Shown: in pieces, positions 1 to 64,000 of the stretch | Numbering within the stretch: position 1 is the first letter of the stretch | Layout: each line of letters starts with the position of its first letter | Program-made: the position numbers and the translations under genes | Notes under the pieces: model-generated | What the model was told of the DNA's origin: nothing | The model's database searches: none | Seen by the model: the letters and a program-made list of their open reading frames with translations, nothing else | Source of the DNA: Sphagnum magellanicum | Taxonomy: Eukaryota; Streptophyta; Sphagnopsida; Sphagnales; Sphagnaceae | Assembly (NCBI GenBank): GCA_021904315.1 | Contig: CM038923.1 | Coordinates: forward strand, 8,500,038 to 8,564,037 | Direction of reading: 5' to 3' | Length of the DNA stretch: 64,000 bases

Positions 1-1620
1 TGATGTGTATGTATGTGAGCAACAAAAAAAGATAAAGAATTGCCATGGAGAGCAGAAGCCCCCAATCAACAACCCAATCAATCAACTGTGATTTGGCTTG
101 CAAAATGGTTGCCATAGTGCCAAAAAAAAAACAAAGGGTTTCGGATTTGTCATGTCCCACCACTGGCCACAAGTTGGAAAGTAGTAAAATGGACCACACA
201 AGAACAACAAAAACAAAGTGTTTGTAACAGGATCAGCAGCATTACAACTTGCAAACTGCAGAGTTCGCCACCACAAGTTTTGGAGAGCAAAACCGACAAA
301 AGCAACATTGAAGGGTTTTGACTCCGGACTCCTTCAATGGGCCTGCTGCCATGGGTCCCCACAATTCAAGGCAGAGGTTGTGTGTTCATGGCATCTGTGG
401 TAATCCAAGCTCCCAGTTTGTTTGGGTTCTCAACTCTGCCCTTGCACTTGCTTCCAGCCATCAATTCCAAGGATGTTTTCAGGAAGCTTTGAGATTAGTT
501 AAAGCACAAGGTGAGTGTATCCATCTGTGCAGCTGAAGCCTTGATTGAACACTTTTTTGAGAGAGGTGATAAAATGGGCTTGGGTCCATTTGATTAGGTT
601 GGTAGAAATGGGATAAGGAACTCATCAATATGCCAAAAGGTTACATGAACTCCGCATCCAATGGGACTCTTCTCACGGGATTAGATTGACAAGTCATTGT
701 GGTTAGCAGCAGCAAAAGGGTTGAACTTATCCACATATGAGCAATCCCACAGAGATTGTAATGGCCATTGGACAAACTTGCACACTTGCATCACCAAGTT
801 CATAATCTGAAGAGTCAATTTATTGATACCCTGGATTCTTGATTTTGAACCATTCATGCCAGATGCTCTTCTATGGAGGCATTTTCTGACCGTATTCACT
901 AATGACAATAAAGCATTGAAAGTCTCAAAGTTGTTCATTTGTGCCCCCTCCCCCTCAAAAAGAAAGCCTCAAAGTTGCAACTTACTTGGCTAATTCATGT
1001 TTCAATGCTTGCTATGGAGTATCTAGGTCATTGTTTGTTTGTCCTTAATTGGGCTTTGTCAATTGCTTCAAGAAGGAAAACAGGAGATGAGTATCCCCCC
1101 CTGGCCTGAAGCAAAGATGGAATCAGTGGCCTGAGAGTGCAACTTCTGAAAGAGCCCGTGGTTTAGGGTAGGTTCTTTCACCAGTTTTTTTTTTTTCAAA
1201 GAACTGCTGGTCCCTAGGGTAGACTGGCCTGTGACCGAACAATTAAGTGCTCAGGGCAGGCCAGATCCAAGGGGAGAGCTCTGTTGTTTCTGATTTCCAA
1301 ACAAACTTGAACCTCTCCTCTTGGCACATATGACACACTAAGAATTGTTCTAAAATGGATTAGAAATGAGAAAGTTATGGCCCTCGAAGTAAAAGGGGGT
1401 TAAGAACTCAAAAAAACAACCCACCAACTCTACCAAAGCTGGTTCCTGAACACCCAAAAAATTCTTTTTATGTTGCTCTATTGCTATTAGAGTTCCAAGA
1501 TGATTTGTAGAAGTTCTGGTGGTGCTCCTATAGCACTTTAAATCGTTGAAAATGAATACAAAATAAAAAAGCCATGACATTTGAACATAAGAGGGGTTCA
1601 AAGCCCACGTGTCTTGTAAG
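1..1620. other. Gene-free stretch, moderately GC-rich
   Basis: Both strands were read for exons. Only short ORFs without recognisable motifs occur. The base composition is less AT-rich than the following region, so this may be the edge of a gene or an old repeat, but nothing specific can be supported. Around 1184-1231 a motif (TCAAAGAACT, then GGGTAGACTGGCC) recurs in inverted, diverged form at about 5194-5237, suggesting an old dispersed repeat. Confidence 0.4.
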
Positions 1621-1740
1621 TTGGAAAGCTTATTTTCCTTCTTGTTATTTTTTCATTACTCCTTTTCCTTTGCAATTCGTAAAGAACCATGCGTTTTTCC
1701 TTAGTGTAATTTCAGGTTGGTTATACGCGAGAAGATCGTT

Positions 1741-1822
1741 GAGTAACTTATGAAATTCGTAAGGAATTGGCCAGCTTAGCCCCAGCTTACGAGAGTTCCT
1801 TACGAATTTTGTAAGTTACTCC
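1741..1822. repeat. Inverted repeat / foldback, about 30-bp arms
   Basis: The left arm (1741-1769, starting GAGTAACTTATGAAATTCG) is nearly the reverse complement of the right arm (1793-1822, ending TTTTGTAAGTTACTC). A loop of about 23 nt separates them. The whole would fold into an 80-nt hairpin with few mismatches. It may be a MITE core or a small-RNA precursor; no known miRNA sequence is recognised. Confidence 0.6.
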
Positions 1823-2429
1823 CTAGTTCTTCATTTTAAAAAAAATCTTTTCATTTTTTCTAATTTATTTTACATAAGTTTAAAAAAATTTCAAAGTGCA
1901 ATTTCTTTTTCAAAACTCTTGCATCTCATAAATATAAGTCCTAAACATTATTTATCTTGAATAATCAAACCCTAATTTTAAACTAATTATCTAAAGCCAA
2001 ATAAAACCTAACCCTAATTTTTTAAATTAAAAAAAAATTACACTTGAGCTTTGCAAACAAGGCCACTTACAATTTTATTGAAATAAAATAAAATACTAAA
2101 ACAAAAAACTTTCAAAACCTAAAAATGTACAAAAAAACACAAAATCTTGAATTTTTCAAATGATTGTTTTTATTCACTGAAGGTTTCGTCACATTATAGA
2201 AAATGACCATCTTTCAGCTCCATGCTAATAATTTGTTGAAAAGCTATGTCCCAAAGATGATCGTTGATATTATTATACCTACAAAATAAATAAAATGTGA
2301 GCATTGAAATAGAAACAAAAAAGGAAACATAATTTTGAAAAAATAAGAAAAAAAGATCTTGGAAATGGAAATTAACAACAAAATTCAAAACCAAACAACA
2401 ATGTAAAGAATGAAGAAGAAATACTCACT

Positions 2430-4012
2430 TGCCATATGAAATTGGGTCCTTGTGGCCAATAACCTCCATCCCATATTCCCACAAAACAAGAGCCTTTTCC
2501 ATTCAAGTGATGTCGACTCTTCTCTCGATTTTGTTCAAAAGTATCTTCTCCTTCAACTCAAGGAAGTTGATAATCAGCTTGTCCATGATTATCATAACTA
2601 GTTGTGACCAATTGGAATTGTCATGAACCAAACATCATCACCATGTTTTCATTTGGGTTTGGGATATAGAAAAAGTGGGTATGGATTGCTTTATTAGAAG
2701 GTCAAATGGTAGGATGGTGCTTCATAATTTCCTTGTAAGTCGTAATCACATCTTTGATCAAACAATTGATTGAAGGACGATGTCGATACGTAAAACAATG
2801 AGTGACATCAATTCACCAATTTTTTGACACTCCTTAGCTTCTACTAAGGACCAAACCTATCGATAGAAACAACAATGTGAACTCATCAAAATCAAGATTG
2901 TATAATTTAGAACAATTTCTAATGTAAAAGTTTAGGATACAAAAGTACCCAAATTTGAGATTCAATTCGAAAGGTGAAGTTGGTTGAAAAATCAATTATG
3001 CTAGCATTTTTCGATTTTCTACAATTGATAGAATGTCGTACTTTTTTATGACCTTCCCAAGACTAGTGTTGAAGGCCTCCAGTGTAGTTTTGTCATCAGC
3101 AAGTTTCACCCAATGATACTTGGGACCAGAAAACATGTTGAAGGGGATTGCTTGTGCATTACCCAACTCGACAATTCGTAATTCTTCTTTTTGTTTGATT
3201 AGCCTCCAATGCCTCTAATCAAGGCTTGGATGTTGCATCACAACAAAAAACAAGTATTGAATTAGAAACTCATAAAAAAAACTAAAAAGAAATAAAAACC
3301 TAAAACAAAAAAACCTAAATAATAGAAATATAAATTACAACAATACCTAGTACAAGGGTAAAGACCATTGTCTTTTTTGCCACTAGCAGAACAAATAAAG
3401 AAAACATCTCCGCAAGTTCTTTCACAAAATCAAATAGGTCAAAAATTGATTTTTCCGTACCATAACCCCAAAACTATCTAAATCATCAAATGCATTACTG
3501 GCCCAAAGTTTGACATGTTTAATGACATGGAGACTACCTTTGTTCACATTGTCCAATTCCTTATCAATATCAAGGAAATAAAAATTTGAATATACCTTGA
3601 GAGAAAAGAAAGAGATTGGTAATTATATGACATTAGGAGCAACTACAACATGATTTGAAATAACTATTATTGCAACTATACAATCAAAATCCTCAATAGA
3701 AAGAGGAACAAAAGGATTGAAAAAATTGGAAAAAAGTTCAATAGATTGTGGTTGAACACTTGACTTGGGAAAAGGAACATAGTTAGCTAATTGTAAAAGA
3801 ATATTTGAAGTGTTGTTAGACCATAATACGTCAATTCCATTAATGTGAATAGATGTAGGTGGAGTAGATGGTGTAGTAGGCCATGATTTGGTAGATTTTG
3901 GATCATGACCCACATTAAGTAAATCAAACAATGGAGGGAAAAAATACATAGATTCTTCAACATAGAAATCTATTGTTTGTTGCTTCTTGAAAGCAAGTTC
4001 ATCAGATGCCAT
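2430..4012 (-). pseudogene. Decayed Crypton-like (DUF3504-type) tyrosine recombinase
   Basis: The minus strand, read through several frameshifts and stops, gives an ordered series of segments resembling the DUF3504/Crypton recombinase family. A 130-codon leader starts MASDELAFKKQQTIDFY at 4012. Next comes KLWASNAFDD near 3500, then FVLLVAK and, one frame over, KKDNGLYP near 3360-3380. Further on are IPFNMFSGPKYHW near 3130, SPFELNLKFGYF followed by an N-F-Y-I-R motif near 2920-2960, and FFYIPNPNEN near 2660. Order and spacing follow the family pattern (W-x-FD, V-x-K-K-D-G-x-L-Y-P, F-N-x-F, SPF-x-L, then a WY/FY-x-N-P block). The catalytic R-H-R-Y region would lie near 2450-2600 and is too decayed to assign. 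At least three frame changes and in-frame stops make this non-functional. The family assignment comes from my reading of motifs; no profile search was run. Confidence 0.55.
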
Positions 4013-7000
4013 TGGAGCAAAATTAAGAGGAAGGAAAAAAAGAAAATGAAAGTGAAAAATAACCTACACAAAATATAAATTCCACCTTTTGACAATGAAA
4101 AAAAATGAATCAATGTTTTAAAAAAAAAGATTTTGCACGGTGAAAGCAAACAATGAATAAAAATTGTAGCAACATATGATCATCACTAGAACGAAAAATT
4201 TAAAGAAATGTACAAATCAACGAAAACACCTACAAAACATGCAAAAAAAAATTCAAAATGAATTAAAGAAGATAATACAAGATTAGGAAGAAAAAAGACG
4301 AAATTGATGTTGTGTGCACTTGTACGAGAGAAAAACTAAATTATAGAGTAGTATATACACTGTGAAAAAATGATGGTGCAATGTTTTAGAGCAAAACAAA
4401 CTCAAACTAAACAACACCAATACAAGAGGAACAAGAAATGCCTACACATAAACAAGGAACACTTGCACATAAATTAAAAATTCATAACCAAAAAAAGACA
4501 AAGCCATTCATCAACACTTACACAAAATCCAACAAGGAACAACAATTTCAAACAACAACACAAGTTTTAAAAGAAAAAAAAGAGACAAAAATATGCAAAT
4601 AACCAAAATAAAATAAATAAATAAATAAAGAAGCGGGAACAAATGTGCAAAAATGTTACATAAGTGTTGCAATGATGTAGTGTTGCAATGAATAGGAAAG
4701 TAAGAATAAAAGAAGGCCCATGGGGACAAAAGTTGAATTTCACGACAAAGGATAACATTGTGCTAGGGAAAGAACAATTGAAAAAACAAATCACAAATAA
4801 TAGAAGCAGCCTTGAGCATAAAAAAAACAAAAAAAATGATGACAACTTAATTAGCTGAAAGAAAAAACTAAAACGACTATTTTAGGTTTAGGGCAAAGGA
4901 TGGGAAAATTTTGGAAAGACAATGGAAACAAATTGGAAAAACTTGTGTTTCTTTACACCATAGAAGGTTTCTTTTTGGGAACTTTATGGATTTTTGGCCT
5001 TGATCCCTCAACCTCACGGCCTTGGGTTAAGGGCTTCAAATATGTAAGGTTCCCATAAATAAACCTTTTCCTATACAAAGATGATTTTTAGAGCTTGAAG
5101 CAACATTCCCATAACATTTTAAATCACTCAAAATGAAACACATATGATGAAAGTATAAATAAGTGTTTGGTCATAGGCAGTCGATCGATGATGGGCCGGT
5201 CTACCCTATATGAGCTCGTTAGTTCTTTGAAAAAAAGAAAATTACCTAACATTGTTAGATAGCTTGCAAGGTAAGCCCATTATTGCTAGGTGTCAAACAA
5301 AAGAAGGCAATGGCCATCAATGAGATCGCCTATTCTTTTGTCTCAAGCCAAGGTATTTACTAGTGTTGGGCGGTTCTCTAAAATATTTAGGTAATCTTTG
5401 ATGGTACATTTGTTATGGCTATACATACCCTACCTTGGCCCTGACCTTGCTTTCAATACCTAAATATTACTTGACCTTGTAACTATAATGACCAATTTTT
5501 ATTTTTGTTTTGACAACCCTAATGGATAATCTTAAGCCCTATCCATTACCAAGACCAACCCCTTGCCAAAAACTTGAAACTTAATATTCAAGAACTTTTA
5601 ATTTGAAGGAAAAAAACTTTAATTGGAATATTAGTATATATATTTAAAAATCTAGAAGCTTATTTAGATGTTTTAGTAAAAAGTTTTAATAGAAGGTACC
5701 TAAATTTTGAGGTTTCTTTAGGAAAAAAAAATTGTTCAATTTATTTAAAAAGTTTTGGAATTGGTGTTGGGTGGTTTTTTGACTAGGTACATAGGGATAT
5801 AATAGTTAGAGGTGAACTTGCAAAAAAATTGCACCTTGCTTTACCTTGACAAATCTTGGATTTGTGGTAACCTTCAGATTCTACATGGGGGAAAAAAAAA
5901 CTAGGTGTTCCCTAAAGCCAACACCAAAAAATGGCCAAGGTTAAGGTTACATTATTTGTAAAAAACAAAGCTTCAAGTTACATTTTTGATAATCATTGAT
6001 TTTCCTATTAAGGTCTAGGGTTTTTGAAGCTTGCTTTTGAGTTTGAGAGTGATTGACAATGCAAGAGCTAGCATGCATATTGCCACATTATCACACCTTT
6101 TCTCCTTCTTGGTTTCCTTTTGAATGTGACAAAGTTTGGAATGTTGGCATTTAAAGGAAATTTTTGTTGATAACTTCTTCCTTTTTACTTAAAAGTATGG
6201 TGTTTATAAATGAGGTTGACCTAAATGAACTAGGTGAGATACGAACTTTAAGCTTTTCATTGAAAATTGCATTGTTTCTTTCTTTTGTGTAGTCATTAAA
6301 ACACAACTTATTATTGTCATAACTAGTTTTTAAAATTGTATGGATGAAAACAAATCACATGGAAATTTAATGTGAAATGGAAACCTTTTCATGTGCTATC
6401 ATTTACTATGTATTGACAAAACTTGTTGTAAAGTTTGAAATGTTTCAAAAAAAAAAAGATGTTGAAAGAACTTTCTTAGCATTGTTACCAATCTTAATAG
6501 TCCTTTTGTAACACCAATTGACACAAGTTTTTTAAGGTTTTTGAAGCTAACTTTTCATGGTTCCAATAAATTATTATTTATCATCAATTTTGGTGTTTTA
6601 ATACCAATTTTCTAGAAATATATCATAATTCCAGAATTTTAATCTTAAATAACTATGGATGGAGTAGAAAATTGATTCTTAATTTAGAAAATATTTAAAA
6701 CTAATTATGATGATTTGGAAAACTAACACAAACTTATTTTGATTTTGATTTATAATCTACTTGGAATTTGATTTGGAATTTGGTTTGTAAAGAAGCAATT
6801 GCAACAAAAATATGGACAATGAACAAAGCCTTGTCATGTTTCCTTAATAACCACATCACAAAATAGTGTGGGTGTGGGTTGTGTTTGCATGTTTGAACCC
6901 TCTCACCAAACTCTATGTGTAAGTTTTAAATGGTTTAAATGTACAATTTAAAAATAGATTAAATTGTACACCTATATTTTAAAAAATTCTTCTTGTTAGT

Positions 7001-8073
7001 AATTTCAAAGTGTTTCATGCAATTTTCATAGGTGTTATTTTTTATTACTTTCTTTTGATACTTAGCTTTTGCTCATGTTGCTAGTCTCCAATTTGGTTAG
7101 TTGCAACTTGCAAGCCAAAATTTGAAGTCATTTCTTTCCAATTAGGTTAGCTTTCTATCACCTATTTATTCTTTCACCTCCTTGTCTGTTCTCACCACTT
7201 GCATGCTTTTCTTGGTTCTCACCAATCTTTTATTGTTACTTCTCTCATGATGCATAGACTTATTCACAATTCATTATTGCCCTCTCATGTAATGTTCAAT
7301 TTTAGATAATAGTATGTGCAACTTGAACCAAGTGCCAATTACTTTTATGGTATCCATATGGGCTTGGCAATATATGGTAACAATACTAGCATCATGAACA
7401 TCCACAATGTAGAACAAGAACGCCTTTTTTATGTTGTTGGTGATGGGGACCTAATGAGGCTATCTTGCAAGAGGTGCATTTAGGAATTTGAGAAAGTAAA
7501 GAAAGGCTCGGAAACCACACTACAAGAATTCACCCACATGGGCATTTTACAAGGTGAACAATAATCCACTTGTTGATTTAAATAAAAGTCAAATCATGCA
7601 ATGCATAGTTTAGCATAATGACATGATCAACCCAAAGAAAATGGCCTTCATACACCAAGTTCTACAAAGGCTTCATTGCTTAGGTCATAACACTAGAGGA
7701 AAACTAGAAACAAACAACTACCATTTGCAACCTTATTTTAGTTGCAAAAGACATTTGCTACTGAAATTTACTTAGTTGCATTAACCAAGTTGCATAAGAC
7801 ACTAGTTCCAAGTGTGGATGAAATCAATGGTCAACAAATACTTCACCATTTATATACTATTGTATGTAATCCATATATTGCCATAAAAATCAACAACTTA
7901 CATAATGACACATGGCAAATGAAAAAGGTTTGAAAAAAAATTGTTTTAAGAATAGATAATGGATTATCATCATTTAATTTAAATGGTTTAAGATTCTGAC
8001 ACATGGCATAATACCAATATGCCATGTGGCATTTTTGGATTTTGGTCAAAATGAATTAAAATTTAATATTTGG
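4013..8073. other. AT-rich gene-free stretch
   Basis: No exon, tRNA or transposase motif was recognised on either strand. Poly-A and poly-T runs are frequent. A repeat shared in inverted form with the segment near 1184-1231 lies at about 5194-5237. Confidence 0.4.
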
Positions 8074-8134
8074 TAGGTAGGTAGGTTGGACTAGGTAGAT
8101 AGGTAGGTAGGTAGGTAGGTAGGTTAAGGAGGTA
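8074..8134 (+). repeat. GGTA/GTAG tetranucleotide microsatellite
   Basis: Runs of GGTA (AGGTAGGTAGGT...) are interrupted by GGACTAGGTAGATA. The same TAGGTAGG phrase recurs near 8925-8975, 29001-29034 and 37960-38020, so this simple motif is spread over the window. Confidence 0.85.
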
Positions 8135-8379
8135 GGAAATTATTTTAAATTTTTTTTGGGTTTAACTTCTAGGGTTAAACTTTTTAAAGGGTTAAACTTC
8201 TTTGATTGGCTCATCTCAATTGACATGTGTTTTTTTATGTGCAAGTGTAGGACAAAGCCTCCTCTTTATATAGTTATGAAGATGGAAATGGAGGACAAAA
8301 CATATGGGATAAAAATTGAAGGTGCAACTTAGTTGCAAACTAGGTTGCAACTAGAAAGTTCATATATTTTGTCCTCCTT

Positions 8380-8930
8380 TTTAATTTTGTAAATTATATA
8401 ACTAAGTAAATACATAACTACCTAATTATTAATTAGTATTTATACAATAATCAATTAACTAAATTCATTTAGTTATATATTTCATTAATAATTTAAAATA
8501 ATCATATAAATAAATATAAATAAAAAATAAGTAATTAATATCTAAATAATAATAAATTAAAATAATAATTATAAATTATAAATTAAAATTTCTGAAATAA
8601 TAATAATTACATTATTAACTAATTAATAATTATTACTAACCAATAATTAACTAACTAATGAGTTAATTATACATTATTGATGAATAATTCATAAATAAAT
8701 AAAGAAATAACTACAATATTATTACATTAATAAGTGTGAATCAAATAATAATTAAGTAATGAGTTGATTATAAGTAATTAATAAGATAATTCATATAAAA
8801 ATAAATAATTAACTAATATACTCAATAATTATGAAATATTAACTATAAATACTAAGTATGAACTAATAGCTATCAATTAATTAAAAAATAAGTGTAACTA
8901 ATTAATCATCAATTAATTAATAGGTAGGTA
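8380..8930. repeat. Extreme AT-rich low-complexity block
   Basis: About 550 bp is composed almost only of A and T, with recurring TAATTAA and AATAATAATT words. It is bounded on both sides by TAGGTAGG-type simple repeats (about 8074-8134 and 8925-8975). No coding potential is seen. Confidence 0.6.
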
Positions 8931-8975
8931 AGTAACCTAGGCTAGATAGGGAGGTAAACAAGGTTAGGTAAGTAG

Positions 8976-11089
8976 GCAATTTGTCTAAATAAAAACTAAA
9001 TATAATTTTATTGATACACCAATGGAAACATACCCCCATTATATCATTAATATAACTTAGAAATAGTACACATATTTTTCAAAAGTTTCCTAATACACCT
9101 ATGCATACCACTAGGGTATCAAAGGTTTTTTGCCATTAATTAAGACCATTGAGTCTATTTTGCTTTTGCAAATTGCATACCAATTGTGCCTGAGGAAGGT
9201 GTTCTTGTTTAAAAAGGTTTTTGTTAAAGAATTTTTCTTTGCAGTATTGAGTAACACCTTGAAAAAATATGGGTAACCTACCTTTGATTGAATGTTTCTT
9301 ACATTCACAAACACAAGTTCAATCTTTGGACATAAAAAAAGGCCCATAATATGTCATTGTTGGATTTTTGAAACATAAGTGATATAAGTGGTATTGCCGT
9401 GGTTGTGATGTGAAAAACTGCAAGTGTGCATTGACTTAATGATGCATAAAAGAACATAAGTTTCCAATTGTTGTTCAATTGGGTAGAGAAATTCTTGGGA
9501 CTTTAAAGCTAGCCAAATTGAAATGGAATTAAAACTCACCACTTTGAAATTCTTGATTTTTGATAAAAAAACATTGACCATTGGCTCCATGGGTTAAGTG
9601 TCTTACGTCTTTTAACCTTGCAAGTGTATGCAAGGTAGAATTAAAATTAAAAAAAAAACTCAATGTTAAGTTTGAAGATGAGGTTGAATGTGAAAGATTC
9701 CTGAAATTTTGTGATATTTAAAAAAAAATGGAAGTGCAATATATAATTTGTAGTCCACCCTTGGCATTTGAAGCAATCTACCATTTTTTATGTGTTTTTT
9801 TCTTAACAATTTTGACATTTGAGGTGGTTACAAAATAAGGTTGATCACTTTTTGTATCACATTATTGTTTTTTAATAGAATGTCATGCATTAACATGCCA
9901 TTAACATACCATAAAATCATCATTATGACAAATTTACCATTGACTTAAAATTGTCAACTTGAATAAAAATCTATACAAAAAGTTGTAACATATATACATA
10001 AAATATAGAGTAACTAATTTTTTAAGTAGAGAAATATGCATAGGACTTTTGTTTGTGGCTTCATGTAAATATATTTTTGAGTGTAATCATATTAACATTA
10101 ACCAAATTAGTTGCAACCAATGCTTTAAATTTCATATTTTAATGTAAAAAATTACATTAATGTTGTAAATCATTCAAAAAAATTCATGAAAATGTTTCTA
10201 ATGTATTATTGAAACATGTTATATGATTTGGAATGAGTCTAATGAGGATAAAATATTTTAAAAAAGTCATTAAACATTGTACAAAATTTAATTTTGAAAA
10301 GATTTTTTAAACATGACATATTTTGAGGGAGGTTTTTAAAACAGATATTTACATAATAGTATATTACAACATTTTCATGGGTCAAATTTTAGTTTTTCCA
10401 ACTTTTAAACAAAATATTCCTAGGATATTTTGGAAATATTCTAGACTAAACAAACACCCAAGTAGGTAGGTCTAACTCTTATTATTTTATTTGCACCTTT
10501 TTGTTTATGGATTTTTTTGGGATATTTTATAGGGAATCAATATATGATATATTAGATCAATAGGAACATAGTTGCAAAAAATTTATTAAAAAACATTAAC
10601 CCAAAAAAAGTTATGGACTTTTGAATGTCTTAAATTGAACCTTATTTTCTAATTTCCATACCACAATCATTATTTAAAGAATTTTGTTGCTTTTTTCTAT
10701 AAATATTTATGTTAAAAAGTTATTTAATTGGGCTTTTATTCATATAATATTTATTATTTAGTTAACCACCTTGTTATCCTTCACTCAAACAATTATATCA
10801 TAGTAAACTACCGTTTCAATACTATCAAATGGATTTTTTATGAACAATTTATCAAGTAAAATTGATCCCACTTTATCTTGCAAACATCTTTCAAAGTTGT
10901 GTATTTATAAGCAATTTAAATAACTTGTGTCTTTTTGTCTTTTGTAATGCACATGAGTTCATTGGAAAAGTAGCTTCTGAATTCAAGCAAATGTAATCAA
11001 AGTGCCAGGTAAAAAACCTTCTAGAGATTTGTGGTTTTTATCTTTTTAACATGGGGTGCAAACATAGTAAAAGGAACCACATGGTATGT
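8976..11089. other. AT-rich gene-free stretch
   Basis: Only short ORFs without domains occur. Because the adjacent 11090-11520 segment matches part of a hAT relic at 34.6-35.0 kb, this stretch could be the remainder of another decayed copy. I could not identify transposase motifs in it. Confidence 0.35.
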
Positions 11090-11520
11090 GGAAAATGTTT
11101 GAAATAATAATTTTGTATCTTTGAAAAAATCACAATGGGAACATAATAAATAAGATTGTAATTTATTTTTCTTTTTAGGTTACATTAGTTGTAAAGTTTC
11201 AATGTTCAACACTTGATGCAAATAGATGATGTTTCAAAAGTCTTTTTGCATTTTCAAAAAAATTGCAGACAATTATTTTTTTAAAATTTTTTTTGTTATC
11301 AAATGTGCACCAATCATCCTCAAAATTGGGAGGGATTTAAATATTGATGATAAAAAAAACAAAAGAACTTGAAATTGGTGTTTAAAATAAATGAAACAAA
11401 TGTGTTTTTGACCTTGAAAATTATGAATTTGAGAATGTGTCTTTGACAAAAGTTATTCATTTTCATTTTATTCAAAACATGCATGTATAATATAAATCAT
11501 ATAGATCAATATGCAATAAT
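11090..11520 (+). repeat. Dispersed repeat, copy 1 (second copy at 34560-35010)
   Basis: Blocks such as AAAAATCACAATGGGAACA, GGTGCACCAATCAT-type text, AACATTGATGAT-like text, CAAATGTGTTTTTGACC and ACAAAAGTT(A/G)TTCAT occur in the same order and spacing at 34590-35010. The second copy lies between a BED-finger-like ORF and a transposase core, so this is likely a fragment of the same hAT-like element family. Confidence 0.55.
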
Positions 11521-11879
11521 TAATCTTGGCTTTGACATTGTGAAATTTACATGGAGATCTTTAGTTGAGGGTTTTTTTTTTTCAATTTTTAGACACTATG
11601 ATTTCCGTTCTAACACATTAATTAAAATAAACATTTGAAATATAATACCTTTATTATGATAAATATATAATTAATATGACATTAATTTCAACGAATGTAG
11701 GTCTAATTTCGACTCAATTTCATCCAAATTTGTATGTCATCTCTTTGATTTGTTTAGGCCATGTCCATCATAGTTAGTCCTTGCTTAAGATCTAAGCCCC
11801 AATCTTGACCAAATTCTAGATCTAGATGGATTTCAATGGAGCTAAATCTCAAGACGAAGCCAATCCCATATTCATTGCT

Positions 11880-13805
11880 TTTCATGTAATTTCATCCATA
11901 GTCCTCCCCCACATATGCATATGTGGGTTTGAGCCATGTCCACTTTCAGAAAGGAAGTTTGCTTCAGGGTTCTCAAGCTCATTATATTGAGGCCATCAAA
12001 ATGTAATCTACATCTTTGTAATCTACATCTTTCAGACCAAAGATTGAATAAAATGAAATAATGCAAAACATTGAGAGGTTTGCCTACTATAAGAGAAACC
12101 ACCAAAGTGAGAACTATAGCTTTAACGAGTTTGATCCTCCTCCAAATCCTTAGAGCAGCTCCGCCCATCTCAAGTGTACTTTGGGCCTCCAACAATATTT
12201 CTCACATCCCAGATGGCTTACTTAATGTTTCTCAAGCCCCTGGACCCATAAACATGAAATCTGGAATAGTAAAAGGTGGGAGATTATAAAAATAAAACCA
12301 CCTAGATGAGTCATTCTGTCTGGCCCATCAAGAGTGCCTTTTGCAGGCATGACATCCTCTGCAAATATGCTCACACAAAGCCATTTTACTACCACAAACT
12401 GGCATAAGCTTGATTGTTCTTTGTCCAAAACATACTGTGCAGGGCACTAGTGGGAATGCTCTTAGAGTTGTGCTGATTGTCACCAGCTCAGCTGAAATTG
12501 TTGTTTTCTTGGTGCGCAAAGCAGTCTTCAAGGGGAATTTGAGGCCAAATGGCATTCCATGTATTTGGCAAATCCCAGATATTCCTAGAGAAATACTAAT
12601 AAGCTCTCTAAAGCAATCTTGCTTTGGGGCATTCTATGAGGCAGTGATTAGGGGTCTCTCTCATGTCTTTGTTGCAGATTTTGCAACTAATGCCCATGCA
12701 TTCAAAGCCAAGAGCCCTGCGGAGGACAAAGGTTGAGTACTAACCAGATGAGCATAACCACCTTCCATGGTCTCAGAGTATGTTGATAGCCTATCTTCCT
12801 GATGCCATATCTAACAGATCACCTCTACCTCAGCCACAAACCATGGGGCAACAGAGTGAGGAAAACCAGTAACGATTTGGCTGAAAGGTCATGAAGCATC
12901 CTCATTATTCATCTTATTTAAAAGACATTTCAAGCTCTGAGCACCATAAGCTGCCAGCAGCAGCAGTTCTGCAAGTCTTTAAAGGAATATGGAAATTGCA
13001 AATCAGTTAGTGAAGCTCATATCACCTTATTTTGGATTGGGGCAGCACTTACATATTGACCTTCTTCAGTGCCCTTTTCGACACATGACATCCACTACAT
13101 GTGTGATTGATGTTCACTTCTGCAAAAAGGCAGAGGGGGTACCAAAGCCCCATTTTAGACATGAAGTTATGTGCTTTGGGAAACATATAGAACACTCTCC
13201 TACATCCATATTTAAATAATGACTTGTGCTTCTTTGGAAAACAAGAGAGCTAGAAGGTTAGAAACCAGCAAGGCAGTGAAAAGGAGAGGCCCAGCGTGCA
13301 CCAAAGGTTTCATCATCAGTTCACATTCGATCAAGAGGCCATGTGGGCTCAATTCTGGAATTTGTATTGAGGTCAACAACCTTGCTCACCACCACATTCT
13401 TTCCCTTCCTGATGGTATGTTGGCACCATGCTCTGCATTCACAGTTTTCTTCTTCCATCTCTCATTTAAGTACCTGCTCCAATATCATCAATCCGTCAGG
13501 CATTTCCATATGCATTGCATGCACGTATACATCTAATTGCAGATGGTTATGTGAAAATAAATTCCAGTCAGCACCCTTCACAATCTCCCTGGCCTTTTTG
13601 AGCCTATCATAGATATAACTCTTAGGAGTGTGGAAATGGAATGCAAAACCTCTGTCAATTGGTAACTTAGCTTCCATTTTGTGAACTCTCTTTGAACAGC
13701 CAATGTCACGAGCAATTGATTACAAGTGATTGCATTTAGCCTTGAACTCACTCGCATGCAACTCTTTGACATTCTTCCATTGTGGTTGAATTGCACACCA
13801 CCCAT
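11880..13805 (-). pseudogene. LINE-like ORF2 3' remnant with zf-RVT motif
   Basis: Reading the minus strand near 12600-12720 gives a segment with Cys-x(4)-Cys-x2-Cys spacing followed by ET-P-N-H-C-L-I-E-C-P-K-A. This is the Cys/His pattern of the zinc-binding region that follows reverse transcriptase in plant LINE ORF2 proteins (zf-RVT). Tryptophan-containing segments follow (NIWDLPNTWNAIW near 12560; SLWW near 12390), as expected for that region. Upstream on the same strand are coherent but frame-shifted segments at 13462-13805, such as SYIYDRLKKAREIVKGADW, which I cannot assign to a motif. Multiple stops and frameshifts show it is dead. The reverse transcriptase catalytic core was not found, so the 5' part is missing or unrecognisable. 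The 13.5-13.8 kb segment could instead be an unrelated host pseudogene. Confidence 0.5.
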
Positions 13806-15494
13806 GAAGCCCCAAATAAGAGCATGTATGTATGTCTTATTAGTGCTAAAGGTTTGTTTGGGTTTGTTAGTGAAGGAACAGAAATGAAATGGAATTTGAG
13901 TGAACCAAAGTTATTAAGTCATGATTAGGAAACTGTTTGTAAATTTTTCATGAGGTCTTGTGAACTCTTCTGGAAAGTGTGAAGAGACTTGTGATTGTCC
14001 CCATTTATCTCACCCATTGTGTCAAATGAGCAGGTTCAAGCAATGGAAGGCATTGTATGAAATTGGAAATTAGAATTACATTAAAAAAAAAAACTGCTCT
14101 GGTTTGAATCCTGAAGCAGAGACTTCAAAGCTTTTGGCAAAGGAGATCATGCATTAGAAGTGTTGCATAGTCAGAAATGTATCATCCAATGTTTGCATCT
14201 AGACACAAATGTCTTGGTGTTGATTTGTACAACATATTGCATTTTTTTTTTTCCCCATTCAAAGTCTGAGGGAATTAAGGTGTCATGTTTTTTGAACATC
14301 TAAAATGATATTTTTTGACTTTTAAAAAAATTGCACATACCTACTAAACACACATCTCTCGAAAATGTATAGGATCTAATATATAGGATTTTCAAGCTTT
14401 TAGTTTGATACTTTTACTCACAGTGTAAAGCATAGTACAATTAAAAATTTCAAATGCAATTGAATTGAATTGAGTTATGATTGCATTGTAATTTAATTTA
14501 AACTATCAACCAATCTGACAAAAGAACAAAAAAATTCATTGAATTAATGAGGAAAACCATAGAACATTTAATTTCATATTTGATTTTGGGATTGGGAACT
14601 TGTGACATTCAAATTGGGAAAAATGTGCCTTTGTCATCCCATAATAACCTTTGCTTGTGTGCATTTAGGCTCCCACAAATGGCCCTTAATGCAGACTTGA
14701 CATATTCTTCCACTTCACATGTGAATCCACCATCATCTTCAAAAAAACATGCCATTGAAAACATGGGGTGGATTTCCAAGTCAAAATGCTTCATTTTTGG
14801 ATCTAATTGAAGAGTTGACTACCATTGAATTTTAGATCCAACAATGCCATTGATGGAAAGTTTTGAAGCCTTTATTTTTTGTTCAAATATGCTAAGATCA
14901 ATCTTTTGGATCTCCCACTTACATGCAATTGAATAGGTGCAAGGGCTCTTTGGGGGCATGTTGGAGCAACACATGAATGACTTTGGAGAATCCTTTGGAA
15001 AGTAAGTAAATCAATGTTGGGACTTTGTTCGGACATCATGCAAACAAATAAACAACTTGGGCTCGAATACCTTGGAATATGAAGTCAGTTGAGAATATGA
15101 AATACAACTCTAATGCTTTGCATTGTATATCCTTTGTAGCCCTAGGACAACCCTAAATATTGTACCATTGCAAACATCATTGCAAAACTTGCATGCCCAG
15201 ACCCCCCCCTGAAGGAGCCAAGCAAATTGAGAATAGAAAACTAATAATGGGGGCTACCCAATAAGAGACACAAGTTCACAAAGAGACACAAATTATTAAA
15301 AAAATTGTATAAAATAATTTCATAATCACAAAGGATGGAGTAGAATATGGGCAAATTCTAGAAGTAAGCATGCAAGTGCAGCAAATGGTACAGAGATAAC
15401 AAGCCCACGCGTAAACTATAGAGATTGGATAGGATCTGGATGAACTCCATTTTTCATTGGACGATGTGGATTGCGGCCACGCTTACCATCCATC
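13806..15494. other. Gene-free stretch upstream of the psbR array
   Basis: Read on both strands without finding exons. It contains a C-run near 15205 and scattered simple A/T runs only. Confidence 0.4.
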
Positions 15495-16035
15495 GACGAC
15501 TGGCCACGTGGTTGATTCCTCTGCGATGTGTCTTGCAAACCGACTTGGTACTCAGAGCCGTGATACCCTTGAGGTCCTGTTCCAGGTCCTGAATAGTTTT
15601 GGGGATCTGAGACGACGAGTTTTTCTGCATCAGCTCTTCCGTTCGAGGGGCCACTGGCCAGACGACAATTGATCAGGACCTGAATCCATTCCTCTGCTTT
15701 GGTGGTGGCAACTGGCTTCGTAGTCGTCGCCGGCCTACCTTTGAGGTCCTGAATTTTTTTGGGGACCTGAAATCAAGAGTTTTATTCGCATTCGTGGTTC
15801 CAGTTCGAGGGGCCACTGGCGAGAAGGCAATTTTAGGACCTGGATCGATTCCTCTGCGGATGGCGGTGCAAAGTGCAACAAACTGACCTCGTAGTCGTCG
15901 CCGGCCCAGCTTTGAGGTTTCTGTTCCAGATCCTGAAGATTTTTGGTGACCTGAGATGAAGAGTTTTATTGGCATTCGTGGTTCCAGTTCGAGGGGCCAC
16001 TGGCAAGACGACAAATCGATCAGGACCTGGATCCC
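15495..16035 (+). repeat. Tandem array of ~171-bp units just upstream of psbR
   Basis: Three units start at about 15569, 15741 and 15912, each opening with TTGAGGT and CCTGAA and containing GGTTCCAGTTCGAGGGGCCA (or a close variant) followed by CACTGG and a GATCAGGACCTG or similar stretch. The first two units are about 172 and 171 bp. The third is cut at about 16035, and a partial diverged unit precedes the first (15495-15568). The array is GC-rich compared with its surroundings and ends about 130 bp before the psbR start codon, so it occupies the proximal promoter. The long minus-strand ORF across it follows from the repeat structure. Confidence 0.85.
15504..15511 (+). promoter_or_regulatory. 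G-box (CCACGTGG) upstream of psbR
   Basis: A perfect palindromic G-box lies about 655 bp before the psbR ATG, at the start of the tandem array. G-boxes are bound by bZIP and bHLH (PIF-type) factors and are frequent in light-regulated photosynthesis gene promoters. Activity here is inferred from the motif and its position only. Confidence 0.4.
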
Positions 16036-16164
16036 GCATAAAGAAGCGCTACTTACACACGGCGTCCTGCCAAGAGAGGAAGTCTCAGTGCGCGAGAGAA
16101 TTGCCAAAGAACTGCGGTTCTTGTGCAGAAATCGTAAGGAAACAGAAGAGGACACACAGCGGCG

Positions 16165-17618
16165 ATGGCGACCATGAGCATTACTTCTACTGCGTCTCCC
16201 TTTCTTGGTACTTTGCCCCAGGGCTTGCCTGCCTTTAAATCTGTCCGGCGCAGATCCATTCCGCTCCAAGTGGTCGCCAGCAAGAAAGTTAATGTCAAGG
16301 AACCTTTCGGTGAGCAATCAAGGATTGGATTTACGTATTTTGTCTCGACTCCCGTCAAGTGTTCGTTCTTGCTTCGATCTGCATACAAATGGAACCTTAT
16401 TAGGAAGATCATGCACGATTTTCCGTATGCATTTGCGAACAGGATCACGGAAGAATGTTCGTCTAGATCATCGAGTTCGGACTCATGTTTCTTCTGACTT
16501 GTCTAGAGTTTTCTTTAGTATTTGTCCACATCGGCTAAAAACAGACATAGAGAGAACTTGATGCTTCGTGGATTTCGCCGAGAGGTTCTTTAAGCCATAG
16601 GTGGACATGGTTTTGACGATTGCTACATTATTTTCCTGAAGTTTGCGGGCCCTGATTGTTGCATGGTGTATAAATGAAGGATAATGATGTTTTTGTTGCA
16701 CTTCACGATCTTGATTGGACTCGTTTCTGCACTTTGACTCGGTCTGGTCATGTCGCAGGCCCTACTGGCGGCGTTAAGTTCCGCAAGGGCGTTGATGCTT
16801 CAGGCAGGGTGGCCAAGGTGATCATACTATGCCTTACTCTTCCTTTCATCTGACTTCAAGTTGCACTCTCACGTGATGAGATGTTCCAAATTTGGACTTC
16901 CGACAATCATAGTGAACATGGCAGGCAGAAATGTCTGTTTGGACATCCGAAATATTGCGGTTAAATAATAAAGAAACTTAAAAGTCTGTAGATCTTCTTG
17001 CTGCTGTTGCACCTCTTTTACGTTCGTTTCCACCTGTGGCTCCCTCTCCCGTTCACTCTCTTGCATTCTGCTTTTGTCACTGTAGGGAAAGGGAGTTTAT
17101 CAGTTCGCGAAGAAGTATGGCGCCAACGTAGATGGCTACAGGTAATTTTTGCTCATTTGCCAGTTTCTAGCGAGGGCGTATATAGGGTTGCTCGCAGCTT
17201 CTGTACATCGTGGATCATTTGTGTCGTGCGACCATTTATGGTGAAATCGACTCTTCCTTACCCAGATCATGCTGACATGGTGGGAGATCTGAAACATGTG
17301 CAGTCCAATCTACGCGCGGGAAGAATGGTCTTCAAGTGGCGATTCCTACGCCGGGGGTAAGATCTGCCGCCAAAGTCCAAATAAAACCTTAGTTCTCAAT
17401 TATTGTTCAATTCCATCTAGATCTAAGTGGTGCGTGCAGTCAGACGTCCTGTTCGCCTAGATTTCACTTTCGCTGGTAATTTAGCGGAAACCAGTGCTCT
17501 TATGATCGATCTTTTGGATACAGGAACGCCGGCTTTGACAATTTGGGCTACTCTTCTCGGAGGTCTACTTGTCGGAGGTGCTTTCCTCGTGTACAGCACC
17601 AGTGCTCTAGCTTCGTAG
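16165..17618 (+). CDS. psbR: Photosystem II 10 kDa protein PsbR, five exons
   Basis: PsbR is a thylakoid membrane protein of photosystem II that helps anchor the lumenal oxygen-evolving proteins. Predicted exons are 16165-16309, 16759-16817, 17086-17141, 17304-17356 and 17524-17618. All borders are GT-AG, phases match, and the product is 135 aa, close to the family length. Residues 1-40 are a Ser/Arg-rich plastid transit region (MATMSITSTASPFLG). The mature part carries the family motifs [50 protein letters not shown] and EEWSSSGDSYAGG. It ends in one membrane helix (about 108-129) and the typical STSALAS C-terminus. The ATG lies in a GCG ATG GCG context after a purine-rich leader. Introns are 449, 268, 162 and 167 bp. 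No near-by partner gene is seen. A 171-bp tandem array and a G-box lie upstream. Confidence 0.95.
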
Positions 17619-20600
17619 ATCTTCAATTGCTGCAGAAGGGCCACCTAATTGTACAGTCCTAGAACAGTAAAATAAGAGAGGTTGTGAGGATCTCTACGTA
17701 CAGCAATTGGTTAGTGTGCGGGGAGGGAGGGTTTTCGATGTGATCAGAGCAGCCTAATGGAAAGAAACCCTTAGAATTGTTGCCAAACTGCCCTGCCCAG
17801 TCATGTGAAGAAGTTTCCTTGTGCGTAGGATGAAGAGATGCTTGGTTGTTGCCTCATACATGGAAATGAGGACAAATGAGGACAAATAAATACTTGTGCT
17901 GCGTTGTCCCCGCACACCATGCTCTGTAAAACCCCTTGTTTGAAATTCATAATCGTAAGGGGAGACGGAAGGAACTATGGACATTATGCTACCGGTTTCC
18001 AGAAAGAGATGGCAACCTACCTTCAGGTCACCATAACATCTTTGCACATGTCATTGTCAATTACAACCCTGCACCAAGAGTAACACATGAGGAAGAAGAG
18101 TTTGTACGTGAAGTGATATGAGTGTGAGCATCTTTCATGATTGAGGTGTTAAAAGTGTAGGGTAAAAGCCCAAGGCGATGGGTTTTCTGGAATAAGAGCT
18201 TGTGCAAGGTGATGCTAGCTTGAGCCTGATGAGTGTAGGGGCTTTACCAAGCGTGTAAAGACTGCACTCGATTTTCTTTTTTGTTTTGTGTCTGATGCTC
18301 GGTGGTATCTGGTGGGTACCTGTCAAGTATCATGTGGGCATTTTGTATAATGGAATTCCCATGCCTAAAAGCTCTTCATTTTCTCAGATGCCCTGAGAGT
18401 TTTTAAGCATCTGAGATGTGCAATGCACTCTCTAAATGCACCCAGAATTGAAATCCGATGAGGTCTTTACGGGTGGGGTGCCAAATCTTGGAGACCTAGT
18501 CCAGAAGATTGCAACAAGGCACTTATTTCAAAATAAGCTCAGCCTCTAGAAACAACTTTTGGAGCGGACATCTCTGCAGAATCAACATCCATGAATGCGT
18601 ACCAAATGACAATTTGTTCAAAGTGGTGCAGGAAAGCCTAATGATCAGACCTCTATTCTTTCCAATTTCAGAGACCATTTTGTCTTCATGGTATCTTTAG
18701 ATTCCAATAAACATTGTCTGGGGATCATTCTGCTTTTCAAAAAGTGGCACCCCATTTTTTTTCTTGTGTTTCCCAGGATACCTGGCAGGTACCCAGTGGG
18801 TATCATGGAAAATAGAGAAACATATATGATGATGGGTCTTGTGTCCATGGGCTCTACCAGAAACTAGAATTGGGTCCACATTTGTTCCAGTAAAGCTTAC
18901 AGCCTTGGGCTTTACTTACCACTGATACAACTCATTGCTGTTGCTATAAGGAGATGGTACCATCAATGATCAATGGTAGTAGTAGTATTATGATAACCAG
19001 CACAGTGCACAAACAAAGGTATAGATCTGCCAAAGGAGCATAAATCTTCACATTATTGAATAAACTAAGAAGATGTGTGCTCACTGGAGAGAGAAAATTC
19101 TGTTAAACTTTTGATGTAAATCCAAGAATCAGCTCCACCACAGAGCAATTAGAGATGAAACCCTCAACTCACCTGATCTCCATTCCCCAACTACGGTATT
19201 TCATTTCCATCTCCCCTTTCCCGAGAACACTCAGACCACAAAAAAATTGTGAATATGCAAATCCACAAATGCCACAAATTGATTACCAACACCACTACTT
19301 TCATTTTGTTGTGTCACATTCATCAAAGTGGACAATAAACAGTTCAACATTTAGCTTGTACATTTGGGTCTTTAAGATTGCAAAATTCTACACTTGTCAA
19401 CATGATCCCATGTAAAAGACCCCAGCATTATGTGCCCATATTGTGGAGTGCATCAAGACATTCGTGAGTTCATAGTGCACTCTAGTGTGGCCTATGTTGT
19501 TGGCTCAAGTGTGAACATATATGATTATGCAATGCTCCAAGTGTGAATCGGACCCTGATGATAATGCTCAATTGTGAAAAAACATATTAAATTTTTTTTA
19601 AATGATGGGAAATTCCAAAATTTTTAAAAAATACCCAATGTATTTTAGACCTACCTTGTATCCTAGGCAGCCTATTATTTTCATCAGGTCATCCAACCTT
19701 TATCATAGGAAGCCATCATGTAACAACAACTCATGGTTTTTGTTCAATTTTCTGATTTAAGACTAGGCAAATTTTTGTTGAGAATACACAGTTTAAATTG
19801 AGAAAACATATTTCTTTCCGAGCTTTTTCTCAACGAAAATAACAAATATTGCAACAATTTGCCTTAAAAAAAATCACTGATTTGTGACGTGCAACCATAA
19901 ACTTGTATTTTTACATAGTTCTACAACTCTGATCAAAACAAATGATGAAGGAACCTCTCATGCACATTGACAAGGCCGACTTAGGGGTTGTGTATAATCA
20001 CAAAGGATTTCTTTGGGGTTCTTTATACATTTAAATGGCAGTTCTAACACCAACATTATAAATAAGTTTCCCTCGTTTGGAGAGGTGTTTAAGATAATAA
20101 CTTTCGAGTTTACACATCAACAATTTGGATATTGCCGTTATATGCACTTGCAAAGAAGATAAGGACTATATGAAATGACATAGTTTACCTTGGTAATTAT
20201 TCCCAACCTTTTGGAAATTCAAACCTTTCAAGCAGAAGTGATTGTGGTGTTTGAAAGATTGGGTGTTATTGCCACCAAATAACCAAATATGTAGGTGTTA
20301 TACCGTGGGCAGGGAAATCGTTATTCATGGGTTGTCACCCAATCCACCAATTGGGCACCCTCATAATACATAGCAAGATGAACAAAGTATTTTGTCACAC
20401 ACTTAACAACCAAAAGTTGCTAATTAGTCGTTGAATTATGTATGCCTCAATAATGATGAGAATTAGAACAACCAACTTGTTAAGAATTGGATAGCACTTT
20501 GAAAACATTATAACATGGATTTGATAGTGTGATTTGTTCAAAAGTCTCATCAATCAATCATTGCTCCAACATTTTGGGTTAACTATATTTTCACATTGAA

Positions 20601-21155
20601 TTATATTCATTTTAATGCAAATTTAAAATGATTCAGCAACTCTTTGATCAACTATCCAACATATTGAGGAACGATGAGGAATGAAGTTCTTTCATGCATG
20701 ACTTCCATTCAAACTCCATCAAGATCATCTTCAAGGGGACCTCAGAAGCAAACATCTGATGAAGCTCATTGATGTTTGTTCACAACCATGAAGTTCAAAC
20801 CAATTGGAAAATCATTGCTTCAAATTCTTTTAACAGTTGAGAGTCTACTCTACTTGGAAATTTGAGGTAATGTTTAATCCATTGGCCTCGTGTTAAGCAT
20901 ACAGTTGTGGAATAATGCAAAACTTAATATTTGTGTAAACCTTTTGTTTCAAATGATTTTTGAGGCCCATTGAACTACATATCCATTTTGATTGTGGTAA
21001 TTGAACTATAACTAATAAAATATTAGTCAATCATAGATTTTCATCTTCCTATATGTTCAATATCAAGTATATTAAAAAGTGAAGTTTTGGTTTATTGAAT
21101 ACAAAAGATATATAAATATTTTATGGAATCTTCCTTTTTGGCACCTCCTTTCAAT
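17619..21155. other. psbR 3' flank and gene-free stretch
   Basis: AT-rich 3' flank with possible polyadenylation motifs (AAATAAATA near 17885). The rest was read on both strands without recognisable exons. Two GGGTACC/GGTACCC-containing phrases occur near 18310 and 18790. Confidence 0.4.
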
Positions 21156-22040
21156 AATATACATGTGTAGCCGGACAATGGGTGACCGTTCCAAAAAACT
21201 CTCTAGACTGGACTTGACGTGTGAACGAGGGACGGTTTGGCCGCCTCTAATGGAGAGTGACGGCGGATCTCTGATTTTGTGTTGATGGTATTTCCTTTGC
21301 ATGGAATGCATGGCTCTTTGACGGCGAATTTGATGAGGGATTGCGGCGCCTCATTGATGAGCTTTGGAGGGAAACAATCTGCAAAGGGCTAACCAAGCTT
21401 CTGGAAGAAGCCAGAAACGGCTAGACGAAGGATAAGTAGGACCTTAATTTAAACGGACAAAGGGGGGAATGAAGAAGGAGGAAAAAGGAAGAACAGAAGC
21501 TTAGTAAAGTTCTAAGTCGGTCTGCATTGTTTTTTTTCTCTTCCGCTGCGATCTGCAACTGACGGACGCGAGCTTCTGAATCTAGGAATAGCAGTACAGA
21601 TCGAGATAATCCCAGTAGCATGGATGCTTGTGCTGTCGGAGTATTCGGCATGTAATAAAGATCGAACAGTTGTTTTGAGGGTTCGTTTTTTTGTATCTGT
21701 CTTGTCATCTGGTTGTGTAGCTACATGATGAGAGATCCGGTCTGAGGGTCATGAGCCGAATCGCACATTGTCTCGGTAGACTTGCAGTTTCAGATGAGTA
21801 GCTTGTGTGCTTAGGGAGAGTGGTATTGTACTGCAGCAATACTAGGTGAGCTTCTGAGGGTGATTATCCCAGAAGGAATGCAGTTGTGGTGGCAAGAGGG
21901 GTCGGACGGGTACCTGTGTGAGTTCTGTGTCTTGGATTCGTTCGTGTCCCCCTTCTTTTTTGGTTACACATGTATCATTATTGGCTTGGAATGAAATTAA
22001 AGTGATAATGGGAATGCTCTTATTCGGACTACTATACAAA
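21156..22040 (-). other. GC-enriched island without an identifiable gene
   Basis: This segment is clearly richer in G, C and CpG than its AT-rich surroundings, like the gene-bearing segments of the window. On the minus strand a short ORF begins MRRRNPSSNSPSKSHAF at about 21347. A longer ORF (21421-21708) contains a charged stretch, EARVRQLQIAAEEKKNNADR. Neither matches a family I know. It may be the first exon and leader of a truncated gene, a captured gene fragment or a non-coding transcript. Confidence 0.3.
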
Positions 22041-25000
22041 AAATTTGTGTGGTTGTTGGTATTTGGTTGACATGGAATGATAATAGCTTGTTACAAGTTG
22101 GTTTAAGCTTTGGTTGGGACATTAGCATTCACAATATAGCAATCATTTCAGCCATATTACTCTTGTTCATGTCATATATATCTTTGCACAACCTTTTTTC
22201 AAATGTTTGGTATGTAATAAAATTACTATAAAAAAAAATTGATTGATATTTTACACCAAAAATGCTCAAATAGTTGTGACAATGCTCAAAATTTAGTGCA
22301 CAACAAAACTCTCACACTTGGCTTTGACCTTGTAGCTTTCAGGCCACCTAGCAATGAATTTTTTTCAATATGAAATTGTTTTTTGATATTTTAAACATCC
22401 TAGGGACATTTGTGCTTTCGAAAAATGAGGTTTGTGTTCTTGTGAACATTCTAATTGTTGACCCACATGAATATATCTTCTTCATTCAATCTCTATATGA
22501 AGTAGTGAAGAGTTTAGGAGGTGTGATGATAAACATATTAAAATCATTTTTTTCTTTTGGTGGTTGAAATATTTGGTTGTTGGGCAAGGACTCACACTTG
22601 TGCACTTTACAATTCTTAAATCAATCATTAAGGTTAATGTGACAAATTGTGATTGGTAGTTAAGATTTGGAATGTTGACCAATTTTTGAAAAAATTAGGT
22701 GAATCAATTAGCTTTTTTTTCTTTTGAAACTTGTTTCAGATCATGAAGTGCTATGTGTATGCTTTAAACTTTGGTTCATTAATAGATTGAGTTTCAATTT
22801 CCATGTGCTAATTTTTCCAATGTGAAATATTATATAATTGTAGGATGGTGTAATGAACTTTTGTAGAGATATTTGTGGAATGGGGTTTCATACTTAACAT
22901 GTTCTTTCAACACCCAAACATTCCACAATCAAAAATCATTAATTTTTTTATTGTTCACAATGTGATTATTTTTCATAGCTTCTCCAAAAAAAAATCTAAC
23001 ATATATTAATCTCCAACCCAAATAACATATTAAAAAAAGTTCACATTCCAAACTTTGAAAGAGAATTGTCAAGGTGACATAGCTAACTTTAGCAAGGCCT
23101 ATATTGTAAGTATTTGAACTTCAAGATTTGTTTTGGATTCGACTTTTATTCTCATGTTTTTCTAATTTTGGTGTTTAGGAATATGTAGTTACCATTTTCC
23201 AACATGAACTACTACCCAAGCTAGGCATCTTTTACCAACCATGATTCTATTGTGTGAAGTTCTCATTACACATCCATATAATTAGTTCAATTTAACATTT
23301 AAGCAAACATATGTTGGCCAATAAAATTGTGAAAAGAATCACAAGCATTGGGAGAAGGCATCTATGGAAATGGATTTGAAACTTTGGAAAATATAAAACC
23401 TTTGTGAAAATCATTTATAAGATTTAAATCCCAAGTTCTATATTTGGGACAAAGATTTTTTTTTAAAATCACTAGTTTGAAAATTTGAAAATATGTCATC
23501 ATGATTGCACCATGTGTCATAGATTTATATATAATTTCTCTTAATTAAATTATTGTTATTTCATGCTTGGCTTATTTACAAATGAAGCCATTTTATTTCA
23601 AAAGACATTAGGATGCAATTTTTCAATTTTTCAAATGTAGGAAGTTAATGAAAATTAGTTGATGTGTCAACACTTAGCACCAATCATTACTAATTTTGTT
23701 GTCACCACTATTCAAAAGTTTAAGTATTTAATGGTGCCTTGCAATATATCAAATCTAGTTGTTGATTATTCTATGATGAAATTATTAATAGAATGGTGCT
23801 AATAAGTTTTTTGTACATGTAGATTTAAATTTTAGGTATGAACTTTTTGAAAAAATCATTAAAATTTATTGTTCATATGTATTGAGAAATAATCAAATTG
23901 CTTTCATGTGTTACATTCATCTCCTTTTCACTACCTTTGAACCAAAAAAAGGAAGTAAAGGTTAGACATAAAATTGGGATGTTTGGAATTAATTTTTGCA
24001 ATCACACATTTGCCTTACAAGAGCATCAAGATTTTGGAAAGTTAATAATTTGTGAAGGAGTTGAATTCAAGTTCTTGAAAAAACTTTCTCCAATGTAACA
24101 TAAGATTTGCCCCAACCACACCCCACCTAAAGCACAAAATCATCCAACCCCACACAACACAACTAGAAGCCATCATCCCTATTGTTGATGAACTTTAAAA
24201 ATAAAATTTGCATGAACACAAAGAATAATCAATTGTAGCAACTTGCATGCATGCTCTTAACATTTGAGATGTTGCCATGCACAATAGAAATGGATGATGT
24301 TCCACAATTTTCTTCAACCCCACCAACATCGCCAATAAGCTTAGCCAAACATTCATCTACTTCAACCATTGCATCAAGCATATAGCATAGACCTAACCAA
24401 GACAATGCAAAAACAAAACAAGCTTACAAATTACAACTCAAGTGTATGTGCATGGAAGCTTACTTAAAATTACAATTGACAAAATTGTAAGTGCATAATA
24501 TCTTGAATCTTGCAAATTACAAAATGTTTTTAAAAAAACAACAAAACAACAAAGAAAAAACCATGTCAAAGCAAAAAACTTGCAACAAATTCAAAGGACA
24601 AAATTGAAGATTCATCTTGCAAAGTCAAATTTATTGAAAGTTGTAGTTCACAAATTAAAAATGTTGAAATCTAGAAGATTAAGATCATTGAAAGTTAAAA
24701 AACTAAAATCCTTGAAAGTTGAAAAATCAAAATCACTAAAAGTTGTTGCAAAAGCATTTGAAGAATCAAACGTGCAAAAATACAATATGAAGAATGAAGA
24801 TAGAAACATAATGGGAAAAGTGAAAACAAAAACCTGAGGTGAAGAATGAAAATCGAAACAAAAGAACCATAAACCACAATGCACACAACTTACAAAAAAA
24901 AACATAACATACTTAAAGTTGGAGATTCTTGAGACTTGAAATTGTTTCAAAGAACATTAAAAGTTGTGAAGGTGTCAACATTCTATTGATGAAAAAGTTT

Positions 25001-26622
25001 GTGACAAGGATTTTAAACACACTTGAACTTTGTCATTTCTTGGAAAAAGACACACAAAAAGAAATTTAAACCCTAAAACCTTAATTACTAGATATGCAAC
25101 ATATGCATAATTCTATTATCTATAAATGGCCCCCTAATGACATTAACATGAAAATATGAATACTAGTAGTCACACCTAACATGCAAGTATACATAGTTAT
25201 TAGTTATTGCTTGAATGCCTTTTGTCAAATATGTATAATAGTGGCTATTGAAAAAAAATAAAAATTTAGATATGGTTATATACATAATATCTACCTACTA
25301 ACCAAATTCATATCCATATTTTCCATGTATTTGGCCAACAATAGTAATGACCATGTGCAAGTTATTGCATGATGAAGATTTGTTATTGCCAACCGACATT
25401 TATTCCCCAAATAACACAATAAACCAATCAATGGCACAAATTGCTTGATGGTATTCTTTTTATTCCAACCAATACCTACTTCATTTGATGAGTGAATAAA
25501 TCAACTCCTAGCTTGGATCACACACTCACATTCATACATGTAATTGTCCCTTGTCAAGTATATGCAATGTACACAAGGTCTAGATGTTGGAAAAATGATA
25601 AATGTGAGGAGTGGTCACATGGGCATGAAGCATGACATTCATGAACATGCCAAATATTGGTCCAATGTGGGTATTAACATAGTTATAAAGTGCTTCAAAT
25701 GTGTCATATGAGAGTCCAAATTTTAATTTACATCTTCTTATGCTTCCATGAACAAGAATATTCATAATCCTGAGAATACATGTCATTTTCATGTATGAAA
25801 ATTTGAGGAACTTTTCCATTAGAAGGCATTGAACCACACTTCCCATAAGGAGGCATTTAATGAAGCTGCACAACATTGAATGAAAGTTTTAAAAGCCTTT
25901 CTTAAGGAGCTTGCATAATGATGAAAATCTAGAAATCTTATTGAAAATATTCAAAAATTGGTTCACACTTCTTGAATTGACATATGAAAAGTTGCACAAT
26001 TGATGAAAATGTAAAGAAATGGGCCTACTTTCAAAAATCATCAAAATTCTTAAGACATTTTCAAAATTTCTTTTTTGGGGGAAAACTATTCAATTTGATG
26101 AAATCTATCCATTAGATTTAAACTTCAAACCATTTGTAAACGAAGGCACTTCACATATATCATTGAAAAAATGCTATTCCAAGCATAGTTTAAAAAGTTA
26201 TCACAACTAAAATAAGTTATCAATTTGATACAGTACAAGTTTTATTGAGAGAATATCAACATGAAAGCATGAAAAAGATGAATGAACGTAATATTCCACT
26301 TGCAACTTTGAAAATATCTTAAAGGGAGATATTTCCACTCCTTTCATTATTTCTAATAGTTATCCATCATGCATAAACTTGATGCTTGTAAAATTACACC
26401 AACCATTAACTTTTTAGAATTCTCATCCTTTTGAATTGTGAAATTTTATATAGTTTGACATCTTTTTCTTAAAAGTTAATGTTTGTGTTAGATATGAAAT
26501 CAAGCTAATTGGATTTTTTGGGTGTTTAATCCAAAAATAGATAAATATAATTATATTATATCACTTAATCCATATATGAGTGCAAAATAGGTCCTTCATA
26601 AAAAGATCCCAAAATCTAAGGC
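22041..26622. other. AT-rich gene desert
   Basis: No exon, RNA gene or transposase motif was recognised. At about 24655-24740 three diverged copies of a roughly 27-bp unit (TTGAAAGTTAAAAAACTAAA-like) encode a Lys/Ser/Leu repeat in one frame. I read this as a tandem repeat and not as a protein. Confidence 0.4.
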
Positions 26623-26630
26623 CCATAAGG

Positions 26631-27362
26631 CAGGCCTCATAAAATTTGGCATTCTATTTTTAGATGCCAAATTTGCCAAAAATAAAAACTCAAAGTTGCC
26701 AAAATTAAATGGTTGTCTTTATGTCTGAGTTTATGATTTAGCGGCTAGCGGCTATTCAATAACCGCGCCGCTAGCATTGCAGATCCTAGTGCACACAGCT
26801 CTAGTAGCTTTTAATAGTTTCTCAATTGCATGAGCAACTTGTGGAAATATTATCTATATGATCAGCAGCTCGAGAACAAGAGATATATACAAAGCAGTAC
26901 TGAATGTGCATGATCAGCAGGCCGGCAGAAGACAACAAATCATATGAGTGAAGAATTATGTGTCAAGGGGCCGATCCGAGGAAGAGATTTTTTTTATTAC
27001 AAAGTAGTTTCGGGACCACTTTACCTACAGTAGTGAGAGGACGTTGAAGAATAGGAACTCTTGTTAGATTCATATGGCGGCTGTTGAAAGCGATTTTTCG
27101 ATGGTCAAGTGGGAAAAGAACGACACTCGCACAAGCTTGACCAGCCTGGCGCTGGTTGGTATCATGCAGGCGAAGCAATTCGAGCTCTTAATGACCCTTT
27201 TCAAACGTCAAAACGCTGCAAACGATGGCGACAACCCTTGAAATTCACTTTTTGACGTTAAAATACACACACTGCCAATTTTGCCAAAATTACCCAAAGA
27301 AAGTTGCCAAAATTAAATTAATTTTGGCAAAGTTGGCATTTGCCATAGACTATGAGGCCTGC
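26631..27362. mobile_element. Non-autonomous hAT element, 732 bp, with 8-bp TSD
   Basis: The element begins CAGGCCTCATA and ends TATGAGGCCTG, an 11-bp perfect terminal inverted repeat. It is flanked on both sides by the identical 8-bp word CCATAAGG (26623-26630 and 27363-27370). An 8-bp target duplication with CA-G-starting inverted termini is the hallmark of the hAT superfamily. Both subterminal regions carry several TTGCCAAAAT / ATTTTGGCAA words in both orientations, as expected for transposase-binding repeats. The core (about 26740-27240) is far more GC-rich and contains a GCTAGCGGC ... GCCGCTAGC palindrome near 26743-26776. A minus-strand ORF (26963-27178) contains MNLTRVPILQRPLTTVGKVV, which I do not recognise. 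No transposase is present. The composition break suggests the core was captured from elsewhere (Pack-type). Confidence 0.85.
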
Positions 27363-27370
27363 CATAAGGT

Positions 27371-28950
27371 CAATTTTTATTCATCATTTTCAACCTATTT
27401 AATCTTAGACCAAAATTGATATTATTTATAAGTTCAAACTTCAATAATTAATTTTGGTGTGACACCACCTTTGTTAGAATTAGTTACAAGTGGGAATCAT
27501 ATTCTACAATGTTTAATTCAGTTCATATATACCTAAAATTGTGAAAAAATATCATCCTAGTCTTGCTAGTAAGAAAATTCAAATTATATACTAGGTTGGT
27601 ATAAATAACTTGGTATAACACTTGTTAATAACAAAAGTTATGATTTTTGAAGTTTGTAACATTAACAATATTTCATGACTTGAACATTTGACCTTCATTG
27701 GAATGGCAAGTTGTATTTGAATATTTTTTTGTACTTCTCAGAAATTTTTTTAAAAAAAATAAAATGAACACATAGAAGTTAAGGAAAAAGTAATGGACTT
27801 GTTAAGTTTCAATCACAATTTTCAAAATGGATTTAGGCTAACACAATAAGATGGAAGGTTCTCCTTCAAGATCATCATCAACACAAACATCAGCCATCCT
27901 TCACAAGCTTTTCAACTATGAAGCAAAATTAGCTCTCCAACTTCCTATCCACTTGGATTTTGAATATAGCCAAAAGGAATATGGAACATGAGATTTTGAA
28001 TCCCTAAGTTCTCTATTGATTTTTTGCATCTTGTTGTGATGAGAAATAGACATTATTGGTCAAAGGAATATGAAAGAAAAAAAAATTCAAACTTGTGCAC
28101 TCTATGTATATGTATGAAGAATGACATGTATCAACAAGGGATGTGTCACATTGTGGCCTTGCCATTTACATTAAGAAGTATCTTAAGGCAAAAGAAAAAT
28201 TATGGAAACTCAAATATTTCACCACACAAAAATATAATCTTCAAAAAATCCTCTAAAAGAAACCAAAATCCTTCAAAATATTATATAACTCTCTAACTAA
28301 TCTCAAGTTTCAACACAAGCCAAAATGTTATCTTTCAAAAATCCTCATATAAATATAGACCTATTACCAAGGGACCAAAATCCCTTAAGCAACAATAATA
28401 CTCTATAATGAATCCAAACACAATAATATCCTTTGCCTTGGTAGGCAAGGCCAACAAAGGTATCATTGGACCGCCATATGGGGTAATAGGGATATTACAA
28501 GGAATATTACAACAACATTATACGAGTTTCATTTGTTTCTTGATGTAAAGATTGTGAAGAAAATCTCAAATTAAAAAAGATGGTAGAAGAGAACAAACAT
28601 CACAAAAAGTTTAAATTTTTTAATCAATTGTTTACCAAGCCAAGAACCCACTCCCAAGGAAAACAATGGCCTCCTCTTGTGGAGGAAAAAATTATGTTGT
28701 ATAAAACATAGCCTCCATTAATACTAAAAAAAATTCTTTGCAATCTTTACCATAGTGCTTAATTTTTTACCAATTAAATGGCATAGGAAAAAAAATCTTT
28801 CATGGAAGGAGGCCTCCAACTAGACACTGAAATGATGGCCATTGGGTTTTTACTTAAGGGCGAGTAAAAAAGTAACTTAGGGGCATGTAACTTAGCTGGC
28901 ATAAATAAATCAAGAGGAGAAGAAAAATTAACCTAGGGTTAAAAACAACA
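27371..28950. other. AT-rich gene-free stretch
   Basis: Read on both strands; nothing recognisable apart from A/T runs and short unsupported ORFs. Confidence 0.4.
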
Positions 28951-28954
28951 AGAG

Positions 28955-29335
28955 GCTCCCGGACGCGGGAACGTTCGTTGGTTAGTCAGCAGGAGTGAGG
29001 TAGGTAGGTAGGTAGGTAGGTAGGTAGGTAGGTTGGTAGCTGTTGTTGGTGCACGGAGGAGGGCGGGCGCGCGGGCGGGCGGGAAGGAGGGGGCTGTAAC
29101 AAACCCTAGTGCATAGGGTTGTACTGGCCTAGGGGGGAAATAAGGGCCAACAGAAAGGCCGCGGCGTGCGGCCCATACGGCTGCCTGGCAAATCAGTTGG
29201 GCAACACCCCCTCCGGCACCGTACCTACGTACATACGTACGTACCTTTTAATCATCATCACCACTGTCCTCTTTCTACCCTTCATTTCTTTCTTTTAAGC
29301 CCTAAGCCTACTAGCCTAGCCTAGCCTAGCCTAGT
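28955..29335. other. CpG/G-rich island with microsatellites
   Basis: A sharply GC-rich island in an AT-rich desert. It holds a GGTA run (29001-29034), a G-rich tract with at least four G-runs of three or more (GGCGGGCGCGCGGGCGGGCG, within about 29061-29093, a G-quadruplex candidate), and an ACGT/GTAC palindromic run (29221-29245). A CCTAG repeat (AGCCTAGCCTAGCCTAG) lies near 29314-29333. No ORF or RNA gene is recognised. It resembles an unmethylated promoter-type island, but no gene follows on either side. Confidence 0.5.
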
Positions 29336-29884
29336 AGTGATTTGTTTTTTCAATTTTCCCAAGAGTTATTTAGCACTGAATAATAATAATGGCTACAGGT
29401 TTTTAGCACCTGTGTAAATAGTAAACAAAATTAATTTAAAAAAAAAAATTCTACCAAATTAAGATCAGAGTGTCCATAATGCACATGTGATGAATTTTTT
29501 TTTTTTTCAATTTTTCTTCCCTGAAATTTTGTAAATAATATAGAAAGAGAGAATATCATTATCAACAGAATATTCCCTTTTAATTTTTAATTTTCCACAT
29601 TTTGGTCAAATTTCGCTCCCCAAAAAATACTGAGGCCTACTTACTAGTAACAAAAATGTTGCAAGAATACCAAACACCTTCAAAATGGTCCTCCGATGAG
29701 CTTCATAAAAAGCCCTATCAAGCTCTCGTTCTCAAGCCATATTTTTTTTGGGGTGAATTTTCACCGCCTTGGTAACCAGAAATTTTTTTGAGTGTGTGAA
29801 CAATGTGAAGGATTTATGTAGAAAAATTGCACAAAAGTGGCCAGAATTTGAGGAATTTTTATTTTTCTCAAATTACCCTACTTA

Positions 29885-30030
29885 GACAATAGATTCTGAC
29901 AGCAAGTGGGTTGCCAAAATATAGTAGGATTCTTAAATTTTTCTACTTTCCCTCTTTGCCTTGTAGCCAAATTTGGCTAATTTCCCTTATGGATGATTAT
30001 CAGTGTGGTTAGTTACATCACAAAGTTGAA
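29885..30030 (-). repeat. Repeat family A, copy 1 (reverse)
   Basis: The reverse complement matches 54180-54345 closely. Shared, in order, are TAGACAATAG, GCCAAAATATA, TCTACTTTCC, a CCAAATTTGG palindrome, and a TGGA(T/C)GAT stretch ending in ATCACAAA. Diverged relatives lie at 44755-44870 and 53880-54015. Confidence 0.7.
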
Positions 30031-30570
30031 CAAAAAGCGCCCTAGTCAAATTCCAGCCCTTTTTTTTTGTTGGCAAAATTTAGCCAAAATTAAAAATTAA
30101 AAAGTTTGAAAATGAATTGATTTTTGAGATTTTCAATCACAAGATTTTTTTTAAAAAAAAAGTAAGACCCACTAGATTTCTATGTAGCCAAAAGCTATAG
30201 AAGGAGGTGTAAAATTATTTACTTTTTATATCTTAATTAAATAAAAAAAAATTAGATAAAATTTTAATTTAACATAATTTTTAATTTTTAATTTCCCTCT
30301 AGAGAACAGTGGGGAATTTCGGAACTTCGTTGTGGAATTCAATAGTTCATCAAGGTTTTCAGAAAGTGGTCACTTATTCGTAATCTAGTTGCAATGCCTC
30401 ATTCGTAATCTAGTTGCAATGCACTAGCGATCAACCAAGTACCCATTGGGTTGCAAAGATCATCACTCTTGGTGTCAGAATGAATGCAATTGGACCTTAC
30501 TTTCTGCTCAATACTTACCCACACCATACCTTATTCCATAGACTTCATGCGATTGAGCATCTCCACCTTA

Positions 30571-30684
30571 TTATAAAAAATAATTATCGTTTGCAACTAA
30601 AAAATGTCATTTGCAATTGAAAAATAATTACAAACAACATTTCTCATTTGTAAATGACATTTTTTAGTTACAAAAATTAATTAT
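30571..30684. repeat. Inverted repeat (foldback), ~40-bp arms
   Basis: The left arm, from TTATAAAAAATAATTATCG through CAACTAAAAAATGTCATTTG, is nearly the reverse complement of the right arm at 30645-30684 (CATTTGTAAATGACATTTTT ... ATTATAA). The AT-rich composition suggests a MITE. Confidence 0.6.
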
Positions 30685-30750
30685 AAATGATAAATTTTTT
30701 TTCTAGTGATTTGGTCCATCATTTTACAAAATATTTCAGCATTCTGTCAA

Positions 30751-30844
30751 GTAACTCTTTCGAAGTAGGGAGTTCCCAAAATAACCATGCCCTATTTAGC
30801 CTCCAAGGTAGTTATTTTGGGAACTCCTAGTTTGAAAGAGTTAC
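30751..30844. repeat. 94-nt near-perfect hairpin
   Basis: Arms 30751-30786 and 30808-30844 are reverse complements over about 36 bp with roughly four mismatches (GTAACTCTTTC ... GAGTTCCCAAAATAAC). They enclose a loop of about 21 nt. The size and pairing fit a small MITE or a miRNA-like precursor. The sequence matches no conserved plant miRNA known to me. Confidence 0.65.
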
Positions 30845-33355
30845 CCTACACATTATCCCAATTCATCTAAAAGGGGTATAATTGCAATCTATAGCCCAAC
30901 TTGCCTGAAATAGAACATTGAAGATAAAGTTTGCAAAAAAAATTAATTTTTTTTTAAGGCAACTTAACCTCACTTCACTTTTGGAATTTTTATTCTTTAA
31001 ATAGGCTTAACTTTATGATGTGCACCACATGTCCATAGTGGATGAATACAATTAATAATTAGGAAATTTTTTTACTTTCTTGTAGATATCATGGTATATA
31101 TGACATTCAACTTTCTCCATAATAGTGCAAAGGTTTGTGTTGTTGAGTGGAAGCAAGTTAAGGTGCATCATTTTTTGCATTGTAGTGCAATTTATTGTGG
31201 GGTGAGTACTTGATTTTAAAAAATAATAATTGGATTTGGATTTATGGAATTTTTTATTTATAGAACTGCCCAAGTCCATATTTATTGTTTTAAAAAAAAT
31301 TAAAGAATTGGTTGGGTTTGGGTTTTTGATTTATGGGTTGGGCAAATTGTAGCAAGGGTGTGGGTTTTGTTTTTGTTGAAATTGAGTATATTACGAGATT
31401 CTTTAACAATTACCTTAAGGGGTATACTTGGCATATCTATAAGTTCTTTTGGCATATATCTTAGCAAATTCAAAACTTGGGTAATTGAAACACTTTGTTC
31501 CCAAAATAGAACGCACAACTCAAATTTTTTTTATTAAATTAACACTACAACCTATTCAAACTATGAAAAATTTTAAATTAAAGAGATCAAGGTTATAACA
31601 TGTATTTCGTTAATTATATTAGACTAAATTGTTAATTTTGGACTTTTCTAATTTGGTGGTTCAAATTAAGTTTTCTATTGAATTTGAAGCAAAACATTGG
31701 AATGTCATCTATTTTTTGAATCATCTAGTGAGACAAAACATTGTTGATATCTATTGTTATATCACATGGTGACCCCCAATTCAAAGATTCTTTTTAAACT
31801 TCCAATTTTCAAATGGTCATTTGTTACTTTTAGACTTTTCAAAAGCTCAAAATCAACTAAATACATGATTTATTTTTAAAATTACAATCATAGAAGAAAT
31901 AGTCTACTATTTTCCTTTACATGTTATTTAACCCAAAGGAATGTGTAAGATTTGTTTTTGAATAAAAAAATGACATTTTGTCAAATATTTGGTTAAAGGC
32001 AAGTTCAAAATTTTCTTTTTTCCCATGTTCCATCCCCCATGAGTCAAATGTTACATCTCTCAAGCCTTAAACTACAAACACTAACATCAAATCCACATCC
32101 AAGAAACATGCCTTGAACAAATGTCTAGCAAAAATAAATTCTAGACAAAAGACAAAAGACCCACAAGACACACACAATAAAAAAAGGACCCAACCTACCC
32201 AAAATAAAAAAGACACAAGACACATAGAATTAAAAAGACAGGAAAAGCTAAATAAAACAAAAGTTTAAAACATAACAAAGGCAAAAGAAACTAGACAAAA
32301 GATGCAATTGAAACACATATGACACAAAAACCATATACAAAATGAAAATAGGTCTTACCATAGAGCAGCAACAACAAAAGAGACCACCAAAACCCATCTC
32401 ATTGAACCTTACAAAGGCTTCGCAAAAAACATAGATTCAACAAATAGTACAACACATAGGGGACATAAAGAACATACATATAATAAACACACACAACACA
32501 TAGAAAACACATATGACAAAGGTCACACAAAATTCATGCAAAAAAATTAGACCTATTCTTCATTCCAAAATTTCTCACAAAAAGTTCTTGGGTCAACCAA
32601 TTTAGAAAATTTAATTAAACATAAGGAATTAGAAACATGGGAAATTGAAGACAAGAAAATTTTGAACCCAAAAACCTTGATAGGAAATTATTTCATCATT
32701 TTCAATTGGGCCACTATGCAATGTCCATATTGTCTTAACTAACATAGAAAGACATTGGGCTCATTGTTTTTATCAAGAATAACATCTTTTCCATATGTAA
32801 CACATCCATACGAAACTAGAAAAGCCTTTATCATTGTGCATGTTTCACACTGTCTATTTAAAATACTCATCAATAGAAACACTAAACCAATGGCATGTTC
32901 TTCAATTATATATCACCATAAATTGTAGACTTCAAACACCTACACGTCCAAAGAAAATACATGGGTCAATTTCAAATTCTTAAATGAAGTGTATCAAAAA
33001 CATTGTATTTGAAAATAGAGTGGAATGTGAAGAGTTCCTATATTTGATTATACCTCACATGCAAATGTAGAATCAAAATTATAATTGTTGCACCCAACAT
33101 GCGGATCAATAGATCAATTCTTGTTCACAAATATCAATTTGTCAAGGTTGTCAAGTTGAAGGTGACATTTGCAAAAGGAAATGAGGATTTCGACAATGGA
33201 AGATATCATTTTAATTTCAATTTGGTTAGTTGAAATACCTAGAATTTTTTCTCTTACATAACACTTGTGGAAAACTTGTTCTCTTTTTTTATGCCACTAA
33301 ATTAAAGCACATTTGTACATTTGTACATAACTATTTGCATCAATTGGATAATGGT
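30845..33355. other. AT-rich gene-free stretch
   Basis: No recognisable coding motif. A purine-rich segment full of ACACAA/AAGACA words runs from about 32040 to 32530 and has no coding potential. Confidence 0.4.
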
Positions 33356-33359
33356 CGAA

Positions 33360-35700
33360 TTTATATGTGTTTCTTTACTACAAAGTCTCTCAATGTGGAC
33401 CTATAGTACTTATTGTATGTGATGTGAAACAAATCATGATTGTTTGAATCAAGGGCAAATTTTATAGGTTTTTCAACCTTATTGGGCATCAATAGCTTAT
33501 AGGTCTCAATCAACAATTGGTTATCATATCTAATATTAAAACCATTGCAATTTTTCAACCCATGTAGTTAATGACTAAGCACATGTTTTTGTACCTTAGA
33601 TCCAATATCAAAGGCAAAATATTATGACCTTTTTTTTCAAATGCATTTTTTAAAAAAGGGGTGAAAGACATCTAGAACTTGATGTTTTAGGAAAACCATA
33701 AGTTTTTCCAACTTATAATCAAACACATTAACTTTTAGATTTGCCAAATTGTCAAGAACAACTTCACCAAAAGGGTGAAAGCACATTACAATGAGCCCCT
33801 TTGGGACACTTTTGGGTTTAATATTATAGTACATATAGTATAATTGTTCCAAAAATATGGTACATTTAATTTTGGGTATCAATTTTGGTTTTTGGGCCTT
33901 ATAATTATTATTTTTACACAACTAATGCTATGTGATATTATTGTAATAATAATAATAATAAATTTCATTATCTATATTAAAGGATCCATGGGTATATTTG
34001 TAGTATACATTGGTATAATAGGGCCACTATCTCATTTTGACTGCATTAACTTTAAAAGGTCAAAGTCAAGGACATACTTGGTTCCCATTGGCATGTCAAA
34101 GTTTTTGGATTTCAATTTAAAATCTATGCATGTTTTGTTCGATCTCTATTTTACTTTGCCTAATATTTTTAACCAAATAATACATTGTTGGGTGTTAATT
34201 TGCATTGCTATTATAGATGTGTAACTCAATCCATGAACCATTTTGTCATTTGTAATAACATATTGACAAACCTTGGATAATGCATGCCCAAAGTGGAATC
34301 CATGAAATGGTTCCAACGTGGTTAAACTTTTACACAAAAACATTGAGTCCAAAACACCTGCACATGTTTGCAAATTGGATGTTTAATCCTTCACATAAGA
34401 AATAATTTTATGAATTAAGTCATATCTTTCAAGTTTAGCTATTGCAATTTCAGAACCATAGTTGCACCACAAGTATTAGTGGCTTCAAACAAGCCAATAG
34501 TCATGCATTTTGGGTAAAAACACAATCAAAGGAGCCACCCAAGTGAGTGCACACTTGTTAAAACTACATTTTTTTATGTTGGAAAAATCATGATGGAAAC
34601 ACAATAGTTTGGATTGTCATAATTTTTTTGGGAATATTTTCCATTAATTGAAAATTTTATATGCTCAAAAATTAACACAAATTAAAAATGTTTTTACATG
34701 TTCAAAGCACTTAAACCTCAAGAGTGGACAATTCTTATTTTTTACAAACATCTTTTTTTATAGCAAAGGTGCACCATGATTCCTTTAGAAAATTGAAAAG
34801 GATTTTAACATTGATGATTAGAAGGGCAAAAGGACTTGAATCAATTTTATTTTTTATAACCGATTTGAAAACATTTGGTTCAAATGTGTTTTTGACCCTA
34901 AAAATTATGGAAATAAAAATGTGGCCTTAACAAAAGTTGTTCATATTTATGTGATAGAGGGCATGAATGCATAATATATATGATATAAAATCAATTTGTA
35001 GTCAAAACATCTTTATATCTAACATGCATTGTTCAATTAGGTATCCAAAATACAAAATTTTAGGTTATAAACCAATGCTGAAATGACACGTCATGTGTAA
35101 TCTTTGGAAAAAGGACCTTTACCTTGGCGCCCTTAGCTCCTTTGACCATATTTTCACCCTTTTGATTCTTATAAATTGCTTGACAAAAAGATCACAATAA
35201 TAACAAACATGTCATGCATTCTTGTAAATATTTAAAGTTCAAAAGTGCATGTGGTAGGCATGTGCATAACTAATGCAAGCTACATATATGTATGAGTTCA
35301 AAGTCTTTTCTACCAATGCAAAACCTCCTCCACAAACAATTTCTTCAATGGGAACACCACCTTTGCACACAACCTATACACCATTCTATACAACCAAATA
35401 AACTCCACAATCTTCATTTGCTAAAAGTTTTTTATCACAATGTACAACATTAGATTTTCCTAAAACCCAATTTGTGTCATTATTTTTCTTGAATTGATTT
35501 GTAAAATTAAAACAATCCAAAGATTGCACTTGGTAAAACATGTGGCCATTTATTAACTAATTCACAATCAAGTAGACCTCTATGAAGATGGACGGTTCCA
35601 TCTTCCAAATGTTTCTTAAGTAAGGTCTTATGTTCCACTTCTATGTGTTTCTTCATGGCCATTATGCCATTTGATTTGTGATAAACAATCAAACCTTTTC
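33360..35700 (-). pseudogene. hAT-like transposase relic, copy 1
   Basis: Minus-strand segments in the expected order. Near 35692-35590 a BED-finger-like stretch (NGIMAMKKHIEVEHK) is followed by KKHLEDG. Near 34430-34150 is a core containing KIISYVKD, an in-frame stop, then FHGFHFGHALSKVCQYV and IIWLKILGKVK. The core parallels, residue by residue, the relic at 56.2-56.6 kb (KIITYVKN, FGHAFSKACQYALANEK, CITWLKKLGKV), which belongs to a copy with a recognisable hAT dimerisation domain. Stops and frameshifts throughout show that it is inactive. The C-terminal domain was not recognised in this copy. The 34560-35010 part recurs at 11090-11520. Confidence 0.6.
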
Positions 35701-36269
35701 ACTACCTTGTACAGAAGGACAAAATTTTTGAACCTATTATTTCATTATCTCAAATAATGCATTTCATTATTTAATTTTTAGCAAGATTGACAAGTTGGTT
35801 TTGTTCACCATATAAGACACCCATGTAGGTGAATTTTAGCGGTGAAGCTTCCATGCACTACCTTGCTTCATCAAATTTTATAGATACCTTTCAAGAATAA
35901 TAGGATCCTCAAGAAGATTTGTTAATTGGTAGTAATTACCATCATAGGGCAAAATATTCATAGTTTTAACTTTGGAATGGAAATGTTACTTGATGGTAGG
36001 ATTGTCAATGAACCTTCAGGGTAGAATAATCAAAAGTTAATTCTGGAATATAATTCAAATAAAAATATTTATTAGTGGGTAAATATCCTAGTTTAGTTAA
36101 TTTAAAAAGCTTTTTAATAATTATTTAGTTATTAGTGGTAGGTTCATCCTTATCATCCTTTATTTATTATGGGATGAAGATATTAAAATAGTTAGTTTTT
36201 AAAAGATAAGGTAATGTGGCATGGTCTTCATCAATCTTAAATAGTTAATTATTGACCTTTTAATCCAAA

Positions 36270-36534
36270 GCACATGTCTTAGCAACACAAAATGAGGGTT
36301 GCGCTCGTTATAGGACTTAACCTAACATTTCACGACACGAACTGACGACAGCCATGTAGCACTTGTATAAATTTTTGTACCATCCTATTAAAGACAAGCA
36401 AACTTATTTATATGTCAAAGGCTAGTAAGGTTTTACGTGTTATATTGAATTAAACCACACGCTCCACCGCTTGTGTAGGCCCTCATCAATTCCTTTGAGT
36501 TTCAGACTTGGGACCGTAATCCTCAGGCGGAGTG
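36270..36534 (-). pseudogene. rrn18: Nuclear copy of mitochondrial small-subunit rRNA (rrn18) fragment
   Basis: The reverse complement carries the small-subunit rRNA landmarks CACTCCGCCTGAGGATTACG, AAACTCAAAGGAATTGA, ACACAAGCGGTGGAGC, GTGGTTTAATTCAAT, CATGGCTGTCGTCAGTTCG, TCGTGTCGTGAAATGTTAGG and CGAGCGCAACCCTCATTTTG. TCCTATAACGAGCG and TTGACATAT are features of plant mitochondrial rrn18 rather than plastid rrn16. About 265 bp is retained, corresponding to the region around E. coli positions 880-1110. The universally conserved GACGGGGG block reads GATGAGGG, as expected from cytosine deamination in a non-functional nuclear copy. Flanks are ordinary AT-rich nuclear DNA. Confidence 0.9.
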
Positions 36535-36933
36535 AGTTTTTTTTTTACATTAAACAAATAGTATGTTTGTCAGGTTTTTATTTCCTAAATAATAAAGCAC
36601 AGAGCACAAATAATGCAGGTCAACCTCGCATCATGCTACACGACAATTCTGTTAAGACCTATACCACTAATTAGGAGATGTGAAGGAAACTAGGATAATG
36701 AGGAAATTCAAAAGTATAAGGGAAACCATGTGTGGTGGGGAATTGCTTTTGGTTTTTTATTATATTGGGTTCATTCCCTCATTCTTTCATTATCATTATC
36801 ATTGTTTTCCATTCTATCATTTTATGTATGTGATTCTAAGAAGATTGGAGTATGTGAAGTGGGGAAAAATCCATACACTTTTTGATATTTGTGTCAAGGA
36901 GAAATACAATGGATTTTGATTAAAGGTTGCAGA

Positions 36934-36935
<2 letters not shown>

Positions 36936-37001
<66 letters not shown>
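36936..37001. repeat. (TA)n microsatellite, about 33 units
   Basis: An uninterrupted AT dinucleotide run of about 66 bp. It explains the poly-Ile/Tyr ORF on the minus strand. Confidence 0.97.
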
Positions 37002-37006
<5 letters not shown>

Positions 37007-37154
37007 TTGCCTTGATTTCTTGGATGTAAAAGAAAATATTTAGTATTAATTTGATGAAAATGAGGTAGTCCAACTTGAAGGCAATAGATTTCACTTTAGT
37101 TAAATTTTTATTCATATCACTTTTTAGAATATATTTGGTGGAAATCAATCATTG

Positions 37155-37350
37155 AACAATAGTTATAGTAGGATGATAACTACAGTAGGAAGATAACTGT
37201 AATATGAAAATAACTACAACAAGAAGGTAGATGTTGTAGCATGAAAATAGTTGTAGAAGGAAAGTAGCTATAGTAGGACGATACTTGTTGTATGAAAGTA
37301 GGTAATGGAAGGCAATTGTTACAAATATGATAGCAACAACTACAAACATG
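37155..37350. repeat. Degenerate minisatellite, ~20-bp unit
   Basis: Successive variants of GATAACTACAGTAGGAAGAT (TAGTAGGATGATAACTA, GGAAGATAACTGTAATATGA, AGGAAAGTAGCTATAGTAGG) run for about 200 bp. Confidence 0.6.
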
Positions 37351-40147
37351 AAAACAAGTCCATGATGAAGTTTTATATCACTAAGGTATTATCTAGGGAC
37401 TGGGTAATTACCTTTTAACCTTTTCATGTTTATTTTGGTTTTCCTCATGTTTATTCAATTTTTTCTTAGTGGCCTTTTCTTCATGATATTAGTTAGGGGC
37501 AAACCCATCTTTAGGTGGTACCAATAAGAATCACCTCAAGGAATAGTTAAGGAACCAAAAGTACCCAAATCATTTTCCTAAGGCCTTTTCCTTTGAATGT
37601 TTTCACAACCATAAATTATTATTTTCAATAGAAGAAAATTCAGAAATAAATGACTATAATTTTAGTTGCAAAAGACAAAATTTTAGTCATAATGGACAAA
37701 TGCGACTACGATTTTTCATCTATTGATTAGTCGTTGGACTATGCAACTACATATATGATTACAATGCAAAATATTGGGCAACATTTTTAAAATAATTAAA
37801 TTGAAATAATTTAACATATTTTTAAATCACATTTATTAAGTACATTATTTACATTTATATAGATAATGCAATGTAATAATTCATATTAAGGTTAATTTCA
37901 TCAATTTTCAACCTATGAATTGTTGACATGTGTCACTACCTAAGCTAGGCTAAAAACCTAATTTAGGTAGCTAGGTAGGCCATCTATTGTAGGTACTTAA
38001 GCGGGCCTAGGTAAGTACTTAAGTTAAGTTGCCTAATTATGTAGGGTATATATGGTCAACACACAATTGTTGACCAAAATTATGTCATTTGTGACGTTTG
38101 ATCCTTAGAACCCAAAAATAAATTTCAATTCCTTTGGCATCAAACCAAACCACATGATGTGAAAATATAGTGGAATGCATTTTATTCACCCCATATTTGA
38201 CCTTAAACATTGCACAAACATCAATTTCAATATTTCATATTTTAGATATTTGTCCAAATGGAAAATTTAAAGTTGATTCTTAAAGTATTTTCAATGACAT
38301 ATAAGATTAAATACATTTTTCTTCCAAAAACTTACATTAATTTGAATTTTGTTTTTTCTGAATTTTGTTAAATTGAATTACATTTCGATGATGAGTCATT
38401 GGAAATTATTTTCAAGCACATGATTTATAAATGAAAAATATTTTACGACTAATATTCAGTAATAAATAAATAAATAATTTATCCCCCGCATATTAATCTT
38501 TCATTTCATTAAAAAACATATTATACAAAGTGATTATAATATATCATAATTCTGATTAATTGACATATAAAATATTAAAAGTGGATAATATATCTATCAC
38601 ATTTCAAATAATAATAATAAAAAAATATCAGTTATAATATTTATGATCTATAATATTTTTCTATATTTTAAATTTTGATCTAAATCACATTTAGTAAGGT
38701 TAGATAATTAATGAATTTGACGGAATTTTAAGTTTTATATTTTTAAAATATAAATATATAAAATATATCTAAAATTATGGTAAAATTTTTATGATCAAAT
38801 AAATAATATATTTCTTGGACATTTTAGACTTGTATTTGATTAAAAAAATCATACTTGATTATGATTATAATAATTTTTAATTTTACCAATAAAATTTAAT
38901 TAACATGTATAATATATAATTAAATAATCATCATATACAATATTTATAAATAAATCACAACTCAAATATTCTTAATAAAAATATAATATTTTGTATTGTC
39001 AATGTCCATAAACAATACAAAATACTAATAAATAGTTGGACACAAGTTGATTATCAAACAAATATTGTAATTCCAAAGATGCCACATATGTTTTAGTCAT
39101 CAAAATATTGTAAATGGAAAAAATATTGGCCTTAGTAACCAAAATAATTATGACTAGTTGTAAAAACAAATAAATTTTCATCCATCCAAAGATCCATTCA
39201 CAATATTGGATGAAAGATGTGCATTTTCATTTTACTTTTCCATCCAAACATGTGATAATCACAAATTATAGTCACATTTGTGTCTTCATTCAATTATATC
39301 AACATTGTAGTCACATATATGTGATTATAATAGTCGCATATATGACTACATTTTATAATTAAAATGACATGTAGGACTAACCTAACTATAGTTGTAAAAA
39401 AATTGATTTGGACATTAATTGCATCGAGAGTCATAACCACATGGTTGGCATGGACAAGATTTCTTTTAATGTTTTCATGTTTATCAATTGCATGTTTTAA
39501 TATATGGCTTTGAAATTTAAAAAATGAAAATTGTTAAAATTAAATTGTCTTCCTAGTAGTTCAATGGCCCATTTAGGAATCACATTCCATAAACTAAATT
39601 ATACTTATTCAATTAATTTCCTATTTTTAAAAATGACTTCAAAATCACATTAGGAAAAAAAATCCCAAATCATGTTTCAAATTTGTGTTCCTAACTAAAA
39701 AGCTCAAGGAAAAGAACAATGTTACATTCCTAAAATTTTTTCTAAATGCAATCATTAGAAACATCAAAATACATAATACATTATGAAAAAATCACGATTA
39801 TGGAAACTGCATTGCCTTGCAACTATGTAGCTTATGTGCAATTATGTTGCATCCTTTCCATTAAAATATGATGATTTTTAAATTTTAAATGCCATGTCAA
39901 AAATTCATAAAGTCTTAATATAGTTACATATTAGATGTATGAAGTATGCACCTATAGTTATACATGTCATATATTATAGTTAACATTTTTTGACTTTTTT
40001 TTCAAATTGCACATTAATTGTTGGTTGTAACTACTTTGCAAGTGTAGTCGTTTGATGCAATTACCTTACAACTAAAGTATGGATTGAGGTAATACAATCT
40101 TACCATTGTGGCACATTAAGTACCACATCATTTTTAACTGATTACAA
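37351..40147. other. AT-rich gene-free stretch rich in TTGCAA/TAGTTGCA words
   Basis: No exon found. Short words such as TAGTTGCAA, GTCGCATATATG and GATTATAATAG recur here and again at 41.7-42.3 kb, suggesting very old repeats. 38400-38960 is almost pure A/T. Confidence 0.4.
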
Positions 40148-40645
40148 ACATCATTGATGACCTGTATGGGTTGTTGTGATCATTGTGAACAACTATAATG
40201 CAATTAAATTACAACTTGGAATTAAAAAATTTAGAAGTTAAAATTTGGGTAGGATATACAAAAGCAAACAACATGTGGTAGTAAGTTAGTAAATCTCTTC
40301 AACAACCTTAATGGGTTGTTGTGAACAAATGATCATTATGAACAACTATCGTGCAACTAGATTATAACTTGAAATTTGAAATTTGAAAAGTTAAAGTTTA
40401 GGTCCTGGATATACAAAAATAAACTACATGTGGCAATAAATCAATAGATTTCTTCCTTCCATCAATGACCATTACGAATCATTATGAAATTTGAAATCTA
40501 AGAAGTTGTAAAAAACTATAATGCAATTACATTATAACTTGAAATTTGAAATTTGAAATTTAAGAAGTTAAAGTTTGGGTGGGATATGCAAAAAGTTAAA
40601 AACAAACAACATGTGGCAATAAATCCACCATTGCATCAATGATGT
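40148..40645 (+). repeat. Tandem repeat, three copies of ~150-175 bp
   Basis: Three consecutive units start at about 40148, 40297 and 40458. Each contains, in order, a CATCAATGA- or CAACAACC-type start, GAACAACTAT(A/C)(A/G)TGCAA or ATAATGCAATTA, (A/T)AACTTG(A/G)AATT, AGAAGTTAAA(G/A)TTTGGG, GATAT(A/G)CAAAA and AACA(A/T)CATGTGG(C/T)A. Sub-repeats of GAAATTTGAAATTT expand units 2 and 3. Confidence 0.75.
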
Positions 40646-43600
40646 TCATGTGCTTATGGTCATTTTCAAGGAAAACAAAATGAACTATAAATGAAAAGAT
40701 CCTCATTTCTTCAAACATTTTGTTTACCTTAGTCTTGGTTTTTGATGATACAATTTGTGATATTATGTGACATTGTTTTATTTATTTGGTTTTCAATTTA
40801 AAATTAAAGATGACAGACAATGTTGCAAGTTTTATTATTCATTAGGAAACATGGAAGCTTGAAGGTAAATGTTGTTTTGTTTGATTATACATTGAAAAAA
40901 AAATAGTGCATGAATACAACATCCATGATTCTGTTTGAACAAACTTGGTTTGAAAACTATATTTGGTAAAATATATAGTTTTAGAGGAAAATAATATGTG
41001 ATTTGATAGAATTTTGCTAGATTATTGATTATTATTATTCCATTAAACATTATTTTGTTGTTTACTATGTAGTAAACCAAATTAAAACATGCAAGAAAAT
41101 GAATGATAAAACAACTTGGTGAAACAAGATATCATATGTGGTGAAATTTGACTTTCATATTTTAATTGTTTTATGTATCTTTGATCTTGTTCTGCATTCA
41201 TCATTGTGTACAGGTATATGTTGTAGATTTTTTTGTTTCAAGTAATAATTTGATGTGTTATGTTGCATTTTATGTATGTCAATGCTTGTTAGAGGAAGGC
41301 ATTTCATGAAATGGAGATACAATTTAAAAATTTTAAATGACAACATTTGATTATTGACCTTTTGTATGGGAATAGGAGGACTTTTGCTATAAGTAAATAA
41401 GTAATATTATAAATTCATAGTTAAAATGCATTTCAATAAGAATGAACATCTTTCAAAATGCTCTTGTAATGTATTTCCAACCTTGAATGTCAATGTACAT
41501 ATATAGTTTCAAGTCAATTTCATGTTGTTTATCAATATTGATAGAATGTTATTTTACATTATGTAATACAATTTAGACAATTATAATGTGTGCGAAAAAT
41601 CTATTAGACATGATGATGAAAAATGGCGACATGACATCATAACACCTACAAAGTTATTAATGAACATCATTTTAGTTTGCATAAGTTATAGTTTGCATAT
41701 AATATTACCATTACCAATTACATAATAAGTTGTAAAATAGTACCATTGTGCAATTGTTAATTGCTAAAAAGTTTCAAAATTTGTTCCAAAGTAATAAATT
41801 TAGTTGCAAAACAATATTTCATTAGTTGCATAATGATTCATTTCCTATCACTAATAATTGCAAATTGGTATATCAAAAATGTAAGAAAGTTATAATCTAG
41901 TTGTTATAAAACATGAAAATGAAGTTATGTACTAGTATTCAAATAATCATATGGTAATTTACAAATTGGTTGTAAATTAGTTGCAATGGACAATAATAGA
42001 CTTTGTTCATTGATGAATGAATGAAATGCCACATTGGATGTACATTTGTTCAAAGGCTATTTACATGGAAAACCTGTGTGGACAGCTTAGGTGCAACAAG
42101 TTGCACTTAGTTACATGAAGTTGTCATATTTCCAATAATATATAGTTGCATATATGAATACAATGTGTTCATTGCAACTAATGCAACTTGTTTGATGCAA
42201 TTCAAAGTGTAGAAATATATGGAGTTGCAAATGACCATTGTAGTTGAAAAATTCAATTGTAAAGCAAGTTGCAAAACCCCGCTTTTTTTCATAATGACAT
42301 TCTTGATATTATTGAGATTTCAAAATCTATGGAACCTGATTAATGTACTCATTAAAAAAAAATTACGAATTTTTTTATTTAACTTATGTTTCCTATGATT
42401 TTTAAAAATTTGAAGTGTCCAATAAAATGAAGGTGTGATGTTCCTAGTCGTACCACCAAGGAGGGGTTTGCCTTTAGGCTATTGGTTTTGCAATTTTACA
42501 ACATTGTTTGTAGCTATAACTTTAACATCAACAATAACTTTAGTCCAATCACTTTCATGCACTAGTTCAATAATGTTCAATATTGAACATTACTAGCATA
42601 ACCTTCAAGACCTATTGGGGCAGTAGACCAATAGAATCAAAATCATGTAAATCAACCATAGTAGGTGAAGAACCCATAAAAGTATTGTAGTTATGTCAAA
42701 ACCCACAAACTTTTGGTTGGTAGAGTTGAAAGAAAAAACACAAGTTCGAAAAAAAAATAAATGTTCAACAACAACTATAAACTAGAAACAACTCACCACT
42801 AAAGACATTACAATAATTGATGAAATTTCAAACCCTAAATTGAACCTAGCAAAAACATTGGTTTGAAATTGAAGTCAAATTAATGAATTGCTACCCATTT
42901 GGAATGTGAGAAGCAACAATAGCAAAGACAAAAGGCAAATTGATGATAGTTTTAAAGCTTTAAACCTTAATTGAACAAGCATATGAGGTTTTTAAGTTTG
43001 AAGTCAATAGGTGAAAGGTGAGAGCAATTGAAACCAAGCATAAACCTTCAAGTGATTCTAATGTGAAAAAACAACGAAGACAAAAGGTTTGAAAACCATA
43101 CAACAAACCTTCTTGAAGTTCCTTGTTACTTGCAAAATCCATAGTTAGATAGGACCTTGATGTGCCACCAATATGTTGCAAGAATGTGAGACCACAATGA
43201 TGTTGTGATCAACCTCCACATCAAATCTCACAAATCTATGATGTTCCTGTCCAACACTTATATGACAAAACCATTTCGAAGCAAACACATCCAAGGTCAC
43301 TCTCACAAGAAAGGCAAGCGACCCAATGTTGTCTGGCCATCTTGTGGCCAATGACTTGTAATTTGTAACCCTGAATGAAAGAACCACATTCAACTATATA
43401 TAAATGAAAGACCCACCTCCAATTATATAGAAATGAAAGACCTACCTCTATATATGCACATGTGTTTTGGCCACTACCCTTGTGTTTGTTTTTCTATGGG
43501 TCTAGTATGAGGGAAGGGTCTCAATTGTTTGCAATGCAAGGTATGGTGGTGATGGTGGGAACCAGATTTTTGAAAACCTAGAGTTTGAGGCGGGCTTGGC

Positions 43601-44570
43601 GTTTTCCTGCTTTTACCTCCAACTACGAGATATATATATATATATTAGTTCAAATACCTGGTGGGGGTTTAGTGCCAAACCATATACCTGCCCAACACTG
43701 CAATAAACATCTAATAAAATTATCAAGATGCAATTAAATTGTTGTTCATGGTATTTGAAGCCTTTAATTTGACCATCATTTTTCCTAATGGGTTTTCTTG
43801 CAACACTTTCTGGAGTTTTTGCATGATACCTCCAAGTGATCATTTCAATGAAACCATGCTTATAGTTTGGTGGAAATGGGCAAGTGTGTATGAGCCCAAA
43901 GTTTCCTAAAGGGGGAATATTGAGATGAAAATTCAACTAAAACCCCCACAAAAGATGAACAACCTGGAAAGCCAAAGTGGGGGAAAAGAAAAGACTGTGA
44001 ATAAGCAATTCATTTTTCCAAGAATTTGAATAAGCCGGATAAACACCACTTTCAACACCACCATGCACTTTACCCACTACATTAGCTAGATCAAAGTAAC
44101 TTTTGAAATGGGGAAGTCCAAGGCTCCAAGAGTTATATTAACTTCCACCTCATGCAATAGAACCCCTACAAAGTTAGGCTATGATCATTCATTCAATTGC
44201 ATTAGTAATAATCCTTGAAACAACAAGAGGGTACTACTGCTATTACTCTAGATGCTAGAACAACAACAAACCCGCCAATTGTTGTAGCATTTCCTTTTGG
44301 CACTCTTGTGATTTAATGAAGGCATAAAATATGCAAGGACAATGCCATGATAATTAAATTATTTTACATTGGTTGAAACATAATCGCACTTTATCTCATT
44401 TACTTTTATAAATAACTACGTGTATTCCTAAGAAACGAAATTAAAAACATAGTTAAAGTGAATTGCAGATTGAAACAAGGTGGGATGCATAGAGGAGGGA
44501 AAGTCGATCTTTGGAATAAGTGGAATATCAAATCATTTGCTTCCCCTTTTCTATATTTAAAGCTTTAAGC
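40646..44570. other. Gene-free stretch
   Basis: No exon was identified on either strand. Minus-strand ORFs at 42960-43393 and 43613-43936 have slightly higher GC but no recognisable motif. A short TATATA run is at 43631-43645. Confidence 0.4.
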
Positions 44571-44754
44571 CCAAATGCACTTAGCAGTGGGTTTTTTTAG
44601 GGGCAATTTTTAGCATTTTTTAACTTTAAAAATTTGATTTGACACATACAAAAGATTTTTTTGTCAAGAAAATGGTGCTAATTTGACAAAGCTTTTTTTT
44701 TTTTTTTTTCCCTCTTTTTTAATCATCAAATTTCTACAGAAGGTTTCAATGGGT

Positions 44755-44870
44755 AGCCAAGATATAAAATGATTCTTTAAATAAATTATTTTCATATTTG
44801 ATTCATAGCCAGATTTGGCTAAACTTCCAATTGTGGATGATCACCATTCGGTTACATCCTCCCCCCCAAA
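44755..44870 (-). repeat. Repeat family A, copy 2 (reverse, diverged)
   Basis: The reverse complement contains GATCATCCA, TTTAGCCAAAT and TGGCTATGAAT in the same order as the copy at 53880-54015, with the same spacing of the palindromic CCAAATTTGG-type centre. More diverged than the copies at 29.9 and 54.2 kb. Confidence 0.55.
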
Positions 44871-45617
44871 AACAAAAATGCCAAAAAAAATCCCCTAGTA
44901 TTTAGTCTTTGAAGTTAGTTCTAATGTACTATGTATTTTATTACGTGTGCTTTAAGATTATCGATTTCCTAACTTAAGGTCGAAGCCAGGTATAATTTTA
45001 AAGGTGTTATATATAGACACGAGTGAATCCAGAATCCTAAAGGCATTGCCCAATAAAATTAACAAATACAGCCAAGTGTGTGTGATCAATTGATACACCC
45101 AGTGTGTAACTTAGGTTATAGTCATAACTACAATGGATGGCTCATGGAACTATATAACTAACTAGAGTTAGTTGTTCATGGGAAGGTAGAACCAACAACT
45201 ACTTAAATAAATTGTTGGTATACACTATACACCTAGTATCTAGCTAGAGAGTTTAATAAATGGGGGATAACAGAAAAAAAGAGAGACAGGGTGGAGTATA
45301 TTCATTGTTGATGATGAGAAAGAAGTGTTTGAGAGAGAGAGAGAGAGACAAAGTACACAGTTGCTGGCAAACTCATGACGACTGCGCCGCCCAATTTTTT
45401 TAACTCCCACCCCCTCTTTTTTTTTTTTCCCCCTTTACCCTCAGGAGTCAGCATCCGTGCCTGCCTCCTCTCCCGTCTGCTGTCGTAGGTAGTAGTTAGT
45501 ATTACGGCCTTTTGCTTCCAATTTTCCCCCTGTTTTTGGGCCCCTCTTTTTCTCAAGCTCTCTCTCTCTCTCTCTCGTCTTTGTTTGTCTCTAGCCTTTG
45601 CGCCGTTCTGTTTTGTT

Positions 45618-45822
45618 GCTTTGCAACGTAGGTTTTTTCAGAATGGACGTAGCCTAGACTCTCTTCCTCGCTTTTGCCGCTTTGCAACTAAGGTTTTTGC
45701 AGAATGGATCGGAGCCTCCTTGCTTTTGTTCGCTTTTATAACTAAGGTTTTTCAGAATGGACGTAGCCTCCTTGCTTTTGCCGCTTTGTAACTTAGGTTT
45801 TCTTTGCAGAATGGACGTAGCC
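45618..45822 (+). repeat. Tandem repeat in the bHLH gene 5' region, four copies
   Basis: Four units of about 51-61 bp start at about 45618, 45679, 45731 and 45782. Each has CTTT(G/A)(C/T)AAC(T/G)(A/T)AGG, then a T-rich tract ending in CAG, AATGGA(C/T) and a GTAGCC-type end. The T-tract plus CAG resembles a 3' splice site repeated four times. CT microsatellites flank it (45331-45348 as GA on the plus strand; 45557-45574). The array lies about 680-880 bp before the bHLH start codon, in a segment that could be 5' leader or promoter. Confidence 0.75.
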
Positions 45823-46500
45823 CCCACTTTCACGGTCCTAGTTGCACATGATCGCATTCATCGCTTCGCTTTGCTCTTGTCAGCTGGATCATATATATGT
45901 ATCTCGCACAACTCACTGCTTGCGATCTTACCCACCAGAATGTACTTTTTATGTCTATATTAGATTGTCTGTTTGGAGATTTTTTTTTTTTTTTTTTTTG
46001 GGGGGGGGTTATAACATATTGGCGGTGTTGGTGGTGGTGGTGGTGGTTGATCGGCGTGCGTCGTCCCACCAGTCTCGAGTGATCTTTAGCTGCCTGATGA
46101 TGTATGAATCGAGAAGAGTGTGACGAATTCATGAATGCACAAATTAGCTGCTGCTGCTGCAGCACCTGGGTCGTTCCTGCACAGCAGTAGCAACTCGACA
46201 GGATCTCAGATTTGTGTCTGTCGCAGATGTAACAATGTTTTGATGACCAGCTGCCGATCAAAGGTAATGTTTGGAACCCATTCTCTCCTTCCGAGACCGT
46301 TTTTGCATTCTCTGAAAATCATCTTGGCAGGCAACAACAGTCTAGTATCTGCAGCTTTATCTAGATCTCGTGCTCTGTAGTTCTACTTGAAGAACTTTGG
46401 ATAGTCTGAACTATGGAACACTTTGAAGCGAGCTCACTTGGAGCAATCCTGTTGCAACTAGTAATTGTGATATGTGTGGTCACAGATCTAGTTTGACTTG

Positions 46501-49500
46501 ATGGATCGAGTGCGGTTATCTCCTTCCGAAGCAGCACTGCAGGCACAATGTCAACAAGCCTCCTCCTCATCAGCAACTGCCTTCCTGACTGCAGGCGATC
46601 CAGACCTGTACTACGAGCTTCTGCAAGGACGATTTGGCACTAGTAGTAGTGGCGCAATTGCGAACACTGTAATAACAAGCGGCGTCAATTCCCAGCAGCA
46701 GCAGCAGCAGCAGCTGAGCCCATATCCTCCAACTCTAGTACTCCCGTCGTCCCTAGTACAAGGACCCACTTCCATGTTGAAAATGGAACCCGAGATGATG
46801 ATAACGTCGTCCTCCTCCGCGGATCCCGCCTTCTTGTCCAACAACTCCTACAACTGTAACTGGATAGTACCCCCCACTCCAGGATATTACGCTGATCTTA
46901 GTACTCCTCTAGGAGCTTCTTCTGGTCATAGTCTCTATTCAAGCCATAATCATTTCTCGCAAGGAACTTCTTCGTCGCTGCTGGATTCTCATCATTTCGG
47001 ATATAATTCCAAAGTTGGTATACCCGCCGCCGCCGCCGCTACTGCGTGTCAATCCCCGGGACAAATTCAAGCACTTCGTGACTTCATGGCGGGCCATGGA
47101 ACAACAACCATCTCCAGCTCCCATGAGTTGCCCATCATAAATCCATCACCACATTGCTCGAGAGCAAGTAAGTTTCTTTATTGGCTCTGCCCTTCAAGGT
47201 AGAGAGACATTGGGATGCACCCAAAAGCTGGCCAAGAGTTTGGTATCCCAACAGACATTCTAGGGTCATGTGGAGTCCACTAGAGAAACGTTTCAGGCAT
47301 CACTGAACAATCCACCTGGGCTTCACCATGCTAACCACCATGTGTAACTTCCAATTTAGTCTGTTGAAAAATAAACATCTTTATGGATGTCACTTAAAAG
47401 GATGCCATTATGTGATCAGCTCCTTGTGATCAGCCTTCTTGGGAGGGGTACTCTTTGTATATTTTATGAAACACATGACAAGGGTATTATTTTACAAGGA
47501 TATTTGTTTTGTGTATGTTATGAAAGAATATAATATGAGGGAAAAGTTTTTTAAAAATTAAGAATGTTTTGAACATATTCTAAATATATATTGTCATAAG
47601 CCAATTCTTGGCAACTTATCTGTATTAATTGAAGTGAATTATAAAATTTATTTATTTTTCATTAGGTTACTACACCTTATAAATTTTTTTCCCCTCATCA
47701 TTTGGAAAAAACTGGAAGTAAACCAGCTTCCCTAGCTATTTGCAAAATCATTGCAAAGTTCGTTCTCATTGTCGATACTAGTAACAAAATGTGGGTGGGT
47801 GTATGGGTGTCGTCACAGGCTCGATGGGTACTTTCTATCAACAACATGATGATGAAATCGGAGCAGATACTATGGTGGTGGTCGCCGCCACAGCAGCAGC
47901 AGCAGCAGCAGCTGAGGGGGACTATGCAGCACAACAGTTATTGTCGGAGCGTCAGTCTTCTAAGCAAGAGTTGATGGCATATCGGAGCTTATGCTCGGAG
48001 ATTTACGCGACAGAAAGGAGCCCACATCGGAGTCAATTTCAAAGAGAGAATCACATTCTGGCTGAGCGTCAACGACGTGAGGAAATGAACGAAAAATTCT
48101 CTGCCTTACGAGCCATGATTCCCAAAGCAACCAAGGTAAGGTGGTGGGTGGGTATAGCCTGTACTTTCTCTCCTCACAAACCCACTCCTGGAATGGCACT
48201 GCCGAAGCGACAAAGCCCCAAGAAGCCCAACAAAGTGTAGGGTAATGCCATAGACCTGGGCAGGGCTTTCACCTGCACCCCAGTGGGTTTGAACCTAGAA
48301 CCTTTTTTGACGTCCCAGGGTCCCAGTCCACTAAGCCATCACCCCTGGGGTGAGTGTGAAGGGTTTTATGTCTCTCAGAGTATTATACCTATTTTAGGGT
48401 TTGTGACGATCTCAGTCCAATTTCCTGCTAGCTACAACAAAACTTGTTGTCTTCTTTTCATTGCATCTTCACTGAATTTTCTTTTTACTTGAAGGAAATT
48501 GTTTGATGAGAGCTGAGTTCCTCAATGTGCTTGCTGCTCTTTGACTTGGATGTCAGAACAGTTTGCTATTTGACTTAGGGGGATAATTCTTTCTTTCTTT
48601 CTTTCCTTCACCAAATGGTTTGAAGAGCAAATGGTTTTTGTAATTTTATGTATGTATTTTCCTCCTTCCTTTTTCCACATGGATTTTTCCACTTGCATTT
48701 TCCACATACATGGTTTGGAGCATGGAATCCAAGCAACAGAAACCTATCAAGTATTCATTCCAGGTCCATGTATGTCTCTCTCATAATCTTTCTTGTCGGT
48801 CAATGCAACACTTCAGCAACTTAGATCAAGCTACTGTTTTGCATCTTACAGGTAATGAGTTTTTTTAATGTAAAATCTAATAAATGAGCATCATTATCAG
48901 CTATTAATATAACCACATTGGTGTTGGTGGTGATCATGGTTGTGTTTTTGGTCTCAGAAAGACAAAGCCTCTATCGTAGGAGACACGATCAATTATGTTC
49001 TAGAGCTTGAGAAGAGGCTAAAACACCTCCAAGGTTGCAAAGATATTGAAGGGGGTGGTGGTGGTGGTGACCCCAGCAGCGGCTTCTTCAAATCCACAAA
49101 GAGAAAAGTAGCCCCTTCAACAGCAGCGCCATATAGCAGCAACATCTTTGAGGACACATCTGGTCAACCACCCATTCATGCTCAGAGTGATGTCGGTGCT
49201 TCTCCTGAAAAGCAACCTGTCTGCAATGACAGGTTATTGCAACAATTGCATGTTGAGAAATCAAGACCCAGAGACATTTCAGTCGTAAGTACACCATCAG
49301 ACCAACTCACTGGGGAGTCTAAATCGGTAGGTGTACTGAAAAACTCATACCCTCTGATGATGCAATGCAGAGAAAGATGAACAACCATCTCCATTACAGA
49401 TAATGTGGAAGTTGCTCTTTCAAAACAATGTAGGAGTTTTGCCAACAAGTTTGATTGCACTGGTAGTAAAAAGTCTTACCCCATTGGGTGTCTCTTCTGT

Positions 49501-50038
49501 CACACTGCACCAAACACCTCGCAGTTCCTACAAGCAGGTGATTATTCTATTTGGAGTTGTAATGCAAGCTGTAATACCTGATCATGAACACTACTACTGT
49601 CAATGTCCAGGAGGAGAAGAAGGGTGCAGAAGTAGATGTGCAGAAGCTTGGAAATCAAGCTGTTATCAAATTGGTCTGCTCAAGGACACCTGGTCAAGTG
49701 CTGCGTGTTCTTCATGCACTTGATGAATGCAAGGTCGACTTGTTACAATCCAATGTCACAACTGTCGGTGACATTTCTGTACATTTTGTCACTGTACAGG
49801 TAATCTGCAGAGAACTGCCACTCTCTTTCTCTCATGGTGCAAAATTTAACTTGTGTGATTTGCTTACCAGAAACAAGGAAGAATCCAGTGTCTTTTCTTC
49901 ATTATGTCCTGGGATTGGACAATAACAACTTGTGCTAATAGTTTGCTAATTTCGTTTTCTTGGCAGTTGGAAGCTGGAGTGAGTGTAACAACTGAGGAGC
50001 TCATTTCTGCTTTACTTCTTGCCGCCTGCCCTAATTAA
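46501..50038 (+). CDS. bHLH transcription factor with C-terminal ACT-like domain
   Basis: Predicted nuclear DNA-binding regulator of 523 aa. Exons are 46501-47167, 47819-48135, 48958-49284, 49611-49799 and 49967-50038. Borders are GT-AG and phases match. The N-terminus (1-222) is Ser/Gln-rich with a short poly-Gln run and poly-Ala, like a disordered activation region. The bHLH domain (about 300-353) is split by intron 2. Its basic region HILAERQRR has the H301-E305-R309 triad for E-box/G-box contact, and helix 2 reads KDKASIVGDTINYVLELEKR. Residues about 445-518 form an ACT-like fold (VDVQKLGNQAVIKLV, GQVLRVLHALDECKVDLLQ), typical of dimerisation in plant bHLHs. The bHLH resembles subgroup III proteins, while the C-terminus recalls the stomatal Ia type; subfamily is unresolved. 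Exon 3's 3' end is the least certain: its frame stays open to a TGA at 49378. A small 5' leader intron (46264-46330) is likely. Intron 1 holds a dispersed repeat and intron 2 a SINE. Confidence 0.88.
47202..47415 (+). repeat. Repeat family B, copy 1, in bHLH intron 1
   Basis: This segment matches the reverse complement of 61396-61604 along its whole length. Shared words include GAGACATTGGGATGCACC, GTTTGGTATCCC, GGGCTTCACCATGCTAAC, TTCCAATTTAGT and TTATGGATGTCA, in order. It is about 210 bp. The family type is unknown; no A/B box or terminal inverted repeat was seen. Confidence 0.75.
48160..48355 (-). mobile_element. tRNA-derived SINE-like element in bHLH intron 2
   Basis: On the minus strand, an A-box-like TGGCTTAGTGGA (48327-48338) is followed about 32 bp later by a B-box GGTTCAAACCC (48285-48295). 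These are the two internal RNA polymerase III promoter elements of a tRNA-type head at normal spacing. A non-tRNA body of about 120 bp follows toward 48160. The segment cannot fold as a tRNA, so a SINE is the best reading. Ends and target duplications were not resolved, and no second copy was seen in the window. Confidence 0.6.
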
Positions 50039-50895
50039 CAGGAACCCCTATCTTTGTCCATCATGACAGTGTGGTGAGACACTCCATTCAGTGATTTGTT
50101 CACACTCAAATGTGACCCAGGTTTGCTCTAAAGTTTTATAGATTCTCAATCCTCCATTATGACTTGTCCTAAGTTGTCTAGGAGGTGGGAGACTACTGTC
50201 AGGAAAACCTGGCATCCCACTGTAGCACTGAAGGCAACAGGATCGATCAAAATAGTTCAATAAAATCAGTAAATGGGAGCGGAATGTAACTTTGCAGTCT
50301 AGAAAGTATTACACTTTAGAGGGAGTTGTTAACTTCTGCAGCAAAATTAAGTGAGTTTACAGTGCATACACTCATGTTCTTCCCTACAACAAGGACTCAA
50401 AACAAGGGGTGAAGGTTGATGCTTGCCTGCATCCAGATCTCTGTAAGAGGTAGGTGTGAAGTGGATCAAGCTGCTGAATGACCATGCTTGGTCAATCATT
50501 GTTGTATTACATTTACAATATTCAGCCCACTTTTCATATGCAGAAAAAGATTTCAGACTGCCTTTCATATGCAGAAGAATTGTTGTGAGCTTAATTGATT
50601 AGCCTGATCATTTCTTCATTGGACAGGATTAGTCAAATATATAGCTTCATCAAATAATTTCATGTCATGCATCCACCCAAAAGATGTGAAGGGAAAATAA
50701 AATCCATTTCTTTTAGCAATGAAGATTTTGCTACACCTATGTCATGAACCTGATAACATACACATTTGGAGTGCACTGATAGTGGGATGTCGTCCTCTCA
50801 ATATCGGCAAATTTGGAGTGACAAGAAAAGCTTGCATCTTCTTGCAAAAATTGGGAAAATTACAGAAGCAACTGCACTAACCAGAGAGTTTTGAT
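50039..50895. other. Convergent intergenic region between bHLH and cytochrome c6A genes
   Basis: About 857 bp between two convergent stop codons. It must hold both 3' UTRs and polyadenylation sites (AATAAAATCAG near 50260 on the plus strand). No other gene was found. Confidence 0.6.
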
Positions 50896-53812
50896 CTAGG
50901 GGTCTATTGTTTTTGACCACCCTTGGTCTGCCTGGAGCCTGACAAACTCAGCCAAAGTGTGAATATCGGAATCACTGATCCGAGGCCCAAATGTGCATTG
51001 CCCTCGGGGTGTGCAATTTTCCCCATAACCCTACACACAGAATATCACCAATCTCTCAAAATCCAGAAAAAATAAGCATCTGGGTTACATTCACTATCTG
51101 TTCATATGGCATAGTCATAGATCTGGCAAATGATCAATGATTGCCTTCAAGGAAAGATGTCAGTCACAAAAGAATGGTCTTTCTGTGTACAAATGGAGAG
51201 TAGAAATTGGAAAATTCACTACTAGATTTCTATCTCACTAAAAAAGAGATGTTGCTTAAAACAAAGTTGGTTTTGATGGTCAATGTTCTTTTTGTGAAGG
51301 ATGAGAACTTACAGGCATTCGTCCCTTTCCTGAATACGTGATCTTAAAGATATCATTCACACTTGCAGTATCATTCCTGTGCACACAAATCACTTAGACA
51401 ATTACCATTTGCATGAGGTGAAGACCCCAAAAACCAACCTAGCACCTAATTATGGAAGCTTATTAGAGCTCTTTTTTGAGGTGCTGATGGGATCTAAAGT
51501 CTACAAGCATAATGGGTAACTATCAATCAGATCATCCAGTAAGGCTCATCCAGTGTCATCTTAATCCACTACTTTAGGTTACTGCAGGTGAAGCAATGGA
51601 TGATTTGAACTCGAATCCCGATAAGAACCTAACTTAGACCTGCTAATCTCTTTGACTGAACAAAAAGCAAAGAGCCCATCACATAATGGCTTGCAAAGTC
51701 CAGAAAACTTGCCCTTCATGGAAATAGATCCACCCTCTCTGATTCTTCACCATCTTTTAGAGTTCCATCATTGAAATCTGCTTCTATATTCACAATTAAG
51801 AGCTTGGGGGAAGGGTTCAGAGGGTCTAAAATTGCATGAACTCACCTTTCAAGGTCCTTTGCAAACAATGTTGCTCCCTACAAAACAAGACAAGTAACAC
51901 AATGACAGGTAAGGAAACTCAAATGCAAGCGAGCTGAGCAATTAGGTAGACTCTAGTTTTTGTAAAGATGATGTTGCATTAAAGCCAAAGAGTTACCATA
52001 ATGACCCCCCTGGCAGTATCACAAGACTTAAATGAAGCATTGTAAATGAAGAGCACAATGGTAGTGATTGTCATCCCAAAATCGTGGATCAAGGGCACTA
52101 CTTATTAGCAACTTGGAGATCACAGAATCCAAATACAGTGGAGAAGAATGAAGATAAAAGAGCAGGCATTTTTACAGGTTGAAGAATGTTGCCACCCCCT
52201 GCATGGCAACCAGAACATGTTCGTTGAAATACTGTTGCTGGCTCAAATTGTGATCCTTCCAAAGCTACTGCTGTTTCAACTGTCCAAGGCACACCCACCC
52301 CAAAATTACAGATTGCAAGAGGATCCAGCCTTTCCTGTCCATGTTCAAATTCTTTAGCTCCAATCATGGGCCAGGAATAACTGCTGTCAAACATTATGCT
52401 CTCAACACCAACCAAGTGCTTCTACATAGCCTTTCAAGGCCTACTGTCCCTCTTTTCATCCTTGGAGGAAAATGCCTTGGAAATTGGGACTATGCTGCAA
52501 CAGCCATACACAGATCAGTCCCTACAGATCAATGGAATCATTTTCACAGCATGGTAATCATAAGACAGGTAAACCAAGTCACTGTAAATCAACTTCTGCT
52601 TTAGTAACCACAAGTACATGATGCAATCAGATATCCAGCTGAAGAAAAACCTTACTGTTAGATAATGAGCATCTCATAACTGTGCAACATCCTACAGCTG
52701 CAACTGCAGCCAAAATTGAGGATGCAGCAACCCATGTACCATTTCCAGTTTCTTTGCCCTCACATCCATTCCTGCTGACAACTATGCCCCCAAGTCACAA
52801 TTCCAAGTTAGCAACACTCACACTGATAAACCTTCAATTACCTGAACAAGTTGTCCATTTCTCTTATACCTCTCAATCTGTTTCTTTTGTCACCGAGGAT
52901 TAGCTCCATATTGAATTCCACATGCACAAAGACAGATTGCTGACACAATTTTGGCCCTGTTTCCTTTGCTAGAAAGATCTCAAGAGAGTCAACTGATTAG
53001 AGATTTGAATTGGCAGCCTCCTGTGAAAAAACCTTTAAATTTTTTTGTTCTTTTATTTTTTTAAATCTCAAAATGAAGAGTCCAAATTTTTCGAGAAGAA
53101 CAGAGAAGATTGTATCACATGAGGAAAAAGAAAATGCCATAGACTGTGTGTGTACCAGTTTGATGTTGCTGAACTTTCAAGGTTGATGAAATGCATTCAA
53201 CAACATCCTGCTAACAAGAACAGCACATATTTGATATCCTTTCCAAATTGACCAAAGAAAGTCTTGCTGAAACCCTAAACCCTAAAAACTCTTGCTGTTT
53301 CCATGTCAAAAAAGCTTCAACCCTATATCATCCTGGGAACAAAAAGAGCTGCAACCCTAAATCATCCTGGGGCGCTAACTAACAACAACTTTGTTTTCGT
53401 CACAACCTTAAACCCTAAACCTCCATTATCTAGGACTGCAGATCAAACACAGTGAAATCACAGTGCCAGATAGATCCAAGCATGGAAAACAACCACGAGA
53501 GCAGACACATTTCAGCATTGGAATCCAGAGATTGAAGTCTTTGATGGGCAACAGCAGCAGCAGCTCTCCTCAATTAGAGATGATTAGTTGAAAAAAAAAC
53601 TGCAAAAAAACAAACCAACCCAAAGTGATTGGAAAAACCCCACAGACCTGAGAGTTTGAGCGTGCTCTTCGAGCAGCAGCAGCAGCTTGTGGGTGTCGTG
53701 GGCTATGGCGTGAAGCAGCTGATGCAGCAGCTGGGATGAAGGGCGAGGCAAGCTTGAATACCGGAAGCGTGGCAGCAACAGCTGGTGCCCATATTGCCCT
53801 TGACACTTCCAT
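50896..53812 (-). CDS. Cytochrome c6A (thylakoid lumen c-type cytochrome), six exons
   Basis: A lumenal haem protein related to algal cytochrome c6. Plant c6A has a low redox potential and a debated role, probably dithiol/redox chemistry and not bulk electron transport. Predicted exons (minus) are 53812-53648, 52758-52656, 52279-52176, 51877-51846, 51376-51313 and 51030-50896, giving 200 aa with consistent phases. Residues 1-55 look like a plastid transit peptide, and WVAASSILAAVAAVGCC (about 64-80) is a lumen-targeting hydrophobic core. Haem attachment is CSGCH (C111, C114, H115). The axial Met is M155 in YSGKGRMPGYGENC. The c6A-specific loop has cysteines C162 and C168 (ENCTPRGQCTFGPR) six residues apart. 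The end is EFVRLQADQGW, as in the family. Exon 2's 5' border (acceptor after GTGAG at 52759-52760) is the weakest call; a missed small exon is possible there. Intron 1 contains telomere-like AAACCCT motifs. Confidence 0.92.
53268..53425. repeat. Telo-box-like AAACCCTAA motifs and a short direct repeat
   Basis: Within intron 1 of the cytochrome c6A gene are AAACCCTAAACCCTAAAA (53271-53288) and TTAAACCCTAAACC (53408-53421), plus two copies of a CAACCCTA(A/T)ATCATCCTGGG-type unit (about 53318-53338 and 53351-53372). AAACCCTA 'telo boxes' occur near plant promoters and first introns; any function here is inferred. Confidence 0.5.
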
Positions 53813-53879
53813 GGCCGCCTCTACAAAGCTATGGCTCAGAAAAACAAAACACCCATAATGAAAACCAGTGCTATTATTT

Positions 53880-54345
53880 TTAAAAACATTTCAAATTTCA
53901 AATTTGTGACGTAGGTGGGTTGGCGATCATCCATAATACAGTTTAGCCAAATTTGGCTATAAACAGGATGTGAAAGTAAAAAAAGTCTAAGATTCCATCA
54001 CATTTTTGCCTACATGCTAGAACTCAACAGAGAACTCAACTGATTTTTTTTTAAAAAAATTTAAATGTAGAAATTTGGCGACTAGAAAACCAAAAAAACA
54101 TTCTTTTAGCCATTTTGAAAAAAAAATTAGCAAACTCACTAAATATAGCCAGAAAAGGCTGATGAGAACCAATGTTTTTTTCTTTCAAATTTGTGATATA
54201 TGTGGGCTGGCGATCGTCCACAAGAGGACATAACCAAATTTGGTCACAGGTCAGAGAGGAAAGTAGAAAAGTTTAGGAATCATGGTATATTTTGGCGACA
54301 TGCTACAACCTATTGTCTAAAATATGGCTATTTCAATCGTTTTTC
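53880..54345 (+). repeat. Repeat family A, two tandem copies
   Basis: Two direct copies start with TCAAATTTGTGA(C/T) at about 53895 and 54185. Each continues with TGGG(T/C)TGGCGATC(A/G)TCCA, a CCAAATTTGG palindrome and GACATGCTA or CTACATGCTA. The second copy is the reverse complement of 29885-30030. The family is probably a non-autonomous transposon, but clear termini were not found. Confidence 0.7.
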
Positions 54346-55220
54346 TTCATAATGTGAAGACATTATTGGGCCAATTTCTTTTTTAAAAAACCTTTGTACT
54401 TGTCATGCTAGATTTTATTTTTTCTGTCACCAGGATGCAACTAAAATTAATCCAAACTTCTCCTTCCACAAAACCAATTTTTGTAATTTAGTTGAATTTT
54501 CAATCACAAAAATTACTCAAAATTCAATAGTTCTCACACCTTACAAAATTATCTCCATAAAATCCCACACACTAAGTCTAAAAATTACAAAATTTTCTTC
54601 ATAAAATCCCTACTCATATAAGGCTTTCCAACAATACCAAAGCTCGCTTGAATTTCCCTAAATTTTTCAAGCTCGATTTTGTTAAAAACATTCATAAAAT
54701 TGTTCAATATTCAATAACTCTTGCACCCTAGGTCTAAACCAATGTTGGTAGTTCTCACTAATTTTAGAGAACGATCGGTTTCAATTTTTGAAACCAGTGT
54801 GTGAAAATTGCTTCAATTATTACTTTTTTTTTAAATATGAAGGCTTACGAAAACCATCTTGGGTATTAGATTTCTTCCAAAGAAAAAATTTGGTTCTTAG
54901 GCTTGGTGACTCTTAGCAATTCGAGAATAGTCGGTTTTCTTTGTCAGTTCTCATGAGTCAAATATCAAAATTTTCAATTTTTTTTTAGAATTTATTTTTT
55001 TTTACATTATTTTTTTGGACAGAAAAATAGACTTTGAATATATTTTCAGTAGTTTATAAATTCACAATTTCATCTTTTTCAAAAGCTCCTTCAAATTGTT
55101 CCAACTCCTCTTTTAGGTTTGCATCTTTCCCAATAAATTATAAAAGGTTAGAAAGGAATTTTAAACTAATTTTATAATCATTGAGCCAATTTTTGTTCAC
55201 AAAAAATAATTTTATATGTT
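54346..55220. other. AT-rich gene-free stretch
   Basis: No gene. The phrase CAAAATTCAATA with TCTCACAC/CTTCCACA is repeated near 54510-54740 and again near 60895-60920, and TTTCCAACA(A/G)TACCAA recurs near 54625 and 58668. These are old dispersed repeats. Confidence 0.4.
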
Positions 55221-55224
55221 TTTT

Positions 55225-56640
55225 AATTGTAAACAAAATCTTTTCAAATTAGTGAGGATTCCAACCAAGGAAAAGATCCTTTCAGTCTCTCTTTGGGAAC
55301 CAACTATTTTTTAAATTTGACAAGCAAAAAACCCAATTGTGCGAAACATGGTTTCATGTTTCTCCCATGTCCATCAAAAGGGACATTTCATCTCCTTCAC
55401 ATCCACTCATAACACCAAAAAGCCAATAGTTTTTTCTTAACAAGGTCTTTTGCTAGTTCAATAATCCCTACTATCATTTGAAAAATATTCAAACTAATAT
55501 TATCATCCACTTTCTAATTAGCAAAATCATTATCAAATTATGTTGATGGATACAAATGATAATAACATTTCATGAGGATATAATGAGATTATATCATATT
55601 GCTCAATAATTGCTACTTCTTAATCATGACCAATGAAAGAAGACATTAAGCTAAAACTTTTAAATCTTAAGTCCAACATTAAAGTTAACATATTATGTGA
55701 TTTTCTTTCATCAAATTTCTTCAAAAAGGAAACAAATTATCTAGAACTCCACAAACCTCTTTTCTAATGTTAAAAGTCAAACAAATTAATTCAAGTGTCA
55801 CAACGAAATCCTCTTCTGTTATGGTTTGAAAAGATTATGTATTTTTTGGTTCTTCTCTCAATTTCAAGCTCATGGAAATAGTAGAATGAAAGCATCATTT
55901 AACAACCAATGTCCCTTAGATTGGTTTAGAACACAAGTAATTACAACAAGGGAGAGACAATCAACAACAATTTGATAAATATGCCACATCAAAGGGGGTG
56001 GAACTCTAGTTGTCATCTTCATTGATTTATGCTTATTATAACAAAACATTATAGCATTCTTGAAATATAGAGCATCTTGAAAAAGAATGATTTTGCTAGC
56101 AAATTTATAAAAGAAAACAACAATTAATTAATATTTACATTATAACAAGTCTTAACAAAAACAATAGTAAAGAAAGAAATATTAAAGTTTTGATGATAAC
56201 CTTGTTTTAATTGGAATGTTCAGTTTTCTTTGAAAATTCAAATTTGCACAAGCCATGTTCCATTCTTGTCTACCTTCCCTAACTTTTTCAACCAAGTTAT
56301 GCATTTCTACAAATTAGATTATGCAGTTTTGATAAATACATATCTCAAACTCTTACAAACCTTTTCATTAGCTAAAGCATACTGACAAGCCTTAGAGAAT
56401 GCATGGCCAAAATAATTACCCTAGAAATTTTTTGCCAAATTTAAAATATCACAACTTAGAACATATTTTAAGGCTACAGTCATAATATTTAAGTTAAATC
56501 TTTCATTTTTAACATAAGTAATGATTTTTTTTCTCAAGTCATGCTTGTCTAACAACTCAAAAAAATCTTTGGCTAATGCATGCCCAATTGTATCCAATGC
56601 TCCAAAAAGTTCAATTTAATATGTTTTGGTTGCCAATCAA
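55225..56640 (-). pseudogene. hAT transposase relic, copy 2, with dimerisation domain
   Basis: On the minus strand, 56600-56540 reads TIGHALAKDFFELLDK and 56530-56490 reads KKIITYVKNERFNLN. Near 56420-56380 is GNYFGHAFSKACQYALANEK, and near 56290 CITWLKKLGKVDKNG. An LNQS-x-G-HWLLNDA segment follows near 55900. The C-terminus (about 55370-55225) reads WEKHETMFRTIGFFACQI, a stop, then SQRETERIFSLVGILTNLKR. That last segment is the hAT C-terminal dimerisation domain (pattern S-x-x-x-ER-x-FS-x-x-G). Order is preserved but stops and frameshifts are many, so the gene is dead. It parallels the relic at 33.4-35.7 kb. Terminal inverted repeats were not found. Confidence 0.75.
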
Positions 56641-57544
56641 CCCCCAAAAAATAAATAACAAAAGGAAAAATGTCATAAACCCCTTTTGACATCTAAAGAT
56701 CAAAACTTGTTGTTATAGAATAATAATCTACCAAAGTAGGTAAAACACACAATTGTTTTATTTTTTGCACTAATTTCAGTAAAAAATTTCTTGAAAATTA
56801 TTTTTTAGAAGGCAAAACAACCTCTAGACACAAATGCAAACTAAATATTTTTAACCATTGACTTTCAACATAATAAAATGATTAACATTGTGCATTTCTA
56901 CTATCATGTTTTCACTTTTTTCATTGAAAATACAAGTTTTCTTTAGTTCTTTATCCCCCCCCCCCCAATCTACATTAATATTTTCTTATATTTGTAAATT
57001 TGGCTAAATTTCAAACTTTCTTCCATTCTTTCCTCTTCCATTATAACATCATTCAAATATATTTCATCATTATTATTTATTTTGTTTTCATTTTGGGATG
57101 ACTCTTCCATTATTAGTTGCAAGATAAAATTCTACTTTATGAGTGGGGAAAAAAACCAAACAATAATATGCAAATCTCTAGGCCACCAGCAAGTAAATTT
57201 ACAAAGGCATTTACAATTTAGAAAAACATTTACACATGCATTTACAAAAATGAAATGTTTGATGTAAGATTAGAATGCAAGTTTAGAATGTCAAAGTTGA
57301 GTTAGAAAAAAAGAATAATCCTACAACCAAAAAATGAAAGAAAATAATCAAAAGTTGAAATTTTAAAAAATAAACTAAACAAACCCAAAAACATCAATCA
57401 AAAAAAGAATGCAAAGTCAAAACAAACCAACAAAACTTTTGAATGAAAACAAATTTTAAAAAACACTCCTTATTTTTCTAAGACAACACATGACACCTAA
57501 CATGTTTTAAAACTTGCACATGGCAAGAAAAGAGAGGAGTACAT
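56641..57544. other. AT-rich gene-free stretch
   Basis: May hold the N-terminal part of the adjacent hAT relic, but nothing is recognisable. A C-run of about 10 lies near 56957. Confidence 0.35.
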
Positions 57545-58200
57545 CACCTCAACAAGTAAATAGTAGCATAAAGCAAAGAGTGACAAATCACAACAAATAA
57601 CAACAAGAACATAAGGGAAAGTGAAGTGAGAACTTGGAAAAGGCATGGAACGATGAAATAGCAAAACAAAGCAAGGAACAACAAATCACACAAGGCGAGG
57701 AGCGACAAACCATAATGAGTAGTAATAATGCAACTCGAGGGCAACACATCACAACATGCAACAATAACACAAAGTGAAGGATGACAAACCACAACAAGTA
57801 GCAATAACACAAGGTTAAGGATATGCACCACAACAAATAGTAATAATGCAAAGTGAAAGCAATGCACCATAATAAACAATAGCAACACAAGGCAAAGGGC
57901 GATGAACCACATAAGTAGTAATAATAAACCACAATAAATAACAACAATAGTGCAAGGCAAAGGTAATGCATAATAGCAACACAAGGTGAGGGATGATGCA
58001 CCACAACAAATAATAACAACATAATGTGAGGGATGACAAACTGCAGCAAACAGTAATATCATTGCAAAGTGAGGGCCACACATCATAGTAAGTAGCAACA
58101 ACACAAGGCAAGGAGTGACACACCATGCCAAATAGCAATAACGCAAGGCGAGGAATGACATAGCACAACAAGTAACAGCAATAATGTTGGCAAAGAGCAA
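57545..58200. repeat. Degenerate minisatellite, ~40-46-bp unit
   Basis: About fourteen diverged copies of a unit like GATGACAAACCACAACAAGT followed by AGCAATAACACAAGGCGAGG. The unit drifts in length and is A/C-rich with almost no T on the plus strand. This keeps several minus-strand frames open and yields long Leu/Cys/Tyr-rich ORFs that I regard as artefacts. Confidence 0.8.
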
Positions 58201-59959
58201 ATGCAAAACAAAAATCAAAACATGATGAACAAAAACACAAAAAACACATGTTAATCAAACAAAAAAACCTCCTAGGTTTTATATTATTCTCCTTTTGTGG
58301 TCTCCCCTATGGAAACACCACCCTAAACCTTAAAACTTTTAACCCTAAACCTAATTCTAACATACCTCTTAGACTTAATTGGATTTGGGTTTTCATGTGA
58401 AAACCCATTTGGTTTTTGTTTTTTGTTTTTTTATTTTTTTATTATTTTTTATTTTTTTGCTTCAATTTTCAGTTTTGGTTTTCTTAGTCAGTTTTCACTT
58501 GGGGGAGAACCTTCAAATTAGTTTTCAACCCAGTTTTCACCCAAAATGAGAATAATTGGTTTTTAATGTGAAAACCAAACTAAAAACTGGATCACTTAGT
58601 GAAAACCATTTAACATTGGTGTAAACATAACAAAACCACCTTAATGCACCCTTATTCATTAAGGGTTTTCCAACAGTACCAAGAGCGTGATTCAGGGTGA
58701 GAACAAACCATAATGAAAGATTTCAACATGGCAAACAGGTAAACCATCGTCTTTAATAATTAGATTCAATTTACACATTATCATGGCTCCTTATGAGGCC
58801 ATCTCCTATCGCCAAAAAAAAGGGGTCACTTCATTAGAAAACACCTTAAGAATATTAATGTATTTGTAGTTTATTGAACACAGACTCATCAAAATGAAAA
58901 TACATTAAATGAAGCATATCCAATTCCTAATTGTAATTATGTTATGATGTCTACAACATCTAGATTCTAGACTTCAAAGGATTTGATCTCTCTTTATTTC
59001 CTTTCAAGAGCCAATTGCTCATACAATGTGACAAGTCATTTCTCAACACCAAACTTGAAATCCCAACAGATGTCCTAATTTCATCAAATCTTCCCATAGA
59101 AAGTGGATAGAGAAAAATAGAACAACACAGATAACACCTTTGTAACCCTTTGGGTGTATGCAAAATGTATACATCAATGAACATTATTTCTAACATTTTT
59201 GTGAAATTAATCACACTCTTGAGCTTTAGATCTAGTCATTGTGTTTTCATAAGTTTTTTATAAAACTGGTTATGGCAAAATAATTAGATGAATAAGAGGA
59301 ATTGTAAGGTTTTGTGGTTTGATGAGTTTATATCACACATGATGTAATAATGGACCTTTTGAATCACAGTTAACAATCTCATTTTTTATTTTTTGACTAT
59401 CAAAGGCAAGTTGTTACATGATTAATTAAACCAAAAAATCAAAGTCTAGAATAATTTCAACTATTCAATTTAGCTTAACCATAGGTAGAACAATATTATG
59501 GGTCTTGAGGTGCCAACAAATCATCAATTGGTAACACCTTTGGATAAGCATCATCAACATACATGTTTGAAATGGTGAAACTATGGGGACATCGACTAAG
59601 TCAACAACATATTGATGCTTACCATGCAACCTTATAGCTATGAGGTTTTGAATTATTTGGGCCCAGGGTATCAAATCAGGCATTTGACTGGCTAGTGTGA
59701 CCTAGTAGCCACAAACATACTAGCCCTGCATTTTCGTTATGAGGCCATCCAATTAAATGAACCCAAATTTTAGAACCCTTAGCACACTTTTGACACTTTC
59801 AATTATGTGGGGTTAGATGGGGAACAAGAACCCAATGAAAAGGAGTGTCCTTTCCATGCACCATTCATCCATCCAATGATGATGATGCATTTGTGGGTGC
59901 TAGTTCACTCTGGCCATGTCAAACATGTATTTTTTCAACAATGAAAAAGAGGTATCAAA
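58201..59959. other. Gene-free stretch
   Basis: No exon identified. Several GTTTTCAC/GTGAAAAC words in both orientations lie at 58390-58620. Two short minus-strand ORFs (58960-59214 and 59465-59683) have no recognisable motif. Confidence 0.4.
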
Positions 59960-60050
59960 TCATATGATAAATTGAGTGAGAGTATAATGTGCATAACTAT
60001 TTCCAACATACCTATGATTGATCGTTATTTCCACCAAAATCTAGTGCAAT

Positions 60051-60123
60051 CAAGAAAAAAAGGATTCCAACCCTTAACTTGTGGTTTTGGAGACCATTGT
60101 TCTACTATTAGAATTATTCTCCT
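60051..60123 (-). pseudogene. trnW: Nuclear copy of mitochondrial trnW (tRNA-Trp, CCA)
   Basis: The minus strand folds into a 73-nt cloverleaf. The acceptor arm (AGGAGAA with TTTTCTT) has G-T pairs, and the D-arm is TTCTAATAGTAGAA. The anticodon loop CTCCAAA (anticodon CCA, Trp) sits on an ATGGT/ACCAC stem with one mismatch. The T-arm is AAGGG-TTGGAAT-CCTTT, with G replacing the usual C of the TTCGAAT loop, a change expected to damage the tRNA. It lies 23 nt from the nad3 copy, on the opposite strand, inside the same inserted segment. Confidence 0.75.
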
Positions 60124-60146
60124 AAGAAAAAAATGGTTCTTAGTTT

Positions 60147-60348
60147 ATGGAATTTGCACCTATTTGTGTCTATTTAGTAATAAGTTTGTTATTTTCCTTG
60201 ATTTTAATTGGTGTTTCTTTTTTATTTGCTTCTTCTTCTAGTTTGGCTTATCCAGAGAAATTGTTAGCTTATGAATGTGGTTTTGATCGTCTTGATGATG
60301 CCAGAAGCCATTTTGATATACGATTTTATCTTGTTTCTATTCTATTTA
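60147..60348 (+). pseudogene. nad3: Nuclear copy of mitochondrial nad3, 5' part
   Basis: The frame from ATG at 60147 reads MEFAPICVYLVISLLFSLIL, continues through SFLFASSSSLAYPEK and AYECGFD, and ends in FDIRFYLVSILFI. This is the N-terminal half of NADH dehydrogenase subunit 3 (complex I, mitochondrial inner membrane). Homology stops abruptly after about 67 codons, where repeat C resumes, so more than 40% of the protein is absent. The conserved Pro-Phe after ECGFD is Arg-Leu here and an Arg before FDIRF is His, both consistent with drift. No stop interrupts the homologous part. The absence of unedited-looking residues points to a donor mitochondrion with little RNA editing at these sites. 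Confidence 0.92.
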
Positions 60349-60455
60349 TCCATCATGGTTTTAAGCACAACATAAGAGTATGAAAGGGCAATACACTAGA
60401 TTAGAACATATGTGGATGAGTAGTTCATATATATTATTTTGGCCTATGCCATTGA

Positions 60456-61009
60456 GCATATATTGTAATGTACTTTTCCAAAGTATATATGGTTTTTGAA
60501 GCATAAAATTCAACTTGGGTTTCATATTGTTGCTTATTACTAGTAATCAACTGATGGAAAACATGAATTGATTTTGTGAAAATTAAGTTGAAAATATTGG
60601 ATGACATGGCAGGTAACTTGAATTGAATTGAATTCAAACTTAATTGAAGAGGAATGTAATATAAATTGATGTAGAAGATATTGAAATCTTTTTTGTGGTT
60701 ATGGTCTTGGATTTTTTTAAAAAAAAATTGAAACGACACAATCTGAAAAAAGGCTAAGATTTAAAATTGTCATCCAAAATGATGACTTATGAAACCTAAA
60801 GCTGTTCTACCTAAACCACGTGCGATGATTCGTTGTCGATGGATTTCACCTTGAAAAAGTGATCTAATTTTAACTTCATTTCTAATGACAGAAATTATTC
60901 AAAATTCAATAACTTCCACAACTATAGATCTGAAAATTATGAAACTGTGCTTTGGTGCACTTTTAAACTTGTAACAGTCAAGAATTTTGCATTGATTTTT
61001 ATTTTCATT
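60456..61009. other. Gene-free stretch
   Basis: AT-rich, no exon. It carries the CAAAATTCAATAACTTCCAC phrase also seen near 54.5 kb. Confidence 0.35.
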
Positions 61010-61019
61010 TTACATTTGT

Positions 61020-61165
61020 AGGTGAGGCCAAATGATTGAGTGAGTACATTTGTGCCAAACTACTTCCAACATATCCATCATGTTTTTACCCACAACATAT
61101 GAGTATGAGGGGAAACTGCCAGATTGGAGAATTATGCAGATGAGTAGATCATACATATGAGTTTG
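61020..61165 (+). repeat. Repeat C, copy 2 (empty site for the mitochondrial insertion)
   Basis: ATTGAGTGAGTACAT, ACTACTTCCAACATATCCAT, CATGTTTTTACCCACAACAT, GAGTATGAGGGGAAACT and GATGAGTAGATCATACATAT run without interruption, matching both flanks of the trnW-nad3 insertion 1 kb upstream. Confidence 0.75.
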
Positions 61166-61395
61166 GATAAGAACATCTAGATTGGTGTGTAAGATGCCAG
61201 CAAACTGCATTGTTGCAACACAAGAACAAGAAGAGAGTTGTAATCATTTGGAGCCTATCATCAATCATGACTAAATGGCAGTGTTATTCTGAAATGACTT
61301 TCTTTCCATCATTTCCTTCTGAATTTTATATCTGCTGCTGTGCTGTTCTCTTCGCATATTGTACAACCTTGTGTGACTCCACTAGAGCAAATAAG

Positions 61396-61604
61396 TGGTA
61401 TAATGGCTCTGCCTTTAAAATGACATCCATAAGGATGATAAATATTCAGCATACTAAATTGGAAACAAATGGTTGTTAGCATGGTGAAGCCCAAGTGAAT
61501 CCTTTACTTATGCAGGAAAATTTTCTATAGGGGATTGCACATGACCATAAAATATAGGGATACCAAACTTTGGCCCAGTTCTAGGTGCATCCCAATGTCT
61601 CTAA
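61396..61604 (-). repeat. Repeat family B, copy 2 (reverse)
   Basis: The reverse complement of the repeat in bHLH intron 1 (47202-47415), about 210 bp with small indels. The pair shows that the intron segment is mobile or duplicated DNA and not conserved intron sequence. Confidence 0.75.
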
Positions 61605-62018
61605 CACTATTAATGGGTTCTTAATTTTCAAGAGAATTTCCAGTCCCATTTCCAACTTTTTTTTTTAAAAATCACAGAAACCCTGTTTTGATTCAAGGAT
61701 TTAATTTTTTTTGATAGAACCTCCAGTATGGTTTTAGAACTGGTTCTTCATGTTTCAATACTCTTAGTTCTTCAAAAGTATATTTCGAAGTAAGTCCTGT
61801 TCCAAAACATTTCTTGTTCTACCTATCCACACATAGCCCAAAACTGAATTTTTTTTGAGTTACTAACACTGCATCACCAATAGAATGTGACCACCTATAT
61901 ACAATTACATGGCTAAATCCCGAAAAAAGATTTTCTTTTTGATTGCATACTTGAGACATGTTTCAAAAGTAACAATTTTTCCAATTTTTTTGCAAATTTC
62001 AATAGGTATTTGCATGGG

Positions 62019-62152
62019 GTAATGCCCTTCACTAGTCAAAGGCATTATCAAAAGAAGGGGCCACATGAGGCAGTAGTCCACACTGGTAATACCCTCAACT
62101 ATCACCTCACACGATACCTTCTTCTGATAATGCCTTTGACTGAGGTCATTAC
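62019..62152. repeat. Long-stem hairpin (134 nt)
   Basis: The left arm 62019-62058 (GTAATGCCCTTCACTAGTCA ... GGCATTATCAAAAGAAGG) is complementary to 62117-62152 (CCTTCTTCTGATAATGCC ... GGTCATTAC), apart from a 4-nt bulge and about three mismatches. The loop is about 58 nt. The architecture suits a MITE or a plant miRNA-like precursor. No known miRNA is recognised. Confidence 0.65.
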
Positions 62153-64000
62153 ACCACACTATTAAATCAATTGCTCAGTATTTTAGTAGGGAGAGAAAGA
62201 AAATGGAGAAGATGTTGAGAGAATCATGTGAATGAAAAACATCTTCATTAAACAACAAAGAAAAAAAAGCAATGTGTTGATCAAAAGAAGACAGTTCTCC
62301 AAGGCTGATTAAACCAAGCAAATGAGGATTGGTGAGGACCTCTTGGGGGGGGGGGAAGTGAGGGAGAGGAAGTAGATGATGCTAAACACCCCAATCAGCT
62401 CTCTCTAGCACATTTGTTAGACATTTGAGCTTAGCCCTATGTAGAGCTGTGTGGTTTTGCTGCATGCTTTGACTAGTTTCACATTTTTTAGCTTAAAATT
62501 AAAATTATGACAATTGTCATTTATGCTGCTGATTGATACTCTCACTCTCTCTTGAGAAGTGCTAAGTTTGAAATGAATGTGAGACAATAAAACATGCAGA
62601 AATTTTTTTAACATCCTTTTACAGAACATGAAGAACCAACAAATCCGCACAGCACAGTTCTGCACAAAACCATGCAGGATGCAAAAAGACAAGCCTGAAA
62701 ATACATACATTGGACAAAGCTCCTTAAGGAGTACTTAGCATCTCCCAAAGGGACCTGCAAGAATGGTGAAACACACACCTGGTCAGTGCATGTTTTGATT
62801 GTTGTTAAAGTGATGAACATTGTTCATTGAGCTTGGTACCTAGCTGCAAGGCTGCAGTGGGTACCCATAAGTAGCTGGGTGGCAACAGGCACCGCACTAA
62901 TGAGTTGCAAGGAGGTCCTTTGTTCCTTTTTCTACACGCTCTGCAGCGTGACAGTACTAATTTCTACCATTTCAACTTATTGGCAACATGGCATTAGCAG
63001 CACTGCACATATTTACACAAACCCTGGGCATACCCAATGGGTATGCCCATTCAACACTGCTCCATTGTATGTAGAGTCTTATCCTGAAAACTTATTGCAC
63101 ATAGTTGTTATTGCAGGCAGTACTGTACTGCTGCCTGCCTTCTTCGTTTTTCCCGTGACTGCCCTTTTGCCCATCTAGCATCAATGCTTTTGTCCGATTT
63201 CCTGATGGCGCCAGGATGGTGATCATCCCTCGGCAGATTTCAACTTAACTGGCAACTTTATTTCAAGGAACTCTTAAAACTGTAGCCAGTAGGCATAAGT
63301 CCCAAAAACAAAAGTTTTCTGTCACTTTTCAGTCGAATTTTTTTTTAAAATAGAGAATTCTCCGATTTCAGAAAACTGTGTGACTTTTCAACGTTTTTTT
63401 GCCCAAAAGAAAAATTGTCCAGCATGTGCCTCGCGATGCCCATACATACTTTGGGTCCTGATACGCACATTTTGAGCTTGTAATGGATATCTAGTGACAA
63501 TCCCAAACCCAAAACATGGGCCCAAAGCGTTTGGGCATAATCCATTTTTTCCTCAAACTTTGAGGAAAGGATGGATTGAGCCACAGGCAGACTGTTGACA
63601 AGGAGGCAGCAATACCTTTGTACTGCATAAGAACTATGTGCACACATGATGTTGGGGAGTTCCCCTCATCATCCTTCATCTCTTACACCTCTATCTTTGA
63701 ATTCTTACCATCCTGAAAACCATCTAGCTCTGTCATTTCTACCAACCAAGATTGAAGACAGTAGGTAAAGTGTTTGGTGGACTACAAATTGACTGGCAGT
63801 CATGGGTTCCAACTTCCAACACAATGCAGGAATTCCCTGTCTTGCTCCCTCCCAACTCCAAATGCTAATTGTGGTACGTAATTGTTCTTGAGTATGGATA
63901 TTGAAGTTGCAAAACATGATATGAAATTGGTGTAGAACAATCAAGATCGACATCAAGTGCCCCTTGTCATTCATTCAGCTAAGATGAGGTAAGGTCTTTT
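62153..64000. other. Gene-free stretch to window end
   Basis: Moderately GC-rich. Includes a G-run near 62345-62354. ORFs at 62879-63178 (plus) and 63345-63647 (minus) have no recognisable domain. A gene continuing beyond the window cannot be excluded. Confidence 0.35.

Follow-up and report, generated by a model that had tools for sequence, protein, structure and literature searches.

A dead, probably Crypton-like DNA transposon in a peat moss genome

The minus strand of positions 2430-4012 in the window analysed here carries a series of motifs in broken frames, which an initial annotation read as the relic of a DUF3504/Crypton-type tyrosine recombinase, belonging either to a Crypton-like lineage or to a host gene derived from one. 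The question was what this locus is. The window is the whole stretch of 64,000 nucleotides (contig C17:8500038-8564037), and the genome that was searched comprises 438,994,042 bases in 31 contigs. The model of the LEAFY SAM domain has 12 matches in it, the best at E 3.1e-33, which agrees with a host that is a land plant or near relative. From comparisons of sequence, we consider that the locus is probably a Crypton-like DNA transposon, now dead and degenerate, whose host is a land plant, the peat moss.

All five motifs of the initial annotation were found on the minus strand and in the order claimed. KLWASNAFDD is read in the frame that starts at the ATG at 4012, downstream of an in-frame stop at 3625-3623, and KKDNGLYP, at 3429-3347, is read in a different frame. 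IPFNMFSGPKYHW, SPFELNLKFGYF and FFYIPNPNEN (2674-2645) share one common frame of exon B. The frameshifts that had been proposed are also present, with changes at ~3480-3460 and ~3380 in exon A and one between 2645 and ~2610 in exon B; the stretch 3208-2651 (minus strand) is a single frame with four in-frame stops (row L001:1952-2509). The extent first given, 2430-4012, does fall on a homologous gene stretch, but this stretch is wider and runs from 4012 to ~2146, surrounded by an inserted segment of ~1680-5075 (Table 1). Exon D, which is found in sister copies, was not found in window positions 1-9000. The window copy has the majority base of the other copies in 67% of the columns (1119 of 1668), and some single columns are deleted from it.

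Table 1. Features of the recombinase locus and its surroundings, in window coordinates (^ marks a border)
Feature	Positions	Strand	Remarks
Left half of high-copy target repeat	5076..5210	-	Ends ...ATCATCTTTG; 87% to L099, 89% to L100
Inserted segment (putative whole element, ~3.4 kb)	1680..5075	-	Leader, recombinase gene relic, tail
Leader of element	4013..5075	-	T-rich; splice-like TGTAG^G sites
Exon A	3347..4012	-	ATG 4012; N-terminal part; KHVKLWASNAFDD...KKDNGLYP of the core-binding half; two frame changes and an in-frame stop
Intron 1	3233..3346	-	GT donor retained; acceptor is AA in window copy
Exon B	2429..3232	-	Remainder of core-binding half; catalytic half for the most part; a single frame change
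Box I Arg (FYIRNC)	2918..2920	-	Family column R 23/62, K 22/62
Conserved Lys (VSKN)	2822..2824	-	K in 60/66 rows; conservation rank 16 of 271 codons
Conserved His (GHKD; family (S/G)HRD)	2452..2454	-	H in 59/63 rows; rank 6 of 271
Intron 2	2279..2428	-	GTGAGT ... TTTTGTAG
Exon C	2146..2278	-	YNNINDHLWD...; two stops
Candidate catalytic Tyr	2275..2277	-	Y in 35/40 rows; first full codon of exon C
Subterminal inverted repeat	1741..1821		26-nt arms (92%), 29-nt spacer; near element 3' end
Right half of target repeat	1600..1685	-	Starts TCTTT(AC)GAATTGC; 92% to L099, 87% to L100

Elsewhere in the window, an open frame at 47785-48240 (plus strand) contains a bHLH domain (PF00010, E 3.2e-8). The frame upstream of it, at 46492-47202, is rich in Gln and Ser and had no Pfam match; it may be the first exon of the bHLH gene. 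At 57544-58306, the three frames of the minus strand are open over long, overlapping stretches with a recurring Leu/Cys/Val-rich pattern, and this is probably a tandem repeat.

The recombinase relic belongs to a repeat family. A DNA search of the genome with the stretch 2200-4012 gave at least 45 matches; one of these is the stretch itself, and the others were 63-84% identical to it (40 of 49 candidates were scored). When proteins from sister copies were used as queries, there were at least 150 genome matches for exon A (150 of 231 candidates scored) and at least 141 for exon B (150 of 220 scored). A 271-residue exon B consensus gave at least 149 matches (142 of 577 candidates scored), which represent at least 119 loci on 19 contigs at a grouping distance of 3 kb; peat mosses have n = 19 according to a passage of PMC11333200. 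All genome match counts are lower bounds. The window copy was recovered by the exon A query (C17:8503507-8503617) and by the exon B consensus (C17:8502688-8503245), and it was not among the matches of the exon B protein query from sister copies. The existence of this family excludes chance as an explanation for the motifs alone. A search of viral contigs with one exon A-B query found no relative. Several family copies each are gathered in local clusters at ~7.87-7.96 Mb on contig C9 and ~16.12-16.22 Mb on contig C17. The loci L065, L070 and L072-L074 are more divergent, with ~29-35% identity in the search with the exon B protein query and an unchanged motif order, which suggests that they represent old subfamilies.

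The family was once protein-coding, intron-bearing and dispersed. Aligned matches, 101 in number and from 48 genome segments, went into a first DNA consensus, and 86 rows (73/74 segments, first of three rounds) into a second one of exon B. The coding frame of the second exon B consensus contains 5 stops, against 14 and 30 for the remaining frames, and the consensuses of rounds 2 and 3 have 8 stops in their coding frame. Differences between copies at codon positions 1, 2 and 3 amounted to 37.0, 30.3 and 50.7%, respectively (2,251 row pairs), with the peak at the third position. The consensus borders are AA^GTAATA...GCA(A/G)^C for intron 1 and AA^GTAAGT...TTTTGTAG^G for intron 2. Among the individual rows, the donor of intron 1 is GT in 33/41 and its acceptor is AG in 15/49 and AA in 31/49, and intron 2 has a GT donor in 29/38 and an AG acceptor in 27/40. 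That the introns were kept in many copies speaks for a spread as DNA and not via spliced mRNA, and spliced retrocopies were ruled out on the same ground. A further C-terminal exon, exon D, was found in 28 of 46 other anchored segments, of which two were the sources of the queries and many were short. Two stretches of exon D matched none of the Pfam families, GCR1_C included.

The sampled copies are dead. Of the exon B rows, 55 had 600 or more aligned columns, and none of these was free of in-frame stops, and the intact paralogues retaining R-H-R-Y that the initial annotation had hoped for were not seen in this sample. Stop-free matches of the exon B consensus numbered 3 of at least 149, and each was 75-80 residues long. 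Compared to the majority base, C-to-T differences reached 38% at CG, 44% at CHG and 28% at CHH sites; high C-to-T levels at CG and CHG are the expectation for methylated repeats. Of the two origins suggested at the outset, the Crypton-like lineage gained support, whereas nothing was seen in favour of a domesticated host gene.

The identity of the encoded protein was assessed against 24,736 Pfam families, and DUF3504 (PF12012) was the only family matched by the exon B DNA consensus. The E-value was 0.0026 for the first consensus, 0.013 when the exons were joined and 0.0019 for the second consensus, whose 18.7 bits lie below the curated cut-off of 29.7 bits. The match covers a stretch around LFLCPKPKWKSSNDVWFMTTPIGHNQL that corresponds to model positions 126-159 of 162. 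The DUF3504 reading had been put forward before any search, and the match is specific as anticipated, but every score stayed under the curated cut-off. Thirty single fragments from 27 loci, taken from 86 listed at 40 bits or more and with stops read as residues, gave DUF3504 in 6/30 (best E 0.0063) and eight other families in 1/30 each. Consensuses of clades with at least three rows, excluding six single rows, matched DUF3504 in 2/9 (E 0.039, and E 0.045 over model positions 6-158 of 162), an unrelated family in 1/9 and nothing in 6/9. The reversed exon B consensus and four shuffled versions (of six made) gave DUF3504 in 0/5 and one unrelated match at E 0.22.

Other forms of the query were silent. 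A profile-derived exon B consensus from a filtered iterated protein profile, alone and joined, gave no DUF3504 match in Pfam, nor did one read-through exon B copy or ten single window pieces. Eight single fragments (seven of exon A and one of exon B) matched neither DUF3504 nor QRICH1 and showed other weak matches. When the DUF3504 model itself was run against the genome at E 0.001 there was no match, and control genomes were likewise silent; at E up to 10, one of the four best places in the 439 Mb was a family member. For the preceding, core-binding half, the sole Pfam match was the QRICH1 domain (PF25561), at E 0.12-0.2 and below the curated cut-off. A QRICH1 domain followed by DUF3504 is the order in QRICH1 and ZMYM proteins. 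The QRICH1 model at E 10 pointed to three places in the genome, none of which was a clear family match. There was no tyrosine recombinase match among PDB chains, no match in PHROGs and one weak, unrelated match in NCBIfam.

By these profile scores, the DUF3504 signal is sub-threshold but specific. The sub-threshold level of all Pfam scores and the several consensus versions that gave no match would agree with an unrelated protein family whose likeness to DUF3504 is accidental. We regard such a resemblance as very improbable, given that DUF3504 was named in advance and then came first and alone, and was absent from the matches of the reversed control and of the four shuffled ones. The signal also bears on whether the recombinase could be the surviving part of a reverse transcriptase-bearing element, i.e. 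a tyrosine recombinase retrotransposon of the DIRS or Ngaro kind. Such elements did touch the plant lineage, as a DIRS-type recombinase lies behind the plant ALOG domains according to PMC3537659. However, the family signal is DUF3504, which DIRS and Ngaro recombinases do not match even at E 100 in the comparisons that an excerpt of PMC3212892 describes, and the moss copies retain spliceosomal introns at common places, so a retrotransposon origin seems quite unlikely.

The alignment columns offer a further view of the protein. Apart from the residues listed in Table 1, the Tyr of ISYGK in exon B is present in 49/56 rows and ranks 28 of 271 codons. The candidate Tyr of exon C follows nine residues after the conserved His, and a nine-residue His-Tyr spacing is that of Cre and lambda integrase. 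The second Arg column has R in 16/65 rows, and its commonest codons include TGG, CAA, CAC, CAT and TGA, a pattern that decaying CGN codons would leave. The two Arg columns have conservation ranks of 223 and 260 of 271. No H of HxxR was seen in the family exon B columns. As far as can be read from these columns, they would suit a tyrosine recombinase that lacks one classical residue and in which two others have decayed, and they do not amount to a full R-H-R-Y set.

The surroundings of the gene revealed an insertion. Queries with the two flanks gave 1249 and 981 first-look candidates, of which 40 were scored each, and nearly all scored places matched the repeat half only. The two halves of this repeat adjoin, uninterrupted, at C16:1464368-1464571 and C6:6681448-6681657, which in a base-level alignment read ATCATCTTTGAAGTGCAAAGG. 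Since the halves are contiguous elsewhere and separated in the window, ~3.4 kb were inserted here. The left junction in the window reads ATCATCTTTG^TATAGG... and the right junction ...GGTTCTTTAC^GAATTGCAAAGG. Both window junctions carry TCTTT, the right one with two additional bases (AC), and the uninterrupted sites each have TCTTT a single time. A second, more diverged piece of the target repeat lies further right, at 1556-1493. In the one copy examined there are no terminal inverted repeats, as the ends GTATAGGAAAAGG... and ...GCATGGTTCTTTA are not complementary. A TIR transposon was ruled out because the ends are not inverted. Helitron ends are TC...CTRR; the ends of the element do not fit this pattern, and a Helitron was ruled out as well. 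The inverted repeat at 1741-1821 is also visible in a copy on contig C8, with one arm gapped, and is possibly a recombinase binding site.

The ends of the element were also seen at two other places. Copies on contigs C8 and C4 have the leader and tail in common with the window at 74-82% identity. For the leader, identity was 79% in the C4 copy (window 5092-4310) and 82% in the C8 copy (4258-4035), and the 3' homology of the C8 and C4 copies stops at window positions 1680 and 1679, respectively. The homology of the C4 copy runs to 5092, 17 bases past the 5' end, making this end less sure than the other. The C8 place (C8:22347850-22348570, L098) joins window position 4035 to 2104 with 15 bases between and has no recombinase gene, and at the C4 place (C4:25889157-25891190) 857 bases lie between window positions 4310 and 2082. 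The two places are without the gene or the greater part of it. The leader and tail of the window were found in no other fetched family locus except L098. One possible reading is that an unrelated element, with other copies at C8 and C4, makes up the inserted 3.4 kb and that the recombinase gene was captured by it or nested in it. The C8 place would then be the empty site of the gene segment, ~4034-2105, and the gene may still be Crypton-derived. The C8 copy, where the counterpart of window 4258-4035 is followed after 15 bases by that of 2104-1680, would fit this, as would the absence of leader and tail from the other fetched family loci. On the other hand, what is missing from C8 is exactly the coding part, as expected if an autonomous element had undergone an internal deletion, and no direct repeat was recognised at the 4035/2104 junctions. 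We consider a nested gene to have a minor but real share of the probability. The reading of the C8 and C4 places as deletion derivatives, i.e. non-autonomous copies, is preferred, though not strongly; the preference is mild because no other fetched family locus has the leader or tail.

A different pair of copies, L051/L096 on contig C6 and L061/L097 on contig C15, is 90% identical over 4 kb. The homology begins ~3.2 kb upstream of exon B and departs from the family sequence within exon B, and the C15 copy carries a further ~1 kb insertion inside exon B. Because of this departure and the insertion in one of the two, the pair does not define the element. So close a pair on two different chromosomes, together with the local clusters on C9 and C17, could be taken to mean that a host gene family of Crypton descent was multiplied by segmental duplication and died without ever being mobile, the more so as animal DUF3504 proteins are domesticated according to PMC3212892. 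We find this improbable to a high degree in view of at least 119 loci on 19 contigs, the lack of any stop-free row among the 55 that were well covered, and the position of the window copy within a segment that interrupts a high-copy repeat. At least 119 loci with introns at common positions speak for dispersed copies that moved as DNA, and the movement itself is seen only in the one interrupted repeat.

If the locus is a Crypton-like transposon, one intron-bearing gene would have encoded a tyrosine recombinase whose catalytic half was of the DUF3504 type and whose core-binding half resembled that of QRICH1. Following the account of Cryptons in passages of PMC3212892, the enzyme would have bound sites at the element ends, the recombinase tyrosine would have cut one strand, and the element would have been freed as a circle. 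On the same model, the circle would have recombined into the genome at a short sequence common to element and target, here TCTTT, and this core would have been left at both junctions. The copies would then have been silenced and have decayed, with C-to-T highest at CG and CHG. Cryptons are described in the same source, as excerpted, as having neither TIRs nor long direct repeats and as carrying 4- or 6-bp direct repeats at their ends, compared to the 5 bp of the candidate junction direct repeat TCTTT in the one insertion examined. The TCTTT pair fits a short recombination core, of which one insertion is no proof.

In the statement of a 2024 plant paper, Cryptons had not yet been identified in plants. 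The distribution table of a 2011 survey, as far as excerpted, contains no plant Cryptons (PMC3212892), and passages of a plant-genome review mention the Crypton class but give no example from a plant (PMC11630846). The word Crypton is absent from the available portions of the Sphagnum genome paper, in which unclassified repeats are the most abundant type (PMC9946827). Among the papers listed from the open-licence PMC literature on Cryptons, DUF3504, plants and mosses, no title or abstract opening reported a plant Crypton. On balance we lean towards the view that land plants had their own deep Crypton lineage, with an intron-bearing recombinase gene, an extra C-terminal region, long selection and several clades, which left more than 100 dead copies in the peat moss and inserted by a short core, here into another repeat. 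A plant Crypton lineage, if true, would extend the superfamily to streptophytes, offer an origin for those plant DNA-binding domains that derive from recombinases, and explain part of the unclassified repeats in peat-moss genomes.

Among known systems, the DIRS1-type elements behind the plant ALOG domains are alike in being a tyrosine recombinase tied to the plant lineage (PMC3537659), but they are retroelements, and their recombinases do not match DUF3504 in the excerpted comparisons of PMC3212892. CryptonF of fungi and oomycetes, as passages of the same survey describe it, is a DNA transposon that has a tyrosine recombinase and ends in short direct repeats, traits that the moss element would share. 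In contrast to CryptonF, there was no GCR1_C among the Pfam matches of the moss exon A-C consensus or the two exon D stretches. The comparison extends to CryptonA and CryptonI of animals and the DUF3504 (PF12012) genes KCTD1, KIAA1958, ZMYM2-4, QRICH1 and WOC, which have in common with the moss family the DUF3504 signal in the catalytic half, preceded by a QRICH1-like part, and no other recognised domain was seen in moss exons A-D. The one moss copy examined is also like CryptonA and CryptonI in having no TIRs and a candidate short terminal direct repeat. Compared to these two, the H of HxxR was not found in the moss exon B columns and the similarity is sub-threshold, and the moss family differs from them in its land-plant host, in the spliceosomal introns inside its recombinase gene and in an extra C-terminal exon (INVNTTSNHVFSHLQNCPITINYV-like) that is present in many copies.
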